Below, piece by piece: positions 1 through 64,000 of a stretch of 64,000 bases of DNA. The stretch comes from Methanosarcina sp. DH2 (GTDB taxonomy: Archaea; Halobacteriota; Methanosarcinia; Methanosarcinales; Methanosarcinaceae): the NCBI RefSeq assembly GCF_020804225.1, contig NZ_WJBI01000019.1, forward strand, positions 1 through 64,000, written 5' to 3'. The notes beneath the pieces were generated by a model that saw only the letters and a list, made by a program, of their open reading frames with translations, was not told the DNA's origin and searched no databases. A program made the translations under genes and the position numbers. Within the stretch, counting starts at the first letter, position 1. Each line of letters starts with the position of its first letter.

Positions 1-144
1 GTTACGACTATTTTGGTTTAAACGAGATTCTAAGGCTATCAACCTTTCAGTAAGTTCTTTAATTTGAGTTTCAAGACTCACAATGTAAGCAATAACTTCA
101 GGGTTTGAAGCACACAAAGCAAGAATCTCTTCACGTGTAAGCAT
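1..144 (-). CDS. IS66-family transposase, N-terminal 48 codons only
   Basis: Too short to stand alone. The minus strand from ATG at 144 reads openly to the window edge. The peptide starts MLTREEILAL, continues into a coiled-coil-like stretch (about residues 22-42, ETQIKELTERLIALESRL) and ends NQNSRN. This is the usual N-terminus of IS66-type transposases, in which a short leucine-rich helix comes before an N-x-N-S-x-x-S-x-x-P-P-S linker and the catalytic DDE domain. The catalytic part is beyond position 1, so whether the copy is intact cannot be judged. Codon use (many GCT, CTT and ACT) differs from the GC-richer core genes nearby, as expected for a mobile gene. Confidence 0.75.
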   Translation of the reverse strand, partial: MLTREEILALCASNPEVIAYIVSLETQIKELTERLIALESRLNQNSRN

Positions 145-236
145 GATAACGAAACAAAATAGAATTCAATTTATATCCAATTTTTCCTCGAAAAGAGGAA
201 AAATTGTAGCCTTTAAAAGGCTGCCTGAATAGTTAC
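1..236 (-). mobile_element. 5' end of an IS66-type insertion sequence, cut by the window edge
   Basis: The left edge holds the start of a transposase gene (1-144) plus about 90 bp of leader. The leader contains a perfect hairpin (179-189 with 195-205, loop GAAAA) and the palindrome AGCCTTTAAAAGGCT (208-222). On the minus strand GTAACTATTCAGGCAGCC (236-219) probably is the terminal inverted repeat, since sequence character changes just after it. The far end and the target duplication lie outside the window, so the exact border is inferred. Confidence 0.6.
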
Positions 237-265
237 TAAAAAAGAAGAAAAAGAAAGTAGATCTC

Positions 266-1726
266 TCAATCTTTCTCAACCCAGAAAACAAGAGGACCTT
301 TTTTCATATCATTTTCCGGATAGTTTGCCGGAACATTAAGTCTAACTTCAACAGATTCCTCAATTATATCTTTAAGGTTCACTCTAGGTAAAGAAGGGGA
401 TTTGGTGAGCGGGAGATAGTCAAAATCACTTTTGTTTACGTTGTAAGGCAGGTCGCAGATCCCATCCGAATCCGAATCTTTAGCGGTCTGAGAAAACCCG
501 GTTCCGTTCGGGTCAGCCCAGAAATTGCCGCCCAGGTATGGGCCGTCCATAATATTCGTTCCGGAGGCTTTTGTAGTGTTCCAGCTGTTTCCTTCACTGT
601 TTTCAGCCTTCACATTTACAGTGTTGTTAAAGTAATTGTTATAGATGCGGTTATCAGCACTGTCATCCATCAAATAAATTCCTGAATCGTTACTGGAAGT
701 TATTGTGTTATTAAACAGTTCATTGTCGTGGCTGTTTTCCCTTAAAAATATACCTCTACTACTGTTCGAGATAGTATTATTATATACACTGGAATCAAAG
801 ACAAAAATCAGGTAAATCCCGTAATTGCAGTCCGTAATCTGGTTGTTACGAAGGACAGTCCTTGCCTGAGTGTCATATATATCAATTCCGTTACTGCAAT
901 TTACAATCTCATTCTTTGAAACGAGATTTCCTCCCCCGCAGCAGGCAATGCCTATTCCCCCACCGTTTGAAAGTCGGTTCTGAAACATTATATTATCCCA
1001 GCAGTGTGCGCCAATAATGATGTTTCCCTCATCAATTGTATTGTTGACCAGCATATTCTTGCTACACCCTTCATCAATCCAGATGCCGTTTCGGAAAAAA
1101 GTATTCTCCGAGATTGTACTGTTCATGGAGCCCTGCAGGTAAACTCCATACTGGTTTTCAAAAATATTGTTTCTTTCAATTGTACAGTTTTTAACTTGAT
1201 CAAGGCAGATCCCTGCCGGAGGGCAACCAAATCCATTCGATCTCGAGACAAAAATCTCCCCTGACCCGAGCCCATAAGCCTGTCGTGCTTCCGGCTCATA
1301 AGTCTCACCCGGCTCTCCTGAGTTTCCGGAACTAAAAGAATTTGTGAAGCGTGCAGCCTCGAAGGTACTGAAAAACTCTCCTGATCCGGTTATATTAAAA
1401 CCGCTGACGGTTACATTATCCGCTTTAACCTGAAACACGCTTGAATTCTCGTCCCTTGATCTGATAAGTACACCGTCAATGCTCTCAGGTTCCGAAGTTA
1501 CCGTTATCCCTGAAACATTGACAACGATATTTTCCTCGTAGTCCCCGGCTTCCACAATGACAAAATCTCCGGTTGTAGAGTTATTTACTGCAGCCTGAAT
1601 TGAAGCTCCTGGCTCAACATAAATAACCTCCGCACTCGCAACGCCTGCAGAAACCAGAAGCAAAGCGATAAACAGTGCAGCACTCGTTAGCTTGCTTAGA
1701 CAATCTCCGATAAGCATGACTTTCAC
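266..1726 (-). CDS. Secreted right-handed beta-helix (NosD-like) protein
   Basis: A 486-residue protein with a signal peptide (hydrophobic about residues 14-31, likely cleavage after ASA-32). It is followed by repeated short beta-helix coils rich in N-x-I, N-N-x-I and N-G-I motifs, the PbH1/NosD pattern found in periplasmic copper-loading NosD and in many Methanosarcina surface proteins. A conserved segment near residue 400 (GPYLGGNFWADPNGTGFS) is typical of the archaeal surface versions. Start: GTG at 1726, with GGAGGG about seven bases upstream; an ATG three codons later is an alternative. No nos, copper or ABC transporter genes lie nearby, so a structural or carbohydrate-binding role at the cell surface is more likely than denitrification. 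The substrate is unknown. It stands alone next to an IS end. Confidence 0.8.
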   Translation of the reverse strand: MKVMLIGDCLSKLTSAALFIALLLVSAGVASAEVIYVEPGASIQAAVNNSTTGDFVIVEAGDYEENIVVNVSGITVTSEPESIDGVLIRSRDENSSVFQVKADNVTVSGFNITGSGEFFSTFEAARFTNSFSSGNSGEPGETYEPEARQAYGLGSGEIFVSRSNGFGCPPAGICLDQVKNCTIERNNIFENQYGVYLQGSMNSTISENTFFRNGIWIDEGCSKNMLVNNTIDEGNIIIGAHCWDNIMFQNRLSNGGGIGIACCGGGNLVSKNEIVNCSNGIDIYDTQARTVLRNNQITDCNYGIYLIFVFDSSVYNNTISNSSRGIFLRENSHDNELFNNTITSSNDSGIYLMDDSADNRIYNNYFNNTVNVKAENSEGNSWNTTKASGTNIMDGPYLGGNFWADPNGTGFSQTAKDSDSDGICDLPYNVNKSDFDYLPLTKSPSLPRVNLKDIIEESVEVRLNVPANYPENDMKKGPLVFWVEKD

Positions 1727-1917
1727 AGGTGACCCTCCCCAGATAATTGCTAACCAATCGATTCAATACAGGAAGCCTCTAAACCGAGGTTATTGCGTGT
1801 AAATGCTATAATTTATACTAATATACAGATTAAATTCATTATTTATATACCAATTTATATTGAAAAATTATAACCTGGAATATAAGAAGACTTAAAACCT
1901 AAATAAAAGGAGATAAA

Positions 1918-2607
1918 GTGTAAAGGAACCTACCCTTACAGAAAAGATAAAGGATATTTCCCTTGGAACTAATGCGGATTTTATCGGTATTGCGGACCCT
2001 GCCTGCTTTCAAAATCCAGAGTATACGGGAAACAAGCCTCAGGACGTGATGCCGGATGTAAGGTCAGTTATAGTCCTGGGAGTTGGAGTACCGAGAGGGG
2101 CTTTTGATACGCTTCCCAGAGGAAGGGCTGAGTATACCAACACACTTATGGCAGCGACTGCAACCCTGAGGATAGTTGCATTCCCAGATAGCTAAAATGA
2201 TCGAAAAGGAAGGATACAGAGCAACCATCGTACCTACGGAAGGAAGTGAATTCGGTTACTGGTATGCTGACCGTGAGACTCTCAAAGCAAATATGTCCAT
2301 CAAATATGCTGCACATTGTGCAGGGCTGGGAAGTTTCGGAATGAACCATCTTCTCATTACAAAAGATTTCGGCCCAAGGGTTCGGATGACAGCAATCCTC
2401 ACAGATGCCCCGCTGGAAACAGAGGAAAATACTCAGCTACCATTTATCAACAAAACGTGCAGTAGCTGCATGAAATGCATTGAAGTATGCCCGGCTGGTG
2501 CTATTTCTTCGGATGGGAAGATTGACAGGGAGAAATGTGCACAGTATATGTTCAATGTACTGGGAGGATTGCGGTGCGGGCTCTGCGTTAAGGTTTGTCC
2601 GATGTAA
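1918..2607 (+). pseudogene. Broken 4Fe-4S ferredoxin-type protein (epoxyqueuosine-reductase-like fold)
   Basis: Frame 1 (from 1923) encodes KEPTLTEKIKDISLGT...ADFIGIADP...GVPRGAFDTLP...EYTNTLMAATATLRIVAF and then stops after PDS. The match resumes in the next frame as QIAKMIEKEGYRATIV...GLGSFGMNHLLIT and two cysteine clusters (CSSCMKCIEVCP, CGLCVKVCP). Deleting one C from the CCC at 2183-2185 rejoins the frames. The start is broken too: a good ribosome site (AAGGAG) precedes GTG at 1918, but the next codon is TAA, and one added base would restore the frame. Two independent lesions argue for a real pseudogene rather than a single sequencing error. The intact family has two [4Fe-4S] clusters and a QueG-like N-terminal region; its function in methanogens is unclear. 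Confidence 0.8.
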
Positions 2608-2647
2608 ACTTAGGGTGATAGAGTTTAAAAAAGGGGGTTTTCTTAGA

Positions 2648-3091
2648 ATGAGAGATTCGGAAACTATTTTCAGAAAATTGGATTTCATGAGCAGGTGTGT
2701 AAAATACCTTGAGTCTGTGGACCCCGAAAATGTGAATCTTGAGTTCGATTATGAGAAAAGGAGTGCGATTGAAAGAAACTTCCAGCTGGCGGTGGAAAGT
2801 GCAATCTATCTCGGAGAAATTATAATTTCAGAGGAAGGTTTTGAAAGACCTCAAGATTATGAAAGTGTCTTCCTTGTTCTTGGAAGACATTCCATCCTGC
2901 CAGAAGCTTTTGCGGAAAGATTTGCATCTGCCGCAGGGTTCAGAAATATGCTTGTCCATAGGTATGAAGAAGTAGATCCTGGAGTGCTGGAAGAATTCCT
3001 GACTGAAAGACTGGGAGATTTCGAGGAATTTGCAGGGTGTGTGCTGGAATATATTGAGAGAAAGGAAACTGTGACAGAAAATGGGTTATAA
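2648..3091 (+). CDS. HepT-like (DUF86) protein, orphan
   Basis: A 147-residue helical protein with the motif RNMLVH-RY near residues 100-107. This matches the R-x4-H motif of the HEPN/HepT family (DUF86), the toxin half of HepT-MntA (type VII) toxin-antitoxin pairs. ATG at 2648 is chosen because a purine-rich AAAAAGGGGG lies just upstream; the open frame continues further 5' only through the pseudogene. HepT normally sits next to an MntA nucleotidyltransferase, which AMPylates it, and none is seen here. The upstream neighbour is a pseudogene and the downstream neighbour is a convergent RelE-type toxin, whose stop overlaps by six bases. It may be a relic or rely on a distant MntA. Confidence 0.7.
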   Translation: MRDSETIFRKLDFMSRCVKYLESVDPENVNLEFDYEKRSAIERNFQLAVESAIYLGEIIISEEGFERPQDYESVFLVLGRHSILPEAFAERFASAAGFRNMLVHRYEEVDPGVLEEFLTERLGDFEEFAGCVLEYIERKETVTENGL

Positions 3092-3352
3092 TTTACGATA
3101 AGCAGAGTGGCGATGTTTTATATAGAAAATAGTTATGTTCTTTGTTTTGTGGACGACTTCATATATTATTCTATAATCTCCCACTCGAACACGATACAGA
3201 TGTTCAGCTCCTGATAACTTTTTTGAATCTCCGGGAAGGGGCACATCGGCAAGTTCCTCAATCTTTTTGAGAATATGAGGAAGTCTATCTTTTGGCACAT
3301 TCCTCAAGTCTTTTTCTACGCTAGCCTTGAAATCGATTGTATAAACCGTCAT
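3086..3352 (-). CDS. RelE/ParE-family toxin
   Basis: An 88-residue basic protein beginning MTVYTIDFKASVEKDLRNVPKD, with the RelE signatures LSGAEHLYRVRVGDYRIIYEV (about residues 43-63) and a C-terminal IKHRHSAYRKL. RelE toxins cleave mRNA on the ribosome; the conserved arginines of the RVRVGDYRIIY strand are present. The ATG overlaps the upstream antitoxin stop by four bases, the usual toxin-antitoxin coupling. The protein has normal length for the family and shows no sign of truncation. A ParE-like, gyrase-targeting activity cannot be excluded from sequence. Confidence 0.88.
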   Translation of the reverse strand: MTVYTIDFKASVEKDLRNVPKDRLPHILKKIEELADVPLPGDSKKLSGAEHLYRVRVGDYRIIYEVVHKTKNITIFYIKHRHSAYRKL

Positions 3353-3534
3353 CGCTCTGAACTTAATATTTTTTTCATCTCTTCAAAGCTAATAGTCTTC
3401 TCATCGCGTCTTTCTGCAACAATAGCCAGATCGTGGAGATCCTCTTTCATTTTTTCATATTCCTCTATGGGAAGAATAATTGCAACTTTTTCCCCATTTT
3501 CATTAACTACATATTGTCCATTTGCAGCGGTCAC
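3349..3534 (-). CDS. Antitoxin of the RelE pair (Phd/RelB-like)
   Basis: A 61-residue acidic protein directly upstream of the toxin and overlapping it by four bases. The N-terminal part (QYVVNENGEKVAIILPIEEYEKM, residues 7-29) is the Phd/YefM-like strand-helix module; the C-terminal half (EKTISFEEMKKIL) is the toxin-wrapping helix. The pair is expected to be autoregulated by this protein binding its own promoter. The start ATG is at 3534, and TTTCTAAAAAGGTGAT just upstream on the minus strand supplies a ribosome binding site (AGGTGAT). Confidence 0.82.
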   Translation of the reverse strand: MTAANGQYVVNENGEKVAIILPIEEYEKMKEDLHDLAIVAERRDEKTISFEEMKKILSSER

Positions 3535-3841
3535 ATAATCACCTTTTTAGAAACCTCTATAATCTGTTTTATATTCATTTATCTTTTTTCAGGTATAACC
3601 TTTTTCTACATTATGTATCTCTAAGCAGATCACCTTCTCAGGTTCAAGCAAGCCTAAATATCTTCATGTGTAATGCCCGGATAATTCCGCAGAATCTCAG
3701 ATTCAGGTCAGTCCCTGGCCACCAGGTCGATGATAAACTCTACTAGCCAGCCGCGTGCCTCTTATAAAAGATAATAAAACATTGAAAAAATCATGATTTT
3801 TTTTCAAAAAAGCGGATCGTGTGGGTTTCTCTCAGTAAAAG

Positions 3842-4339
3842 TTATTTCACAAGGGCATACATGCAGTAATCAAAGAAATTACTGTCTTTATAAACACCTT
3901 TCCTCATTACACCCTCTAAAACAAACCCGGCTTTCTCAAGGGCTTTTCTTGAGCCAATGTTATGTTCATAAGGCTCTGCAAATATCCGTACAATATCATA
4001 CTGTTCAAAAGCTGTCCGGCAAAGCTGCTTTATTGCTTCGCTCATTATTCCCCTACCCCAGAAAGGTTCGCCAAGCCAGTATGCAATTTCTGCACTCTTA
4101 CAGTAAACATTGTCTTTAATGAACAAGGCAATGCACCCTGCAGCTTCTTCATTGACAACAATTGCCCTGCAGCATTGTTGTGTTTCGTCATTAGAGCTAA
4201 AGCTTTCTACGGTCTTTCTGCAATCATCTAAAGTAGAAGGAAAAGGATCCCTCATATTTTCTGCAATTTTTGTGTTGTGAGAATATTTGAAAAAGTTCTC
4301 AGTATCGAATTTTTCCCATTTTCTCAATTCGAAATTCAT
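3842..4339 (-). CDS. GNAT N-acetyltransferase (RimJ/RimL-like)
   Basis: A 165-residue protein of the GNAT superfamily (Acetyltransf_3 type). Visible features are the acetyl-CoA pyrophosphate loop GEPFWGRGIMSEAI (about residues 90-103) and the C-terminal motif NIGSRKALEKAGFVLEGVMRKGVYKDSNFFDYCMYAL, which is characteristic of RimJ/RimL-like protein or small-molecule acetyltransferases. The substrate cannot be inferred. It is a single gene with no partner, between the toxin-antitoxin pair and the end of the fpo operon, at the border of the accessory segment. Confidence 0.85.
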   Translation of the reverse strand: MNFELRKWEKFDTENFFKYSHNTKIAENMRDPFPSTLDDCRKTVESFSSNDETQQCCRAIVVNEEAAGCIALFIKDNVYCKSAEIAYWLGEPFWGRGIMSEAIKQLCRTAFEQYDIVRIFAEPYEHNIGSRKALEKAGFVLEGVMRKGVYKDSNFFDYCMYALVK

Positions 4340-4507
4340 TTTAACGACATCCGGGGGAATAGAAACACTCTTTTTATATAACTATAAAAAAATGCTTACT
4401 GAAAACCTGAAAGACTTTGAAGTATTTGCCTTTTACGCTGCAGAATAAGCAGTGAAACTTGCAGAGTAAAATAAGATATTAAAAAAGCCAAAAATAAGAA
4501 AAGAAAT

Positions 4508-4528
4508 AAAGCCGCAAAACGCAGCTTT
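4508..4528 (-). terminator. Terminator of the fpo operon
   Basis: On the minus strand, two bases after the fpoO stop, AAAGCTGC-GTTTT-GCGGCTTT forms an 8-bp stem (one G-U pair). It is followed by T-rich stretches (ATTTCTTTTCTTATTTTTGGC). The position and the T-rich tail fit the 3' end of the operon transcript. Confidence 0.7.
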
Positions 4529-4530
4529 AC

Positions 4531-4920
4531 TCAATGATGCGGATGCACGTGTTCGTGCCCGTGTATACGTCCTTCTTCGTCGATTTTTGCCTTTTTGTAC
4601 CTGATGTAAGCCTCATCGACTGATTTCAGGCACCTGTAGCAGAGATCTGCATCTTTTTTTATGACCCCTTTTGAGAAGTTCGGGATCTGCAGTTCCACAG
4701 GGAAAACTCCGGTTTTATCTCCGCAGAGAGCGCATTTGCCTTTTCTGCATGAGGTCTGGTTTTTATTTACTGTTAAGTACGTTTTCTGGGCGGAATCCAG
4801 GCAGGGTTCACATAGCCCTTTCCAGACCCCTTCGGGGTAGGCGAATTTGAGGAGAGGGCGGATAGCCCGGACCGGGATAACGGTCGGGATTCCGCGCCCG
4901 CATAGGTCACAATCTGTCAT
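4531..4920 (-). CDS. fpoO: F420H2 dehydrogenase subunit FpoO
   Basis: Last gene of the fpo operon, 129 residues. It has no counterpart in bacterial complex I. Paired cysteines are visible: CDLCG (4-8), CEPCLD (near 39), CRKGKCALCG (near 58) and CYRCL (near 94). FpoO is usually described as a possible iron-sulfur protein, but four CxxC knuckles could equally bind zinc. The C-terminus is unusually histidine-rich (HGHEHVHPHH). The start ATG lies 13 bp after the fpoN stop with GGAGGTATGATAA just upstream. The gene is dispensable in distant Fpo complexes, and its exact role is not established. Confidence 0.93.
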   Translation of the reverse strand: MTDCDLCGRGIPTVIPVRAIRPLLKFAYPEGVWKGLCEPCLDSAQKTYLTVNKNQTSCRKGKCALCGDKTGVFPVELQIPNFSKGVIKKDADLCYRCLKSVDEAYIRYKKAKIDEEGRIHGHEHVHPHH

Positions 4921-4933
4921 TTATCATACCTCC

Positions 4934-6403
4934 TTAGACCAGTACCATTGCTGCTTTCATAGCCAGCTCCACGAAGGGCTCAGGCCAGAGACCCATTGCC
5001 AGCACACCGGCAACTGCAACCAGCAGGGCTGCTGCATATGGGAAGGGAATGCTGACCTTTTTACCCTCAGGGGGCAGGAAGTACATGTATTTCACAAGCC
5101 GTGCGTAATAGAACAGTGAAAGGGCACTGTTCAGGATGGCGATCACTGCAAGCCAGGTCATGCCTGCCTGAATGGTTGAGGAGAAGAGCACGAACTTGGC
5201 CATAAAGCCTGCAGTCGGTGGAATTCCTGCAAGGGCAAAGACGAAAATCGTCATGGAAAGGGCTGCCAGAGGCATTCTTTTCCCAAGGCCCCTGAAGCTG
5301 TCAAGATGGTCGGGGATATCGAGGTTTCCTGTCCTTTCCGAAGCTACCATCCAGACAACGGCTGCAGCTGCAATAAAAGCTCCTGCTTTCATAAAGGCAT
5401 GGGCAAGGGCGTACATAATGCCGCCTGTAAGAGCTACAGGGGTCATCACCGCAAAAGCCATTGCAATGTATCCTGCCTGTGCCAGGGAGGAGTAGGCGAG
5501 CATGCGCTTTACACTGGTCTGAGCAACTGCGACCACGTTTCCGAAGGTCATTGTCACAACTGCAAGAATTGTAAAGGCAAACTGCCAGTCAGGCTGAAGG
5601 GCTGCAAGAGCCACAATGAAAATCCTGAAGGCTGCCACAAATCCCATCTTTTTGGACCCGGCTGCAAGCAGTGCGGAAACAACTGAAGGGGATCCCTGAT
5701 AGGTATCAGGAGCCCACATATGGAAGGGCACCAGAGCCATCTTGAAGCCAAAACCTGCAATCAGCAGCACGACTGCAACAAGCCCTATCGGGTTTTGTGT
5801 CAGGAGGGCAGAGTTTGCAGCAATCGTGGGGATGCTGGTAGTGCCTGTTGCTCCGTAGACAAAGGAAATCCCGAAGAGCATGAGCGCTCCAGAGACCGAG
5901 CCGATCACGAAGTATTTCATGGCTCCTTCGAGAGACCTTGCGTTCTGCTTTTCATAGCCTGCAAGGGCATAGGTTGCAAGACTTGCAAGCTCAAAGGCAC
6001 AGAAGAGTACTATCAGGTCATTTGCAGATGATACAATCATCATTCCGAAGGTTGCAAAGAGGACCAGGGTGTAGAACTCTTCTGTGTGATCACTGTTTTC
6101 AGTATACTTGATCGAAGCAATTGAAACAATCAGGGCAACTGTCAGGAAGACCAGTTTGAAAAACTGGGAAAGGGCATCGATACTTAGAGTTTCTGAGAAA
6201 ATCGAATACCCAACGCTGAATTCTCCCATCGTCAGCAGCCCGAAGCTTCTAACCGTCAGAACAAGGGCTGCAAGGATTCCCAGAGTTGCCAGGTAACCCA
6301 GTACATTCTTGGACCGGGGGGAAAGAAAAACTCCGGCCATAAGTACGACCAGGCCGGTTGCAACTAATACAATTTCAGGTGCAAGATACATTATCTCGTC
6401 CAT
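4934..6403 (-). CDS. fpoN: F420H2 dehydrogenase subunit FpoN (NuoN-like proton channel)
   Basis: A 489-residue, highly hydrophobic antiporter-like subunit of the membrane arm of Fpo, homologous to NuoN/ND2. The core motifs are VPFHMWAPDTYQGSP (about residues 225-239), the lysine in AAGSKKMGF and SSLAQAGYIAMAF; about 14 transmembrane helices are expected. The subunit contributes to proton translocation when electrons pass from F420H2 to methanophenazine. It begins three bases after the fpoM stop and is followed closely by fpoO. Length and motif order are normal. Confidence 0.97.
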   Translation of the reverse strand: MDEIMYLAPEIVLVATGLVVLMAGVFLSPRSKNVLGYLATLGILAALVLTVRSFGLLTMGEFSVGYSIFSETLSIDALSQFFKLVFLTVALIVSIASIKYTENSDHTEEFYTLVLFATFGMMIVSSANDLIVLFCAFELASLATYALAGYEKQNARSLEGAMKYFVIGSVSGALMLFGISFVYGATGTTSIPTIAANSALLTQNPIGLVAVVLLIAGFGFKMALVPFHMWAPDTYQGSPSVVSALLAAGSKKMGFVAAFRIFIVALAALQPDWQFAFTILAVVTMTFGNVVAVAQTSVKRMLAYSSLAQAGYIAMAFAVMTPVALTGGIMYALAHAFMKAGAFIAAAAVVWMVASERTGNLDIPDHLDSFRGLGKRMPLAALSMTIFVFALAGIPPTAGFMAKFVLFSSTIQAGMTWLAVIAILNSALSLFYYARLVKYMYFLPPEGKKVSIPFPYAAALLVAVAGVLAMGLWPEPFVELAMKAAMVLV

Positions 6404-6406
6404 TTC

Positions 6407-7894
6407 TTACACCCCCAGGACAGCCGCAAGGCTGACTATTGCTTCCGAATTCTTAATCATCATATCAAGCACCGGGCTCGGGTTCAGGCCGAAATAGAGC
6501 ACAAGAAGGGCAATAACTGCCATTGAAAAGACCTGCAGGGAATTGATATCTTTGACATCCCCGAGCTTCTCATTATATACTCCGAACATTGCCCTCTGCA
6601 TTGCCCAGAGGTGGTAACCTGCGGTAATCACTATTGCCAGCAAGGCAAGTAAGACAAAACCAGGCAGGTTAGTGAAAGTGAAGGTCAGTACCAGGAACTC
6701 GGCAACAAAGCCTGTCAGTCCAGGAAGGCCAAGAGATGCCATAAACCCTACCATCATAACCACAGTGAGCATCGGCATCTTCTTTGCAAGCCCACCGAGA
6801 TTGTTAATGATCCTTGTGCCAGTGCTTGTCTGGATTGCTCCCGCGGACATGAACAGGACGCTCATAATAAGCCCGTGGGAAAACTGCTGGAACATGGCTC
6901 CTGAAACCGAGAGGGCAACAAAGCCCGCTGAACCCAGGATCACATAACCCATGTGGCTCAGGCTGGAGTAAGCAATCATGCGCTTGAGGTCTTTCTGCCG
7001 CAGGGCAAGAAGAGCCCCGTACACTATACTGAAAGATCCGAGCAGGCCCAGCATCATGATCATCAGGTCAGGATTGCCGGTGTTCGGGAGCATCGGGAGT
7101 GAAATCCTGAAAAGTCCGTACCCTCCGATTTTGAGCAGGATAAAAAGTACACTGCCTGCAGTAGGAGCCTCGGAATATGCATCCGGAAGCCACGAATGGA
7201 AGGGAAAGGTCGGCAGCTTTGCCAGGAACCCGAAGAGGATTGCAAGGAATATTCCATCTTTCATCAGGCCGGATTCGAAGAACTGGAACTGTGTGACCAG
7301 CTCTCTTATGTCAAACGTAGCAACGCCTGTCTGATTCAGGGAGGCATAAAAGAGCCCGAAGATCCCGAGCAGCATTACCAGAGAGGCAACATGCGTGTAG
7401 ATAAAGAACTTGTAGGACGCATGAGCTCTCTTTTCTCCACCCCATATATTTACTATGAAGAAGAGAGGCACCAGGGTAAGCTCCCAGAATATATAGAAGA
7501 CAACGAAGTCAAGAGCTACAAAGACGCCTATGACTGCGGCCTGCATGGTAAGGATCAGCCCGTAAAATCTGTTAGGGGCTTCCCTGTCTTCTTTCCAGCT
7601 GAAGAGGATCATGAACGGGATAACGATCGCATTCAGGAGGATAAGGGGCATGGAAATGCCGTCAATTCCAACCGAATAGTTAACCCCGAGAAAGGGAATC
7701 CACTTCACAGATTCATAGAACTGCATTGCAGCAGTGCTGCTGTCAAAATTCAGATAGGCGTAAAGGGTAAGGCCCAGAGTCGCAAGAGACCCTAGAAAGC
7801 CCAGACCTGCAGCCTGGTCTTTTGTTTTTGTGAAAAAGGTCACGACTGCGAAAATCAGCGGCACCAGAATCAACAACGATGCGACCGGCAGCAT
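6407..7894 (-). CDS. fpoM: F420H2 dehydrogenase subunit FpoM (NuoM-like proton channel)
   Basis: A 495-residue antiporter-like membrane subunit, homologous to NuoM/ND4. Clear signatures are the glutamate in FYIFWELTLVPLFFI (about residues 132-146), FPFHSWLPDAYSEAPTAGSV and SSLSHMGYVILG. It is a proton-pumping channel of the Fpo membrane arm. The start ATG overlaps the fpoL stop by one base (position 7894), implying translational coupling. No unusual features are seen. Confidence 0.97.
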   Translation of the reverse strand: MLPVASLLILVPLIFAVVTFFTKTKDQAAGLGFLGSLATLGLTLYAYLNFDSSTAAMQFYESVKWIPFLGVNYSVGIDGISMPLILLNAIVIPFMILFSWKEDREAPNRFYGLILTMQAAVIGVFVALDFVVFYIFWELTLVPLFFIVNIWGGEKRAHASYKFFIYTHVASLVMLLGIFGLFYASLNQTGVATFDIRELVTQFQFFESGLMKDGIFLAILFGFLAKLPTFPFHSWLPDAYSEAPTAGSVLFILLKIGGYGLFRISLPMLPNTGNPDLMIMMLGLLGSFSIVYGALLALRQKDLKRMIAYSSLSHMGYVILGSAGFVALSVSGAMFQQFSHGLIMSVLFMSAGAIQTSTGTRIINNLGGLAKKMPMLTVVMMVGFMASLGLPGLTGFVAEFLVLTFTFTNLPGFVLLALLAIVITAGYHLWAMQRAMFGVYNEKLGDVKDINSLQVFSMAVIALLVLYFGLNPSPVLDMMIKNSEAIVSLAAVLGV

Positions 7895-9912
7895 CAGAGT
7901 ACCTCCATTATTAATTTAATGAGTATTATAAGCAGGCTTACACCCGCGATTACTGCAGTTGCATAGGTCTGTACAACCCCGGTCTGAATCTTCCGGAGTT
8001 CTTCACCTACACCAACCGTAATAATTCCGATTCCTTCCACAATGCTGTCAACGATCACATCAACTACCTGCGTCAGGAAAGCAATAACTCCGTAGACCAC
8101 ACCGATTGAGAAGAATTCGGTGTAGATCTGGTGCTGGTAGTAACGGTTGTAAAGCAGCCTGTAAACAGGGTTTTTCATGGAAGCCAGGGCCCCGAGTTTT
8201 ACTGCCCTCAGATAGTAGATCACGAAAGCAATTGCAAGACCTGCAAGTGCCACTATTAACGGGAGCCACAGGACAATAAGAGGTTCGTGTCCTCCTGCCT
8301 CTACAAGCTCATTTCTGCCAATTCCTGCAAGATTTCCTATATCCAGGTTCACAAAGCTGTTGGCAAAGGTTTCTTCAAGGAAATTCATAAAGCCGGTTCT
8401 TGTGAATGCACCGAAAACAAGGGCAAAAAGGGCCAGAATGGACAGGGGGATGGTCATAATGGCAGGGGATTCGTGCCCGTGATAATTGCTCCTCGGCTTC
8501 CCTGTAAAGGTCATGAAGATCAGCCTGAAGATGTAAATGGATGTGAGAAGAGCTGCAGCGATTGAGAATATATAGGGGATCCAGTTGCTGCTGTGTTCTC
8601 CGAATAGGTATGCAGCTTCAATGATCGGGTCCTTTGACATGAAACCGCTTGTCCCTATTGAGGTTCCGGGGATACCGAAACCTGCAAGGGCAAGCGCTGC
8701 AATTGTCATCGTAGCAGCGGTAATGGGCATTACCTTTCCTACGCCTCCGAGCTCTCTCATATCCTGAGTGCCGACCGCATGGATTACACTGCCTGCACAG
8801 AGGAAGAGAAGCGCTTTGAAGAAAGCGTGATTAATCAGGTGGAAAAGTGAGATCCCGACTGCTTCAAGCCCTATTGCAGTACCTAGGCCCAGGCCCAGCA
8901 TCATGTATCCGAGCTGGCTGATGGTTGAGAAAGCAAGCACACGTTTGAGGTCGTTCATCACAATGCCCATAGTGCCTGCAAAGAGAGCCGTGAAGCCTCC
9001 GAAGTAAGCAACTACCATGAGGGAATCAGGGGCTGCAATAAACATCGGGAAAGTCCTTGCGACCAGATAAACACCGGCAGTAACCATTGTTGCTGCATGG
9101 ATGAGAGCTGAAACGGTTGTTGGACCTTCCATTGCATCGGGCAGCCACACATGAAGCGGAAACTGCCCGGACTTTCCTACAGCTCCTCCGAAGAAAAGCA
9201 GAGTGATAATAGTAAGGTGGCTTATTTCAAAGCCGAAGACATTTAACTGCAGAGCCGAAAGCTGGGGGATATAACTGAAGATTTCGTCAAAACGCAGCAG
9301 GTATACTCCTTCCTGGAAACCGCCTGCGACCTTAAGAAGATCGGAAGTGAGTACGATTATTCCTGTAAGGAACATTACGTCTCCGATCCTGGTTGTCAGG
9401 AAAGCTTTCTTGGCAGCTGCTGCTGCTGAGGGTTTTTCAAACCAGAACCCGATCAGGAGATAGGAACAGAGCCCGACAAGTTCCCAGGAAACAAAGAGCT
9501 GCAGGATGTTGTCCGAGAGGATCAGGGAGAGCATTGCCGCGGTGAAAAGTGCGGTTTCTGCAAAATACCTGGCCCTTCCGGGATCATGGGACATATAGCT
9601 AACTGCATAGATATGGATCAGCAGGCTCACGAAGGAAACCATTGACAGCATGACTGCAGCCAGGGGGTCAATTAATATTCCTATGTTAAGCACTGCAAAC
9701 CAGGAATAGGACTGGTTTACGACTTCTTCGGGGTTTGCCAGCAGCCCGAGTGTAATCATGAAAGAGATTACAAAAGAGGCGGCAATAGCAAGGATGGGGA
9801 CGATTGCCCCTCCTGATGGCATTTTCCTGCCAAAGAAGAAGGTGATCGCAAAAGCCAGTGCCGGAAGCAGGGGGATCAAAAATGCAAATTCTTCCAGAGC
9901 CGTTTTTACCAC
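7894..9912 (-). CDS. fpoL: F420H2 dehydrogenase subunit FpoL (NuoL-like, with lateral helix)
   Basis: A 672-residue membrane subunit homologous to NuoL/ND5. It has the antiporter core ([50 protein letters not shown]) and a C-terminal extension of about 150 residues matching the long amphipathic lateral helix of NuoL. It lies at the distal end of the membrane arm and pumps protons. The start overlaps the fpoK stop by seven bases. The length is usual for the family. Confidence 0.97.
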
Positions 9913-10214
9913 CTCAGAATGTTAAGCTCATCAAGGTTAATTTTGTCGTGCATTCTGTAGATTGCCATAAAGATTGCAAACCCGACTGCTGCTTCAGCAG
10001 CTGCAAGGGCAATCGAGAAGATGGCAAAGACCTGACCGTGAAGGGTATCCGTATAGCTTGAAAAAGCCACAAGGTTCAGGTTTGCGGAGTTCAGCATGAG
10101 CTCTATACACATGATCATCCTGATCCCGCTTTTGTGTGTCATGATGCCGTAAAGCCCGATTGAAAAGAGCAGGGCTGCAAGACCCAGATAAAATGTTAAC
10201 GGAATAGCAGTCAT
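9906..10214 (-). CDS. fpoK: F420H2 dehydrogenase subunit FpoK (NuoK-like)
   Basis: A 102-residue protein with three transmembrane helices, homologous to NuoK/ND4L. The glutamates used in proton transfer are visible in [13 protein letters not shown] (about residues 34-46) and [19 protein letters not shown] (about 71-89). It sits next to FpoJ in the proximal membrane arm. The gene overlaps fpoJ2 by four bases upstream and fpoL by seven bases downstream, in keeping with tight translational coupling. Confidence 0.96.
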
Positions 10215-10462
10215 CTGTTGCCCTCTCCTTTTGCCATATAGATTGCACCGATAAGGGATGCGAGCAGGACAATTGACAGGACCTCGAAAGGCACCACGTA
10301 CTGAGTGAAAATTAACATGCCTATGCCCTCGATATTGCTCGGGTCAGCCGGGTTTTCAGGGAGTTCCGAAACCGTATTCCAGGAAGTTCCAAAAACTCCT
10401 GTTACTATAACTGCTACAAAGAGCAGAGATACGAGAAGAGCCGTGAGTCTGTTAATGTGCAC
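10211..10462 (-). CDS. fpoJ2: F420H2 dehydrogenase subunit FpoJ, C-terminal half
   Basis: The C-terminal part of a NuoJ/ND6 homologue, 83 residues, with one helix near the N-terminus and another ending [23 protein letters not shown] at 10462 is chosen as the start because GGGAGGTGGG lies about eight bases upstream; it overlaps the end of fpoJ1 by 11 bases. A longer open frame to 10504 would overlap fpoJ1 more and has no good ribosome site. In Methanosarcina NuoJ is normally encoded as two genes, so this is a conserved split and not a damaged gene. Confidence 0.9.
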
Positions 10463-10742
10463 GGGACCCACCTCCCAGTTCGCGCTTCGTAAGCATAACT
10501 GCAAAGAGGATCAATACTCCGATTGCCCCTATATAGACCAGCACCTGGATTATCCCAAGGAACTGGGCATTTAAGAGGATATAAAGTGCTGCAACGCCGA
10601 ACATGCACATAATCAGGGAAAGCCCGGCTCTTACAACATCTTTTGCAATAACCACAAAGATTGCAAAGAAGACTGTGACAACCGCAAGGAGCCCGAAGAC
10701 AGCCAGTTCCAGAGCTGCTCCGATAGTTTCAAGTCCGATCAT
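10452..10742 (-). CDS. fpoJ1: F420H2 dehydrogenase subunit FpoJ, N-terminal half
   Basis: A 96-residue, three-helix protein matching the N-terminal part of NuoJ/ND6. It contains the conserved LNAQFLGIIQVLVYIGAIGVLILFA region (about residues 57-81), where helix TM3 carries the pi-bulge important for coupling in complex I. The sequence then ends with a short polar tail ([12 protein letters not shown]) instead of continuing, and the rest is supplied by fpoJ2. The start overlaps the fpoI stop by four bases. Confidence 0.94.
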   Translation of the reverse strand: MIGLETIGAALELAVFGLLAVVTVFFAIFVVIAKDVVRAGLSLIMCMFGVAALYILLNAQFLGIIQVLVYIGAIGVLILFAVMLTKRELGGGSRAH

Positions 10743-11149
10743 CTCTCATCACCTTCTTCGATATCTACTTCCCTTGCGAGTTTTTCCGGAGTCATGAGCA
10801 GGTCTTTATGAGTCCATTTCACCATGCCTTTACAATATTCTCTCCCGCTGGAAAGGGCACCTTTGGGGCACTGGTCAATGCAGAGCCCGCAAAAGAGGCA
10901 GTGACCTATGTCTATTTGAGGGAACCACCTCTGCTTCTCGCTGCCGGGGGAAATAGGGGCTTTTACGATCTTTATCGCGCTGTTAGGACATGTATTGGCA
11001 CAGATTCCACAGCCTATGCATTTGCTCTTGTCAAGGGTCTGCAGGCCTCTGAATCTGTCGGAGAGCGGGCTTTCCACTTCCGGGCACATCCTGGTTACGC
11101 GTTTTTTAGGGATGTTTTTAATTGCGTATCTAATATTTTTGAGAACCAT
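10739..11149 (-). CDS. fpoI: F420H2 dehydrogenase subunit FpoI (two [4Fe-4S] clusters)
   Basis: Homologue of NuoI, 136 residues from the ATG at 11149. Two classical motifs hold two [4Fe-4S] clusters: C44-x2-C47-x2-C50-x3-C54 and C84-x2-C87-x2-C90-x3-C94. They carry electrons from the FpoF input module to the cluster in FpoB. ATG at 11149, four bases after the fpoH stop, is preferred to the upstream TTG at 11176, which would overlap fpoH by 23 bases and adds an unconserved ten-residue leader. Confidence 0.94.
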   Translation of the reverse strand: MVLKNIRYAIKNIPKKRVTRMCPEVESPLSDRFRGLQTLDKSKCIGCGICANTCPNSAIKIVKAPISPGSEKQRWFPQIDIGHCLFCGLCIDQCPKGALSSGREYCKGMVKWTHKDLLMTPEKLAREVDIEEGDER

Positions 11150-11153
11150 ACTC

Positions 11154-12203
11154 TTAAGCCCCCAGATAGAGTCCAAGGCCTACTGCCCAGACAAGGTTCA
11201 AGAGGGATAGGGGCAGGAGCTTTTTCCAGCTCATATCTACTACCTGGTCAATCCTGAATCTCGGGACAGCCCACCTCATTCCTATAATAGTCATCAGCAC
11301 AAGCACTGTTTTAAGAAGCAGGAATCCTGTAGGGGCAATAAGGCCAAGTATTGCATTGTTTGCAACAAATGCCGGAACGTTCCAGCCGCCAAGGAAAAGA
11401 AGTGCTACAAGGAAGGATCCAAGAATCATGTGGATATATTCGGCAAAGAACCCGAGCCCGAAACGCATTCCAGTATATTCGGTAATCCAGCCTGCGATCA
11501 GTTCTTCTTCAGACTCATTCTGGTCAAAAGGAAGCCTCCCCATATCCGCCATAAGAGCAATAAAGAAGACTATAAACCCGATCGGCTGCAGGAAAATATT
11601 CCAGACAAGTCCCTGGGCTCTGGCAATTTCCACGATATTCAGGGAACCTGTCATTACGGCAACGCTGACAACAGTGATCCCGAGAGGTACTTCATACCCT
11701 ACCATGCGGGCAAAGTTTCTGAAAGCACCAAGAAGGGAATACTTGTTGTTAGAACCGTAAGCAATCATGAAAATCCCGAAGATGGTAATTGCGGACATTG
11801 CTTCTATGTAAAGTATACTGACATCCATCTCGGTTACAGCCAGAGGATATTCGACCCCGTTAATGAAGACTGCACCCACAGGGATTGCAACGAGCATCAG
11901 GAAAACCGAGCTCATCATAAAAATAGGAGCGTTGTCAAAGAGAAGACGATCAGCATTACTCGGTCTCATATCTTCTTTTGTGAAGAGTTTTATGGCATCG
12001 GCTACAAGCTGCAGAAGCCCGAACTTGCCCACCCTTGAAGGTCCATGCCTTAACTGAATATCGGCCGAGAGTTTTCTCTCAATCCAGACAGCACCCATAG
12101 CTCCAAGGAAAATGGCTCCCACGAGAGAGAGGCCCACAAGCCCGCGGATCCAGGGGATAAAAGGAATTATAAATTCTGGGATTTCTATAGCCACTATAAT
12201 CAC
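11154..12203 (-). CDS. fpoH: F420H2 dehydrogenase subunit FpoH (NuoH-like)
   Basis: A 349-residue membrane subunit homologous to NuoH/ND1, which forms the quinone (here methanophenazine) access site at the junction of peripheral and membrane arms. The hallmark acidic loop RLPFDQNESEEELIAG is present (about residues 224-239), as are the ERKLSADIQLRHGPSRVG loop near residue 42 and RFRIDQVVDMSWK near the C-terminus. Its ATG overlaps the fpoD stop by four bases. Confidence 0.97.
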   Translation of the reverse strand: MIIVAIEIPEFIIPFIPWIRGLVGLSLVGAIFLGAMGAVWIERKLSADIQLRHGPSRVGKFGLLQLVADAIKLFTKEDMRPSNADRLLFDNAPIFMMSSVFLMLVAIPVGAVFINGVEYPLAVTEMDVSILYIEAMSAITIFGIFMIAYGSNNKYSLLGAFRNFARMVGYEVPLGITVVSVAVMTGSLNIVEIARAQGLVWNIFLQPIGFIVFFIALMADMGRLPFDQNESEEELIAGWITEYTGMRFGLGFFAEYIHMILGSFLVALLFLGGWNVPAFVANNAILGLIAPTGFLLLKTVLVLMTIIGMRWAVPRFRIDQVVDMSWKKLLPLSLLNLVWAVGLGLYLGA

Positions 12204-13342
12204 CTGTCCGCTTCACTGGTGCATCCGTCCATGCTGCCTGAAATCGCTGCAACGTCCGCAACTGTTGTACCTTTGATAAGAGGAGGCAAAGCCTGAAGAG
12301 TCGGGAAGTAAGGTCCTCTGACTTTTACCCTGTAAGGCTTGTCTGTACCGTCGGAAATCATGTACATGCCCATCTCACCTCTCGGGTCTTCCACCCTGTG
12401 GAATACCTCACCTGCAGGAACTCTCATTACAGGAGTCCTTTTGCTGTAAGGGGTTCCTTCCGGGAAGATAGGCCCGCTCGGGATCCTGTCAAGGCACTGT
12501 TCAAGGATGTAGATACTTTCCCTCATCTCGTTAAGTCTGACCTGCACTCTTGCAGCACAGTCTCCTGCAGTTTCAGTGCAGACCTTAAAGTCCAGGTCTT
12601 TATACACAAGGTAGGGCTCGTTCTTCCGGATATCGAAGGGAACACCAGTTGCCCGCAGAGCAGGTCCGGAAACTCCAAGGCTTTTTGCAACATCTGCAGT
12701 AAGGACGCCAACTCCTGCGGTCCGTTCCCTGTAAATTCTGTCCGAATTGAACATTTCCTCGTAATCGCTAATGACTTTCTTGAGGTTGTTCAGGACAGGG
12801 ATAGCCTTTTCCTTAAACCCGGCCGGAAGGTCGTCGCGTACTCCTCCGAACCTCAGGTAACTGTGGGTAACCCTTGCCCCCGTGACCATGTCAATCAGAG
12901 TAAGGATATCTTCCCTTTCCTTGATTGTGTACATGAACATGGAGACGAAGCCGATGAACTCTCCGAACTCTCCCATGCCAAGCAGGTGGCTCTGGAGCCT
13001 GGAGAGCTCTTCTAAAATGACTCTTATATACTGAGCCCTCTCAGGAGGTTCGATATCTAACAGCTTTTCAGCGCAGCCCACAAAGCATTCTTCATTTGTC
13101 AGGGCTACAAGGTAACAGATCCTATCAACTATCGTAATTCCCTGAAGGTATGTTTTGTTCTCCAGGATTTTTTCAATGCCTTTATGAATATAACCCAGTT
13201 CCACTTCAGCATCCATCACGGTTTCCCCTTTTAACCTCAGGTTTAACCTGAAAGGTCCGGGTTGCATGGGATGCTGGGGGCCCAGGTGTACAATCATTTC
13301 GTTTGGTCCGATAATTTCATTTGATCCAAGAATTTCGTCCAT
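12200..13342 (-). CDS. fpoD: F420H2 dehydrogenase subunit FpoD (NuoD-like, 49-kDa)
   Basis: A 380-residue homologue of NuoD and of [NiFe]-hydrogenase large subunits. It carries HLGPQHPMQPGPFRL near the N-terminus (about residues 19-33), whose histidine lines the quinone pocket in complex I, and RYLRFGGVRDDLPAGF-type sequence in the middle. The nickel-binding cysteines of hydrogenases are absent, as expected. It works with FpoB, C and I in the peripheral arm. The ATG lies ten bases after the fpoC stop. Confidence 0.97.
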   Translation of the reverse strand: MDEILGSNEIIGPNEMIVHLGPQHPMQPGPFRLNLRLKGETVMDAEVELGYIHKGIEKILENKTYLQGITIVDRICYLVALTNEECFVGCAEKLLDIEPPERAQYIRVILEELSRLQSHLLGMGEFGEFIGFVSMFMYTIKEREDILTLIDMVTGARVTHSYLRFGGVRDDLPAGFKEKAIPVLNNLKKVISDYEEMFNSDRIYRERTAGVGVLTADVAKSLGVSGPALRATGVPFDIRKNEPYLVYKDLDFKVCTETAGDCAARVQVRLNEMRESIYILEQCLDRIPSGPIFPEGTPYSKRTPVMRVPAGEVFHRVEDPRGEMGMYMISDGTDKPYRVKVRGPYFPTLQALPPLIKGTTVADVAAISGSMDGCTSEADR

Positions 13343-13352
13343 TTTTCACCCC

Positions 13353-13829
13353 TCACACCAGGTTTCTTGCTGTCTTGTTCGGGAAACCTTCGTAGTCTTT
13401 CCGGAGAGGCCACTCACCCAGCATCTCTTCTGGGAGCACAAGAGGCTTCAGATTCGGGTGGTTTTTAAACACAATCCCATAGAGTTCGTAGGTCTCCCTT
13501 TCATACCAGTTTGCATTCCAGTATACCGGTATAACAGACTCTACTTCCGGAGAATCCCTGGGCAGCCTTGCTTTCAGCATAAGAACTACAGGATGGTCAT
13601 ACGAAGCTATATGATACACAGCTTCCAGCTCGTTCCTCTTAGGATAGTCCACTCCGCACACGGAACAGAGGTGGTCGAACTGAAGGGAGTCTTTAAGGTA
13701 CTGGCAGACCTCTTTTACTTTTTCCTTATCCACATATGCCCGGATACGTATCGGAGATTCGATCCCTGCTTCGGAAATTGCCTCCGGAAATTCCCCGGTT
13801 AATGATTCTATAATTGTTCTGGCATCCAT
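13353..13829 (-). CDS. fpoC: F420H2 dehydrogenase subunit FpoC (NuoC-like, 30-kDa)
   Basis: A 158-residue peripheral-arm subunit homologous to NuoC. The family signature is the C-terminal block WYERETYELYGIVFKNHPNL followed by LPEEMLGEWPLRKDYEG (about residues 109-146). It has a structural role, holding FpoB and FpoD together, and carries no cofactor. It begins 30 bases after the fpoB stop, the widest gap within the operon. Confidence 0.96.
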   Translation of the reverse strand: MDARTIIESLTGEFPEAISEAGIESPIRIRAYVDKEKVKEVCQYLKDSLQFDHLCSVCGVDYPKRNELEAVYHIASYDHPVVLMLKARLPRDSPEVESVIPVYWNANWYERETYELYGIVFKNHPNLKPLVLPEEMLGEWPLRKDYEGFPNKTARNLV

Positions 13830-13859
13830 TGTATTCCCTCAAATAAGCCTGAAATCTAC

Positions 13860-14414
13860 TCAGTATTCCGTGCCCCGATCTTTTTTAGCTTTTATTTTTT
13901 CCTGAAGTTCCACAAACCCCTGGATCAAAGCTTCGGGTCTGGGCGGACATCCGGGAATGTATACATCGATAGGGAAGATTTCATCGATGTTCTGCACTGT
14001 GCTGTAGGACTCATAAAAGGGACCGCCGCTGATAGAACAGTCTCCCATGGCGATTACCCATTTAGGAGCAGGCATCTGGTCCCAGAGCCTCTGTAAAGCT
14101 GGCAGGTATTTCTTTGTCACATAGCCGCTGATAATCATGACATCCGCATGCCTTGGGGAGTTCCTGGGAATGATCCCGAAGCGGTCAGTATCATAATGAG
14201 CACAGCCCGTCGCGATCATTTCCACACCACAGCAGCCCATTGGCTGGGTCATGAACCAGAGCGAATTTTTCCGCCCCCAGTTAATCAGATCCTGAGCCTT
14301 GGTTTTCTTGAGGAAGTCACTGATTGCACTGGTGGTTGTTGTGAGAACGCCGGGAATTTCGTCTTCCGGAGTTTCTGTTTTGTTGTTCGTTTTTGTCTCC
14401 TTCACTTCACCCAT
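13860..14414 (-). CDS. fpoB: F420H2 dehydrogenase subunit FpoB (terminal [4Fe-4S] cluster)
   Basis: A 184-residue NuoB homologue holding the last iron-sulfur cluster (N2-type) before methanophenazine. The ligands are visible as the tandem C61-C62 in PMGCCGVEM, C126 in GDCSISGGPF and C156 in IPGCPPRPEAL. The N-terminal 30 residues are a polar Thr/Glu-rich extension typical of Methanosarcina. The start overlaps fpoA by 13 bases. Confidence 0.97.
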   Translation of the reverse strand: MGEVKETKTNNKTETPEDEIPGVLTTTTSAISDFLKKTKAQDLINWGRKNSLWFMTQPMGCCGVEMIATGCAHYDTDRFGIIPRNSPRHADVMIISGYVTKKYLPALQRLWDQMPAPKWVIAMGDCSISGGPFYESYSTVQNIDEIFPIDVYIPGCPPRPEALIQGFVELQEKIKAKKDRGTEY

Positions 14415-14776
14415 GTAAGGGCCTCCTTCTTCCAGAGATACACGTATCCGAAGAGCAGTATGAAGATAAATACAAACATCTCAATTACTGCAATTGAGGT
14501 AATCCCATGCCCCTTATAGACGGTAGCCCATGGGTAAAGGAAAAGCACCTCAATATCAAAGAGAACAAAAGCAATTGCATAAAGATAATACTCGACATTG
14601 AACTGGATCCTGGCAGTTCCTGTAGGGACGGAACCAGATTCATATGTCGTGTATTTGCTGGCTGCCTTGCTCCTCGGACTCAGTTGCTTTACCATGAACA
14701 TTGTCATGGGTGGCATAATCAGTCCCACGGCAAGAAATATTGCAACCGGTATATAGCTATCAATTATTCCAGACAT
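14402..14776 (-). CDS. fpoA: F420H2 dehydrogenase subunit FpoA (NuoA-like)
   Basis: First gene of the operon: a 124-residue, three-helix subunit homologous to NuoA/ND3. It contains YESGSVPTGTARIQFNVEYYLYAIAFVLFDIEVLFLYPWA (about residues 46-85), with the acidic FDIEVLFLYP motif of the family. ATG at 14776 is preferred over the upstream extension to 14899 because AGGTGAT lies eight bases before it and the translation starts MSGIIDSYIP, as in family members. The extension encodes unconserved, cysteine-rich sequence. Confidence 0.95.
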   Translation of the reverse strand: MSGIIDSYIPVAIFLAVGLIMPPMTMFMVKQLSPRSKAASKYTTYESGSVPTGTARIQFNVEYYLYAIAFVLFDIEVLFLYPWATVYKGHGITSIAVIEMFVFIFILLFGYVYLWKKEALTWVK

Positions 14777-16098
14777 TGTATCACCTATCAAAGTGCAGCA
14801 ATCTGAAACTGCAGCGTCGCATGATCTTGATTTTTTGGTTTTTAAATATGGGCGGACAAAAAAACCGTATTCGGACTTCCGGTTATTTTGAAAAACCACT
14901 GTGGTCCGAACACAGGTCCTGCAGGAGTACCCACATCGGGAACCCTCTCTTCCGACAGATGGGGCTCTCTGAATACGGGCATTTTACCGCCAGGCTCTGA
15001 AAAATTTACATTTCATTGCCCGGGGTTATGTAATAAATTACCGAATGTAAGGGGAGAACCCTTCTTCCGGTGACATGGATTCAATTGCCGTGAAAGTAGT
15101 ATAATTAATAATTAAGATTCGAAGTAGCTATGCTAGTTCTGCAAATGAATCAGGGGTTATTTATAGCTATTTGCTAGATAATTAATATTATATAAATATT
15201 AAGTCTAAATAATTAAAAATCTCTTTTTAAAATATAGGCATGTTGAAATAAATCAGAGGAAAAGCCCTGACCTGATCACGAAATTATATATACACCATAA
15301 ATATGTTTTTATCTTTTCACAGCCTAAAAATCCTGGAAATTATTTCTCTATAAGCACAAGTTTTTCTCCTCTCATAGCAAGGAATTATATATATCCGCTA
15401 ATTATTTTTATCTCCATAAAATACCCTGTAATTGCGGCACTAATAATGATGATAAATTGTGGGGATAAAGCGCTCCTGAGGCAACCTTTAAAATGAAAAT
15501 AATAAGGAACTGAAAGTGCTGAAAATTTCCTCCGTAATTGAAGGAAAAGCGATATCTAATTTCCTTCATCATCTTCTTCAAATATACCAGGGACATCATA
15601 CGGATAACGGCTACAGGCTGAACAGCTATGACGACCATAATTATGATGACTGACTATAATGGCTGAAAATCTATGATAGTTGAATGATTATAAATGGCTA
15701 AAAAGCTACGATGGTTGAGTGGTTGTGGTGACTATAGATCTGGTGACTGAACGGCTGAATGGCTATAATCATTAAATGACTAATAATGGTATCCTGGACG
15801 CTTCAGTGAGAGCCCTTAAGTATTATTATGTACAGGTAGCTGCCTGAAAATGCCTTCTCAGGCAATCAGAATATTTAGAGGAACCAGGGGCTTTTAGAGC
15901 CTTTGAGTATTGTCTTTGAATACATATTATATTCTGAAAAGGGATAAATTCATAGTATACTACCGATTAGATATTACAACCGGCGCGTAATTCTCAGGGA
16001 ACCCTGCTTTCCATTTTTCCTGAGAAAACAATGTGAGCAACACGCTATACCAACACATTATAATAAGTCTTTTCACGATAGAAAAGCTGGTGGATCGC
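14777..16098. other. Long gene-free region between fpoA and the ferredoxin operon
   Basis: 1.3 kb with no convincing coding sequence. The 300 bp next to fpoA are GC-rich and probably a transcribed leader. The rest is very AT-rich. A good archaeal TATA-like box for fpo (minus strand TTTATATAA) lies at 15196-15188; starting about 25 bases on would give a leader of roughly 390 nucleotides. A cluster of loosely repeated GGCTGAAxxxCTATGAT-like units fills 15650-15790. For the ferredoxin operon, CATATTATATT near 15923-15933 is a possible TATA element. Confidence 0.45.
14858..14884 (-). promoter_or_regulatory. Possible attenuator in the fpo leader
   Basis: In the fpo reading direction, AACCG-gaagtccgaata-CGGTT is followed at once by seven T residues (the A run at 14858-14864 on the plus strand), about 80 bases before the fpoA start. 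A weak stem plus a U7 tract is the kind of signal that ends archaeal transcripts, so it could reduce read-through into fpoA. This is inference from sequence only. Confidence 0.3.
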
Positions 16099-16260
16099 AT
16101 GAAGATAAACGATAACTGTGTAGGGTGCGGCCAGTGTGCTTCTTTCTGTAAAAAAGGAGCCATAGAGGTAAAGGGAAAAGCACGGGCTACCGACGCCTGC
16201 GTAGAATGCGGGTTATGTATTCCCTACTGCCCTGTAAAAGCCATTGAGGTAACGGCATGA
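16099..16260 (+). CDS. Small 2x[4Fe-4S] ferredoxin, partner of the next gene
   Basis: A 53-residue ferredoxin with two complete motifs: C7-x2-C10-x2-C13-x3-C17 and C34-x2-C37-x2-C40-x3-C44 (the latter followed by P). ATG at 16099 has GGTGGAT just upstream. Its stop overlaps the start of the FAD oxidoreductase by four bases, so the two are translationally coupled and most likely work as an electron-donor pair. It lacks the long loops of polyferredoxins. The same two-gene arrangement recurs at 23539-24935, where the partner is the lipid reductase. Confidence 0.9.
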   Translation: MKINDNCVGCGQCASFCKKGAIEVKGKARATDACVECGLCIPYCPVKAIEVTA

Positions 16261-17534
16261 AAACGATTGTCATTGGGGCAGGCCTCGGAGGGCTCCTAAG
16301 CGCTGCCAGGCTCTCAAAGGCAGGGCATGAAGTTGAAGTTTTTGAAAGGCTTCCTATCACAGGAGGCAGATTTACCAATCTCAGTTACAAAGGGTTTCAG
16401 CTTTCGAGCGGAGCTTTCCATATGCTCCCTAACGGTACGGGAGGTCCCCTTGCCCGGTTACTCAGGGAAATCGGAGCCGATGTTGATATAGTGCGGTCAG
16501 AAATGACCACAATACGTGTGCCTCTCAAAAAAGGGAATTCCGATTATGTAAAAGGCTTTAAAGATATTTCTTTTAATGATTTTCCTTCGCTTCTTTCCTA
16601 TAAAGACCGCATGAAAATAGCCCTTTTGATAGTTAGTACAAGAAAGAACCACCCTGCAGGAAGCACACTTCAGGCCTGGATAAAGTCCCAGGTCAATGAC
16701 GAGTGGCTAATAAGATTTGCCGATTCTTTCTGCGGCTGGGCTCTCAGCCTGAAAAGCGATGAAGTCCCGGTAGAAGAGGTTTTTGAGATAATTGAGAACA
16801 TGTACCGGTTTGGAGGTACAGGGGTCCCGAAAGGGGGGTGTAAAGGGGTTATTGATGCCCTTGAAGCCGTTATTCTTGCAAACGGAGGGAAAATCCATAC
16901 CGGACAGGAAGTCTCAAAAATCCTGGTTGAAAATGGAAAAGCCGCAGGGGTGGTTGCTGAAAGTAATAAACATGAAGCTGATCTTGTTATCAGCAATCTG
17001 GGGCATGCTGCAACCGTTCTACTCTGCGGTGAAGCTCTTTCCGGAAAAGCAGATGCAGGTTACCTGAAAATGCTTGAGACTCTTCAGCCATCAGCAGGTA
17101 TAAAGATCTGTCTTGCCGCAGATGAGCCTCTGGTCGGACATTCCGGAGTCCTGTTGACTCCTTATACGAGACGTATAAACGGGATCAATGAAGTAACTCA
17201 GGCTGACCCTGAACTGGCTCCTCCAGGAAAGCACCTTACCATGTGCCACCAGTATGTGGCCCCTGAGAACGTAAAGAATCTCGAATCCGAGATCGAGATG
17301 GGGCTTGTGGATATTAAAGAGATTTTTCCGGGTAAAAGATACGAAGTCCTCCTTATCCAATCATATCATGATGAATGGCCTGTAAACAGGGCAGCATCAG
17401 GTACTGATCCCGGAAATGAAACTCCTTTTTCCGGCCTTTATGTTGTTGGAGACGGGGCCAAAGGAAAGGGAGGCATAGAAGTTGAAGGAGTGGCTCTTGG
17501 CGTGGTATCGGTTATGGGAAAAATCCTAAGTTGA
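16257..17534 (+). CDS. FAD-dependent oxidoreductase, phytoene desaturase/COG1233 superfamily, function unassigned
   Basis: A 425-residue flavoprotein. It has the N-terminal Rossmann motif GAGLGG (residues 7-12), the FERLPITGGRF flavin-contact segment (about 28-38) and the C-terminal VVGDGAKGKGGIEVEGVALGV FAD-closing motif, a pattern of the phytoene desaturase/protoporphyrinogen oxidase superfamily. No membrane helix is evident. It is coupled by four-base overlaps to a small ferredoxin upstream and to cofG downstream, hence is probably co-expressed with F420 synthesis. Possible roles are reduction of an isoprenoid chain (for example of methanophenazine) or an unrecognised redox step of F420 synthesis. 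Neither is shown by the sequence. Carotenoid desaturation seems unlikely in an anaerobe without other carotenoid genes nearby. Confidence 0.8.
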   Translation: MKTIVIGAGLGGLLSAARLSKAGHEVEVFERLPITGGRFTNLSYKGFQLSSGAFHMLPNGTGGPLARLLREIGADVDIVRSEMTTIRVPLKKGNSDYVKGFKDISFNDFPSLLSYKDRMKIALLIVSTRKNHPAGSTLQAWIKSQVNDEWLIRFADSFCGWALSLKSDEVPVEEVFEIIENMYRFGGTGVPKGGCKGVIDALEAVILANGGKIHTGQEVSKILVENGKAAGVVAESNKHEADLVISNLGHAATVLLCGEALSGKADAGYLKMLETLQPSAGIKICLAADEPLVGHSGVLLTPYTRRINGINEVTQADPELAPPGKHLTMCHQYVAPENVKNLESEIEMGLVDIKEIFPGKRYEVLLIQSYHDEWPVNRAASGTDPGNETPFSGLYVVGDGAKGKGGIEVEGVALGVVSVMGKILS

Positions 17535-18607
17535 AGTCAGAGAGCAAAAAACCAGAATTCAGCAGGTGTTTTATCATTCCACCGGAAAAAGTTCCTTTCA
17601 TAACTTACTCAAAAAACGTTTTCATCCCGGTAACCAATATCTGCAGAAACCAGTGCGGTTACTGCGGCTTTCGGCGGGAGCCAGGACAGCCCGGAGCTCG
17701 GCTTATGAAGCCGGCAGAGGTTATTTCTATTCTTGAAAACGGGGTAAAGGCAGGGTGCACTGAAGCTCTCTTCACTTTCGGGGAGTATGCAGAGGAAGTG
17801 CCCGGATACAGTGCAATACTTGAAGGTCTCGGCTATTCTTCTACTCTTGAATATCTCCTTTTCCTCTGTGAATCTGCAATCGATATAGGAATTCTTCCCC
17901 ATACGAATGCAGGTATTATGACCTATTCCGAACTTAAAGCTTTAAAGCCCCTGAATGCCAGTATGGGGCTGATGCTTGAGAGCTCGGCAGTTCTGGATGC
18001 CCATAAAGACTGCCCCGGAAAAATTCCGGAACGCAGGCTTGAGACAATTCGGGATGCCGGAAAACTGGAAATTCCTTATACTACAGGCCTCCTTATAGGG
18101 ATAGGGGAAAGCAGGGATGATAGGATAGAGTCTCTTGAAGCAATTGCAGGCCTTCACGGGAAATACGGGCATATTCAGGAAGTAATTATTCAGAATTTTG
18201 CCCCTAAACCAGGGACTCCCATGGAAAACTTCCCTGAGCCAACTGTGGAAGAGATGATGGATGCGGTAGCTCTTGCAGCCCGGATCCTGCCGCGTGATGT
18301 GGCATTACAGGTTGCCCCGAATCTCATTGACCCAAAAGCCCTTATTGCAAAGGGAGTAACGGACCTTGGAGGTATATCCCCTCTTACAATTGATTGGATC
18401 AACCCCGAAGCCGAATGGCCGGATGTAAAGGCTCTGCAGGAAAAGCTCGGGGAAACCCCGCTCAAAGAACGCCTGCCAATCTACCCTCAGTACGTAAAAA
18501 AAGGGTGGTATTCGGAAAGAATAGGCAGCCTCATCGAGCAGCTCTCAGATAGGGACGGCTACAGGAAGCAGCCCGAAACAGAGAAACCGGAGGATTTAGA
18601 AAAATGA
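17531..18607 (+). CDS. cofG: FO synthase subunit 1 (7,8-didemethyl-8-hydroxy-5-deazariboflavin synthase, CofG)
   Basis: A 358-residue radical SAM enzyme with the cluster motif C38-x3-C42-x2-C45 (ICRNQCGYCGF). CofG completes the deazaflavin ring of FO from the adduct made by CofH, for coenzyme F420. Later conserved blocks are GLLIGIGESRDDRIESL and VIIQNFAPKPGTPM. The start is a TTG overlapping the stop of the flavoprotein by four bases (17531-17534); no better ATG precedes the cysteine motif. The stop in turn overlaps the cofH start by four bases. Length and motifs are normal. Confidence 0.95.
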   Translation: MKSESKKPEFSRCFIIPPEKVPFITYSKNVFIPVTNICRNQCGYCGFRREPGQPGARLMKPAEVISILENGVKAGCTEALFTFGEYAEEVPGYSAILEGLGYSSTLEYLLFLCESAIDIGILPHTNAGIMTYSELKALKPLNASMGLMLESSAVLDAHKDCPGKIPERRLETIRDAGKLEIPYTTGLLIGIGESRDDRIESLEAIAGLHGKYGHIQEVIIQNFAPKPGTPMENFPEPTVEEMMDAVALAARILPRDVALQVAPNLIDPKALIAKGVTDLGGISPLTIDWINPEAEWPDVKALQEKLGETPLKERLPIYPQYVKKGWYSERIGSLIEQLSDRDGYRKQPETEKPEDLEK

Positions 18608-19734
18608 ACAGCAAAATTCCCGACGACCTCATAGAACGCGCACATCAGGGAAGGAGCACAAAAGAAGATGCGCTCCTGCTCCTGGAGATACCCCCTTTTG
18701 AACTTTTCAGGTTTGCGGACGAACTCCGAGACCTTGCCGCAGGAGACACAGTCACCTACGTAGTCAACAGAAATATTAATTTCACAAGCCGATGCGTAGG
18801 TACGTGCGGTTTCTGTGCATTTAGAGATAACAACGGGTACCTGTTGAACCTGGAAGAGATCATGGGAAAGGTCAGGGAGGCTGAGCAGGTAAAAGCAACC
18901 GAAGTCTGTATTCAGGGAGGGCTGCTTCCGGATGTTGGGCTGGACTTCTACCTTGGAATTGTAGAAGCCATAAAGGCCGAGTTCCCGGAAATGCATATCC
19001 ATGCCTTCTCCCCAATGGAAGTCCTACATGCTTCCCGTATCAGCGGCGTGAAGGTAAGTGAATCCCTTGCAAGGCTGAAACGAAGCGGGCTTGATACGAT
19101 GCCCGGAACTGCCGCCGAGATTCTTTCTGACCGTGTGAGGGAAATAATCTGCCCTGCAAAACTCAGTACCTCGGAATGGATTGAAGTGGTCAGACAGGCA
19201 CATGCTGCAGGAATTCCTACCACTGCAACCATGATGTACGGGCATGTCGAAACTCCGGAAGAAAGAATTGAGCACATGCTAACTATCAGGGAAATTCAGA
19301 AGGAGACCGGTGGAATTACCGAATTTGTGCCCCTGCCTTTTATGCCTTATAACAACCCTGTCGGAGAAAAAATGATCAGTGAAGGCAGGTACGCAACTCC
19401 TGGCCTTGATGATCTGAAAATTTATGCTATTTCTCGTATTCTTCTTCACGGGCATGTAGATAATATACAGGCAAGCTGGGTAAAACTCGGAAAGAAGCTT
19501 GCCCAATTTGCTCTCCATTGCGGCGCAAACGACCTAGGAGGCACGCTTATGGAAGAAAGCATCTCCAGATTGGCAGGAGCCTCTCACGGAGAAAGTATCT
19601 CTGTTGAAGAACTGGAATGGATGATCCACGGAGCCGGCAGGGTCCCTAAAGAAAGGACAACCCTGTACATGGGAGCGCATGAACTGGCTTCCAGAAACCA
19701 TGGAAGGGTTGCCGGATGCAGAGTTTTCGAATAA
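18604..19734 (+). CDS. cofH: FO synthase subunit 2 (5-amino-6-(D-ribitylamino)uracil--tyrosine hydroxybenzyl transferase, CofH)
   Basis: A 376-residue radical SAM enzyme with C64-x3-C68-x2-C71 (RCVGTCGFCAF). CofH generates a tyrosine-derived fragment and joins it to 5-amino-6-ribitylaminouracil, the step before CofG. Conserved family blocks are visible: TEVCIQGGLLPD, HAFSPMEV, MYGHVETPEERIEHM, LPFMPYNNPVGE and CGANDLGGTLMEE. The ATG overlaps the cofG stop by four bases. A close paralogue follows 56 bases downstream. Confidence 0.95.
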   Translation: MNSKIPDDLIERAHQGRSTKEDALLLLEIPPFELFRFADELRDLAAGDTVTYVVNRNINFTSRCVGTCGFCAFRDNNGYLLNLEEIMGKVREAEQVKATEVCIQGGLLPDVGLDFYLGIVEAIKAEFPEMHIHAFSPMEVLHASRISGVKVSESLARLKRSGLDTMPGTAAEILSDRVREIICPAKLSTSEWIEVVRQAHAAGIPTTATMMYGHVETPEERIEHMLTIREIQKETGGITEFVPLPFMPYNNPVGEKMISEGRYATPGLDDLKIYAISRILLHGHVDNIQASWVKLGKKLAQFALHCGANDLGGTLMEESISRLAGASHGESISVEELEWMIHGAGRVPKERTTLYMGAHELASRNHGRVAGCRVFE

Positions 19735-19790
19735 GCCGGACAGCCAGGTAACAGTCAGGGAAATTATGGAATTTTAAAAAGGATGATCGG

Positions 19791-20945
19791 ATGTACACGA
19801 AAAAACCGACAACTCCAGAAGACGTGATTGAGAGGGCATATCAGGGAAAATGTACTAAAGAAGATGCCCTCCTCCTGCTTGAAGGAAACCCGTTTGAGCT
19901 ATTTGAGCTCGCTAATGATCTGCGCGCCAGTACGGTAGGCGACACTGTCAGCTATGTGGTGAACAGGAATATCTATATTACAAACAAATGCGTCGGAAAC
20001 TGCGGATTCTGCGCATACAGGACAGAGAAAGGATATATACTGAGCGTCGAAGAGATCCTGAAAAAAACGGAGGAAGCCAGAAAAGCCGGAGCTGTGGAAG
20101 TCTGCGTCCAGGGTGGGTATACCCCCGAAACTGACATGGAGTTCTATCTTGAGATTATCGAATCAATAAAAGCCGAATTTCCTGACATGTGTATTCATGG
20201 CCTTTCCCCCATGGAAATAAATTATGCAGCAGAAATCTCAGGCATGTCCGTTGAAGAAGCCCTGCGCAGGCTTAAAAAAAGTGGGCTTGACTCCCTCACC
20301 GGGACTTCAGCCGAGATTCTTTCCGACAGGGTAAGAAAAATTATCTGCTCTGGAAAAATCAATACGTGGCAGTGGATCGACACCATAACTGCAGCACATA
20401 AAGCCGGGATTTCCACTAATGCCACTATTATGTACGGGCATGTCGAAACGCTGGAAGAGAGACTGGATCACGTTTTTACCATCCGTGAGATCCAGAAAGA
20501 GACAGGAGGGTTTTCGGAACTTATTCCAATGTCCTTTTTGCCCTACAATAACCCGATAGGGGAGAAGATGCTGTCATCCGGAAAGTTCTCAAGCACAGGG
20601 CTTGAAGACCTGCAGCTCATAGCCATTTCCCGCGTAATCCTGCATACCCATATCAATAACATCCAGGCCACATGGGTAAAATTGGGAAAAAAGCTCGCCC
20701 AGGTAGCCCTCCAGTGTGGAGCAAACGACCTGGGAGGTACGCTCATCGAAGACCAGATCTCTACAGCATCCGGAGGCAGCCATGGGGAATACGTATCTCC
20801 GGCAGAATTTGAGTGGATGATAAAAGGGGCAGGAAGGATTCCCATGCAGAGGGATACCCTTTACCGGAAGGTCGATCCGCGGTTTTCGGGACCTGAAGGA
20901 CTGCTTCCTGGTTATGAAAGAGCGGAAATAGGCAGCAAGGAATAA
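19791..20945 (+). CDS. cofH2: Second CofH paralogue
   Basis: A 384-residue radical SAM protein closely similar to the preceding CofH over its whole length. It has C67-x3-C71-x2-C74 (KCVGNCGFCAY) and the same blocks (VEVCVQGGYTPE, HGLSPMEI, MYGHVETLEERLDHV, LPYNNPIGEKM, CGANDLGGTLIED). It arose by tandem duplication. Two cofH copies are common in Methanosarcina. Whether both make FO or one has a shifted substrate is not known from sequence; all obvious catalytic cysteines are kept. The C-terminal about 20 residues differ most from the first copy. Confidence 0.9.
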   Translation: MYTKKPTTPEDVIERAYQGKCTKEDALLLLEGNPFELFELANDLRASTVGDTVSYVVNRNIYITNKCVGNCGFCAYRTEKGYILSVEEILKKTEEARKAGAVEVCVQGGYTPETDMEFYLEIIESIKAEFPDMCIHGLSPMEINYAAEISGMSVEEALRRLKKSGLDSLTGTSAEILSDRVRKIICSGKINTWQWIDTITAAHKAGISTNATIMYGHVETLEERLDHVFTIREIQKETGGFSELIPMSFLPYNNPIGEKMLSSGKFSSTGLEDLQLIAISRVILHTHINNIQATWVKLGKKLAQVALQCGANDLGGTLIEDQISTASGGSHGEYVSPAEFEWMIKGAGRIPMQRDTLYRKVDPRFSGPEGLLPGYERAEIGSKE

Positions 20946-21044
20946 GAAACCTGAAAACGGAATTCCTCTAAAAAATTCCTCTGAAAGAGTTCCCCTGAGA
21001 CAAAATGAGGAAAATACGAAAAACGAAAATGTGCAGGAGTCCAG

Positions 21045-21671
21045 ATGAGAGCCGTAATCCCCTATAAGAAAGCCAGCGCAAAATCAAGGCTGTCGCCTGT
21101 CCTTAGCCTGGAAGAAAGGGAAGAGTTCGTAGAACTCATGCTGAACCAGGTAATTGATTCTCTCAAGGAAACCGGAATCGAAAAAATTGACATTCTCAGC
21201 CCTTCGGCCTACGGACTTGAAGGAATGAAGAAAGCAAGAGTCTTGCTGGATGAAAAAGACCTGAATGAAGCCCTTAACAGATACCTCAAAGAGGCCGGAG
21301 AGCCTATCTTTATTGTTATGGCTGATCTGCCTCTTCTTTCTCCGGACCATATAAAAGGGATAACTTCAACTAAAAAGGATATATGTATCGTCCCCGGGAA
21401 AGGCGGAGGTACGAATGCCCTGTTTATAAAGAATCCCTCTAATTATAGAGTAAAATATTACGGTTCAAGCTTTCTGACTCACTGTTCTATTGCAACAGCT
21501 TCCGGGCAAGACTTCGAAATCTATGACTCCTTCCTGGCCGGCACGGATATAGATGAACCTGAAGATCTAGTAGAGCTTCTCATACATGGAAAAGGGGCTG
21601 CAAAAGACTATATTAACCGAAAATTCAAACTCGATGTCAGCAGAGGAAGGGTCGGACTGGTTCCAGTTTGA
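21045..21671 (+). CDS. cofC: 2-phospho-L-lactate guanylyltransferase (CofC)
   Basis: A 208-residue nucleotidyltransferase-fold enzyme beginning MRAVIPYKKASAKSRLSPVL, the GTP-binding signature with the key lysine and arginine. It also has IFIVMADLPLLSPDHI (metal-binding aspartate) and IVPGKGGGTNALFIKNP. It activates 2-phospholactate (or phosphoenolpyruvate) with GTP for transfer to FO, so the operon carries the ring-forming steps and the side-chain activation step of F420 synthesis. A 99-base gap separates it from the second cofH; AGGAGTCCAG just before the ATG is a good ribosome site. Confidence 0.95.
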   Translation: MRAVIPYKKASAKSRLSPVLSLEEREEFVELMLNQVIDSLKETGIEKIDILSPSAYGLEGMKKARVLLDEKDLNEALNRYLKEAGEPIFIVMADLPLLSPDHIKGITSTKKDICIVPGKGGGTNALFIKNPSNYRVKYYGSSFLTHCSIATASGQDFEIYDSFLAGTDIDEPEDLVELLIHGKGAAKDYINRKFKLDVSRGRVGLVPV

Positions 21672-22276
21672 ACCCTTATAGGGAAGTGCTCCCATCAGTT
21701 AGTCTGGCGGCCCTTTCCAACAAAGAACTGGAAAAATGATTTGAAATATAAAAACTAAAGAAGAAAAATAAACTAAGAAAAAGCATTTTGATTATTTATT
21801 CTTCTTTATTTGCATAGCTACGGAAGTCTGAAATTATAAATTCTTTCTTCTGTTTGCTTTCATTTTCTCTTTTATCTTATGGCTCTTTTTTCTCCCCTTT
21901 TACAAAATCGAATTTCCGTTTTTTTCTGTCCGCGCCTCACGTGGCTGTAGTCGACCTGCCTCAAATAAATTATTCTTAATCTGCAAACCAGTTTTCAGTC
22001 CGGACAAATACTGCCCTTAATCTGCAAACCGGTATTCAATTCACATGGTAAGGCCCTCAACCAGTCTGTCTGGCGGCTCTTCAAAAAAAGAACTAAGTAG
22101 AGGAGAGAGTGAAGTAGAACGAAAAAGAGGCTTGAAAAAATAGTGAAAAGCAATAAATAGACGTGAAAAATCATTTTTTTCAGGTTTTCTATCCAAAATT
22201 TTAAATAAATCATCTTTATTAAACTATGAACGAAAAAACGAATGATTCATTGATACTAATAGTCTTTAATTCTTGA
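21672..22276. repeat. Gene-free region with short direct repeats and two CCAG-type hairpins
   Basis: A 25-base unit beginning CTTAATCTGCAAACC occurs at 21975-21999 and 22016-22040. The 16-base hairpin element (Y)CAG-N5-CTGGCGG occurs at 21695-21710 and 22061-22076, each followed by C(C/T)CTT and a shared AAAGAACT. No coding sequence is supported; the open frame at 21995-22213 on the minus strand is low-complexity. Confidence 0.6.
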
Positions 22277-22954
22277 ATGGATAAGCTCGATTTTATGGAA
22301 TCAGCAAAATTCGGGAAGGCTATTCCCAGGATAGGTGAGCCTGTGAGATCTTTTACAGATGAAGAAAGAGAGGTCATAAGAAGAAAAATTATGGATCGCG
22401 GAAAGGACTGCTTTGCCAGATACGGGATTAAGAAAACAGGCATTGAGGATCTTACCGAAGGTCTGGGAATCTCAAAGAGTTCTTTCTATTCTTTTTTTAA
22501 TAGCAAAGAGGATCTCTTTCTCCAGATTTTTAAAGAGGAGCAGGAAGTTTTAAAGGACAGCATACTAGAAAGTTCCTTCCTGAAATATAGGTCTGAACCT
22601 GATAAAGCTATCAGGGCTTATCTCTGGTATGTTTTGCATGTTGTGGATAATCACCCAATCTGGAGAAAAGTTTTAATCGAGAAAGAACATCTTGAGCTGA
22701 TAATTTCCCGGTCCTCTGAGGAAGAAATTAAAAATATTCGTAGAAACAATGTGTCAATAATTCTTCCTTTTTTTGAAGAGTGGGCAGCCGCCGGGCTTCT
22801 TATTGACAAACCTGCCAGGATCCTTGCCGCAACCACACAGGCCGTCCTTTCCCTTCTCCATTTCAGGAACGAAATCGAGAAAGACGATTTTCCTGAAGTT
22901 ATGGACACTTTTATTGACCTGCTGGCAAATAATATTACGAAAAAAGGTATATAG
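22277..22954 (+). CDS. TetR/AcrR-family transcriptional regulator
   Basis: A 225-residue regulator. After about 25 residues of leader, the helix-turn-helix occupies about residues 35-80 (IMDRGKDCFARYGIKKTGIEDLTEGLGISKSSFYSFFNSKEDLF, read in parts), ending in the typical SFYSFFNSKEDLF recognition-helix sequence. The C-terminal two thirds are the usual variable helical ligand-binding domain. It stands between cofC and the ferredoxin-geranylgeranyl reductase pair in the same direction, so either could be its target. The ligand is unknown; fatty or isoprenoid molecules are frequent ligands of this family. Confidence 0.92.
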   Translation: MDKLDFMESAKFGKAIPRIGEPVRSFTDEEREVIRRKIMDRGKDCFARYGIKKTGIEDLTEGLGISKSSFYSFFNSKEDLFLQIFKEEQEVLKDSILESSFLKYRSEPDKAIRAYLWYVLHVVDNHPIWRKVLIEKEHLELIISRSSEEEIKNIRRNNVSIILPFFEEWAAAGLLIDKPARILAATTQAVLSLLHFRNEIEKDDFPEVMDTFIDLLANNITKKGI

Positions 22955-23538
22955 ATCCAGGGCATGAGTTTTAAGGAACAGAAGCCTCCTACTTAGTATA
23001 AATTAATAGAATTTTCTTCGAAGGTAAAAATATAATTTGTGAAGATATATCATAAATAATTTTATACTAAAGCGATTGCATCAAATATTGCTTTCTGAAG
23101 AGAGTTAACATACTAAAAAATATACTACGGGTTAATAATGAAATGTATCATAAAGGTAACTGAAGGAGAATTCTATAATGAGTGCATTGGCACAGTAGCC
23201 AATAACTTTAAAGTACATAAATACAATAATTGTGGAAACTGATTCGAAAAAATAAATTATATTAAGCAGATAGATCTGAATTCGAAGATTACCTTTCTCA
23301 AAAAGAAATTTAAGTAATAGTAAATAGATCTTAAGAGCCAGAAAAGATTTATTAACAGAATGTTATTTCCGAAAGCATTGTAATCAAAAAAGAGATATTC
23401 AGGAATTATATAAAAGTCATTAGTTTAAATAATGCGGCATTATATTGGTGAGTCTTTCGATTCTCGCCAAATTATTTGCAAGAGATTGTGTCTGCTGTTA
23501 AAGATCATGATTTACCTTTAAAAGTTACAGGTGAGCTG
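22955..23538. other. Gene-poor region upstream of the lipid reductase operon
   Basis: AT-rich. A 34-codon open frame at 23138-23242 (starts MKCIIKVTEGEFYNECIG) has no ribosome site worth the name and no known relatives that I recognise. GGCATTATATTGGTGAG near 23433 may be part of the promoter for the ferredoxin/reductase pair. Nothing else is supported. Confidence 0.4.
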
Positions 23539-23715
23539 GTGAGCATCAACATAAACAGATATAAATGTGGATATTGTGGGGCCTGTGTGGGAGTCTGCCC
23601 TAAAGGAGCACTCGAACTTGTGGAAACCTGGATTGAAGTAGATGAAAATGTCTGTATCGTGTGCGGGATATGCGATCGCATCTGCCCTGTAGGAGCAATT
23701 GAGGTAATGAAATGA
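23539..23715 (+). CDS. Small 2x[4Fe-4S] ferredoxin of the geranylgeranyl reductase
   Basis: A 58-residue ferredoxin with C10-x2-C13-x2-C16-x3-C20 and C39-x2-C42-x2-C45-x3-C49, each followed by P. GTG at 23539 is preferred as start because GGTGAG precedes it and the first cysteine then falls near residue 10, as in its relatives. The open frame extends to TTG at 23476, adding 21 unconserved residues. The stop overlaps the reductase ATG by four bases. In Methanosarcina acetivorans the ferredoxin adjacent to this reductase is needed for complete saturation of archaeal lipids in a heterologous host. Confidence 0.88.
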
Positions 23716-24935
23716 AGGACATGTATGATGTTCTGGTGATAGGAGCCGGCCCTGCAGGCTCCATTGCTGCTAAAACAGCAGCTGAGAAAGGGCTTGATGT
23801 ACTTTTAATTGAAAAACGCCAGGAAATAGGTGATCCTGTACGCTGTGCCGAAGGCGTAAACAAAGAGTTTCTTAAAAAACATCTAGAGATCGACAAACGG
23901 TGGATCTGTGCTGACCTTAAAGGTTCCTGTATTTACTCTCCGGACGGTACAAAAATAGAGATGGCTGAGGAACTCTCCGGAGGAGAGGTCGGCTATGTAC
24001 TCGAGAGAAAGGTCTTTGACCGTGCCCTTGCGGAGCAGGCTGCGAAGGCCGGAGCTGAGGTCAGGGTAAAGACAAGAGCTACAGGTCTTATCATTGAAGA
24101 CGATTTCGTAAAAGGGGCCAGGCTCATGCATCTCGGGAAAGAGTACGATGTGCGTGCCAAAATAGTAATAGGGGCTGATGGAGTCGAATCAAAGGTGGGC
24201 AGGTGGGCAGGGATTGACACAGCCCTGAAACCCGTAGATATCGAGACCTGTGCCCAGTACCTTATCGCAGGCACGGATATAGACCAGGAGCACTGTGAGT
24301 TCTACATAGGAAATGAGATCGCACCCGGGGGGTATGTCTGGATATTTCCTAAAGGAGAAGGAAAAGCCAATGTGGGAATCGGAATTCTGGGAAGTAAGAT
24401 GGGGAAATTCAAACAGAGACCGGTCGACCATCTGAACGATTTCCTGCAGAAAAGGTTTCCGGATGCCCGGATAGTTGAGATGGTTTTCGGCGGAGTCCCG
24501 GTGTCAGGCAGCATCGAGAAAACTTCAGCTAACGGGCTGATGCTTATAGGAGACGCTGCACGTCAGTCAGACCCTATTACAGGCGGAGGGATTCTCAACG
24601 CCATGGATGCAGGTAAGATGGCTGGAGAAGCTGCTTACACAGCTATATCCGCAGGAGATGTCTCACTGGGAAAGCTTGAAGAGGTCTATGAAAAAAGGTG
24701 GAGAGCTACAATAGGACATGACATTGACATGAGCCTTATCGTTAAGAACTGCTTTATCAACCTTTCCGACGATGACCTTGACTCGCTTGCTCATTCATTA
24801 AAAGACGTAAAATTCGAGAGAATGAGCCTCCTGGATCTGTTACAGGCTCTCTTCAAAGCCAATAAAAAGCTGCTCTGGGATCTTCGCATACTTTTTAAGG
24901 ATGCAGCAAAAGAAGTAATAAAGAACAGAACATAA
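23712..24935 (+). CDS. Digeranylgeranylglycerophospholipid reductase
   Basis: A 407-residue FAD enzyme of the geranylgeranyl reductase family. It reduces the double bonds of the geranylgeranyl chains in archaeal ether lipids. Motifs are GAGPAGS (dinucleotide binding, about residues 10-16), the family signature RCAEGV near residue 41 ([13 protein letters not shown]), [14 protein letters not shown] and [22 protein letters not shown] (FAD contact and active site). The length is normal. It is translationally coupled to its ferredoxin and ends the transcription unit with a strong terminator. It could also act on other prenyl chains such as menaquinone-like lipids, but the membrane lipids are the established substrate. 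Confidence 0.94.
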
Positions 24936-24961
24936 TGCCTGAAAAACAGGCATCTTTTTTT
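24935..24961 (+). terminator. Hairpin terminator after geranylgeranyl reductase
   Basis: ATGCCTG-AAAAA-CAGGCAT, a perfect 7-bp stem, followed by C and seven T residues. It directly follows the reductase stop codon. Confidence 0.85.
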
Positions 24962-25052
24962 CTATTGTTCTTTTTTGAGGCCTTTTAAAGGAAAAATTCT
25001 TTCTCTAAATTTTACTTTTCCCAGGTTACCCGAATTTTTTCACGTAATCTTA

Positions 25053-25296
25053 ACTTCCCGAGTTTCGCTTCGGGATCACAGGAAATCGAAGATTTTCTGG
25101 GAGTTGCACTGCAAGTGCAACAGCACGAGGTCTGTTTCACTCGCTTCGCTCGCTCAAGCGGACTAATTTATAAAATCACAGATTTTACTTCCCGAATTGC
25201 GCTTCGGGATCACAGGAAATCAGAGATTTTCTGGGAGTTGCGATGTAATCGCAACAGTACGCTGTCCTTTTCGCTTCGCTCAAGAGGACTAAATTA
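25053..25296. repeat. Two tandem copies of a two-hairpin repeat
   Basis: Copy 1 (25053-25167) and copy 2 (25187-25296) share CTTCCCGA..GCTTCGGGATCACAGG at the 5' side and GCTCAAGxGGACTAA at the 3' side. The central hairpin differs by paired changes: GTTGCACT/AGTGCAAC in copy 1 and GTTGCGAT/ATCGCAAC in copy 2. The 3' hairpin (GTCTGTTT/AAGCGGAC and GTCCTTTT/AAGAGGAC) also varies in a compensating way. Shorter relatives lie at 37114-37168 and 37228-37255. The function is unknown. Confidence 0.8.
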
Positions 25297-25630
25297 AAGA
25301 TATTACTGCGCAAAACACTCTTTTTCATCTTTATTTTTACTTCTTTTTTGACGAACCGTCAGATAAGCTGGCAGAGTATTTTATAAGTGTGAGTTGAAAA
25401 GCAGTTTCCGGGGATAAGAAATTGCTTTTCTGCCATGGAATGTAGTTTCTCCGTAGCATCTATCATGGCAGGGCGGCTGTAGCTCTCCGAGGTGCGGGAG
25501 AGGACATAAAAATATGTATTTTCGCATATTCGTAAATATCAACTGACTGGTCAGGAATTGCTGTCCAGCTTCGCTCAGTTAACTCTTCATTCCATTTTTG
25601 CTTGAAGCTGAAAAGGGGTATTACTGAAAA
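25297..25630. other. Three consecutive hairpins between convergent genes
   Basis: No coding sequence. A 13-bp stem (25396-25408 with 25418-25430, one G-U), a 7-bp stem TGCCATG/CATGGCA (25431-25437 with 25464-25470) and a 6-bp stem CTCTCC/GGAGAG (25483-25488 with 25497-25502) follow one another. A CCAG-type hairpin element is at 25366-25381 (minus). It may be a structured RNA or the 3' end of trkH transcripts. Confidence 0.5.
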
Positions 25631-27061
25631 TTATTTGTTCCAGAACTCCGGCGTAAAGAGCACAATTACAGTGTAGACTTCAAGCCGTCCAATCCACATA
25701 TTTGCTATCAGGATTAATTTTCCGAGAGGAGGGATCGGGTCAAAAGTACCCATCGGGCCTACCACATTAAGGCCTGGACCTACGTTCCCGAGAGTAGCTA
25801 TGGAGGCAGTGATAGAGCTTATAATATCCATACCCAGCACCGAGAGGATAAGTGCGCTTGAGATAAAAATAAGAAGGTAGATCACCACAAAAGAGAAAAT
25901 AGAGTTTATAACCTCGTCTGGCACATTTTTATTATTGAATTTTACACTTCTTACGGCTCTCGGATGAAGGGCCTTGAAAAGTTCTACTCTTCCGTGTCTG
26001 AGGAGCATAAGGACGCGCACAACCTTAATGCCTCCGCCTGTAGAGCCGGCACAACCGCCAACAAACATAACAAGGAGAAGCACCATTTTACCAGATTCGG
26101 ACCAGAGGTTAAAATCCGTTGTGGCAAACCCGGTAGTTGTCATAATGGAAACTACTTGAAAGATCGAAAGCCTGAAAGAGTCAAAAAGACCTGTACCAAG
26201 GTCGCGATAGAGCAGGAGAGTCAAAAGCCCGGTTGCTGCAAGGGTGAGGGCTGTATAGAAGCGGAATTCATCATCTCTAAGAAGGAAGTCCTTGTCAACA
26301 TAAATCGCCCTGTAATGTAGGGCAAAGTTTGCGCCTGCGATGAACATGAAAAAAGTTATTATGAATTCAACAAGAGGGCTGTTAAAGGCTTCAATGCTCA
26401 GCCCATAAGGCGAGAAACCTCCGCAGGCCATTGTAGTAAACGTGTGAGTTACTGCATCATATAGCGAAAGTCCTGCAAGCAAGAGAGCAATAACCTCCAC
26501 GAATGAGATTACAAAATAGACCATCCACAGAATCTTTGCGGTTTCCCTTATTCTTGGTTTCAATTTATCTTCTGTCGGGCCCGGGGCTTCAGCCCGGAAA
26601 AGTTGTCGTCCGGCAACTCCAAGTTTGGGCAGGATAGCAATGAACAGCACAATAATTCCCATACCGCCCAGCCATTGCATCATGGACCGCCAGAAGAGAA
26701 TGCCTTTAGGATAGCTTTCTATATCAGTAAGGATTGTCGAACCAGTAGTGGTAAAAGCCGACATGGATTCAAAAAGAGAATTGAGGGGGGAAATTCCTTC
26801 CAGGACGAAAGGTATTGCCCCGAAAACCGCAGCAGCAAGCCAACCCAGGGCAACGATCGCAAAGCCTTCTTTGCGCATCCAGTCTTCGTCGGTTTTATAG
26901 GAAAGCAGGATTAAACCTGTAAGGACGGTTATTACTATAGACACAAGAAAAGGTGTCAGATTTTCCCCGTAATAGTACGAGACTCCGAGAGGAACAACCA
27001 TGAGCATCCCGAGAAGCCTGAGTAAACCGCCAAGCACATAAAAAACAATCTTAATATTCAT
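25631..27061 (-). CDS. trkH: Trk-type potassium channel subunit TrkH, copy 2
   Basis: A 476-residue polytopic membrane protein of the TrkH/KtrB family, the pore of a potassium uptake system gated by the TrkA protein encoded just upstream. It has the repeated membrane-pore-membrane plan; pore-loop signatures are SAFTTTGSTI (about residues 100-109), FTTMACGGFSPYG, MTTTGFATTDF and TLGNVGPGLN, each with the filter glycine. The gene is separated from trkA copy 2 by 152 bases. It is highly similar to the TrkH at 28868-30298, reflecting duplication of the gene pair. Confidence 0.95.
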   Translation of the reverse strand: MNIKIVFYVLGGLLRLLGMLMVVPLGVSYYYGENLTPFLVSIVITVLTGLILLSYKTDEDWMRKEGFAIVALGWLAAAVFGAIPFVLEGISPLNSLFESMSAFTTTGSTILTDIESYPKGILFWRSMMQWLGGMGIIVLFIAILPKLGVAGRQLFRAEAPGPTEDKLKPRIRETAKILWMVYFVISFVEVIALLLAGLSLYDAVTHTFTTMACGGFSPYGLSIEAFNSPLVEFIITFFMFIAGANFALHYRAIYVDKDFLLRDDEFRFYTALTLAATGLLTLLLYRDLGTGLFDSFRLSIFQVVSIMTTTGFATTDFNLWSESGKMVLLLVMFVGGCAGSTGGGIKVVRVLMLLRHGRVELFKALHPRAVRSVKFNNKNVPDEVINSIFSFVVIYLLIFISSALILSVLGMDIISSITASIATLGNVGPGLNVVGPMGTFDPIPPLGKLILIANMWIGRLEVYTVIVLFTPEFWNK

Positions 27062-27213
27062 GCCGATCCTCTGTTTTTGCAGCTTATGACCCTTTCAATG
27101 TATTCGTATTTATTCCTTACTTATAGTTTCGGACGTAGATATTTACACTTAACTCCCAAGATGCGTTATACCACGGAAACATCGGAGTTTTCATTTGAAA
27201 TTAGTGAATTATT

Positions 27214-28569
27214 TTAGGATTTGACTACAAATAATTTCTCAACGTGCGGGACAGCGGAAGATAGAGCAAAAACAATGACTCTATCACCTTCCCGGATGAC
27301 AAACTCTCCTCTGGGGATAATGACCTCATCCTTGTGGACAACCATGGTAATGATTGCACCTTTGGGAAACTTGACCTTGTTGAGCGGTTTTCCTACAATT
27401 TTTGACTGACTGGATGCCGTATATTCGATAATTTCGGCTTTTTCGCCCTCAAGAGTTGCAAGGGCCTCTATGCCTTTCCCCATTGTAAGTTTGAGGACCT
27501 CGTTTACGGTTGCTGCCCTCGGGCTTACTGCAATATCGATTCCCACCATCTCGAAAAGAGGTACATACTCCGAACGGTCAGCTCTTGCAATCACTTTTTT
27601 GGCGCCCATTTGCTTTGCCAGAAGAGCGCAGAGAAGGTTCTTTTCGTCGCTGTCCGTAACTGCAATAACAACATCCATATCCTCAATATTTTCTTCCCTG
27701 AGAAGGCTGACATCAGTGCCGTCCCCGTTTAGTATAAGGGCATTCTCCAGTACCTCGGCTACTTCTATGCAGCGGCTCTTTCTGTTCTCAATGACCTTGA
27801 GATCCGCATTTTCATCCTTATCAATAATCTTGGCAAGGTAAAAGCCTACAATTCCGCAGCCAATAAGGAGAATTCTATTTCTGTGGTGTTCTTCGTTCCC
27901 GAAAATGCCCTCGAGATTTTCCATGGCTCTGGGCTTGCCCACAATTACCATGTGGTCATTTGCTTTGATTAAATCGTCCCCTCGAGGGATGATTATTTCT
28001 TTTTCCCGAAAAATCGCACTGACAATACAGCAGTCGTCAAGCTTGAGGTCCTGCATATGCTTTCCTACAAACCTGTTATCGGGGCGGATGGCAAATTCCA
28101 TCATCTGGACTTTACCTCCTGCAAACATTTCCGCATCTATTGCAGAAGGGTTTGAAAGAACCTCTGCAACTTCCGAGGCGAGAGCGAGTTCAGGACAGAT
28201 CATAATGTCCACACCAACCTGAGCTCTGGAAGTAACAGGCACATCAATATAGTCAGGGTTACTAACTCTTGCAATAGTTTTTGTTTCTCTCCAGCCTTGA
28301 TGGGACCTTATGATCAATTTTGCGGTCATACAGGCAACAATGTTAACTTCATCAACCCCGGTGACAGCCACGAGAATATCCACATTGGAAAGGACACTTG
28401 CAAGAATATCGGCATTTGCACCGTTTCCTTCCACGACCTGAACATCAAGCTCATCCGCCCTTCTCAGGGCGTCTTCGTCTTTTTCGATAACAATCACATC
28501 ATGTGTGAGGGAAAGAAACTTTGCGATATGATATCCAACTTCTCCTGCTCCGATGACCACTGCTTTCAT
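27214..28569 (-). CDS. trkA: Trk system regulatory protein TrkA, copy 2
   Basis: A 451-residue cytosolic protein with two RCK units. Each has a Rossmann nucleotide-binding half (IGAGEVGYHIA near residue 6; LIGCGIVGFYLA near 233) and a TrkA-C half. It binds NAD(H) or ATP/ADP and gates TrkH. It is very similar to the copy at 30323-31669. One stretch of about 60 bases around 27665-27727 is identical to 30767-30829, which suggests gene conversion or a fairly recent duplication. Confidence 0.95.
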   Translation of the reverse strand: MKAVVIGAGEVGYHIAKFLSLTHDVIVIEKDEDALRRADELDVQVVEGNGANADILASVLSNVDILVAVTGVDEVNIVACMTAKLIIRSHQGWRETKTIARVSNPDYIDVPVTSRAQVGVDIMICPELALASEVAEVLSNPSAIDAEMFAGGKVQMMEFAIRPDNRFVGKHMQDLKLDDCCIVSAIFREKEIIIPRGDDLIKANDHMVIVGKPRAMENLEGIFGNEEHHRNRILLIGCGIVGFYLAKIIDKDENADLKVIENRKSRCIEVAEVLENALILNGDGTDVSLLREENIEDMDVVIAVTDSDEKNLLCALLAKQMGAKKVIARADRSEYVPLFEMVGIDIAVSPRAATVNEVLKLTMGKGIEALATLEGEKAEIIEYTASSQSKIVGKPLNKVKFPKGAIITMVVHKDEVIIPRGEFVIREGDRVIVFALSSAVPHVEKLFVVKS

Positions 28570-28867
28570 AAGATTCCCTCGAAGAAAAGACTATTTCCAG
28601 ATAGATTACCCTGCTTGCTTAAGTAGTCTTTGGAGAAAAAAAACGTAAATGGGCGGATTTCTAATAAATGGTGTAGTGGTAGAATTAATAACAAACAAAA
28701 AAATAAAAAATTAAGATTAATAAGATCCAAAGCATATACACAGATGGGAAATGGAAGTTAAAAACCTGAATATCTGGGGAAAAACAGAGTCTGAAAAAGT
28801 TCAGAGATATCTGTTTTTTTAGTATGTGAGAGTTTACCTGTAGGAATTTACCGGTAAAAGTTCTCAT

Positions 28868-30298
28868 TCAGGAGTGCCAGAAATCACTTGTAAAGAGCAC
28901 CAGCACAGTATAAACCTCAAGCCTTCCGACCCACATATTGTTAATCAGGACGATTTTTCCCAGGGGAGGAAGCATTTCAAAGTTTGCCATGGGTCCGACG
29001 ACATTAAAGCCAGGCCCTATATTTCCAAGAGTAGCGATCGAAGCTGTGGCAGAACTGATCATGTCGACTCCAAGCAAAGTCAGGAGTACCGCACTGAAAA
29101 TAAAAACTGATATATAGATCACAACAAAAGAAAGTATGGACTGTAAAACATCATCCGGTACTGCTTTGTTATTAAATCTGATAGGGCTGACAAGTCTCGG
29201 ATGAATAAATTTAAACAATTCTCTCCTCGCATACTTTAACATCAGCATAAAACGCACGACTTTCATGCCGCCTCCTGTAGAACCTGCACAGCCTCCTATA
29301 AACATGACTGCAAAAACCAAAATCTTTGCCGAATCTTTCCACAGGTTAAAATCAGTTGAAGCAAAGCCCGTAGCTGTCATGATAGAGGTAATCTGGAATA
29401 TGGCATAGCGGAAAGAATTGAAGAGAGAAAATTCCATATCTTTGTACAGAACGAGGGTGAGCAAGCCTGAAAATCCCAGAAGAATATAGGTATAAACCCT
29501 GAATTCCTCGTCTTTGAACAGGAGGTCCTTATCAATTTTGATAGCCCGGTAGTAGAGAGCAAAGTTCGCCCCGGCCGCAAACATGAAAAACGTAAGAATA
29601 AACTCGATAAGAGGGCTTCCAAAAGCTTCGATTCCGGCTCCGTAAGGAGAAAAGCCCCCGCAAGCCATGCCTGCAAAAGTATGCGTAAGGGCATCGTAAA
29701 GGGACATTCCGGCAAGCATCAGAGCCACAACCTCAATAGCAGAGATAAGGACGTAAAGCGCCCACAGGATCTTTGCCGTATCTTTTATTCTCGGTTTCAG
29801 TTTATCTTCGGTGGGACCCGGAGCCTCGGCCCTGAAAAGCTGGCGACCGGCAACTCCTAGTTTGGGCAGGATAGCAACGAAGAGCACGATAATTCCCATG
29901 CCTCCAAGCCACTGGGTAAAAGACCGCCAGAAAAGGAGACTCCTGGAATAACTCTCTATATCCACAAGAATTGTCGAACCCGTTGAAGTAAAACCCGACA
30001 TTGTTTCAAACACGGCATCAAGAAAAGAGACTCCCTCAAAAAGGAAAGGAATCCCGCCAAAAATAGCTGCTGCAAGCCAGGCCAGAGCCACAATGGCAAG
30101 AGCTTCTTTCTGCTGCCATTCAACACTACTTTTGATATGTGTAAGAAGCAAACCAGCAAGAAGAGTTACGAAAATAGAGACAATAAAAGGTTCCAGAGGC
30201 TCCCGATAGTATAAAGCTACTAAAAGGGGAACGAGCATTGTAAAAGCAAGAAGTATGATAATCTTCCCCAATGCATTAAAAACGACTTTATTATCCAT
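28868..30298 (-). CDS. trkH: Trk-type potassium channel subunit TrkH, copy 1
   Basis: A 476-residue pore protein with the same four pore loops as copy 2 (SGFTSTGSTI, FAGMACGGFSPYG, MTATGFASTDF, TLGNIGPGFN). It lies 25 bases after trkA copy 1, closer than in the second pair, so trkA1-trkH1 are clearly one operon. The sequence differs from copy 2 mainly in the N-terminal helices and outer loops; the two channels may differ in affinity or expression. The 298 bases between this gene's end and trkA copy 2 carry only AT-rich DNA. Confidence 0.95.
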   Translation of the reverse strand: MDNKVVFNALGKIIILLAFTMLVPLLVALYYREPLEPFIVSIFVTLLAGLLLTHIKSSVEWQQKEALAIVALAWLAAAIFGGIPFLFEGVSFLDAVFETMSGFTSTGSTILVDIESYSRSLLFWRSFTQWLGGMGIIVLFVAILPKLGVAGRQLFRAEAPGPTEDKLKPRIKDTAKILWALYVLISAIEVVALMLAGMSLYDALTHTFAGMACGGFSPYGAGIEAFGSPLIEFILTFFMFAAGANFALYYRAIKIDKDLLFKDEEFRVYTYILLGFSGLLTLVLYKDMEFSLFNSFRYAIFQITSIMTATGFASTDFNLWKDSAKILVFAVMFIGGCAGSTGGGMKVVRFMLMLKYARRELFKFIHPRLVSPIRFNNKAVPDDVLQSILSFVVIYISVFIFSAVLLTLLGVDMISSATASIATLGNIGPGFNVVGPMANFEMLPPLGKIVLINNMWVGRLEVYTVLVLFTSDFWHS

Positions 30299-30322
30299 AA
30301 AATTACTCCGATCTTAGAAAAC

Positions 30323-31669
30323 TTACCTGAAAAACTTTTCAACTTCAGAAACCGCAGAGGCCATGGAGAAAATAACTACACGGTCTCCGTTATTGACAAC
30401 GAAATCCCCCCTTGGAATTATAGTTTCTTTTCCGCGTACTACCATGTTAATGAGAGCTCCTTTAGGGAATTTTACTTTGTTTAAAGGCTTGCCGACAACC
30501 TTAGACTTCTCAGAAGCCGTATATTCTATGATTTCGGCTTTCTCGCCTTCGATAGTAGTGAGCGTTTGTATGCCTTTTCCCATGGTAAGTTTGAGGACTT
30601 CGTTTACGGTTGCTTCCCTGGGACTTACAGCCATATCTATCCCGACCATCTCAAAAAGAGGAAGGTAATCCGAGCGGTCAGCTCTTGCAATCACCTTCTT
30701 TGCTCCTAGCTGCTTTGCAAGAAGAGCGCAGAGAAGGTTCTTTTCATCGCTGTCCGTAACTGCAACAACAACATCCATATCCTCAATATTTTCTTCCCTG
30801 AGAAGGCTGACATCAGTGCCGTCCCCGTTGAGCACAAGGGCGTTTTCCAGCATCTCAGCCACTTCTATGCAGCGGCTCTTCCTGTTCTCAATGATCCTCA
30901 GGTCCGCGTTTTCTTCTCTGTCGATCAGTTTTGCCAGATAGAAACCTACAATTCCGCAGCCAATAAGGAGAATCCTGTTTCTGTGGGGTACCTGGCTCCC
31001 GAAAACGTTCTCAAGGTTTTCCATAGCTTCAGGCTTGCCCACAACTACCATGTGGTCATTTGCCTTGATCAAATCGTCTCCGTGAGGAATTATTATTTCG
31101 TTTTCGCGGAAAACCGCGCTGACAATGCAACAGTCAGCAAGCTGAAGGTCCTGCATCTGCTTTCCCACAAGTCTGCTTTCCGGATTTATTGCAAACTCAG
31201 TCATCTTTACTTTTCCTTCGGCAAACATTTCTGCATCTATTGCTGAGGGGCTTGAGAGTACATCAGCAACTTCCGAGGCAAGCGCAAGCTCAGGGCAGAT
31301 CATAAGGTCAACGCCAACCTGAGCTCTTGATGTAACTGGCGAATCTATATAATCGGGATTACTAACTCTTGCTATGGTCTTAGTATCCTTCCAGCCGGGT
31401 TTGCTCTTTGTGATCAGCTTGGTGGTCATGCAGGCAACAATGTTGATCTCATCAACGCCTGTAACAGCCACGAGAAGGTCAGCATTCTGCAGGACTTTTG
31501 AAAGGATATCAGCGTTTGCACCATTTCCTTCAATTACGAGCACGTCAAGTTCATCTACCCTTTTTGACGCTTCCTCGTCTTTCTCTATAATTACCACATC
31601 ATTTTTAGGAGAGAGGGCTTTTGCAATGTGATAGCCTACTTCCCCTGCACCAATAATTACAGCCTTCAT
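30323..31669 (-). CDS. trkA: Trk system regulatory protein TrkA, copy 1
   Basis: A 448-residue protein with two RCK units, like copy 2 (IGAGEVGYHIA near residue 6; LIGCGIVGFYLA near 233). First gene of the duplicated trkA-trkH-trkA-trkH array; a purine-rich GAGGGTGTTCT precedes the ATG. Both nucleotide-binding motifs are intact, so there is no sign that either copy is decaying. Potassium is a major counter-ion of marine Methanosarcina, and paired systems are consistent with osmotic adaptation, although that is inference. Confidence 0.95.
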   Translation of the reverse strand: MKAVIIGAGEVGYHIAKALSPKNDVVIIEKDEEASKRVDELDVLVIEGNGANADILSKVLQNADLLVAVTGVDEINIVACMTTKLITKSKPGWKDTKTIARVSNPDYIDSPVTSRAQVGVDLMICPELALASEVADVLSSPSAIDAEMFAEGKVKMTEFAINPESRLVGKQMQDLQLADCCIVSAVFRENEIIIPHGDDLIKANDHMVVVGKPEAMENLENVFGSQVPHRNRILLIGCGIVGFYLAKLIDREENADLRIIENRKSRCIEVAEMLENALVLNGDGTDVSLLREENIEDMDVVVAVTDSDEKNLLCALLAKQLGAKKVIARADRSDYLPLFEMVGIDMAVSPREATVNEVLKLTMGKGIQTLTTIEGEKAEIIEYTASEKSKVVGKPLNKVKFPKGALINMVVRGKETIIPRGDFVVNNGDRVVIFSMASAVSEVEKFFR

Positions 31670-32196
31670 AGAACACCCTCAAAAAACTGTTTTTAATGAA
31701 TCTGCACTATAGGAATATATTGAACCAGAATCCATGAGCATAGGATTGATTAAACTAAAATTAATCAAGGAGTAAAGACTCAATATAAAAATAACTGAGG
31801 CGACAAAATTCAAAACAAAAATAACTGACTTGAAAGCAGTCAAAATAAAAGTAATCAAAGCTAAAATAAACATTAAAAAAATACCAGGCAAAATATTGAA
31901 GTGTAAGATGCTGCCTGATACTCGGTTATTTGTAGCAAAGTTTATCAGCGTATTTACCATCTCTGGAAATTAAACGTTTTGCAAACCAGAATTCTCAAAC
32001 CTATGCTTTTGCATATCAAATACGATTCTTAGCCATAGAATTAAACAGGTATATATAAATGTTTTCGAGCTTCCGTTCAGGAAAAAATCTAACTAAAAAA
32101 GAATTCTCTAAGAAAAATTATTCTCGAAAAAAGGAAAAAAGGATAGAAAGATATTAGTAATACCGATAAATGAGTGAAAACCGGGCCAGAGCTTTC
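31670..32196. other. Gene-free leader region upstream of trkA copy 1
   Basis: Very AT-rich, with loosely repeated AAAATAAAAATAACTGA-type segments (31780-31870). A 93-codon minus-strand frame (31679-31960) translates these repeats into a hydrophobic string and is not convincing. The minus strand near 32050 (ATTTATATATACC) offers a TATA-like element for trkA. Confidence 0.4.
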
Positions 32197-33366
32197 TTAA
32201 CCCTCAAAGGCATCTTTTACTTTTTCGAAAAGCCCTTTGCTTTTTCTGGATTTCTCGCTCTTTTGCTTCTCAGCTTTACTCTTTTCGTCTCCTTCAGTCT
32301 TCTTTCCATTGCTCAGGTATTCGAACTGGCGAAGAAGCTCTTTCTGTTCCTGAGTAAGTTTTGTCGGGGTCTTGATTATTACTCTTACGAGCTGGTCTCC
32401 TTTACCGTGCCCGTGAATGTGCTGTATGCCTTTGTCCTTGAGTCTGAAGACGGAATGGGTCTGAGTACCTGCAGGGATGTTCATTTTGACCTGGCCGTAG
32501 AGGGTATCAACCATAACATCCGCCCCGAGTGCAGCCTGGGTGAATGGTATTGACAGTTCGGAGATTACATCGTAATCGACCCGCTTGAAGTACCTGTGCT
32601 CCATCACATGGATAATTATATAAAGGTCTCCGGAAGGCGCCCCTGGTTCTCCTGCATCCCCTTCTCCGCTGAGCCTGAGGGTCATGCCTGAGTCTGCTCC
32701 TGCAGGGACATTGACTGTTATTGTCCTTCTGCTCCGGACTCTGCCTGCACCGCTACAGACCGGGCATGGGGACTCAATTATCTGACCTCTGCCGTGACAG
32801 GTACTGCAGGTTGTGGTGCTCACGAACTGCATTCCCAAAGTTGAACGGGTGGTGCGAACCTGCCCTGTGCCGCCGCAGGTAGGGCAGCGCTTTGGGCTTG
32901 TGCCCTCCTTTGCTCCTGTTCCCGAGCAGGCAGAACATCTTTCTGTCCTTGGAATATCAATATCTTTATGAACTCCAAAAGCAGCTTCCTCGAAGGTTAT
33001 GTAGAGGTCGTACTGGAGGTCTGAACCTCTCCTCGGCCCCATAGGACCTCCTCTTCTGCCGCCTCCGAAAAACATTTCAAAAATGTCTCCGAACCCGCCA
33101 AAGTCCGCGCCCCGGAAAATGTCCTCTGCACTGTATTGACCATCGATTCCGGCATGCCCGAAGCGGTCGTACTGAGCACGTTTTTCAGTGTCTGAAAGAA
33201 CGGCGTAAGCCTCGGATATTTCCTTGAATTTTTCCTCAGCCCCGGCTTCCTTGTTCCTGTCAGGATGGTACTGCAGTGCAAGCTTCCGGTAAGTCTTCTT
33301 TATATCCTCGACTGAAGCATCTTTGGATAATCCGAGAATTTCGTAATAATCACGTGTGGTAGCCAT
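32197..33366 (-). CDS. dnaJ: Chaperone protein DnaJ
   Basis: A full-length type I DnaJ of 389 residues. It has a J domain (residues 5-70) with the catalytic HPD at 34-36 (LQYHPDRN), a glycine/phenylalanine-rich linker (about 75-120), a zinc domain with four CxxCxGxG repeats (about 145-215) and a C-terminal substrate-binding part. It stimulates DnaK ATPase. ATG at 33366 (MATTRDYYEILGL) is chosen; the frame is open to 33414 but the extra 16 residues do not belong to the J domain. It lies 110 bases after dnaK, in the order grpE-dnaK-dnaJ. Confidence 0.96.
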   Translation of the reverse strand: MATTRDYYEILGLSKDASVEDIKKTYRKLALQYHPDRNKEAGAEEKFKEISEAYAVLSDTEKRAQYDRFGHAGIDGQYSAEDIFRGADFGGFGDIFEMFFGGGRRGGPMGPRRGSDLQYDLYITFEEAAFGVHKDIDIPRTERCSACSGTGAKEGTSPKRCPTCGGTGQVRTTRSTLGMQFVSTTTCSTCHGRGQIIESPCPVCSGAGRVRSRRTITVNVPAGADSGMTLRLSGEGDAGEPGAPSGDLYIIIHVMEHRYFKRVDYDVISELSIPFTQAALGADVMVDTLYGQVKMNIPAGTQTHSVFRLKDKGIQHIHGHGKGDQLVRVIIKTPTKLTQEQKELLRQFEYLSNGKKTEGDEKSKAEKQKSEKSRKSKGLFEKVKDAFEG

Positions 33367-33476
33367 CAGGATTCCCTGTTGTTTTAAAAAAGGATAAAAA
33401 CCCGGAACCTGCAAGCAGGTTTCCGGTCATGCCTGCAAATTATCAGGCGCTTTTTGTTAGTGTTAATTCTCTTTAA

Positions 33477-35327
33477 TTACTTACGCTTTTCGTCGTCAAC
33501 TACCTCATAGTCGGCGTCAACGACTGTCTCATCAGGGCCCCTCGCATCAGTGCTTCCTGCTTCGCCTGCAGCCTGTTGAGCCTGCTGGGCTTTCTGATAC
33601 ATAGCTGTCGAAATCGGGTATACCGATTCCTGAAGAGCTTCTGTCTTTGCTTTAATCTCTTCGGCATCCTTGCCTTCAAGGGCTTTCTTCAGGTCTTCGA
33701 TTGCAGCATTGACTTTTGACTTCTGGTCTTCGGTAGCCAGATCTCCGGCTTCCTTGATAGTCTTTTCCGAGGCATTGATAAGGGCTTCGGCGTTATTTCT
33801 TGTCTCGACTTCTTCCCTGCGCTTTTTGTCCTCTTCTGCATGCAGTTCCGCATCCTTGACCATGCGCTCGATTTCTGCATCAGAAAGTCCGCCGGGTTTC
33901 TGGATAGAAATGGACTGATTCTTGCCTGTCCCCAGGTCCTTTGCACCCACGTGAAGGATACCGTTTGCGTCAATGTCAAAGGTAACCTCAATCTGAGGAA
34001 TGCCTCTAGGAGCCGGGGGTATGCCGTCAAGGGTGAACCTGCCCAGGGTCTTGTTTTCGGAAGCGATTCCGCGCTCTCCCTGCAGGACATGGATCTCGAC
34101 TGAGGGCTGGTTGTCAGCAGCAGTTGAGAAGATCTGGCTCTTTTTAGTAGGAATGGTTGTATTCCTCTGGATGAGCGGGGTTGCAATGCCTCCAAGGGTC
34201 TCGATACCCAGGGTAAGAGGATTGACATCGAGCAGAAGGACATCTTTTACCTCTCCGCCCAGGACTCCTGCCTGGATGGCTGCGCCGATTGCAACTGCCT
34301 CGTCAGGGTTGATATTCTTGTATGGCTTCTTGCCTGTGAAATTCTCCACAAGTTCAACCACGGCAGGCATTCTTGTTGCGCCTCCGACAAGAATCACTTT
34401 GTCAAGGTCATTTGCTGTAAACTTTGAATCGCTGAGTGCACGGCGCATAGATACAAGGGTCTTTTCCAGGAGATCTTCAGTCATTTTCTGGAACTGGGCT
34501 CTTGTCAGGTCAACATCCATGTGCTTTGGGTCCCCATCAGGGCCTACTGTAAGGAAGGGGAGGTTGACGTTAGTGCTGGCAACGCCTGAAAGCTCTATCT
34601 TGGCTTTTTCAGCTGCATCCTTCAGGCGCTGGAGTACAGCCCTGTCCTTGGAAAGGTCAATTCCTTCCGTTTTCCTGAATTCTGCAAGCAGGTAATCAAT
34701 AATGCGCTGGTCAAAGTCGTCGCCTCCAAGGTGCGTATCCCCACTTGTGGACTTTACTTCGAATACTCCGCCTCCGAGTTCCAGAATGGATACGTCAAAG
34801 GTTCCGCCTCCAAGGTCGTAGACAAGAATCTTCTGGTCTATGTCTCCTTTGTCAAGCCCGTAAGCCAGGGATGCAGCAGTCGGTTCATTAATGATCCTGA
34901 GGACTTCAAGCCCTGCAATCGAACCTGCATCCTTTGTAGCCTGCCTCTGTGAATCATTGAAATAAGCAGGAACTGTAATAACAGCCTGTTTTATGGTTTC
35001 TCCAAGATAAGCCTCTGCATCTGTTTTGAGCTTCTGGAGGATCATCGCAGAAATTTCCTGCGGAGCATATGCCTTCCCGTTAAGAGTGACTTTATAGCTG
35101 GCTTCTCCCATGTGCCTTTTAATAGAATAGACCGTATTCTCAGGGTTTGAGATAGCCTGCCGCTTTGCGACCTGACCCACGAGTTTCTCCCCTTTCTTAG
35201 AGAACCCAACGACTGAAGGAGTTGTTCTGCTGCCTTCGGCGTTCGGGATCACGACAGCATCCCCGCCTTCCATCACTGCCATGCATGAATTAGTAGTACC
35301 AAGGTCAATACCCAGTATCTTTGCCAT
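33477..35327 (-). CDS. dnaK: Chaperone protein DnaK (Hsp70)
   Basis: A 616-residue Hsp70. It has N-terminal ATPase signatures ([48 protein letters not shown]), a substrate-binding domain and a lid, ending in an acidic tail ([13 protein letters not shown]). The family is absent from many archaea and is thought to have entered methanogens from bacteria, consistent with its bacterial type. It folds and protects proteins with DnaJ and GrpE. A 389-base gap before it suggests its own promoter in addition to read-through from grpE. Confidence 0.97.
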
Positions 35328-35716
35328 ATTATATCCTCATAGTTAATTATCAATTAATTATAGTTAGATTACTTGATTAGGTTGCTTATTGGATTAGTGA
35401 GTTAAATGTCTTGTAAATTTCTAGTGAGTTAAATTTCTGGTTAAATTAACCGGTAAAAATACTTCTCAAATTCAGTTAATCTGTAATTAGTTCTATTTTA
35501 TTTAGTTAAATATTTCGTTAAATTAGTTAGTCAGAGAGATTAGCAAGTTACTTCTCAGTTAAACTATTAATTCAAGTTATTTAATAAAGTTCTTCTGTTA
35601 CTCACAGGGTTACAAGTTTTGATTTTGCTTTTGAAAATTGACGTAATTTTGAGTCTAATGCTAATTTAAAGGTAAACTCAGTTTAGTACAGGTTTATCTT
35701 TGAGTAACTCACTTTT
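35328..35716. promoter_or_regulatory. Gene-free region between grpE and dnaK
   Basis: 389 bases, over 70 percent A+T, made of irregular repeats of AGTTAAAT, TTAGTTA and GATTAG. It holds no coding sequence and is the probable dnaK promoter/leader. I could not pick one TATA box with confidence because many TTTA/TTAA stretches qualify. Confidence 0.4.
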
Positions 35717-36346
35717 TTATTTCTCTATCTCTTCAGGGCTTCTTGCCACTGAAACCAGAGCGGGTCTGACAACTCTCTCGTTTAAAGCATATCCTGATTT
35801 ATAAACTTCAACTATAGTATTGTCAGGAACGTCGGAGGTTTCTACGTGCTGGACAGCCTCATGCCTGTGAGGGTCAAATTCGCCTGCCTTTTCGCATTTT
35901 ATCCTCTCAAGTCCATACTTTTCCAGGATAGAGAAAAACTGCTTTGAAAGCTGCTCGATTCCACTTACAATTGAACTCATGTCTTCTGCAGTACGTGCAG
36001 ATTTCAAGGCGCGATCGAAGTTATCTGTTACTTCGACAAAGTCAAGAAGCACCTGTTCAAGCGCAGCTTTTCGGTTCTCTTCCATCTGACGGGCAGTTCT
36101 TTTTCTGAAGTTATCAAAATCCGCTGCAAGCCGAAAAAGCTGATCCTTGAGAAGTTCGTTTTCCTCCCTGCATGCAGCTTCCGGACTCTTTTCAGCTCCG
36201 GAACTTACAGGTTCATTTTCAGGACTTGCTATTGTTTCATCGGCTTTATCAACCGAAGATCCAGAGTTCTGAGCTTCTGAATTTTCAGCCTGCATCTGGC
36301 TCTCTTCTTTTGAATGCATATTTTCTTTTTTACTGGACTTCTTCAT
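35717..36346 (-). CDS. grpE: GrpE nucleotide exchange factor
   Basis: A 209-residue protein. The first about 65 residues are polar and charged, with many Ser, Glu and Lys. After them come a long coiled coil (about 65-135; DQLFRLAADFDNFRKRTARQME) and a beta-domain ending with the family signature VEVYKSGYALNERVVRPALVSVA (about 180-202). It releases ADP from DnaK. First gene of the grpE-dnaK-dnaJ heat-shock cluster. Confidence 0.95.
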   Translation of the reverse strand: MKKSSKKENMHSKEESQMQAENSEAQNSGSSVDKADETIASPENEPVSSGAEKSPEAACREENELLKDQLFRLAADFDNFRKRTARQMEENRKAALEQVLLDFVEVTDNFDRALKSARTAEDMSSIVSGIEQLSKQFFSILEKYGLERIKCEKAGEFDPHRHEAVQHVETSDVPDNTIVEVYKSGYALNERVVRPALVSVARSPEEIEK

Positions 36347-36472
36347 CTATCAATCCCCATGAAATTATTTTAAATGTAGCGCTCGTCTTGATCTGTGATT
36401 GTTTGTAATTCTATAAATACTTTTCGGAGCTGCGGACAGGATATCTCCCTGAAAAAGCAAAAAAAAGAAAAA

Positions 36473-36922
36473 TCAGTAAAAGTGGTTTTGAAGTTTATAA
36501 GATAGTGCTTTGAGCATTATGACGCCTGCAATCATACAGGCCGCAACTGCCGAAATTACCTGTTCCCATCCAAGAACGGAAATTCCTCCATCTAACGCAA
36601 ACTGAACGCCTCCTACGAGAGAAACAAACACGAAGGAGAGCCCAAAACCTGCCAGTGCTCCTCCTATAATGGAACTCAGGGTGTCAAGGCCCTGCCTCTC
36701 ATAAAATACCATTCCCCCTATAAAAATCACGGCAAAGATCATGAGTACGAATGCCGGCGGCAGGGGACTTGATTTAGTAGAGAATATATCAAATAACCCT
36801 AGCCCCATGTCAACCAGGAATATACCCATAAGAACTGCAATAGCGAGGGTTTTGACAAAAGGATTTTCAAACAAAGACTGAGAATCTGGGTTTTTGCTGT
36901 TGATTTTACCAGCCACCATCAA
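36473..36922 (-). CDS. Small integral membrane protein, unknown function
   Basis: A 149-residue protein with a polar N-terminus (about 1-22) and four predicted membrane helices at about 25-47, 58-75, 83-108 and 118-140. No catalytic motif is visible; the glycine-rich third helix (SIIGGALAGFGLSFVFVSLVGG) suggests tight helix packing. It stands alone between grpE and the divergent methanofuran genes. I do not recognise the family. The start is the first of two adjacent ATG codons (MMVAGK). Confidence 0.65.
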   Translation of the reverse strand: MMVAGKINSKNPDSQSLFENPFVKTLAIAVLMGIFLVDMGLGLFDIFSTKSSPLPPAFVLMIFAVIFIGGMVFYERQGLDTLSSIIGGALAGFGLSFVFVSLVGGVQFALDGGISVLGWEQVISAVAACMIAGVIMLKALSYKLQNHFY

Positions 36923-37517
36923 ATATTGTTTAAGTATTATCCAAGTATTATAACGCTTACTTTTAAGCTATAAACTATATAAATTATATAAATCTTTACT
37001 TACGTAACCGGATTATTTCCTCTCTTGCACTTTTCCTTTATATCCTCTTATTCATTTAGTTGCCTAATTTTCCATAGCCTTAATTTCACCTAGGGAGTAC
37101 GAAGTCTGTTTCAGCAGAGTTACGGCTCTGCAGTGCGCTACCCTTTTAGCTGCGCTCAAGAGGACTAATATAGGTTTTTAGTAAAGCTTCATTCGCCCAA
37201 GCAAACTAACTTTTTAATGGTGATGTTTTTTTCACTTTGCTCAAGAGGACTAATCTTTGTTTTGTTTACTTCCGTTTTTTGTCGCTTTTATTTTTTTCTT
37301 GTTTTTTTCTTGTTTTTTTCTTGTTTGTTTCTTATTTGTTTCTTGCTGACTCCTTCGGTCGTTTTTACTTATTGTTTTTTCTCGTCATTTTTGTAGTAAA
37401 GGCAACTTGAAGGCGAGAGTGGCCAAAGGGGAGTGAAATAAGAAATGTCATTTTTCAGGAGTATTTTTTCTATGCAGGACAAAAAGTAATATAAAATGAC
37501 CGGGTTTTTCTTTTCCG
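36923..37517. repeat. Divergent intergenic region with repeat-family copies and an 11-base minisatellite
   Basis: Two partial copies of the two-hairpin repeat lie at 37114-37168 (stem GCAGAG/CTCTGC) and 37228-37255 (only the GCTCAAGAGGACTAAT end). An 11-base tandem repeat TTTTTTTCTTG runs five times at 37291-37345, the last two copies altered. No gene is seen. Confidence 0.7.
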
Positions 37518-38480
37518 ATGAAAATCCTTATTGCAGAATTCGCTGTCGGTACGGATATTGAAAAGTCCCTGATCCCGGAAGGGGCAGCTATGCTAAAGAC
37601 ACTTGCGGAAAGTTTTGTCCGCGTGGGGCATGAAGTGTATTATCCTTCTGCAGGCACAGACATATGTGCAGGCACACCATTGAAATCAACGGCTGAAAAC
37701 TTCAGGCATGTAATTGAAAGAGAGGCAAAGAAGTACGATGCGGGATTGCTTATTGCTCCTGATGGAATGCTTTCGGAACTGAACAGGATCCTTGAAGAGA
37801 ATACCGTGAACCTGGGGTGCTCTCCAAGTTCTGCAGCCTGCTGTGCAGATAAACTCATGTGTACGAACATCCTGAAAAAAGCCGGGATTAACGCTCCTGA
37901 AATTGCGGAAAAGGCCAGAGAAGGTGGAAAGTACGTTATAAAACCAAGATTCGGATGCGGGGCAGAGGCAACATATCTGGTTGCAGAGTTCGAAAAGACA
38001 GAGGAATTCATAGCAAGCGAATACATTGAAGGAAAACATCTGAGTGTAAGCCTGATTGCAGGAAAAAAACCTCTTCTACTTACGGTAAATCGCCAGTTTA
38101 TTGAGTTTGAAGAGAAAAAGGACAGGGAAGGGGAAAATCCGGCGAAAACCGAGGTTTCAGTAATAAAATACAATGGCAGCCTGACTCCTTACCAGACTTC
38201 CAGAGTAAATGAACTCTATGAAACTGCAATCTCCACAGTAAAATGTCTGGACTGTTTCGGGTATGTGGGTGTGGACATCGTACTTTCCGATCTTCCGTAT
38301 GTGGTGGATGTAAATCCAAGGCCTACAGCCTCGTTATTCGGGATTAACAGGGTCATGAAGGAGGAAATAGGCGAACTTCTTCTAATGAATAGATTCGGAG
38401 AACTCCCTGATTCGGTACGAATAGAAGGGGAGTATCACTTTTCGAAAGATATGCTTGGCGAGCTTTTCGGGAAGAGCTGA
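37518..38480 (+). CDS. mfnD: Tyramine--L-glutamate ligase (MfnD), ATP-grasp
   Basis: A 320-residue ATP-grasp enzyme. The central domain shows KYVIKPRFGCGAEATYLV (nucleotide-binding lysine, about residues 138-155), EYIEGKHLSVSLI and the metal-binding end YVGVDIVLSDLPYVVDVNPRPTASLFG (about 254-280). MfnD adds glutamate to tyramine through a gamma-linked amide for methanofuran, the first C1 carrier of methanogenesis. The assignment rests on fold plus the adjacent mfnF and mfnE. There is no overlap with neighbours; 172 bases of 13-base repeats follow. Confidence 0.85.
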   Translation: MKILIAEFAVGTDIEKSLIPEGAAMLKTLAESFVRVGHEVYYPSAGTDICAGTPLKSTAENFRHVIEREAKKYDAGLLIAPDGMLSELNRILEENTVNLGCSPSSAACCADKLMCTNILKKAGINAPEIAEKAREGGKYVIKPRFGCGAEATYLVAEFEKTEEFIASEYIEGKHLSVSLIAGKKPLLLTVNRQFIEFEEKKDREGENPAKTEVSVIKYNGSLTPYQTSRVNELYETAISTVKCLDCFGYVGVDIVLSDLPYVVDVNPRPTASLFGINRVMKEEIGELLLMNRFGELPDSVRIEGEYHFSKDMLGELFGKS

Positions 38481-38509
38481 AAATATGGATAGTGTGAACA
38501 ATTACGGAT

Positions 38510-38622
38510 CTTAGTTATAGACTTTAATTATAGACTTTAATTATAGACTTTATATAGACTTTAATTATAGACTTTAGTCATAGACTTTAATTATAAACTT
38601 TAGTTATAGATCTTAGTTATAA
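38510..38622. repeat. 13-base minisatellite between mfnD and mfnF
   Basis: About nine copies of TTTAATTATAGAC, several with one or two changes (TTTAGTCATAGAC, TTTAATTATAAAC) and one shortened, fill the gap between the two genes. Confidence 0.9.
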
Positions 38623-38652
38623 ACCTGGAAAAAACACGGAACGGAACTAAAA

Positions 38653-39642
38653 ATGCATTCAAAAATTATAGGGCTTGACATTGGAGGGGCGAACACAAAG
38701 CTTGCTTCCTCGGACGGAACTCTTGTGGAACTTCACTACCTGCCTCTCTGGAAGAATACCAGGCTTCCGGAAGTCTTAAAAGAAATTGCACAAAGGCTGA
38801 AACCTGAAAGAGTTGCTGTTGTGATGACAGGAGAACTCGCGGACTGTTTTGAAGACAAAGAGCAGGGCATTCACTTTATAAAAGATACTGTTGATTCTGC
38901 TTTCGGTCCCGAAAAAGTATATTATATAAACAGTCAGGGAAGGTTCCATAGTGAAGATGGCTCCCTGAGGGAGCTTGCTGCCGCAAACTGGGCAGCCTCG
39001 GCCAGACTGATAGGGGAGGAGATAGGAGACTGTCTTTTTGTTGATGTTGGCAGTACTACAAGTGATATTATTCCGATCATATCAGGGGAGCACAGGGCAG
39101 GGCTTACGGACTTTGAACGCTTGCTCAGGAGCGAACTTGTATACGCGGGCACTCTCAGAACAAATCTTGCTGCACTTCTTGAAAAGGTAAAGCTTGAGAA
39201 AGGCATATGCAGGACATCCTCGGAACTTTTTGCAACGACAGCAGATGCTTATCTCATTCTCGGGAAAATCGATGAAGCTGCGTACACATGTGAGACTGCC
39301 GACGGAGCAGGCAGGAACAAAACAGATGCCATGCGCAGAATTGCAAGGCTGGTCTGCGCAGACCTTTCAGAGGTAGAGGGAAGGGAAATATACGAGATTG
39401 CAGAGCAGGTAAAAGAAAAACAGATCTCTACCCTGGCTGAAGCGATCTTCGAAGTTGCGGAAAGAAATGGACTTAAGAAGATTGCAGCAGCAGGACTTGG
39501 AGAGTTCCTTACAAAGGAAGCTGCAGAAAGGCTCGGACTTGAATGCATTTCTGTTTCAGGGCGCTGGGGAGGAGAGATCTCGAAGGTCTTTCCGGCATAT
39601 GCTGCCGCCCATCTTCTGGAAGCCGAAAAGTCTAAAAATTGA
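38653..39642 (+). CDS. mfnF: Methanofuran-core synthase MfnF (COG1548, ASKHA fold)
   Basis: A 329-residue member of the hydantoinase/ASKHA-like COG1548 family. N-terminal phosphate-loop motif IGLDIGGANTKLA (residues 5-17), a second loop CLFVDVGSTTSDIIPI (about 128-143) and a third, KIAAAGLGEFL (near 276). MfnF joins gamma-glutamyltyramine to the pyrophosphorylated aminomethylfuran, giving the methanofuran core. ASKHA enzymes often use ATP, but here the driving leaving group is pyrophosphate. It lies between mfnD and mfnE, which make its two substrates. Confidence 0.87.
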   Translation: MHSKIIGLDIGGANTKLASSDGTLVELHYLPLWKNTRLPEVLKEIAQRLKPERVAVVMTGELADCFEDKEQGIHFIKDTVDSAFGPEKVYYINSQGRFHSEDGSLRELAAANWAASARLIGEEIGDCLFVDVGSTTSDIIPIISGEHRAGLTDFERLLRSELVYAGTLRTNLAALLEKVKLEKGICRTSSELFATTADAYLILGKIDEAAYTCETADGAGRNKTDAMRRIARLVCADLSEVEGREIYEIAEQVKEKQISTLAEAIFEVAERNGLKKIAAAGLGEFLTKEAAERLGLECISVSGRWGGEISKVFPAYAAAHLLEAEKSKN

Positions 39643-39714
39643 GTCTCTTAATCTTAGTCTCTTAAACTGAGTCTCTTAAACCGAGTCTCTTAAACTGAGT
39701 CTCTGATATTTCTG
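39641..39714. repeat. 14-base minisatellite after mfnF
   Basis: Five and a half copies of GAGTCTCTTAAACT starting inside the mfnF stop codon (TGAGTC). Confidence 0.9.
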
Positions 39715-39788
39715 TTTCCCTGAAGAAATTAGTAATATGACTGAAAATCATTAGAATTGAGGAAAAACCTAACGGACGAGAAATCTCA

Positions 39789-40466
39789 ATGAAAGCTGTG
39801 AGGGTAGTCATCAAATTAGGAGGGAGTCTGATCAGCGAAGCTCCAGAACTTATTGACAGGCTCGTAAAAGAATTTGGCTCAGGACATTCAGGGACTGCCC
39901 CTGATGAGAGGGTTTCCGAAAGAATTCTGTTTTCCATCCTTATAGTACCCGGAGGAGGGATATTTGCAGATGCCGTAAGGAGAGCTGACTTGAGGTTCGG
40001 ACTTGGAGACGATGCAGCTCACTGGATGGCTGTGCTTGGCATGGAGCAATACGCCTGCTATTTGCGGGACAAAAGCGGTGCAGTAGGTACGGATTCAATA
40101 ACAGAACTGCCTCCGGGCGTGTCAATTCTTTTTCCTTACAGGCTGTTGAAGGAAGAAGATCCTCTGCCTCACTCATGGGAAGTTACTTCGGACACAATTG
40201 CTGCCTGGATCGCGAAGCAGACAGGAGCCCTGTTCATTAAGGCTACAGATGTTGACGGGATATTCAGGGAAGGAGAACTGAGCAGAGAAATTTTTGCCTC
40301 CGATTTTCCCGAAAATTTTGAAAGCTGCATTGACCCTTTCCTGCCCGGATTCCTTCAGAAAAACAAAATGCAGTGCGTAATTATAAACGGGAAATTTCCT
40401 GAAAGAGTAATTCAGGCGGTGTACGGGAAGCCTGTACCCTGTACGGCGGTAAAGGGGAATATTTAA
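39789..40466 (+). CDS. mfnE: [5-(aminomethyl)furan-3-yl]methyl phosphate kinase (MfnE)
   Basis: A 225-residue amino-acid-kinase-fold enzyme. It has VIKLGGSLI (residues 7-15, phosphate loop), VPGGGIFADAVRRADLRFGLGDDAAHWMAVLGM (about 55-87), and a C-terminal half containing KATDVDGIF and NGKFPERV. MfnE phosphorylates aminomethylfuran phosphate to the pyrophosphate used by MfnF. Third gene of the mfnD-mfnF-mfnE group. A purine-rich stretch precedes the ATG. All family motifs are intact. Confidence 0.9.
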   Translation: MKAVRVVIKLGGSLISEAPELIDRLVKEFGSGHSGTAPDERVSERILFSILIVPGGGIFADAVRRADLRFGLGDDAAHWMAVLGMEQYACYLRDKSGAVGTDSITELPPGVSILFPYRLLKEEDPLPHSWEVTSDTIAAWIAKQTGALFIKATDVDGIFREGELSREIFASDFPENFESCIDPFLPGFLQKNKMQCVIINGKFPERVIQAVYGKPVPCTAVKGNI

Positions 40467-40644
40467 ATTGTATATCGTATATGACTAGGGGAGAGAAGCA
40501 AACCGTATCCAAAAAGCATCATTACATTCAGTTCATCAGATTTGTTGATGTTAATAAAGGTGCCGAAAAAAGAGCAGGATACCGAAGCTTAAGTAAGGTG
40601 CCTGATTTACCGGTTAATTCATTACAGTTCACTATAAGGAATAA

Positions 40645-40830
<186 letters not shown>

Positions 40831-40922
40831 TTTTGGCCTGAATGCCGAAAGATCAAGAAGAGCATTGTGAAAGCATCTTGAAACTGGTCAACAGTATCAT
40901 ATAGATTATAAGAGGGATTAAA

Positions 40923-41192
40923 ATGGGCGATGTTGCAGCAAAAATTAAAATTATGCCAGAAAGCGTTGAAACCGACCTTGCAGAATTGAAAGAGAAAATA
41001 AAAGCCGTAATTCCTGCAGGGGCAGACCTTCACGGAGATGTCGTTGAGGAGCCTATCGCTTTTGGCTTGAAGGCTCTGATTGTAACATTAATCGTTAATG
41101 ACGAAGAAGGCGGAACTGAACCTGCAGAAGAAGCCTTTGCAAAAGTTTCCGGCGTCGAGAATGTTCAGGTTCTGGAAGCCTATCGCATCTGA
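40923..41192 (+). CDS. ef1b: Translation elongation factor aEF-1B (EF-1 beta)
   Basis: An 89-residue nucleotide-exchange factor for aEF-1A, consisting only of the catalytic guanine-exchange domain. Signature positions include VAAKIKIMPES at the N-terminus, the central EEPIAFGLKALIVTLIV (about 41-57), the acidic NDEEGGTEPAEEAF, and VENVQVLEAYRI at the end. The length is typical of archaea. It lies between the zinc-ribbon gene and a tRNA gene in the same direction, so the three could be one translation-related transcript. Confidence 0.96.
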   Translation: MGDVAAKIKIMPESVETDLAELKEKIKAVIPAGADLHGDVVEEPIAFGLKALIVTLIVNDEEGGTEPAEEAFAKVSGVENVQVLEAYRI

Positions 41193-41256
41193 GAAGGAAA
41201 AAAGAACCGGATAACGTTTCCGGAAAACTTTTTTCATCATTCTCTTTTTCATAAAA

Positions 41257-41328
41257 GGGCTCGTAGATCAGGGGAAGATCGTTACGTTCGCAACGTAAAG
41301 GCCGCGGGTTCAAATCCCGCCGAGTCCA
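41257..41328 (+). tRNA. tRNA-Ala(CGC)
   Basis: A complete cloverleaf. Acceptor stem GGGCTCG/CGAGTCC with the G3-U70 pair that identifies alanine tRNAs, discriminator A at 41328, a D arm around TAGATCAGGGGAAGATC, anticodon stem TTACG/CGTAA with loop TTCGCAA (anticodon CGC), and a T arm GCGGG-TTCAAAT-CCCGC. No CCA is encoded and no intron is seen. It starts 64 bases after the aEF-1B stop. Confidence 0.95.
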
Positions 41329-42367
41329 TTAATTAAGTAATCAGAGTCGAGTTTCCACGATCGGAAACTCCATTTATCATTCTGAATTCGCTATCCAGAA
41401 AATCAATTTTGAGTTTTTGGATTGGTTCTATCAGTACTGAATGAAAAAAACTCTTTTTGAATCTCTTGAAACTTTTTTTAGATATTTTAAATTCTTTCTG
41501 ATTTTTCTTTTTTCGATGGACATCAGACGGGCTGGTGGTTGCGTCTTCAGCAGGCATAATTTCAGGAGTATTTGATGCTGGTTGCTAAGGCTTAAATTGA
41601 TATAAGTGATAATCAATATAACTGGGTTACACTGTTAATTTTTTATAGACATTTTAAAAATCTATCAGATTTTTGAAGGAATATATTTCCCTTATGATTC
41701 CGATAAAGGCAAAGACACATTGTTTAACTTTCTAAAAATAGCAAAGAATTAAATACAAATAACTCTTTTTAAATATTAGTGTGGTTATCCCACGCTAGAA
41801 TAACCCCCTCAGATGGCCAGGGAAAGTTGAAGCTCCCCCTGGCCACTCTAATATACAAAACTCTTTTTAAAGAGAGAATTTTTCAGTTGAGCTTTTCTAT
41901 CTCGTGGCGTTTTAAGCTTATATTTTAATTCTCTTTTATTGCTTTTGCTTTCTTGATGTTTGTTTTTCTGAAAAAACAATATAAACATAGTTAACTATTA
42001 TAAAAAGTTCCTTAAATTTTTTACCCAGAAAAAAATATTTATAAAACATCAGGTTTAATTATTTATAGATCTTAACTTTTAAAAATCCGGTAACACATCA
42101 TATGCTTTTTAAATAATGGATACATAACAGACCAGCGCATATTTTTTTTACAACCCCTATATATCGGATTGAAGGGAATAAATAGCGGAAAAATGGGAAA
42201 ATCCGCAAAAGGCTATTTTTAACCCTGTTTTTAAGTGAAAATTGATTTTTCACTCTGAGATATAGAGACTAAGGCAAAAAGTAAAAAATGGGGGACTGGA
42301 AGTTATTAAGAGTAACAGCTTTCCCGGGAAGAAAGAAGAGGCTGGAGAATTAGAACAGGAAAATTCA
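41329..42367. other. Gene-free kilobase between tRNA-Ala and the sensor kinase
   Basis: No convincing coding sequence; the minus-strand frames at 41333-41616 are lysine-rich low complexity. The strongest element is the structured block at 41773-41853. Near the kinase, AATATTTATAAAAC (about 42034-42046) is a possible TATA element; the leader of the kinase mRNA would then be about 300 nucleotides. Confidence 0.5.
41773..41853. ncRNA. Candidate structured RNA with a three-way junction
   Basis: An outer stem (ATATTAG at 41773-41779 with CTAATAT at 41847-41853) encloses two hairpins. The first is GGTTAT/ATAACC (41783-41788 with 41800-41805). The second is a perfect 9-bp stem TGGCCAGGG/CCCTGGCCA (41814-41822 with 41837-41845). 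The block is GC-rich within very AT-rich DNA and is flanked by direct repeats AACTCTTTTTAAA at 41761-41773 and 41859-41871. It may be a small RNA or a small non-autonomous mobile unit. The strand is not known. Confidence 0.45.
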
Positions 42368-45300
42368 ATGGCGATTCATGAAAAAATAACAGAGCCCCTC
42401 CCTTCAGAGAACCCTAATCCTGTTCTCAGGGTAGGAAAGAATGGAAAGGTTCTTTATGCCAATAGAGCAGCCTGCTTTCTTCTTGAGCACTGGGGCATAA
42501 AAGAAGGAGAAGAGCTTCCTCAATCACTGGGGCACGGTATAAGAAGGATTCTTTCGCAAAAAAAGCCTGAAAACCTTGAAATCAACATTGGGAGTGCTAC
42601 ATATGCTCTAAAGCTTTATCCTCATTCGAAAGATGGATTCACAGATATCTATGGGTTTGACATAAGCTACAGAGTACGGGCTGAAGAGAAACTTATGTCT
42701 CAGCATGAGAGATTGGAAAAACTTGTTGGGCTGAGGACCTTTGAGTACGTAGAAGCAAACGAGAAACTTGCACAGGAAGTAACCGAGAGAAAGAGGATTG
42801 AAAAGACCCTTCAGAATAATCTTCAGTTTCTTGAAACACTTCTTGACAACATTCCAAGCTCTGTATTCCAGAGAGACCTTAATGAGATTTATGTGAACTG
42901 TAACGAGAGTTTTGCCAGGAAAATTATGGGTCTTCCAAAGGAGATGGTTATAGGGGGATCATTCTCCGAGTTTCAGAAGAGAGTTCCAAAAGAACTGGCT
43001 GAGATATATTATAAACATGACAGGGAACTTCTCAATAATGGGGGAAGCCATTACTACGAGACCAGGGTTATCTGCGCTGACGGCGTAAGCAGAGACTTTC
43101 TGTTTCATAAGGCCACCTACGAAAATAGTTCCGGAGAAATTGCCGGAATTGTGGGCGTAATGCTGGATATTACTCCTCGCAAAGAAGCTGAAAAATTTTT
43201 CAGAAAAAGTGAGGAGAGATATAGGATTGTTGCCGAGCAGACAGGCCAGCTAGTTTATGATTATGAGACTGAATCAAAACAAATTGACTGGGCTGGAGCG
43301 ATCCCGCAGCTTACAGGCTGCAGTCCTCAAGAGTTCAAGCAGGTAGATATGGAAAGCTGGATAGAACACATCCATCCTGAAGACCGCGATAAGGCACGGA
43401 AAGCACATGAAAAGTGTATGAAAAACGGGGGGAGATATCTTGAAGAATACAGGTTTAGAAGGAAAGACGGAAGCTACTTCTATGTAGAAGATAATGGCGT
43501 GTGCCTTCAGGATAATCTTAACCAGGTTTACCGGGTTGTCGGAGTAATAAAAGATATTACAGAAAGAAAATTCGCCGGAGAAATTCTCGAGAGAAGCGAG
43601 GAAAGATTCCGCATAACAGCAGAACAGACCGGGCAACTCGTTTATGATTATAATGTTGAAAATAATCACAGTTCGTGGGCAGGAGCAATTGAAGAACTTA
43701 CAGGATATAGTTTTGAAGAGTTCCAGGGCTTCACTCCCGAAGTATGGGCTCAGCACGTTCACCCTGAAGACCGGGAAAAAGCAGTAAAAGCCCATGAAGA
43801 GTGCATTAAGAATGGGGGGAAATATTTTGAAGAATACAGATTCAGAAAAAAAGATGGAAGCTACATCTGCGTTGAAGATGGCGGAATTTACCTGAAAGCC
43901 GAAAATAGAGGCATATGCAGGGTTCTCGGGGTAATAAAAGATATCACTGATAGGAAACTTGCTCACAATAGACTGGAACAGAGTGAGAAACGCTACCGTT
44001 TAATCGCAGAAAAAACTAAAATGCTTTTATATTTCGATAACTATGCGGATGACAAAACTGATTGGGCAGGAGCAATTCCTCAGATTACAGGGTATAGTTA
44101 TGAGGAGTTCCAGAAAGTCAGAGTTAATGATTGGATGTGCCTGATTCACCCGGAAGACCTCCAGAAGGTAAGGGCTGCTCACGAATATTGTATGCATTAT
44201 GGGGGTGATTTCTATCAGAACTACAGATTCAGGAGAAAGGATGGAAGTTACTTCTATGTAGAGGATGAGGGAGTTTACCTGAAAGATGAAAAAGGCTGCG
44301 TGTATTTGGCAGCCAGAGTGATAAAAGACATCACGGAGAAGAGGTCTGCACAGGAAAAGCTTCTGGAAAGTGAAGAAAGATTCAGGATAGCTGCCGAGCA
44401 GACCGGGCAGATAGTATTTGAACATGACCACCGGGAGAAAAATATCAAGTGGGCAGGCGCTATCCAGGATGTCACGGGGTATACAGTAGAAGAATTTAAT
44501 AAACTCGGCAATTCATGGGCAGATCATATTCATCCCGAAGACAGGAAAAGAGCGCTTGGTGAACTCAGGACATTTCAAGAAAAAGCAAATAACTTCCGTG
44601 TTGAGTACAGGTTCAGGAAGAAGGATGGGAGCTATATCCATCTGGAAGATAGCGGAGTCTATCTGAGGAATAAAAACGGAAGCATTCGAAAAGCTTTCGG
44701 AGTAATGAAAGATATTACAGGCATAAAACTTGCTTCGGAAAAACTGAAAGAAAGTGAAGCGCGCTACAGGTCCTTTATGAAAAACTTCAGAGGAATTGCT
44801 TTCCAGATGGGGCTTGATTTCAACCTGATCCTCATAGACGGCAGTATAGAAGAGACTACGGGGTACAGAAGAGAGGACTTTATTTCCGGAAATGTTAACT
44901 GGTACCAGATTGTTCATCCCGAAAGCATGAAAAGTCTTTTTGATAATAGGGATAAATTGATAAAAGATCCATTGCTCTTCATAGAACATGATTACAGAAT
45001 AGTACACAAAGATGGAACAGTAAAGTGGGTCCGCGAGGTTTTTCAGAATGTTTTCGATGCTACAGGGAAAAATAGAATTTTGCAGGGTGCGGTTTACGAT
45101 ATAAGCAAACAAAAAGAAGCTGAAGAATCTCTTGCAAAAGTGGAAGAAATCCGTAAAAAGGAAATACATCACAGGATTAAAAATAATCTGCAGGTAATCT
45201 CAAGCCTTCTTGAACTTCAGGCAGAAAGATTTGACGATACGGAAGTTCTGGAAGCTTTTCGTGAGAGCCAGAACCGTGTTGCTACAATGGCAATAATCCA

Positions 45301-45859
45301 TGAGGAACTTTACAGGTCAAGAGATAATGAAACCATGGACTTCTCAGCTTATCTTCAGAAACTGACGTCGGACCTGTTTCACTCATACACTGTCAGAAAA
45401 GGGAATGTCAATATGCAGCTCGATATTGAAGAAATTTTCCTGGGAATGGATACTGCGGTTCCTCTGGGGATAATTATCAATGAGCTTGTATCCAATTCCC
45501 TGAAGCATGCATTTCCCTCAGGCAGGAGAGGAGAAATTCGTATCAAACTTTGCAGGATAGAAGAAAATGCCGAGAATAAAAGTATAAGTAATAGCACTAA
45601 TAATATTGGTGCTAAGAGTTCAGTTGACAAAAATATCCAGTACACACTGGTAGTTTCGGACAATGGGTTGGGTTTTCCGGAAAACGTTGATTTCAGGAAC
45701 ACAAACTCTCTGGGCCTGCAACTTGTAAATATACTTGTCGAGCAGCTGGAGGGTACGGTTGAACTTGAAAGCGGTTCAGGGACTAAATTCAAAATCTGGT
45801 TTAAGGAGCCCTGCCAGTCATCTGAAAATGTATCCAGTATCAAAGGGGAGATACAATGA
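42368..45859 (+). CDS. Cytosolic histidine kinase with seven PAS domains
   Basis: A 1163-residue sensor kinase without membrane helices. PAS-like domains lie at about 1-110, 155-280, 283-400, 409-525, 538-655, 668-785 and 795-915. The four between 283 and 785 are very similar to one another (AEQTGQLVYDY, WAGAI..LTG, HPEDR, YRFRxKDGSY), so they arose by internal duplication; PAS_3-type domains may bind haem or flavin. The catalytic part is HisKA_2 (EIHHRIKNNLQVISSLLELQAERF, histidine near 934) and HATPase (NELVSNSLKHAF near 1035, DNGLGF near 1096). It is translationally coupled (four-base overlap) to a response regulator. The signal is unknown. Confidence 0.93.
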   Translation: MAIHEKITEPLPSENPNPVLRVGKNGKVLYANRAACFLLEHWGIKEGEELPQSLGHGIRRILSQKKPENLEINIGSATYALKLYPHSKDGFTDIYGFDISYRVRAEEKLMSQHERLEKLVGLRTFEYVEANEKLAQEVTERKRIEKTLQNNLQFLETLLDNIPSSVFQRDLNEIYVNCNESFARKIMGLPKEMVIGGSFSEFQKRVPKELAEIYYKHDRELLNNGGSHYYETRVICADGVSRDFLFHKATYENSSGEIAGIVGVMLDITPRKEAEKFFRKSEERYRIVAEQTGQLVYDYETESKQIDWAGAIPQLTGCSPQEFKQVDMESWIEHIHPEDRDKARKAHEKCMKNGGRYLEEYRFRRKDGSYFYVEDNGVCLQDNLNQVYRVVGVIKDITERKFAGEILERSEERFRITAEQTGQLVYDYNVENNHSSWAGAIEELTGYSFEEFQGFTPEVWAQHVHPEDREKAVKAHEECIKNGGKYFEEYRFRKKDGSYICVEDGGIYLKAENRGICRVLGVIKDITDRKLAHNRLEQSEKRYRLIAEKTKMLLYFDNYADDKTDWAGAIPQITGYSYEEFQKVRVNDWMCLIHPEDLQKVRAAHEYCMHYGGDFYQNYRFRRKDGSYFYVEDEGVYLKDEKGCVYLAARVIKDITEKRSAQEKLLESEERFRIAAEQTGQIVFEHDHREKNIKWAGAIQDVTGYTVEEFNKLGNSWADHIHPEDRKRALGELRTFQEKANNFRVEYRFRKKDGSYIHLEDSGVYLRNKNGSIRKAFGVMKDITGIKLASEKLKESEARYRSFMKNFRGIAFQMGLDFNLILIDGSIEETTGYRREDFISGNVNWYQIVHPESMKSLFDNRDKLIKDPLLFIEHDYRIVHKDGTVKWVREVFQNVFDATGKNRILQGAVYDISKQKEAEESLAKVEEIRKKEIHHRIKNNLQVISSLLELQAERFDDTEVLEAFRESQNRVATMAIIHEELYRSRDNETMDFSAYLQKLTSDLFHSYTVRKGNVNMQLDIEEIFLGMDTAVPLGIIINELVSNSLKHAFPSGRRGEIRIKLCRIEENAENKSISNSTNNIGAKSSVDKNIQYTLVVSDNGLGFPENVDFRNTNSLGLQLVNILVEQLEGTVELESGSGTKFKIWFKEPCQSSENVSSIKGEIQ

Positions 45860-46269
45860 AAAAGGCAAAAATTCTGGTCGTTGAAGACCAGAACATCGTC
45901 GCTCTAAACATCAGAAACAAGCTCAAGAACCTGGGTTATACTGTACCTGGCACTGCATCCACAGGAGAGGAAGCAATTAGAAAAGCGGAGCTGACGAATG
46001 CGGATCTTGTTTTGATGGACATCATGTTGAAAGGGGATATGGATGGAATTGAAGCTGCCCGTGAAATAAAAACCCGCCTTAAAATTCCTGTACTATATCT
46101 GACCGCTTATACTGACGATGAAACCCTTGAAAGGGCTAAAATGACAGAACCGGCAGGATATATTTCCAAACCTTTTAAAGAAGAAGACCTGCACAGCAAT
46201 ATTGAGATGGCGCTACATAAACACAGAGCCGAAAAAAAAGAAATTGAGAGCTCCAGTAGTGATGAATAA
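45856..46269 (+). CDS. Single-domain response regulator, coupled to the kinase
   Basis: A 137-residue receiver domain with no output domain. The phosphorylation site is D55 (LMDIML), with acidic residues E10 and D11, T83 (YLTAYT) and K105 (ISKPF). Its ATG overlaps the kinase stop by four bases, so it is very probably a phosphoacceptor of that kinase. Without a DNA-binding domain it must act by protein contact or pass phosphate on. About 20 extra polar residues follow the receiver fold. Confidence 0.94.
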   Translation: MKKAKILVVEDQNIVALNIRNKLKNLGYTVPGTASTGEEAIRKAELTNADLVLMDIMLKGDMDGIEAAREIKTRLKIPVLYLTAYTDDETLERAKMTEPAGYISKPFKEEDLHSNIEMALHKHRAEKKEIESSSSDE

Positions 46270-46677
46270 GACTCTTCAAATGCTTTAACGGAATCTGTAT
46301 CCGATTAAAACAGATACATTTTCCAAACTTGAATTTAAGAGATATTCTAAAAGAGATCTTATAAAATAACGATTCTAAAAGATGTATATCACTCATGTTT
46401 TAACTGAATTTTTCCTTTTTATAGTTCCGGGACATAAGAATTTTTCACGGAGATTTGTTCAGGGAATTAGTCGTGTCCAGGAGAAGTAGTCGTTTCCTGG
46501 AAAAATAGTCGTGTCCAGGAAGTACAATTGTATGCATCATTGAAATTGAGAAAAAAGACTGAATCTGAGGTCATTCGTGATAGAGTTAATTCTAAACTCA
46601 TCGAAAAGTGATAGCAACCGGAAGTGAACCAGGATGAGTCTCAGGTAATTTAAAGCTAAGAAAAACGGGGTGGAAAA
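46270..46677. repeat. Intergenic region with three 19-base direct repeats
   Basis: TAGTCGTGTCCAGGAGAAG (46468-46486), TAGTCGTTTCCTGGAAAAA (46487-46505) and TAGTCGTGTCCAGGAAGTA (46506-46524) follow head to tail, about 150 bases before the second response regulator. Each contains a TCCWGGA palindrome-like core. It may be an operator; otherwise nothing is seen. Confidence 0.65.
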
Positions 46678-47076
46678 ATGGACAAAGCAAAAATTCTGGT
46701 CGTTGACGATCAGAACATCGTGGCCCTAAACATTAGAAACAGGTTAAAAAGCCTGGGGTATGATGTTCCCACTACTGCTATTTCTGGGGAAGAGGCAATA
46801 AGAAAAGTAGAGCTTACAAACCCTGATCTTGTTTTGATGGACATCATGTTGAAGGGAGATATGGACGGGATTGAAGCAGCCCGGATCATCAAATCTCGCT
46901 TTTCAATACCTGTTATTTACCTTACTGCTTATACTGATATTGAAACCCTGGAAAGGGCAAAACTAACAGAGCCTGCAGGGTATATTTCTAAACCCTTCAA
47001 CGAAGAGGACCTTTACAATGAGATAGAAGTGGCTATCCATAAAAACAGGTCAAAAAGAGTAGATGAAGGAAAATAA
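46678..47076 (+). CDS. Single-domain response regulator, paralogue
   Basis: A 132-residue receiver domain, a near duplicate of the preceding regulator (shared AKILVVxDQNIVALNIRN, LVLMDIMLKGDMDGIEAAR, LTEPAGYISKPF). Catalytic residues D10, D11, D55, T83 and K105 are intact. It is separated by 408 bases from its twin, so it probably has its own promoter and may compete for the same kinase. ATG with GGGGTGGAAA just upstream. There is no output domain. Confidence 0.93.
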   Translation: MDKAKILVVDDQNIVALNIRNRLKSLGYDVPTTAISGEEAIRKVELTNPDLVLMDIMLKGDMDGIEAARIIKSRFSIPVIYLTAYTDIETLERAKLTEPAGYISKPFNEEDLYNEIEVAIHKNRSKRVDEGK

Positions 47077-47653
47077 GAAGTCCATTTAACTTTGCAGAAA
47101 ACGGGTAGAGGAGAGGGGAACGTTAGCTATATGTTATGAGCAAAAACCTCACAATGCGGGCTCTGAGAAATGTTTTTCCTGCTCTATAAACCACTTTTCA
47201 ATTTGCAATATTTAAAATTTTCCCGCCAGATAAACTGGCGACGTCTGCAAGAAATTAAAAAACAAAATGAAGTTTGAACAAGAGCGCCTCTGAAAGAAAC
47301 AGAAAAGGCTTGAAAAAACGTAAAAGACTTGAAAAACAGAAAGGGCTTGAAAAAAAAATATTTTTTAGATATTATCTGATTCTATCGTTTGCACCCTTAC
47401 AGATTTTTTCGCAGCTTTAATTTGCTTTTCTTCTGTCAACTTTTCATCTCTTTGCTTCTTTTTAGAAGACCGAACTGATCTCCGGGAAAAATGCAGTATT
47501 ATATGATTAATGATGTTGCTTTTTTGAACTTGGTTCTATTTTGACACCCTTCTGCCTGACTAATTTTTAAATAAATTCTAAAGTTTTAAATAACATTGCC
47601 AAAACTAAAGCCTGCCTTGACCAGCCGATTTAATGAGGCTCGAATAAGACTTT
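47077..47653. other. Gene-free region downstream of the response regulators
   Basis: AT-rich with runs of GAAAAA. It contains one CCAG-type hairpin element in minus orientation (47223-47238, CCGCCAGATAAACTGG). No coding sequence. Confidence 0.5.
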
Positions 47654-47899
47654 CTAGCGCCTGGAGTTCAGAATAGTAGCTATATTGAAAAAAAGCCAGA
47701 GACCCCCAAAGAACCAGAATATGGGACCTGCAGTATTTATAAGAAACTCGCCTTTGACTGGATTATTCGGGTACATATCGATATATAGTGAGCCTGCGGT
47801 CATCGACAGGAAACTTGCAATAGTTATTAAAAGTAAAGCTGTTCGTACTCTGGAAGCCTTTGGATCTGAGCGGGGAAAACCATTGGGAAAACGATTCAT
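47654..47899 (-). CDS. Small membrane protein, hypothetical
   Basis: An 81-residue frame with a basic N-terminus and two clear membrane helices (about residues 19-38 and 53-74), ending in NSRR. Amino-acid composition and helix spacing look like a real small membrane protein, but there is no obvious ribosome site before the ATG and I do not recognise the family. The opposite strand has a competing 73-codon frame that is polar and less protein-like. Confidence 0.45.
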   Translation of the reverse strand: MNRFPNGFPRSDPKASRVRTALLLITIASFLSMTAGSLYIDMYPNNPVKGEFLINTAGPIFWFFGGLWLFFNIATILNSRR

Positions 47900-48284
47900 A
47901 GAATAGATTAGGAGAAGAGAAAATAAATAATTTTTTAAATTAGTCCATTTTGGAGAAAGTTCTCTATCATTATAGAAAATATATATAAGTATTGTTTAAA
48001 TCGTGACTCAATAAAGAGAAGGGCGTTAACTGCATTATAAAAGTTGTGATTGTGGATTGAACCTGTGGATTGAACTGGAGGTTGGATTATAAACTCCATT
48101 AGAAGTATAACGCCCAGAATATTAAAAGTAAGATATCTTATATAAAGCATTCCACTTTTATATTTTTTTCAATGTATATAATTAAACTATATGTGAGTTG
48201 CGTGTCAACAGTATTAAATATAGTTAAGAGAATCAAAGCGGTATTTAACGCTAAAAGTCTCTATTAAAAAATTTGAGAATATGT
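47900..48284. other. Gene-free region before thiI 3' end
   Basis: AT-rich. A 71-codon minus-strand frame (47935-48150) is low-complexity and unsupported. CTTTATATAAGATATC on the minus strand near 48130-48145 is a TATA-like element that could serve the small membrane gene. Confidence 0.35.
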
Positions 48285-49502
48285 TTAGAGCTTAAGAACT
48301 TTTGCAGTTTTCAAAGCCTCGATAACCATAGTTTCAACTTCGAGTTTTTTCTCTTCAAGAACTATAAGATCATAGTTTGCCTTGACTTCTGGACGCTCCG
48401 GGACTGCAGTGCAGCCTCCTGCTGACCTTGTAGAGATATCATAAGTTCCAATTCTACGGGCAATATCCGCGATCTCACTTTTATCAAAGGCGATTAAAGG
48501 GTGATAAATCGGAATAGCAAGCTGGTATATCTCGGCATGCATATTGGCCGCAGTCTGGGAGGCTACCTGTCCGAGGGACGAGCCAGTAATAATTCCGCTT
48601 GCACCTTCTTTTTTCATGATCTCATAGGCTTCCCTGTACATCATGCGTTTGCAGAGAAGGCAGGTGTTTTTTCGGTCACATATTTCTATAAAAGATCTGA
48701 GATTAGGGCCGTGAGGGATCTCATAAGTCGTGAATTGATGCCCTGGTGCCCATGCCTGGAGCTGTCGGATGCAGTCAAAAGCACGTTCTTTTGCCGCGTT
48801 TTCTGCATAAGGAGAGTTGTTGCAGTAAATAGGGGTGATCATTACACCACGCTTCATCATCAGCCATGCAGCAACAGGGGAATCGAGGCCTCCTGACATG
48901 AGCACCACCATATTACCCTGGGTGCCAAGAGGAAGCCCTCCCACTCCTTTAACTGTTTCCAGATAAACATAAGCCATATTCTGCCGCATTTCTACAAAAA
49001 TTTCTTTATCAGGAGAACTTAGATCAACCCTGGGATTTTTTCCTGCTTTTTCAAGCGCGTTCCAGACAGCATCTCCGCAGGTTCTCCCTACATCCGCTGA
49101 TGAGAAAGAATGGTTCCCGCTTCTTCTGGCCCGGATAGCAAAAGACTCTCCTTCTTGAATAAGATCTGTTCCAATAAGGGCACAGGTCCCGGCTGCACTC
49201 TCAAGGTCCGATCCTGTTATTAATGCAGAGGATGTTGAGACAACCCCAAAAACATCTGCTGCCGCTCCAGCTGCACGTGGATCTGTTGTCTCAATAAATA
49301 TCCTGCCCCATTCTCTTCGCATCAAAGAGTATGGAACGCCTCTTGAGTCCAGCATTGCGGCAATGTTCTTCATAAGTATTTTCTCATACCAGTTCCGAAC
49401 TCCCGGACTTTTGAGGGCAAGCTCCCCATATCGGACTATAATAACGTTTGCCTGTTTCTCGGAACCCTTGTTATCCATACTGTTTGTAGAATCGTCATGC
49501 AT
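48285..49502 (-). CDS. thiI: tRNA 4-thiouridine synthase ThiI
   Basis: A 405-residue protein. An N-terminal ferredoxin-like/THUMP part (about residues 20-180, IVRYGELALKSPGVRNWYEK) binds tRNA, and a PP-loop adenylation domain (VVLMSGGLDSPVAAWLM, about 200-216) follows. It has no C-terminal rhodanese domain, as is usual for archaeal ThiI, which uses internal cysteines instead; CxxC is seen in KNTCLLCKRMM (about 275-285), and CTAVPERPEVK near 370. It makes s4U8 in tRNA. Start ATG at 49502; MDNKGS eight residues on is an alternative. Confidence 0.93.
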   Translation of the reverse strand: MHDDSTNSMDNKGSEKQANVIIVRYGELALKSPGVRNWYEKILMKNIAAMLDSRGVPYSLMRREWGRIFIETTDPRAAGAAADVFGVVSTSSALITGSDLESAAGTCALIGTDLIQEGESFAIRARRSGNHSFSSADVGRTCGDAVWNALEKAGKNPRVDLSSPDKEIFVEMRQNMAYVYLETVKGVGGLPLGTQGNMVVLMSGGLDSPVAAWLMMKRGVMITPIYCNNSPYAENAAKERAFDCIRQLQAWAPGHQFTTYEIPHGPNLRSFIEICDRKNTCLLCKRMMYREAYEIMKKEGASGIITGSSLGQVASQTAANMHAEIYQLAIPIYHPLIAFDKSEIADIARRIGTYDISTRSAGGCTAVPERPEVKANYDLIVLEEKKLEVETMVIEALKTAKVLKL

Positions 49503-49997
49503 GTTCTTATTATCTCTTTTTATCCCTTTATCAATAGAATTTCAGGTCCGTTTCGACCTTGTCAGAATTGCCTGTCATATATGCTAATGGTTAGATATAC
49601 TAACGGTTAGTGACAAATGGTTTAAAGCTTTCAGAAAAAAAATTTTTTCCTGGAATAACTGGAAACAGGGTATGATGTGGCAATATACGGGGGACCGGTA
49701 GAAAACTTTAAATACACCGTTGTTTTGAGAATTGTGGGAATTACTGTATGTATATGAAAGAATATTAAAAAACATGAAAAATTGTCCTGGTAGTCTATCA
49801 TTGTTAATCAGTACAAAAAATATACCGACGGTAATATTATTTTTGGAAAATCTATATAAGTCAGGACCTGTATAGTATTGTATGCTATTGTGTACTACGC
49901 ACAATATCGAAGACATTGGGTAAGACTGGGTAAATATTGCCCACCTATCGAAACGACGCAAGTAATAAAAGACAACCACGCCAGGGGTGGAGTACCA
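49503..49997. other. Gene-free region upstream of thiI
   Basis: Divergent AT-rich promoter region. Paired TTAGATATACTAACGGTTAGTGA-like direct repeats of TAA(T/C)GGTTAG occur at 49582-49610. The long minus-strand frame crossing it (49584-50363) does not look like a protein. Confidence 0.35.
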
Positions 49998-50177
49998 ATG
50001 GATACTCTGAAAAAGCTTGCAGGAAAATCGATAGTAACAGCAATTGCTGCTTATAGCCTTCTGCTGATACTGTTTCCTGTTGGCTGGATCGTTTTGCTCG
50101 GGACCGCTATCGGAAAGCCGAGCCCAGAAAAAGGATCTGTCGAAGCGAGAATCCTTGGGGCAGACCTCGAAGTCTGA
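49998..50177 (+). CDS. Small single-helix membrane protein, hypothetical
   Basis: A 59-residue frame with a basic N-terminus (MDTLKKLAGKSIV), one strong membrane helix (about 12-41) and a charged tail. AGGGGTGG lies seven bases before the ATG, a good archaeal ribosome site. The frame is open further 5' to 49878 but without a better start. Function unknown; it sits directly before the hairpin repeats at 50198-50468. Confidence 0.45.
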   Translation: MDTLKKLAGKSIVTAIAAYSLLLILFPVGWIVLLGTAIGKPSPEKGSVEARILGADLEV

Positions 50178-51013
50178 ACCCCCTAGAGAAAAGGCATGGG
50201 TGTCAGAAACCAACAAGGAAGCCCGCCAGGGGTTTCTGGCCAACATTCTTGCCGCCCAGCACCGGTGTCGAAACAAACAAGGGAGCCCGCAAGGCTTCTG
50301 GCCAACATTCGCACCACCCTCTTGCAATCTGAGAACTGGTTCGCGGGTGTCGGAAACAAACAAGGAAACAGCAGTTTCAGGAAAGCAATCCGGCTACCTG
50401 CCATATCAAGAGGCGGATCTGGAAGGGACCGGAGGAAAAAGAGGAAACGGTCGTTTCTGGCAACATTCAGGCAACCCACTTTTTTTATTGCAACTTTTAT
50501 TTTGTTCTGTTTTTTATTAGTTTTATTGTTTTTCAGGTGTATTTTATTCTTTTTTATACATTATTCTTTTTTATACACCTACAGATTTTTTTGACTTATT
50601 TGAGTTACGTATTTTTTATACTGTTATATGTTTGGTTTCTCTATTGTCCCTTTTTTCATAGGAAGACCGCTCGCATGCAAGCATGGAAAAATCGGGTTGC
50701 AATATGAGTCATTCCTGAAAATTCAAAATTCTCATGCCTTCAGTTCCAGTAATTGCGAATTTGAGAAAATGCGTCAAAAAGGAACATGAATTCAATTCAG
50801 TAACTTTAGCTTGTAAAGAGAACTACAGTTGTATAATAAAAATATAGAAAATTTGCTAACAGGAACAACTTTTATCTGCTCTCTTTGAAAACAATTTTTC
50901 CGGTATGCCTGAAATTTTACGTGCATACCGGAATCTTTTTTTCAGCTTATTTTAACCCTTTAGCTTATTTTAACCCTTTAGCTTATTTTAACCCTTTAGC
51001 TTATTTTAACCCT
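50178..51013. other. Gene-free region with variable-stem repeats
   Basis: The first 300 bases are GC-rich repeats (listed separately). The rest is T-rich (TTTTTATT runs at 50480-50620) and carries no gene. The end holds the 18-base minisatellite adjoining the TPR gene. Confidence 0.5.
50198..50468. repeat. Four related repeats with a conserved frame and variable hairpin stem
   Basis: Copies at 50198-50247, 50263-50310, 50345-50383 and 50441-50468 share GGTGTCxGAAACAAACAAGG on the left and TTTCTGGCCAACATTC on the right, with some copies partial. The centre is a small hairpin whose sequence differs but pairs in each copy: CCC/GGG, AGCC/GGCT, GAAAC/GTTTC and GAAACG/CGTTTC. It is not coding in a consistent frame. 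Confidence 0.65.
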
Positions 51014-51015
51014 TT
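50944..51015. repeat. 18-base minisatellite at the end of the TPR gene
   Basis: Four perfect head-to-tail copies of AGCTTATTTTAACCCTTT. The last copy includes part of the TPR gene's stop codon (minus strand TAA at 51016-51014). Confidence 0.95.
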
Positions 51016-54000
51016 AGACCTCATCGGGCTCTGGAACATACCAGTTTTCATTTTCATTTTTCTCATCTTCTTCGGGTTCAGGAATATACCAGTATCCTGT
51101 ATCTTCAGAAGACCCAGCATTATACTCATCAGTGTCTTTATATTTCTCCCCAGATGCAGAGGAATTATTGTTTAGCTGCTGAGAAATTTCAGTTATGTTT
51201 ATGCTGGCGTTCTCTAAAATATTTTCCTCTCCACCATACCATCTCGAGGGCAGCGGATAGTTGATGTCGCCTCTATATGTTTCGGGAATGAAGATACGGG
51301 TTCCCCTGTTCTGAAGGGCTGCTACAAAGCCAGGGTCCATGGCATCAAGTCTTGCCTTGCATATCGAAGCTTCATCGTAATCCTTTATGCGGTAGTGGGC
51401 AAAACGCTTATTATAAAGGGCAGAAGGCGAATTGGGATTTATTGCAAGAGCACTGTCATAGGAGTTAACCGACTCATTAACCTCTCCCATTACATTGTGC
51501 AGATATCCCTTATTATACCATGCCGTTATGCAGTCCGGCTTTAACTGCACTGTTTTATTAAAGCAATCAAGAGCGGCATTGTTACTGCTTATTGCGAAAT
51601 AAGCGCACCCTTTGAAATACCAGGCTGCGGCGTTGTCTGGAGAGTGTTCGAGGGCTTTGTCATAGCTGGCAATTGCTTCCTGATATCTCTCCATTTTAGA
51701 GAACGCAAAACCCTTGTTATTAATCGCATCAACATTTTTCGGGTCCAGCGTAAGAATTTGATCATAACAGGCAATTGCTGCTTCGAAATTTCCCGCAGCT
51801 TCCAGAGCCTTGCCTTGCCGGTACATTATCTCTCTGTTTTCAGGCGTAATCTTGAGAATCTCCCCATATGTTGAAGAGGCTTCCTCATACTTGCCAAGTT
51901 CTTCAAACAAAGAGGCTTTCTCAGCCAGAACCTTCGAATTGGTAGGATCAAGCTCCATGATTCTATCATAATCTTCAAGAGCCTCTTCCTGCCTTTCGGA
52001 TCTGGCTAAAGCAAAAGCTCTACCTTCCAGAGCCTCTATGTTTTCAGGCTCAAGTTCAAGAAGAGGATTGAAACAGGCGACTGCTTCCTCATACCTACCG
52101 AGGCTTACAAGGGCAAGAGATTTACCCTGGAGAGCTTCAGGATCACTGGAGTTAAGAGCAAGTAATTGATCATAGTAAGCAACTGCTTCTTCAGACCTTC
52201 CAAGATTACTCGAGGTAGAAGCTATACCATACCAGGCATTACTCGACTGCGGGTCAATGTCCAGGGCTTTTTTATAACACTCCAGAGCTTCTTCGCTCCG
52301 TCCGAGTTTGTCAAGGGCAGAGCCTTTCTCATACCAGGCTTCAGTGCGTACAGGATTAATTGCAAGAGCCATGTCGTAAGAATAAAGCGCGTCCTCATAC
52401 ATCTCAAGTTTGCTGTAGGTTGAAGCTTTGCCGTACCATGCTGCATCGTAACCGAATTCCGGATTCAGGTCGTTAAAGTTTCCTGAAAAGTCCGAGCTGT
52501 TTTCAGAACTTAAGTACTTGTAGCCCTGAAGGTAAGTCCAGAAACCTCCTGAAATTGCCTTCTGTGGGCTGACATCCATACTTTTACCTTCAACTGTTCT
52601 GGAGGTCGAGTTTCCAGATAACAATTCCATATTCTTGTTCAATCTGAAACGGGCAATAGAATACCCTGAATTTATCTGGAGAGCCTGACTGTAACAGTCT
52701 GAAGCTTCCTGGTATCTTTCGAGCTGATCAAGGAGAAGACCTTTGTTGTACCAGATTTCGGCACTATCAGGGGCAACGGCAAGAACTCTGTCATAACACT
52801 CCAGAGCTCCTTCGTATTCTCCTGTTTTTACCAGGGCAAAAGCTTTACCGTACCATGCAAGCGTGTAATTTTCATCAAGATCAATGGCTTCGTTATAACT
52901 TTTTACAGCATCTTTGTACTGCTCAAGTTTTGAAGAATCATAGCCTTTTTTATACCAGACTTTGGCATATCCGGAATCCAGTTTAAGGGCTTTATCGTAG
53001 CAATCAGCAGCTTCTGCATATCTGTTAAGTCTGTCAAGGTCCTGACCCTTCATGTACCAGACCGTTGCATGTCCTGATTCGGTTTCAAGAATCCGATCAT
53101 AACATTCAAGGGCAGACTCATAATTCTCAAGCTTGTCAAAAGCCAGTCCTTTATCATACCATATTTTAATTGCAGGGGATTTAAACTCGGGAGTTTCAGA
53201 GTAACTGGCAAGTGAAGAGTCGTAAGCATTAAGCTTTTCGAGAAGACCCTCGCCAGCTTCCTCTACCTCAACTCCCACATTAGGATTAAGGGCTCTATCA
53301 TAGCAGACTATTGCAGCGTCGTATTCTCCCATCTCATTAAGCACGGAACCTTTGCCGTACCATGCCTCGGTGTTGTCAGGGCTGTAAACAAGTATCTCAT
53401 CATAGCAATGCAAAGCCTCTTCATTTCTACCAAGCTGTTCAAGGCAGGATCCTTTCTTCTGCAGGGCATTAAGGTTTTCAGGCTCTGAAAGGAGGACAAA
53501 TTCATAACAGGTCAGGGCATCCTGATACATTTCCATCCTTTCAAGGTCTACACCTTTATTATACCAGGCCTCTACAAGGTCAGGATTAAGGGAGATAGCC
53601 TGGTCGTAACACTGTATTGCAGCTTCATAATCTCCTGACATATCATACATTGTTCCTTTCTGAGTCAGGAGTTCAAAATTGTCAGGAGTAATATTAAGAG
53701 CCATCTCAAAACAGCTCATTGCTTCTTCGTAATTCTCAAGTCCTGCGTAAGCTTTTCCCTGCATTTGCAGAGTTTCGGAAGAGTTGGAGCCGAGTTCAAT
53801 TGATCTCTCATAAGAGGCTAAAGCCTCCTGATCAAGACTGAGTTTCTCAGAAGCAATTGCTTTCTGGAACCAGACTCTGGAAAGGTAGTTATCCATAGCG
53901 AGACTTTTTTCGTAAGAGTTGATAGCCTCTACATAATTTTGTGTCTTAAGCTGCTCATTACCCTTTTCATACCAGACGCCGTAAGAAACCGGGAAGGTTT

Positions 54001-54370
54001 CGATAGCCCTGTCATAGCAGACAATTGATTCTTCGTATCTCTCCAGAGCGGCCAGAGCACATCCTTTTCCATACCATGCCATCGATGAGTTAGAGTCCAT
54101 TTTAAGTGCATCTTCAAAGCATCCTATAGAAAGCTCATATTCTTTGAGAGAATAGAGATTATTGCCTTTACTTAACAGGCCTTCTACAGAAGCCGGACGC
54201 TGCGCAAGTACCTCTTCAAGAGTGGGAGCAACAGGTACGTTATCTTCTACAATATTCTTCTGGCTTTCAGCCGCTCCTGCTGCAGGTAAAAAACCTGAGG
54301 TAAAAGATAAAACAAAGGCCAGAAGAATGAAAGAACAAATGATCAAATAAATTTTTTGAATTGAGCTCAT
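51014..54370 (-). CDS. Very large secreted tetratricopeptide-repeat protein
   Basis: An 1118-residue protein with a signal peptide or N-terminal anchor (hydrophobic about residues 8-32), followed by roughly two dozen 34-residue TPR units. These repeat AWYxKGxALxxLxRYEEAxxCYDxAL with strongly biased W-Y-x-K/G-K positions, broken by a less regular insertion near residues 375-400 and 590-640. The C-terminal about 90 residues lack repeats and end acidic and aromatic (GYWYIPEPEEDEKN, NWYVPEPDEV). TPR proteins are scaffolds for protein contacts; here the surface is outside the cytoplasm. No partner gene is adjacent, so its clients are unknown. Confidence 0.9.
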   Translation of the reverse strand: MSSIQKIYLIICSFILLAFVLSFTSGFLPAAGAAESQKNIVEDNVPVAPTLEEVLAQRPASVEGLLSKGNNLYSLKEYELSIGCFEDALKMDSNSSMAWYGKGCALAALERYEESIVCYDRAIETFPVSYGVWYEKGNEQLKTQNYVEAINSYEKSLAMDNYLSRVWFQKAIASEKLSLDQEALASYERSIELGSNSSETLQMQGKAYAGLENYEEAMSCFEMALNITPDNFELLTQKGTMYDMSGDYEAAIQCYDQAISLNPDLVEAWYNKGVDLERMEMYQDALTCYEFVLLSEPENLNALQKKGSCLEQLGRNEEALHCYDEILVYSPDNTEAWYGKGSVLNEMGEYDAAIVCYDRALNPNVGVEVEEAGEGLLEKLNAYDSSLASYSETPEFKSPAIKIWYDKGLAFDKLENYESALECYDRILETESGHATVWYMKGQDLDRLNRYAEAADCYDKALKLDSGYAKVWYKKGYDSSKLEQYKDAVKSYNEAIDLDENYTLAWYGKAFALVKTGEYEGALECYDRVLAVAPDSAEIWYNKGLLLDQLERYQEASDCYSQALQINSGYSIARFRLNKNMELLSGNSTSRTVEGKSMDVSPQKAISGGFWTYLQGYKYLSSENSSDFSGNFNDLNPEFGYDAAWYGKASTYSKLEMYEDALYSYDMALAINPVRTEAWYEKGSALDKLGRSEEALECYKKALDIDPQSSNAWYGIASTSSNLGRSEEAVAYYDQLLALNSSDPEALQGKSLALVSLGRYEEAVACFNPLLELEPENIEALEGRAFALARSERQEEALEDYDRIMELDPTNSKVLAEKASLFEELGKYEEASSTYGEILKITPENREIMYRQGKALEAAGNFEAAIACYDQILTLDPKNVDAINNKGFAFSKMERYQEAIASYDKALEHSPDNAAAWYFKGCAYFAISSNNAALDCFNKTVQLKPDCITAWYNKGYLHNVMGEVNESVNSYDSALAINPNSPSALYNKRFAHYRIKDYDEASICKARLDAMDPGFVAALQNRGTRIFIPETYRGDINYPLPSRWYGGEENILENASINITEISQQLNNNSSASGEKYKDTDEYNAGSSEDTGYWYIPEPEEDEKNENENWYVPEPDEV

Positions 54371-55026
54371 TAAATACCCCGATTTATTCTAATGAGTTCC
54401 TGCGAAAAATTTTTATAAGCAGTCTGTCAGTAGTCTATTAGTTATCAGTATAATTTAAAGTCACTCTGATATGTAATTTCTTAAACAATGTAAACGAGAA
54501 CATTCAGATATAAAAGTAACGAAATAAATTTCTTTTGCTCCCCCCATAGATAATTGTCCAGCCTGGGCCTAATTTCGTCCTATAATCTCCCAGCAAATAC
54601 TCATTTAATTTGAGGAGTTCCTTCCTTATATAATTTATGCAGTTTGGGTCGAAATTATCCGGATTATATAATGGTTATCATATTTTTACTATTTTTATAA
54701 AACTCTTATAAGGCTCTCATATGACTGTTAAATTCTCATCTTATTGTTATATTTCTCAGAATGTTCTATTCACAGGAAACATTAAATTTATTAAAGTTAG
54801 TTATAATGCTTACTGTTTACGGTTAAGTTCCAGTACATTGCAAGTTTTTTATTATGGGAAATTATAATTCTCTTATTTTGCCCGGAGCAATTAGTATTGT
54901 TATTAAAACAGCAAAAACCTTTTCAGTATAACATCATTAAAATATGTTTAAAGTATTATGTTTAAAGTATTATGCTTAAAGTATTATGCGTAAAGTATAT
55001 ACCTCAATATTTCTTATTGCAGAAGT
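54371..55026. other. Divergent intergenic region with a 14-base minisatellite
   Basis: AT-rich. Four copies of GTTTAAAGTATTAT (54945-55000, the last two changed) end about 27 bases before the HD gene. Upstream, CTCCCCCCATAG near 54540 is the only GC-rich patch. No gene seen. Confidence 0.6.
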
Positions 55027-55827
55027 ATGCAGAAAGAAGACCTGGATTTTTTCCGGAAATGGTTTTTCGAGTATGTAAATAGATTCTTTTCTCCTGACCC
55101 TCTTATTAAGGAAAATATTGAGCTAAAGATAGAACACACAGGGAGAGTTTGTGAAAATATCCTTTTACTTGCAAAGTCTGAGAAGATAAGCGAAAAGGAG
55201 TGCATGCTTGCTGAGACAATAGCCCTGTTTCATGACCTGGGACGTTTTGAGCAGTTCATGAAATATAAAACGTTTAGAGATTCTGAATCGGAAAACCATG
55301 CCTTGCTGGGCATAAGAATTCTGAATGAGGAAAGGGTTCTCTCCCGTCTTTCAGGAGAAGAAGAAGACATCATCCTGAAAGCTGTAGAATATCATAACCT
55401 GATGGAGATTCCGGAGTATATAAAAACCTTCAGTAAACTTTATTTTTACTCAAAGCTGATACGGGATGCAGATAAAATTGATATCCTGAGGCTTGCCAGC
55501 GAAGAATATTTGGAAGAAGGAAAACACCGGAATCCGGCGCTTGAACTATATCTGCCAGATACCCTGGGGTATTCGGAGCCTATAGTATCAGAGATCTTGG
55601 GTAACAGAATGGCAAAAATTGGGGATATGAAAAATAGAAATGATGTGAAACTTCTTCGTCTTAGCTGGATTTTTGATATTAATTTTCCAGTAACTTTTTT
55701 CCTTCTTAAAGAGTACGGATATCTGGAGTCAATTATGTCCTGCCTGCCTGATACAAAAGAAACGGGCATTTTAAGGCGGCATTTTGAATACTATTTGAAT
55801 TCAATAGAGTCAGGGGCCAAGAAGTAA
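55027..55827 (+). CDS. HD-domain phosphohydrolase
   Basis: A 266-residue HD-superfamily protein. The metal-binding histidines and aspartate are seen in HTGRVCENILLLAK (about residue 38), ETIALFHDLGRFEQF (HD about 71-72), ENHALLGIRIL (about 97) and LIRDADKIDIL (about 145). Such enzymes hydrolyse phosphate esters, often of nucleotides or cyclic nucleotides; the substrate cannot be told here. A stand-alone gene flanked on both sides by 14- and 15-base tandem repeats containing GTTTAAAGTA. Confidence 0.88.
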   Translation: MQKEDLDFFRKWFFEYVNRFFSPDPLIKENIELKIEHTGRVCENILLLAKSEKISEKECMLAETIALFHDLGRFEQFMKYKTFRDSESENHALLGIRILNEERVLSRLSGEEEDIILKAVEYHNLMEIPEYIKTFSKLYFYSKLIRDADKIDILRLASEEYLEEGKHRNPALELYLPDTLGYSEPIVSEILGNRMAKIGDMKNRNDVKLLRLSWIFDINFPVTFFLLKEYGYLESIMSCLPDTKETGILRRHFEYYLNSIESGAKK

Positions 55828-55965
55828 CAATGTGCCTTAAAACCGGAAGTTAAGTCTTAAATAAGCCGGTTTCTAAAAAGCCCCTTCGAAATATATTGCC
55901 TGCAGAGATATTTGAGATATGTTATCGTATTGAAATCTATATAATTGAATATGCTCAGTATAATA

Positions 55966-56171
55966 TTGGTCAAAGCATTGTTGGCCGAAATAATATTGTT
56001 TGAAGTATCAATGGTTGAGTATTCTGGTTGAACTATTACTGGTCGAAATATATTGATTGAAATTCCACCAGTTGCAGTAATATTGTTTAAAGTAATATTG
56101 TTTAAAGTAATATTGTTTAAAGTAATATTGTTTAAAGTATCATTGGTCAAATTGGCACTGGTTGAAGTATC
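55966..56171. repeat. 15-base degenerate minisatellite between HD and NIF3 genes
   Basis: Four near-perfect copies of GTTTAAAGTAATATT (56085-56144) are flanked by about nine more diverged 15-base units of the form GGTTGAAGTATTxxT (from about 55966 and on to the NIF3 stop). Since 15 is five codons, one minus-strand frame (56150-55857) reads as L-N-N-I-T repeats. No ribosome site supports translation. Confidence 0.85.
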
Positions 56172-57089
56172 TCACTCGATATATTTCCTGCGATTTTCAT
56201 TTCCCAGGCTGCGCCGGTAATCTGAGCGTATCTGGTTTCTTAACTGTTTTTCAAGTATTAACTCAAGAGAGTCCTTTCCAGTTTCTTCCTGCTTACACGA
56301 TCCTTCTTCTTTTACGTCGAATGCAGTTTTATTTTTGTCAACCCTGCAGTTAACCGCCCTGAGTCCGGAAGGCTGGTCAATGAATTCCACTTCAATTTCA
56401 AGAAGGCTGCGCAGCCTGGGACACAGGGCTTCCATACCCGGGTTCTCCGTGGCATAATGGGTTGCATCAATCAGGCAAAGATCTTCGTATGCCCGGAGAA
56501 TATCATGCTTGAGCTCTGATGAGATAAATGCGTCAACTCCATTTTTCCTGGCGATTTCAAGGTATTCATTTCGAAAGCCGCTACCTCCTACAACCATTAC
56601 CTTTTTGATTTCCTGCTTTTCCCCTGAGTACATGACAGGGGCCTGCAGGCAATCCGAAACATGGGCTGCCAGTTCAGCTGAAGAGCAGTATTCAATTTCC
56701 CCTATCCTGCCTGTTTCTACAGCCCTGGTATTTTTGAGTCTCAGACGGGCGGCAAGAGCATCATTGATCCCTCCTTCGGCTCGATCGTAATTAGTGTGCA
56801 TGCTGTAAAGGGATATCCCGTTTTCAAGAGCAATTTTAAGGGAAGATGCCAGGGATTTTGAAATCATATTTACTGGATGAAAGATAAGAGTGTGATGGGT
56901 AATGAGTATTTCCGCTCCAATTTCTGCAGCTTTTTTAAGGGTATATGAGTTTGCATCCAGGGCGACCGCAACCCTGTTTACGTCATCTTTAAGACCGAGG
57001 ACCAGCCCGATCTTGCCCTTATCAAAGTCATCCGCAAGCTCAGCTGGAGCTATCTTTTCAAGAACCTGCACAATTTTCATAAGCTTCAT
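56172..57089 (-). CDS. NIF3/YbgI-family metal-binding protein
   Basis: A 305-residue member of the NIF3 (DUF34) family, also annotated as GTP cyclohydrolase I type 2. The dinuclear metal ligands are recognisable in ILITHHTLIFHP (about residues 58-69), SMHTNYDRAEGG (about 95-106) and LIDATHYATENPGMEAL (about 215-231). The core ends near residue 250; about 55 residues of charged C-terminal extension (RVDKNKTAFDVKEEGSC...RRKYIE) are unusual for the family. The function is unsettled, although a role in metal trafficking or damage control has been discussed. It is not in an operon. Confidence 0.88.
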   Translation of the reverse strand: MKLMKIVQVLEKIAPAELADDFDKGKIGLVLGLKDDVNRVAVALDANSYTLKKAAEIGAEILITHHTLIFHPVNMISKSLASSLKIALENGISLYSMHTNYDRAEGGINDALAARLRLKNTRAVETGRIGEIEYCSSAELAAHVSDCLQAPVMYSGEKQEIKKVMVVGGSGFRNEYLEIARKNGVDAFISSELKHDILRAYEDLCLIDATHYATENPGMEALCPRLRSLLEIEVEFIDQPSGLRAVNCRVDKNKTAFDVKEEGSCKQEETGKDSLELILEKQLRNQIRSDYRRSLGNENRRKYIE

Positions 57090-57838
57090 GGAAAAAATCT
57101 CCGCAGACCGGGAAAGTTAAAATTACTGGTTTTCTCCGGCTAAATCCAGATTAAGCGTTTATAACATTTAATTCCAGCCCTTACTGAAATGTCAGTTATG
57201 GAGATTATCCCAAAAGCTATTTTATTCTTAATTATCTGACTTTTCTGACTAATTATTGTGACCATTGGTTTGATTCATGCCTCTAAACTCGGTCCTGTTT
57301 AGGTCCTGACAGACTTTTCTGTTAATCTTACCCTATGGCTTTTTTCTTCTTCTTTACTTCAAGCAGGATCAAGGACTATTCCATTCTCAAGAATATAGCT
57401 TTTTCAGGACGTTTGCTAAAACATTAGCAAAAATTAAAATAGAATATATGAAGATATTTTATAGGGATTTGGATAATTTATTTTTAAGAGATAAATTCTT
57501 TGAAAAAAATTAAGGAAATTTGAATATTTCAAAAACCATAAGAATAAAAATGAAAATACTGCCAAAAAGCGATAAAGTTTATATTTATAAAAATAATACT
57601 GGAAATACAGATCTGAATATAATTTGTTCATGCGGGGTATGCTGGGGGCGAAAATAATACTCTATAAAACTATAATTTGACTGTAGTTACCTATAATCTC
57701 TAAAAAATATATCTTTATATTATCACAATATTTTGTAAGTCATAATTTAGTGAGCTATAAATTTCACAAAAGTGCAAAATGCACGTTTCCGGTTCCCCGG
57801 ATTTGTTGTAAACAGCATCAAAATCAAGGAAGGTAACC
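57090..57838. other. Gene-free region upstream of the surface protein
   Basis: AT-rich and probably the divergent promoter region of NIF3 and the surface protein. GTGCAAAATGCAC (57772-57784) is a perfect palindrome with a three-base centre, 55 bases before the surface-protein ATG, a position suited to an operator or to the 5' leader. TATCTTTATATTATC near 57710-57724 is a TATA-like element. No gene. Confidence 0.4.
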
Positions 57839-59446
57839 ATGGCTAAAAGAATTGCACTGATTGCATTAATTGCCGTTTTTATCTTTTCCGTCCTTTCAAT
57901 TACTGCTTTCGCGGCAGATGAAGTGGAGTGGGTGGAGAAAAAGGACGCGGCAAAACTTTACTGGGGAAATACAATAACCGTAGAAGGTTATGAAATAAAA
58001 GCAGAAGATTTCAACGAAAACAAGATGGTGTTCGTTTCGATTTCAAAAGATGGGGAAAAATTAAAGACTTCTCCTCTTACAGCAGGGCTGGAGTTCGCAT
58101 ATAATGATGAGATAAAAGTTTACGCCCAGAATGTGGAACCAAACTACGAAATTATCACCAAAGATGGAAAGGAATTCAAGACCGGAAATTGGAATCCATA
58201 TGCTGAACTGGATATTCTTGTAAGAGGAAAACCAAGTTTTGACATAGATGTCGAAACTAAAAAAGATACTTACGATTCTAAATTAACAGGTGATAGCAGA
58301 ATAGATGTAACGATAAAAGTTAAAAATGATGGGGAAGCAAAAGCTGAAAACGTTATGCTGACTGTCGATACAGCCGGGCTGGAAGTACTTAGTGGAAAAA
58401 CGAAATATACATACACAAAGATCCTGAAAGATGAGACTGTTGAGTCAATTAATCTTACGCTCAAAGCGCCCACTCCCTGGGAAGACACAGATTTTAATAT
58501 AACTGCAAAAACTACATGCGTAGACATCAAAGATAAGAAGTATGAACATGTAGGTTCCAAAATCATAAAAATCGAAAAAAAATGGGACCTTATTGTCTCA
58601 AAAAGTTTCACAAAAGAACGTCATATGGGAGAGCCTGTTTATGTTTCTGTCACTGTCAGGAACAGAGGAATCTGTGATATAAATAATATCGTACTTAAAG
58701 ATTCTATCATTTCCAATATGCACCTTCAAAAAGACACGGAGCTTGATAAGACACTTTCTCTGAAGTCCGGAGAAATAGCTGAGGATGTTTTTAAGTACAC
58801 CCTTATTCCCGAAAGGCCGGGGGAATTCACATTTCCGAAAACCGTAGCTACTTTCACCCTTTCAAATGGACAGAGTGAAAAAGTCGATTCCGATGATTCG
58901 GAAAAGATAAAAATTTACGGGCCCTATATTGAAATTACGAAAACTGTTGACAAGCAGCAGCTAAACTCTGGAGACGAACTGACTGTAACGGTCACCACAA
59001 AGAACACAGGAAACGTTGATGCAAGTGTAACAGTAACCGATACCATACCTTCCGAAGCTAAACTTATAAGTGGGGAAACGAGTTTCAAGCAGGTCCTTGG
59101 AAGCGGCGGCGGTTCAAAGACAATCACTTACATCCTGCAGATGCATAAAGAAGGGGAAATCAAGATTCCTGCCTGTAAAGCAACTTTCCTTGACCTCGAT
59201 AAATATTCAGGAGAGGTCAGCTCAGAGACTCCTGTTGTTTATGTCGGAACGCCGATGACACTTGAAGGAAGCAGCGCACAACCGGAAGGGTCAACCGAGT
59301 CCAACCAGGAGAAAAATGAACCTTCGAGCCAGGCGAATACAGGCGGTACGGAAGAAGACTATGGGGATACACCGGGATTCGGTTTCTTCCTTGCAGTAGC
59401 AGGAATACTGGCGGTTACCGGGTTCATGAGGAAGAGGCGCAACTGA
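57839..59446 (+). CDS. Secreted surface protein with PGF-CTERM sorting signal
   Basis: A 535-residue exported protein. The signal peptide is about residues 1-26 (cleavage after AFA). The first about 115 residues form an S-layer-like beta module, followed by three or so CARDB/DUF11-type immunoglobulin-like repeats (VTIKVKNDGEAKAENVML, VSVTVRNRGICDINNIVL, VTVTTKNTGNVDASVTVTD). A Ser/Glu/Gly-rich linker (about 465-508) leads to TPGFGF, a hydrophobic helix and RKRRN: the PGF-CTERM tripartite signal cut by archaeosortase A, after which the protein is lipid-attached to the membrane. AAGGAAGGTAACC precedes the ATG. The role is probably structural or adhesive at the cell surface. Confidence 0.92.
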   Translation: MAKRIALIALIAVFIFSVLSITAFAADEVEWVEKKDAAKLYWGNTITVEGYEIKAEDFNENKMVFVSISKDGEKLKTSPLTAGLEFAYNDEIKVYAQNVEPNYEIITKDGKEFKTGNWNPYAELDILVRGKPSFDIDVETKKDTYDSKLTGDSRIDVTIKVKNDGEAKAENVMLTVDTAGLEVLSGKTKYTYTKILKDETVESINLTLKAPTPWEDTDFNITAKTTCVDIKDKKYEHVGSKIIKIEKKWDLIVSKSFTKERHMGEPVYVSVTVRNRGICDINNIVLKDSIISNMHLQKDTELDKTLSLKSGEIAEDVFKYTLIPERPGEFTFPKTVATFTLSNGQSEKVDSDDSEKIKIYGPYIEITKTVDKQQLNSGDELTVTVTTKNTGNVDASVTVTDTIPSEAKLISGETSFKQVLGSGGGSKTITYILQMHKEGEIKIPACKATFLDLDKYSGEVSSETPVVYVGTPMTLEGSSAQPEGSTESNQEKNEPSSQANTGGTEEDYGDTPGFGFFLAVAGILAVTGFMRKRRN

Positions 59447-59473
59447 AAGACTAAAACATTTAAGTGTTGTTCT

Positions 59474-59509
59474 GGATTCTCCCGGGTTTTTCGGAGAATC
59501 CACTTTTTT
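59474..59509 (+). terminator. Terminator after the PGF-CTERM protein gene
   Basis: GGATTCTCC-cgggtttttc-GGAGAATCC, a perfect 9-bp stem, followed by AC and six T residues, 28 bases after the stop codon. Confidence 0.85.
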
Positions 59510-59982
59510 GTCATCTGGCTCCTGTATTTACCAGACTGCCAGACAAGGCATATGAGGTTGTTAATTTTCCGGCATGGTTACCTTTTTTACCTGCCTGTCC
59601 TATTTTTCCTGCATCACCTGTGTAAAAAGAAGTATTTCTCATCCTGAATTGTATTATCCACAGCATCAGCTTTCTTTAATAGCATTATAGTTTCACGTGT
59701 TGTTTTATCGATTTGAGTCCAGCTACAGACCTATGCGGCACCGAAGAGAAAACTGAAAAATCTTATTTTTCGGATATTTAGGAATATTATCAACTGATTA
59801 ATAAGGAGCTGCCAACAAATTAGAATCCAATTAGAATGAATCCAATTAGAATAATAGATTAATAAATTTGCAGTCCGAATGATAGAACTCTTCTATAATC
59901 GAGAATAAAGTGAGAAAATCGATGCCTTACAAAGAGATCAAAAATAAAGTATACATTCTAACAGCAAAAAAGGAATTAGATC
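59510..59982. other. Gene-free region before the DHH gene
   Basis: No coding sequence. CAGACTGCCAGACAAGG near 59530 loosely resembles the CCAG hairpin element. ATTAGAATCCAATTAGAATGAATCCAATTAGAAT (59820-59852) is a short direct repeat. Promoter elements for the DHH gene are not clear. Confidence 0.4.
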
Positions 59983-60993
59983 ATGAAAGAACCCCAGAAC
60001 CGGCTTAAAGCAAAAACCCTGATCCTTACCCATGGAGACTCTGACGGGATATGTTCGGGGGCAATTGCAAAAAGTGCTTACCCTGATGCATATGTATACT
60101 TTACAAGCCCTGTCAGCCTTCTTGACAAATTAAACCTTATAGAAGACGTCGAAACCCTCATAATCTGTGACATTGCAATCGAAGAAAGGCACTGCTCAGA
60201 ACTCCATTCAGTACTTGAGAATTTTTCGGAAAAATGCAATCTATACTACATAGACCACCACCCCCTTCCGGAAAGTTGCGGAAAAAAAGAGTGGTTTTAC
60301 CATGATACGGGAGTATGTTCCTCTGAACTGACCTACAGGGTTTTTGAAGACCTTCTGAGCCAGGAAATGAGAAGAATAGCAATTTACGGGGCTATAGGTG
60401 ATTTCTGCGATAATACGCCCTGTATAAAAAGTTGGGTAAAAGACTGGGACAAAAGAAGTCTCTATTTTCAGGCTGGAGCCCTGATCCAGGCAATAATTCA
60501 TAAAGGAAAAGAATACAATTTTAAAAGAACCCTGCTTGAGCCTTTATCAAAGGACATGATTCCTTCAAATGTCCCTGATCTGCTTGAGCTTGCCAGGGAA
60601 GCTGCAATTAACGAAGAGAAAATCCGGCTTTTTGTGAAAGAAAATGTGGAAGTCCTGAGAAACAGCGCGTATATTGTAAATACGAATAACTCCATTTCAA
60701 AGGCAGCGATCTATGCCGCATCCTACGGACATAGGGAAGTTGGAATTGCAGCCGAGTACCACGAGAGAAAAGGTGTATATGACCTTAGCATACGTTCCCG
60801 TGGAAATGTGGACATAAATCGTATCCTTCGTTCGGTTGCACCTGAGTTTGGAGGAAGTGGCGGCGGGCACCCTGTTGCAGCAGGAGCACGCATCCCCGAA
60901 GGTTCGCTGGAGGTTTTCCTCCGGGCTTTCGATGCCAGACTCGGGGAAGTAAATGAGGTAAAACAAAATGGAAACCAGCAAGACTGCAGCTGA
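59983..60993 (+). CDS. DHH-family phosphoesterase (RecJ/NrnA-like)
   Basis: A 336-residue protein with the DHH motifs THGDSDG (residues 16-22), ICDIAIEE (about 61-68) and YYIDHHPLP (DHH at 91-93). The C-terminal DHHA1 domain has GGSGGGHPVAAGARIP (about 293-308). The family hydrolyses short RNA or DNA, or dinucleotides such as pApA or cyclic-di-AMP products; the archaeal single-domain type is often RecJ-like. It overlaps the GTPase gene by 26 bases, so the two are coupled, perhaps linking RNA turnover and ribosome work. Confidence 0.92.
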   Translation: MKEPQNRLKAKTLILTHGDSDGICSGAIAKSAYPDAYVYFTSPVSLLDKLNLIEDVETLIICDIAIEERHCSELHSVLENFSEKCNLYYIDHHPLPESCGKKEWFYHDTGVCSSELTYRVFEDLLSQEMRRIAIYGAIGDFCDNTPCIKSWVKDWDKRSLYFQAGALIQAIIHKGKEYNFKRTLLEPLSKDMIPSNVPDLLELAREAAINEEKIRLFVKENVEVLRNSAYIVNTNNSISKAAIYAASYGHREVGIAAEYHERKGVYDLSIRSRGNVDINRILRSVAPEFGGSGGGHPVAAGARIPEGSLEVFLRAFDARLGEVNEVKQNGNQQDCS

Positions 60994-61597
60994 AAGCGGC
61001 ATAAATATTGAGATTATCTTTGTAGGGCGCTCAAATGTGGGCAAGTCTTCCCTTCTCAGGGAGATCTTCGGGGCAAAAGTAAGGGTTGGAAGACGCCCGG
61101 GCGTTACCCTGCGCCCCAGACATGCCCAGGAATCGGACCTTCTTATCACGGATATGCCTGGCTTCGGCTTCATGAGCGGAGTGAAAGACCGAAAGCAAGA
61201 TATTGTAAAAGACCAGACAATACGCTATCTCGAAAAAAATGCCGAAAGAATAAAAATCGGGGTCCTTGTAATCGACGGACCGACTTTTCCTGAAGTAGTC
61301 GACCGCTGGGATTCCAGGGACCAGATTCCTATCGACGTTGAAATGTTTGATTTCATGAGGGAAATCGGGATTGACACTATTGTTGCTGCAAACAAGATGG
61401 ACAAAGTAAAAGCAGATGAATACGACTCTCTCCTTGACGAGGTTTCAGTGCGCCTCGGACTTGAACCTCCATGGCAAGACTGGAAGCATATCATCGCACC
61501 GATAAGTGTCAAAAAATTAGATTTGAAAGCCTTAAAGGGACTTCTCCGTGATAGGCTGCACGAAATGAAAAGGGACGACCTGTTCAAGTATGTTTGA
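60968..61597 (+). CDS. engB: EngB-like GTP-binding protein
   Basis: A 209-residue P-loop GTPase. G1 GRSNVGKSS (residues 20-28), G2 threonine in RPGVTLRP (about 43-50), G3 TDMPGFGF (about 61-68), G4 NKMDKVK (about 145-151) and a G5-like ISVKK region. EngB (YihA/YsxC) proteins assist assembly of the large ribosomal subunit in bacteria; archaeal relatives are less studied. The ATG with GAGGTAAAAC just upstream lies inside the 3' end of the DHH gene, a 26-base overlap. Confidence 0.9.
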   Translation: METSKTAAESGINIEIIFVGRSNVGKSSLLREIFGAKVRVGRRPGVTLRPRHAQESDLLITDMPGFGFMSGVKDRKQDIVKDQTIRYLEKNAERIKIGVLVIDGPTFPEVVDRWDSRDQIPIDVEMFDFMREIGIDTIVAANKMDKVKADEYDSLLDEVSVRLGLEPPWQDWKHIIAPISVKKLDLKALKGLLRDRLHEMKRDDLFKYV

Positions 61598-61700
61598 TCT
61601 GTCCTTAAACAGGTCACATCGTTTTTTACCAGTTCTTTTTTAACTCAATTATTTTTGCTTACTCTACTCATTTTTAGAACTAATAGTTGAGACAAGCCTT

Positions 61701-63407
61701 TCAGAGCCTTTTCAGCTGCTGGCTGTACACACGCCCGATCCGCTGGATTGTGTCTGCTTCTTCCGGGTCTTTATCGTCTCGGACGCGGATGAAGCGGGGA
61801 AAACGCAGGGCAAAGCCCGAGTCGTAGTTGGGGCTTTTCTGGATTTCCTCAAAGGCGATTTCCAGGACGACTTTCGGCCTGATTGCAAATACCCCTCCGG
61901 CTTCTCCACCTTCCATTAATCCTGAGAGTATCTCTGTAAGTTCTTTTAGCTGCTCGTCTGTAAGGCCTGTACCAACCTTGCCAACCTGCAGGAAGCGGGG
62001 AGTCTCGGGGTCATAACAGGCAATAGTATAAGAGCCGATCAGGTTTGCTCTGCGCCCGAAGCCCCATTCTGCCCCCACAATCACAAGGTCAAGAGTCTCC
62101 ATGAGGGGTTTTTTCTTCAGCCAGTTTTTGCCACGCTTGCCAGGAGAATAAACAGAAACCGGGTTTTTAACCATAACACCTTCGTGCCCGGCTTTTAAGG
62201 CTTCCCTGTAAATCTTTTCCACAACCTCGAGATCTCCGGTTATCACCTGACTGGCTACACAGATGGATTTCGAGTCCTCAACAGAACTCTCCACACAGGA
62301 CTCAAGCACTTTTCGCCTCTCAAGAAGAGATAGGTCAATCAGAGTTCTGCCGTTGAGGTACATAATGTCAAACAGGTTGAGCTGGATAGGAATCCCGAGA
62401 ACCTTTTCCTCTACATTGTACTTGCGCCTGAAGCGCTTAAGGATTTCCTGAAAAGCCCTGGGTTTTCCGTTCTCGTCTACAGCTACAGCTTCTCCATCAA
62501 GGATTGCTGACTCAGCTCTTACATGTTTCCGGACTATGTCAACAAGGTCAGGCAGGGAATTTGTGACGTTTTCAAGCTTTCGTGAAAAAAGAGTAACTGA
62601 GTTTCCATTCTTGTGTATCTGGACTCTTGCCCCGTCGAATTTCCATTCAATTGCAACCTCTTTCATTTCCCTGATATCGGCATCTATGTCAGGGCTGATC
62701 TGCGAAAGCATCATCCTGATTGGACGGTTGATCTCGATCCCGAGGTTTTCGAGACCTTTTATTCCGTCTTTCTTAGCAGCAGCAGCCACTATGCCGAGGT
62801 CGTTTGTAACCATGAAAGAGTGTTCCACAATCTCTACAGGTACAGAAAAGGCTTTTGCAATGGCATCCCTGACAACTCCTTCCCCTACACCTATGCGGAG
62901 TTCTTCAAGTGCAAGCCTGGAAATGTATTTTGCTTCTCTCGGAGTTGAAGAGGTAAAGAGAAACTGAAGATTTTTGATTTTAACTTCCTGTGAGCCTTTT
63001 CCGGAAGCTTCGGATGCGATCTTGAAACGGTTATAAATCTCTGTTATTGAGAGCTCAGGCTGCTCTTCGAGGAAAGAAGAAAATGTCACCTGGTTTTTTC
63101 TTTTTTCCTTCAGGATAAGGAGTGCTGTATCCCCTATATCTCCAGTGGTTCGGATAAGAGATTCTATACTTTGTATGGACATTCCTGAGGCTTTAGAGAG
63201 TGAAACATAAAGCAGGCTTGTGCCAATACCGAGCTGCTCTCCACTCCAGGCAGGAAAAACCTCGCTCATTATAAAATGAGTGGCAAGAGGCAGCTCTTCA
63301 ACGTCAACTTTTTTGAGGAGGTCAGCAACCTTATTTGTAGTTTCTATAGTGCTCGATGTTTTTTCAATTGCCTGGCAGGTTTCTGCAAATTCCCTGAAGC
63401 TTGTCAT
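61701..63407 (-). CDS. lig: ATP-dependent DNA ligase
   Basis: A 568-residue archaeal ligase of the eukaryotic type. It has an N-terminal DNA-binding helical domain (about 1-220), adenylation domain with the nucleophile K256 in [14 protein letters not shown], further motifs [10 protein letters not shown] (III), [12 protein letters not shown] (IV) and [11 protein letters not shown] (V), then the OB-fold domain ending [15 protein letters not shown]. It seals Okazaki fragments and repair nicks. The length is usual. It is convergent with engB; T-rich stretches at 61620-61680 probably end both transcripts. Confidence 0.96.
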
Positions 63408-63476
63408 GGTCCACGCGGTTTTTTTAGTTTTTTGTTTTTTCGGATTCTGATCTATGAAGGCCGATTTTTCCTGTAC

Positions 63477-64000
63477 TTATCGATTTCCGTAAATTGCAAC
63501 CAGATCGCTGAGAATTGCACTTGCGGTTTCTATCGGGCCTGCGCCCTTGCCTGTGACCGTGATTTCTCCCGCAAGCTCGGTGTCTATGGAAGCTACATTA
63601 AGAGTACCTCTTACAGCAAGGGGATGGTTGATAGGTACAAGCCTTGGAGCAACATGTATTCTTTCCCTGCTGACTTCTCCTATAAGCTTGATCACATGCC
63701 CTCTTTCATAAGCCATTTCCAGAGCTTCAGGCGTGATTTTTGTAATTCCCGTAACTTCAACATCCTTATATGTTGCATCAAGCCCGAAAATTGCATTGGC
63801 AAGAATTACCAGTTTGCATGCTGTATCAATTCCTTCTACATCATACGTAGGGTCGGTTTCGGCAATTCCGAGTTCCATAGACTCGGCAAGAATATCCTTA
63901 TAACTTGCCCTTTCCTCGAGCATTCTGGTGAGGATATAGTTACATGTCCCGTTAAGAATCCCTTTAATGCTTCTGAGATTATTTCCTGCAAGGACTTCAT
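63477..64000 (-). CDS. hom: Homoserine dehydrogenase, C-terminal part (cut by window edge)
   Basis: The frame is open to the right edge of the window. The first visible residues are [27 protein letters not shown], whose NGTCNYIL is a conserved homoserine dehydrogenase substrate-site motif, followed by [35 protein letters not shown]. The C-terminus ends [24 protein letters not shown], so there is no ACT domain, as in the short archaeal enzymes. It reduces aspartate semialdehyde to homoserine for threonine and methionine. The N-terminal NAD(P)-binding half is beyond position 64000. An internal ATG at 63923 is not the start. Confidence 0.93.

Follow-up and report, generated by a model that had tools for sequence, protein, structure and literature searches.

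A conserved block at positions 41761–41871 of the 64,000-nucleotide stretch of Methanosarcina sp. DH2 DNA analyzed here (the window) very probably encodes, judging from its sequence, a small regulatory RNA (sRNA) of about 90 bases. The reading we favor, with a confidence somewhat above even, is that of an intergenic, trans-acting sRNA with its own promoter, whose linker would block translation at selected Shine-Dalgarno regions, the mRNA of a dienelactone hydrolase (DLH)-family lipoprotein being the best-supported target. Comparison of genomes supports a conserved RNA-like unit, a strand bias, linkage to an operon and conserved complementarity.

The block occupies an AT-rich gap bounded by a tRNA-Ala(CGC) gene (41257–41328) on one side and the gene of a large PAS histidine kinase on the other. 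The features identified or predicted at this locus are as follows.

41743–41756, + strand: predicted archaeal promoter, with BRE and TATA box, AAAGAATTAAATAC
41761–41773, + strand: first copy of AACTCTTTTTAAA, a conserved spacer from the predicted TATA box to the start site
41777–41797, + strand: 5' hairpin, SL1
41798–41813, + strand: single-stranded C-rich linker GAAUAACCCCCUCAGA, the predicted seed
41814–41845, + strand: GC-rich, terminator-like 3' hairpin, SL2, UGGCCAGGG...CCCUGGCCA
41859–41871, + strand: second copy of AACTCTTTTTAAA, confined to this genome among the 12 compared and not a functional part
41864–41868, + strand: T-run, predicted 3' end of the RNA
42105–42119, + strand: separate promoter-like block of the kinase gene, CTTTTTAAATAATGG
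42305–45859, + strand: PAS histidine kinase gene adjoining the RNA, with a probable AUU start at 42305 (ATG 42368 in the open reading frame list)
45856–46269, + strand: single-domain response regulator, in the same operon as the kinase

The preliminary description of this DNA had reported a GC-rich block within a 1-kb AT-rich gap, flanked by 13-base direct repeats and folding into a three-way junction that includes a perfect 9-bp stem. The sequence bears out the block, the stem (UGGCCAGGG/CCCUGGCCA) and the exact repeats of AACTCTTTTTAAA; when the gap was shuffled 200 times, a repeat of 13 bases within 130 bases arose only twice. The + strand folds at -33.5 kcal/mol (z -4.8), an energy that none of 200 dinucleotide shuffles equaled. 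Of the proposed junction, the two internal hairpins stand, but the outer stem (ATATTAG/CTAATAT) does not: it belongs to the minimum-energy fold of the - strand, is absent from that of the + strand, and, like the second AACTCTTTTTAAA copy, occurs in the DH2 genome alone among the 12 orthologs. As read from the alignment, the conserved unit is a pair of hairpins with a single-stranded linker between them.

Mean pairwise identity across the 12 genomes rises from 0.43 upstream to 0.85 over the block CAAAGAATTAAATACAAAT (41742–41760) and 0.92 over the first AACTCTTTTTAAA, remains at 0.85 in SL1 and 0.93 in the linker (41801–41814), and declines to 0.73 in SL2, then to 0.50–0.53 and finally 0.36 downstream. 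Conservation therefore begins at the TATA-like block and stops after SL2, with the linker nearly invariant; in the + strand folds of most orthologs this linker is unpaired. Variants of the promoter-like block stay AT-rich and TATA-like (TTATATAC, TTTATAG and TTTTATAG), and because the box is retained in them we place the predicted transcription start about 25 bases further on, at the base of SL1 (approximately 41777–41780). T-runs also lie 3' of SL2, at roughly the corresponding position, in several other orthologs. Among the 11 aligned orthologs, 92% of cells are paired in SL1, and the 9-bp stem of SL2 has 99% of its cells paired, every pair-keeping substitution there being a wobble change. 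In genome G008 little of either hairpin is left and the linker is intact, and this copy is possibly dying; separately, a T-rich spacer, AATTCTTTTTAAA, is tandemly duplicated upstream of the RNA in that genome. A peptide-coding reading was considered and rejected, since an early stop in G010 and G023 interrupts the frame opening at GTG 41780, which is not maintained across species.

The suggestion that the block could be a small RNA is strengthened by this conserved, promoter-like element, by the bias of pairing toward the + strand and by a hairpin followed by a T-run. Pairing is retained in most orthologs: 93.4% of the cells in the two hairpins are paired on the + strand, compared with 81.7% in the equivalent - strand stems, where many substitutions that give G-U pairs on the + strand produce A-C mismatches. 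Covariation in the 11 aligned orthologs is weak, with one pair showing a double-sided change, no better than shuffles. Since such changes are almost absent, the pairing supports the strand rather than strong covariation. A functional transcript from the - strand would have the more stable fold in the DH2 genome (-40.5 kcal/mol, z -4.6 against dinucleotide shuffles, versus -33.5 kcal/mol); however, across species the corresponding stems are less well paired, and conservation is lacking on the side where its promoter would sit, which makes this reading very improbable.

The other origin proposed for the block, a MITE-like insertion with 13-base target duplications, drew on the exact direct repeats at its edges in the DH2 genome. 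It fails because the second AACTCTTTTTAAA copy and the outer stem occur in that genome only, one of the 12. Moreover, the block is present as a single copy in each genome, with the same neighbors in all carriers that could be read, and the single repeat copy expected in strains lacking the block was not seen, the regions retrieved from RNA-lacking genomes containing no AACTCTTTTTA motif. We regard an insertion of this kind as extremely improbable.

A search of other Methanosarcina genomes with a covariance model, which had been proposed as a check, was carried out with a model built from 11 orthologs. In agreement with the DNA search, it located the RNA in 12 of 31 genomes, one copy each and on the modeled strand; the 4.6-Mb DH2 genome contains a single copy. 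Across the family outside the genus Methanosarcina, no convincing match was obtained (best E = 5e-4). Among the carriers is M. mazei (G009), assigned by a PylRS identical over 454 residues, in which the RNA locus (G009:C1:2747146-2747223, - strand) again lies between tRNA-Ala(CGC) and the kinase gene; the RNA start is predicted there 24–28 nt 3' of AATTAAATAC. On a PylRS tree of 26 genomes, the carriers comprise the mazei/acetivorans side together with G012, which branches close to the base of the other clade, and RNA presence needs three changes. This distribution is compatible with one old gain followed by losses.

In carriers with readable surroundings, the RNA lies upstream of the kinase/regulator operon and on the same strand, even in G007 and G010, where 4–7 kb separate it from the tRNA. 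Its distance to the kinase start is about 300–660 nt in carriers where that start could be located. A close match to the regulator (at least 86% identity) is found in 30 of the 31 genomes, so most RNA-lacking genomes retain the operon; in several of them it is still beside tRNA-Ala with no RNA between. G024 lacks the RNA as well as any close match to the regulator; both are present in its sister G025.

Such linkage might mean that the kinase mRNA begins with the block, as a cis-acting leader in which SL2 and the T-run, which resemble a terminator, act as an attenuator of the operon. The constant position upstream on the same strand would fit. The kinase, however, has its own conserved TATA-like block (CTTTTTAAATAATGG) and a leader near its start, which recur with small changes in carriers and RNA-lacking genomes alike and speak against the RNA as its 5' leader; the stretch between the RNA and the kinase also varies in length and is not conserved (0.36 identity downstream of the RNA). 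We therefore consider a cis-acting role unlikely.

Several further observations concern the operon itself. The kinase probably starts at AUU 42305 rather than at ATG 42368: many relatives have a G-rich Shine-Dalgarno sequence 8–9 nt before ATT AAA, several have no ATG, GTG or TTG within 100 codons, G019 has a stop codon directly before the ATT, and ATG 42368 is ATA in several relatives. Conservation of AUU as a start codon would be unusual in Archaea. The kinase leader contains a conserved stretch at 42163–42224, ATAGCGGAAAAATGGGAAAATCCGC...GGCTATTTTTAACC, that may form a hairpin. The response regulator is 95–100% identical in most carriers and its kinase only 55–85%; a second, similar response regulator lies at 46678–47076. 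Elsewhere, in three closed genomes, a conserved inverted repeat, GAACGAGCGAG...CTCGCTCGTTC, lies about 23–26 kb from the start of the contig and encloses TGGGGGGGTTA.

Candidate targets of the favored trans-acting sRNA were sought with the reverse complement of the linker in six carriers, including the DH2 genome, as patterns and in selected stretches. In the DH2 genome, the exact 11-base complement TGAGGGGGTTA has just two occurrences, the RNA gene itself and the ribosome-binding site of a 309-aa DLH-family lipoprotein. This site, UGAGGGGGUUA, stands just before the AUG and is exactly complementary to the linker sequence UAACCCCCUCA. In M. mazei, TGAGGGGGTTA occurs at the RNA, at the hydrolase ortholog (306 aa, MSRTRLLIVIMLLLSFLSASGC...) and at one further place, and G011 and G012 have the same site at the hydrolase.

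Matches to the hydrolase came from 18 genomes, and in 15 of them the gene start was comparable. The longest Watson-Crick run with each carrier's own linker was 12 in M. mazei, 11 in G000 and G011, 10 in G020, 8 in G001, 7 in G007 and G012, and 6 in G023 and G008; the two carriers with runs of six or fewer use a different hydrolase leader. At the hydrolase site of the six genomes without the RNA, the longest run was 4–6. The resulting comparison, seven of nine carriers versus none of six non-carriers, involves related carriers and a target found by complementarity search and does not represent independent trials. RNA-lacking species keep a G-rich hydrolase site, with the extended complementarity absent; for example, G019 reads TTTTGGGGGGTAAATGAATTTCATG where G011 reads CTTGAGGGGGTTAAATGAATTTCATG. 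Among carriers, the four-C linker of G020 faces a four-G site (10 bp), and in G012 four C face five G. Across the 112 genomes of the family, the full site preceding an ATG was matched 15 times. Among the matches opened, the hydrolase was the only gene matched more than once, and only in carriers; the full site precedes its ATG in 4 of the 112 genomes, all of them carriers.

The hydrolase was not found in carriers G010, G025 and G027, two of which are incomplete assemblies, and it therefore cannot be the sole target. Five further orthologous pairs between the DH2 genome and M. mazei have GAGGGGG before the ATG and are, by sequence, weaker target candidates. It is possible, though in our view doubtful, that a conserved + strand sRNA has its main role elsewhere, acting on the neighboring kinase or on other GAGGGGG mRNAs, and that the hydrolase match reflects shared ancestry and chance. 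Besides the five pairs, the position of the RNA some 300–660 nt upstream of a kinase whose ribosome-binding site reads GGGGGA would suit this reading, as would the joint absence of RNA and close regulator match in G024. Against it, the DH2 genome has no full 11-base match besides the RNA gene and the hydrolase site. The kinase was rejected as the main target: its site reaches only -12.4 kcal/mol, a value attained by 9% of random 40-base stretches, and GGGGGA is also found in RNA-lacking genomes.

We infer transcription, the RNA ends, binding and the sign of regulation for the favored sRNA as follows. An RNA of about 90 nt would be transcribed from the + strand, from approximately 41778 to 41868, under its own promoter, and would consist of the 5' hairpin, the exposed C-rich linker and the terminator-like 3' hairpin. 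The linker UAACCCCCUCA would pair with the Shine-Dalgarno region of selected mRNAs, the hydrolase mRNA being the best supported, and the pairing would block translation initiation. Because the 11-base match recurs in the DH2 genome only at the hydrolase, is kept at the ortholog in M. mazei and another species, and is not matched by extended complementarity in RNA-lacking species, translational masking appears the best mechanism, and the linker probably covers the Shine-Dalgarno region and represses hydrolase translation. In bacterial sRNAs such as RsaE, exposed C-rich seeds cover G-rich Shine-Dalgarno sequences; the candidate likewise exposes a C-rich segment with complementarity to G-rich ribosome-binding sites, but is archaeal. 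We know of no dependence of the predicted archaeal RNA on an RNA chaperone.

Considered against the characteristics of archaeal intergenic sRNAs, the candidate has the sequence hallmarks of an independent gene (an intergenic location with a conserved TATA-like block directly upstream), a conserved stable structure (folding energy beyond shuffles and stems kept in most orthologs, with weak compensatory changes) and complementarity to a distant mRNA in several species, at the hydrolase ribosome-binding site. Searches of the window against Rfam returned only tRNA-Ala at gathering scores, and a local search to E = 5 gave a single chance-level match.

Three M. mazei sRNAs invite comparison. sRNA154 has stable hairpins, and an anti-ribosome-binding-site sequence in its loop 2 masks the glnA2 site (PMC5867862); it is about 130 nt long, lies between MM3337 and MM3338 and has a potential NrpR operator, GGTA-N6-TACC (PMC3177094), and it contains a 20-aa leaderless ORF at nt 4–66 (PMC11456600). 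Both are intergenic Methanosarcina RNAs with stable hairpins, the transcript here being predicted. However, the predicted RNA is about 90 nt long, no GGTA-N6-TACC operator was found on reading the promoter region of the block, and no conserved ORF was seen in the alignment of the predicted RNA; identity with sRNA154 was rejected, as length, operator and ORF do not fit its published features.

The second, sRNA41, is likewise intergenic and represses translation by masking ribosome-binding sites, with acetyl-CoA decarbonylase/synthase (ACDS) genes as reported targets (PMC5867862). The mode of action proposed for the RNA described here would resemble that of sRNA41 and of sRNA154 on glnA2. In the two M. 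mazei regions that contain ACDS genes, a single cdhB copy (-16.2) was conspicuous within the complex; such regions as a whole were not enriched (median -9.4 versus -9.7 kcal/mol for other genes). Judged by these reported targets, identity with sRNA41 is possible but not supported.

The third, sRNA162, also has stem-loops joined by a single-stranded linker; it is 191 nt long with three stem-loops and lies in the MM2441/MM2442 gap beside an ArsR-family gene (PMC3510493). Its linker is its most variable part, whereas the linker here is among the most conserved, and the published features of sRNA162 do not fit. The M. mazei dRNA-seq list may already include a transcript of the block.

Taken in full, the proposal is that an undescribed Methanosarcina sRNA, inherited beside a PAS kinase/regulator operon, represses a surface lipoprotein hydrolase through an anti-Shine-Dalgarno seed that changed together with its target, as the four-C linker and four-G site of G020 would illustrate; we advance this complete version tentatively, as less probable than not. 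Few archaeal sRNAs have a known target, and the present candidate comes with a precise target prediction in genetically tractable species, including M. mazei. Carriers differ from RNA-lacking genomes at the target site, which provides a natural contrast. The sRNA may be the RNA output of, or a partner to, the neighboring two-component system, and the proposal, if true, would describe a regulatory RNA tied to a two-component operon in a methanogen.
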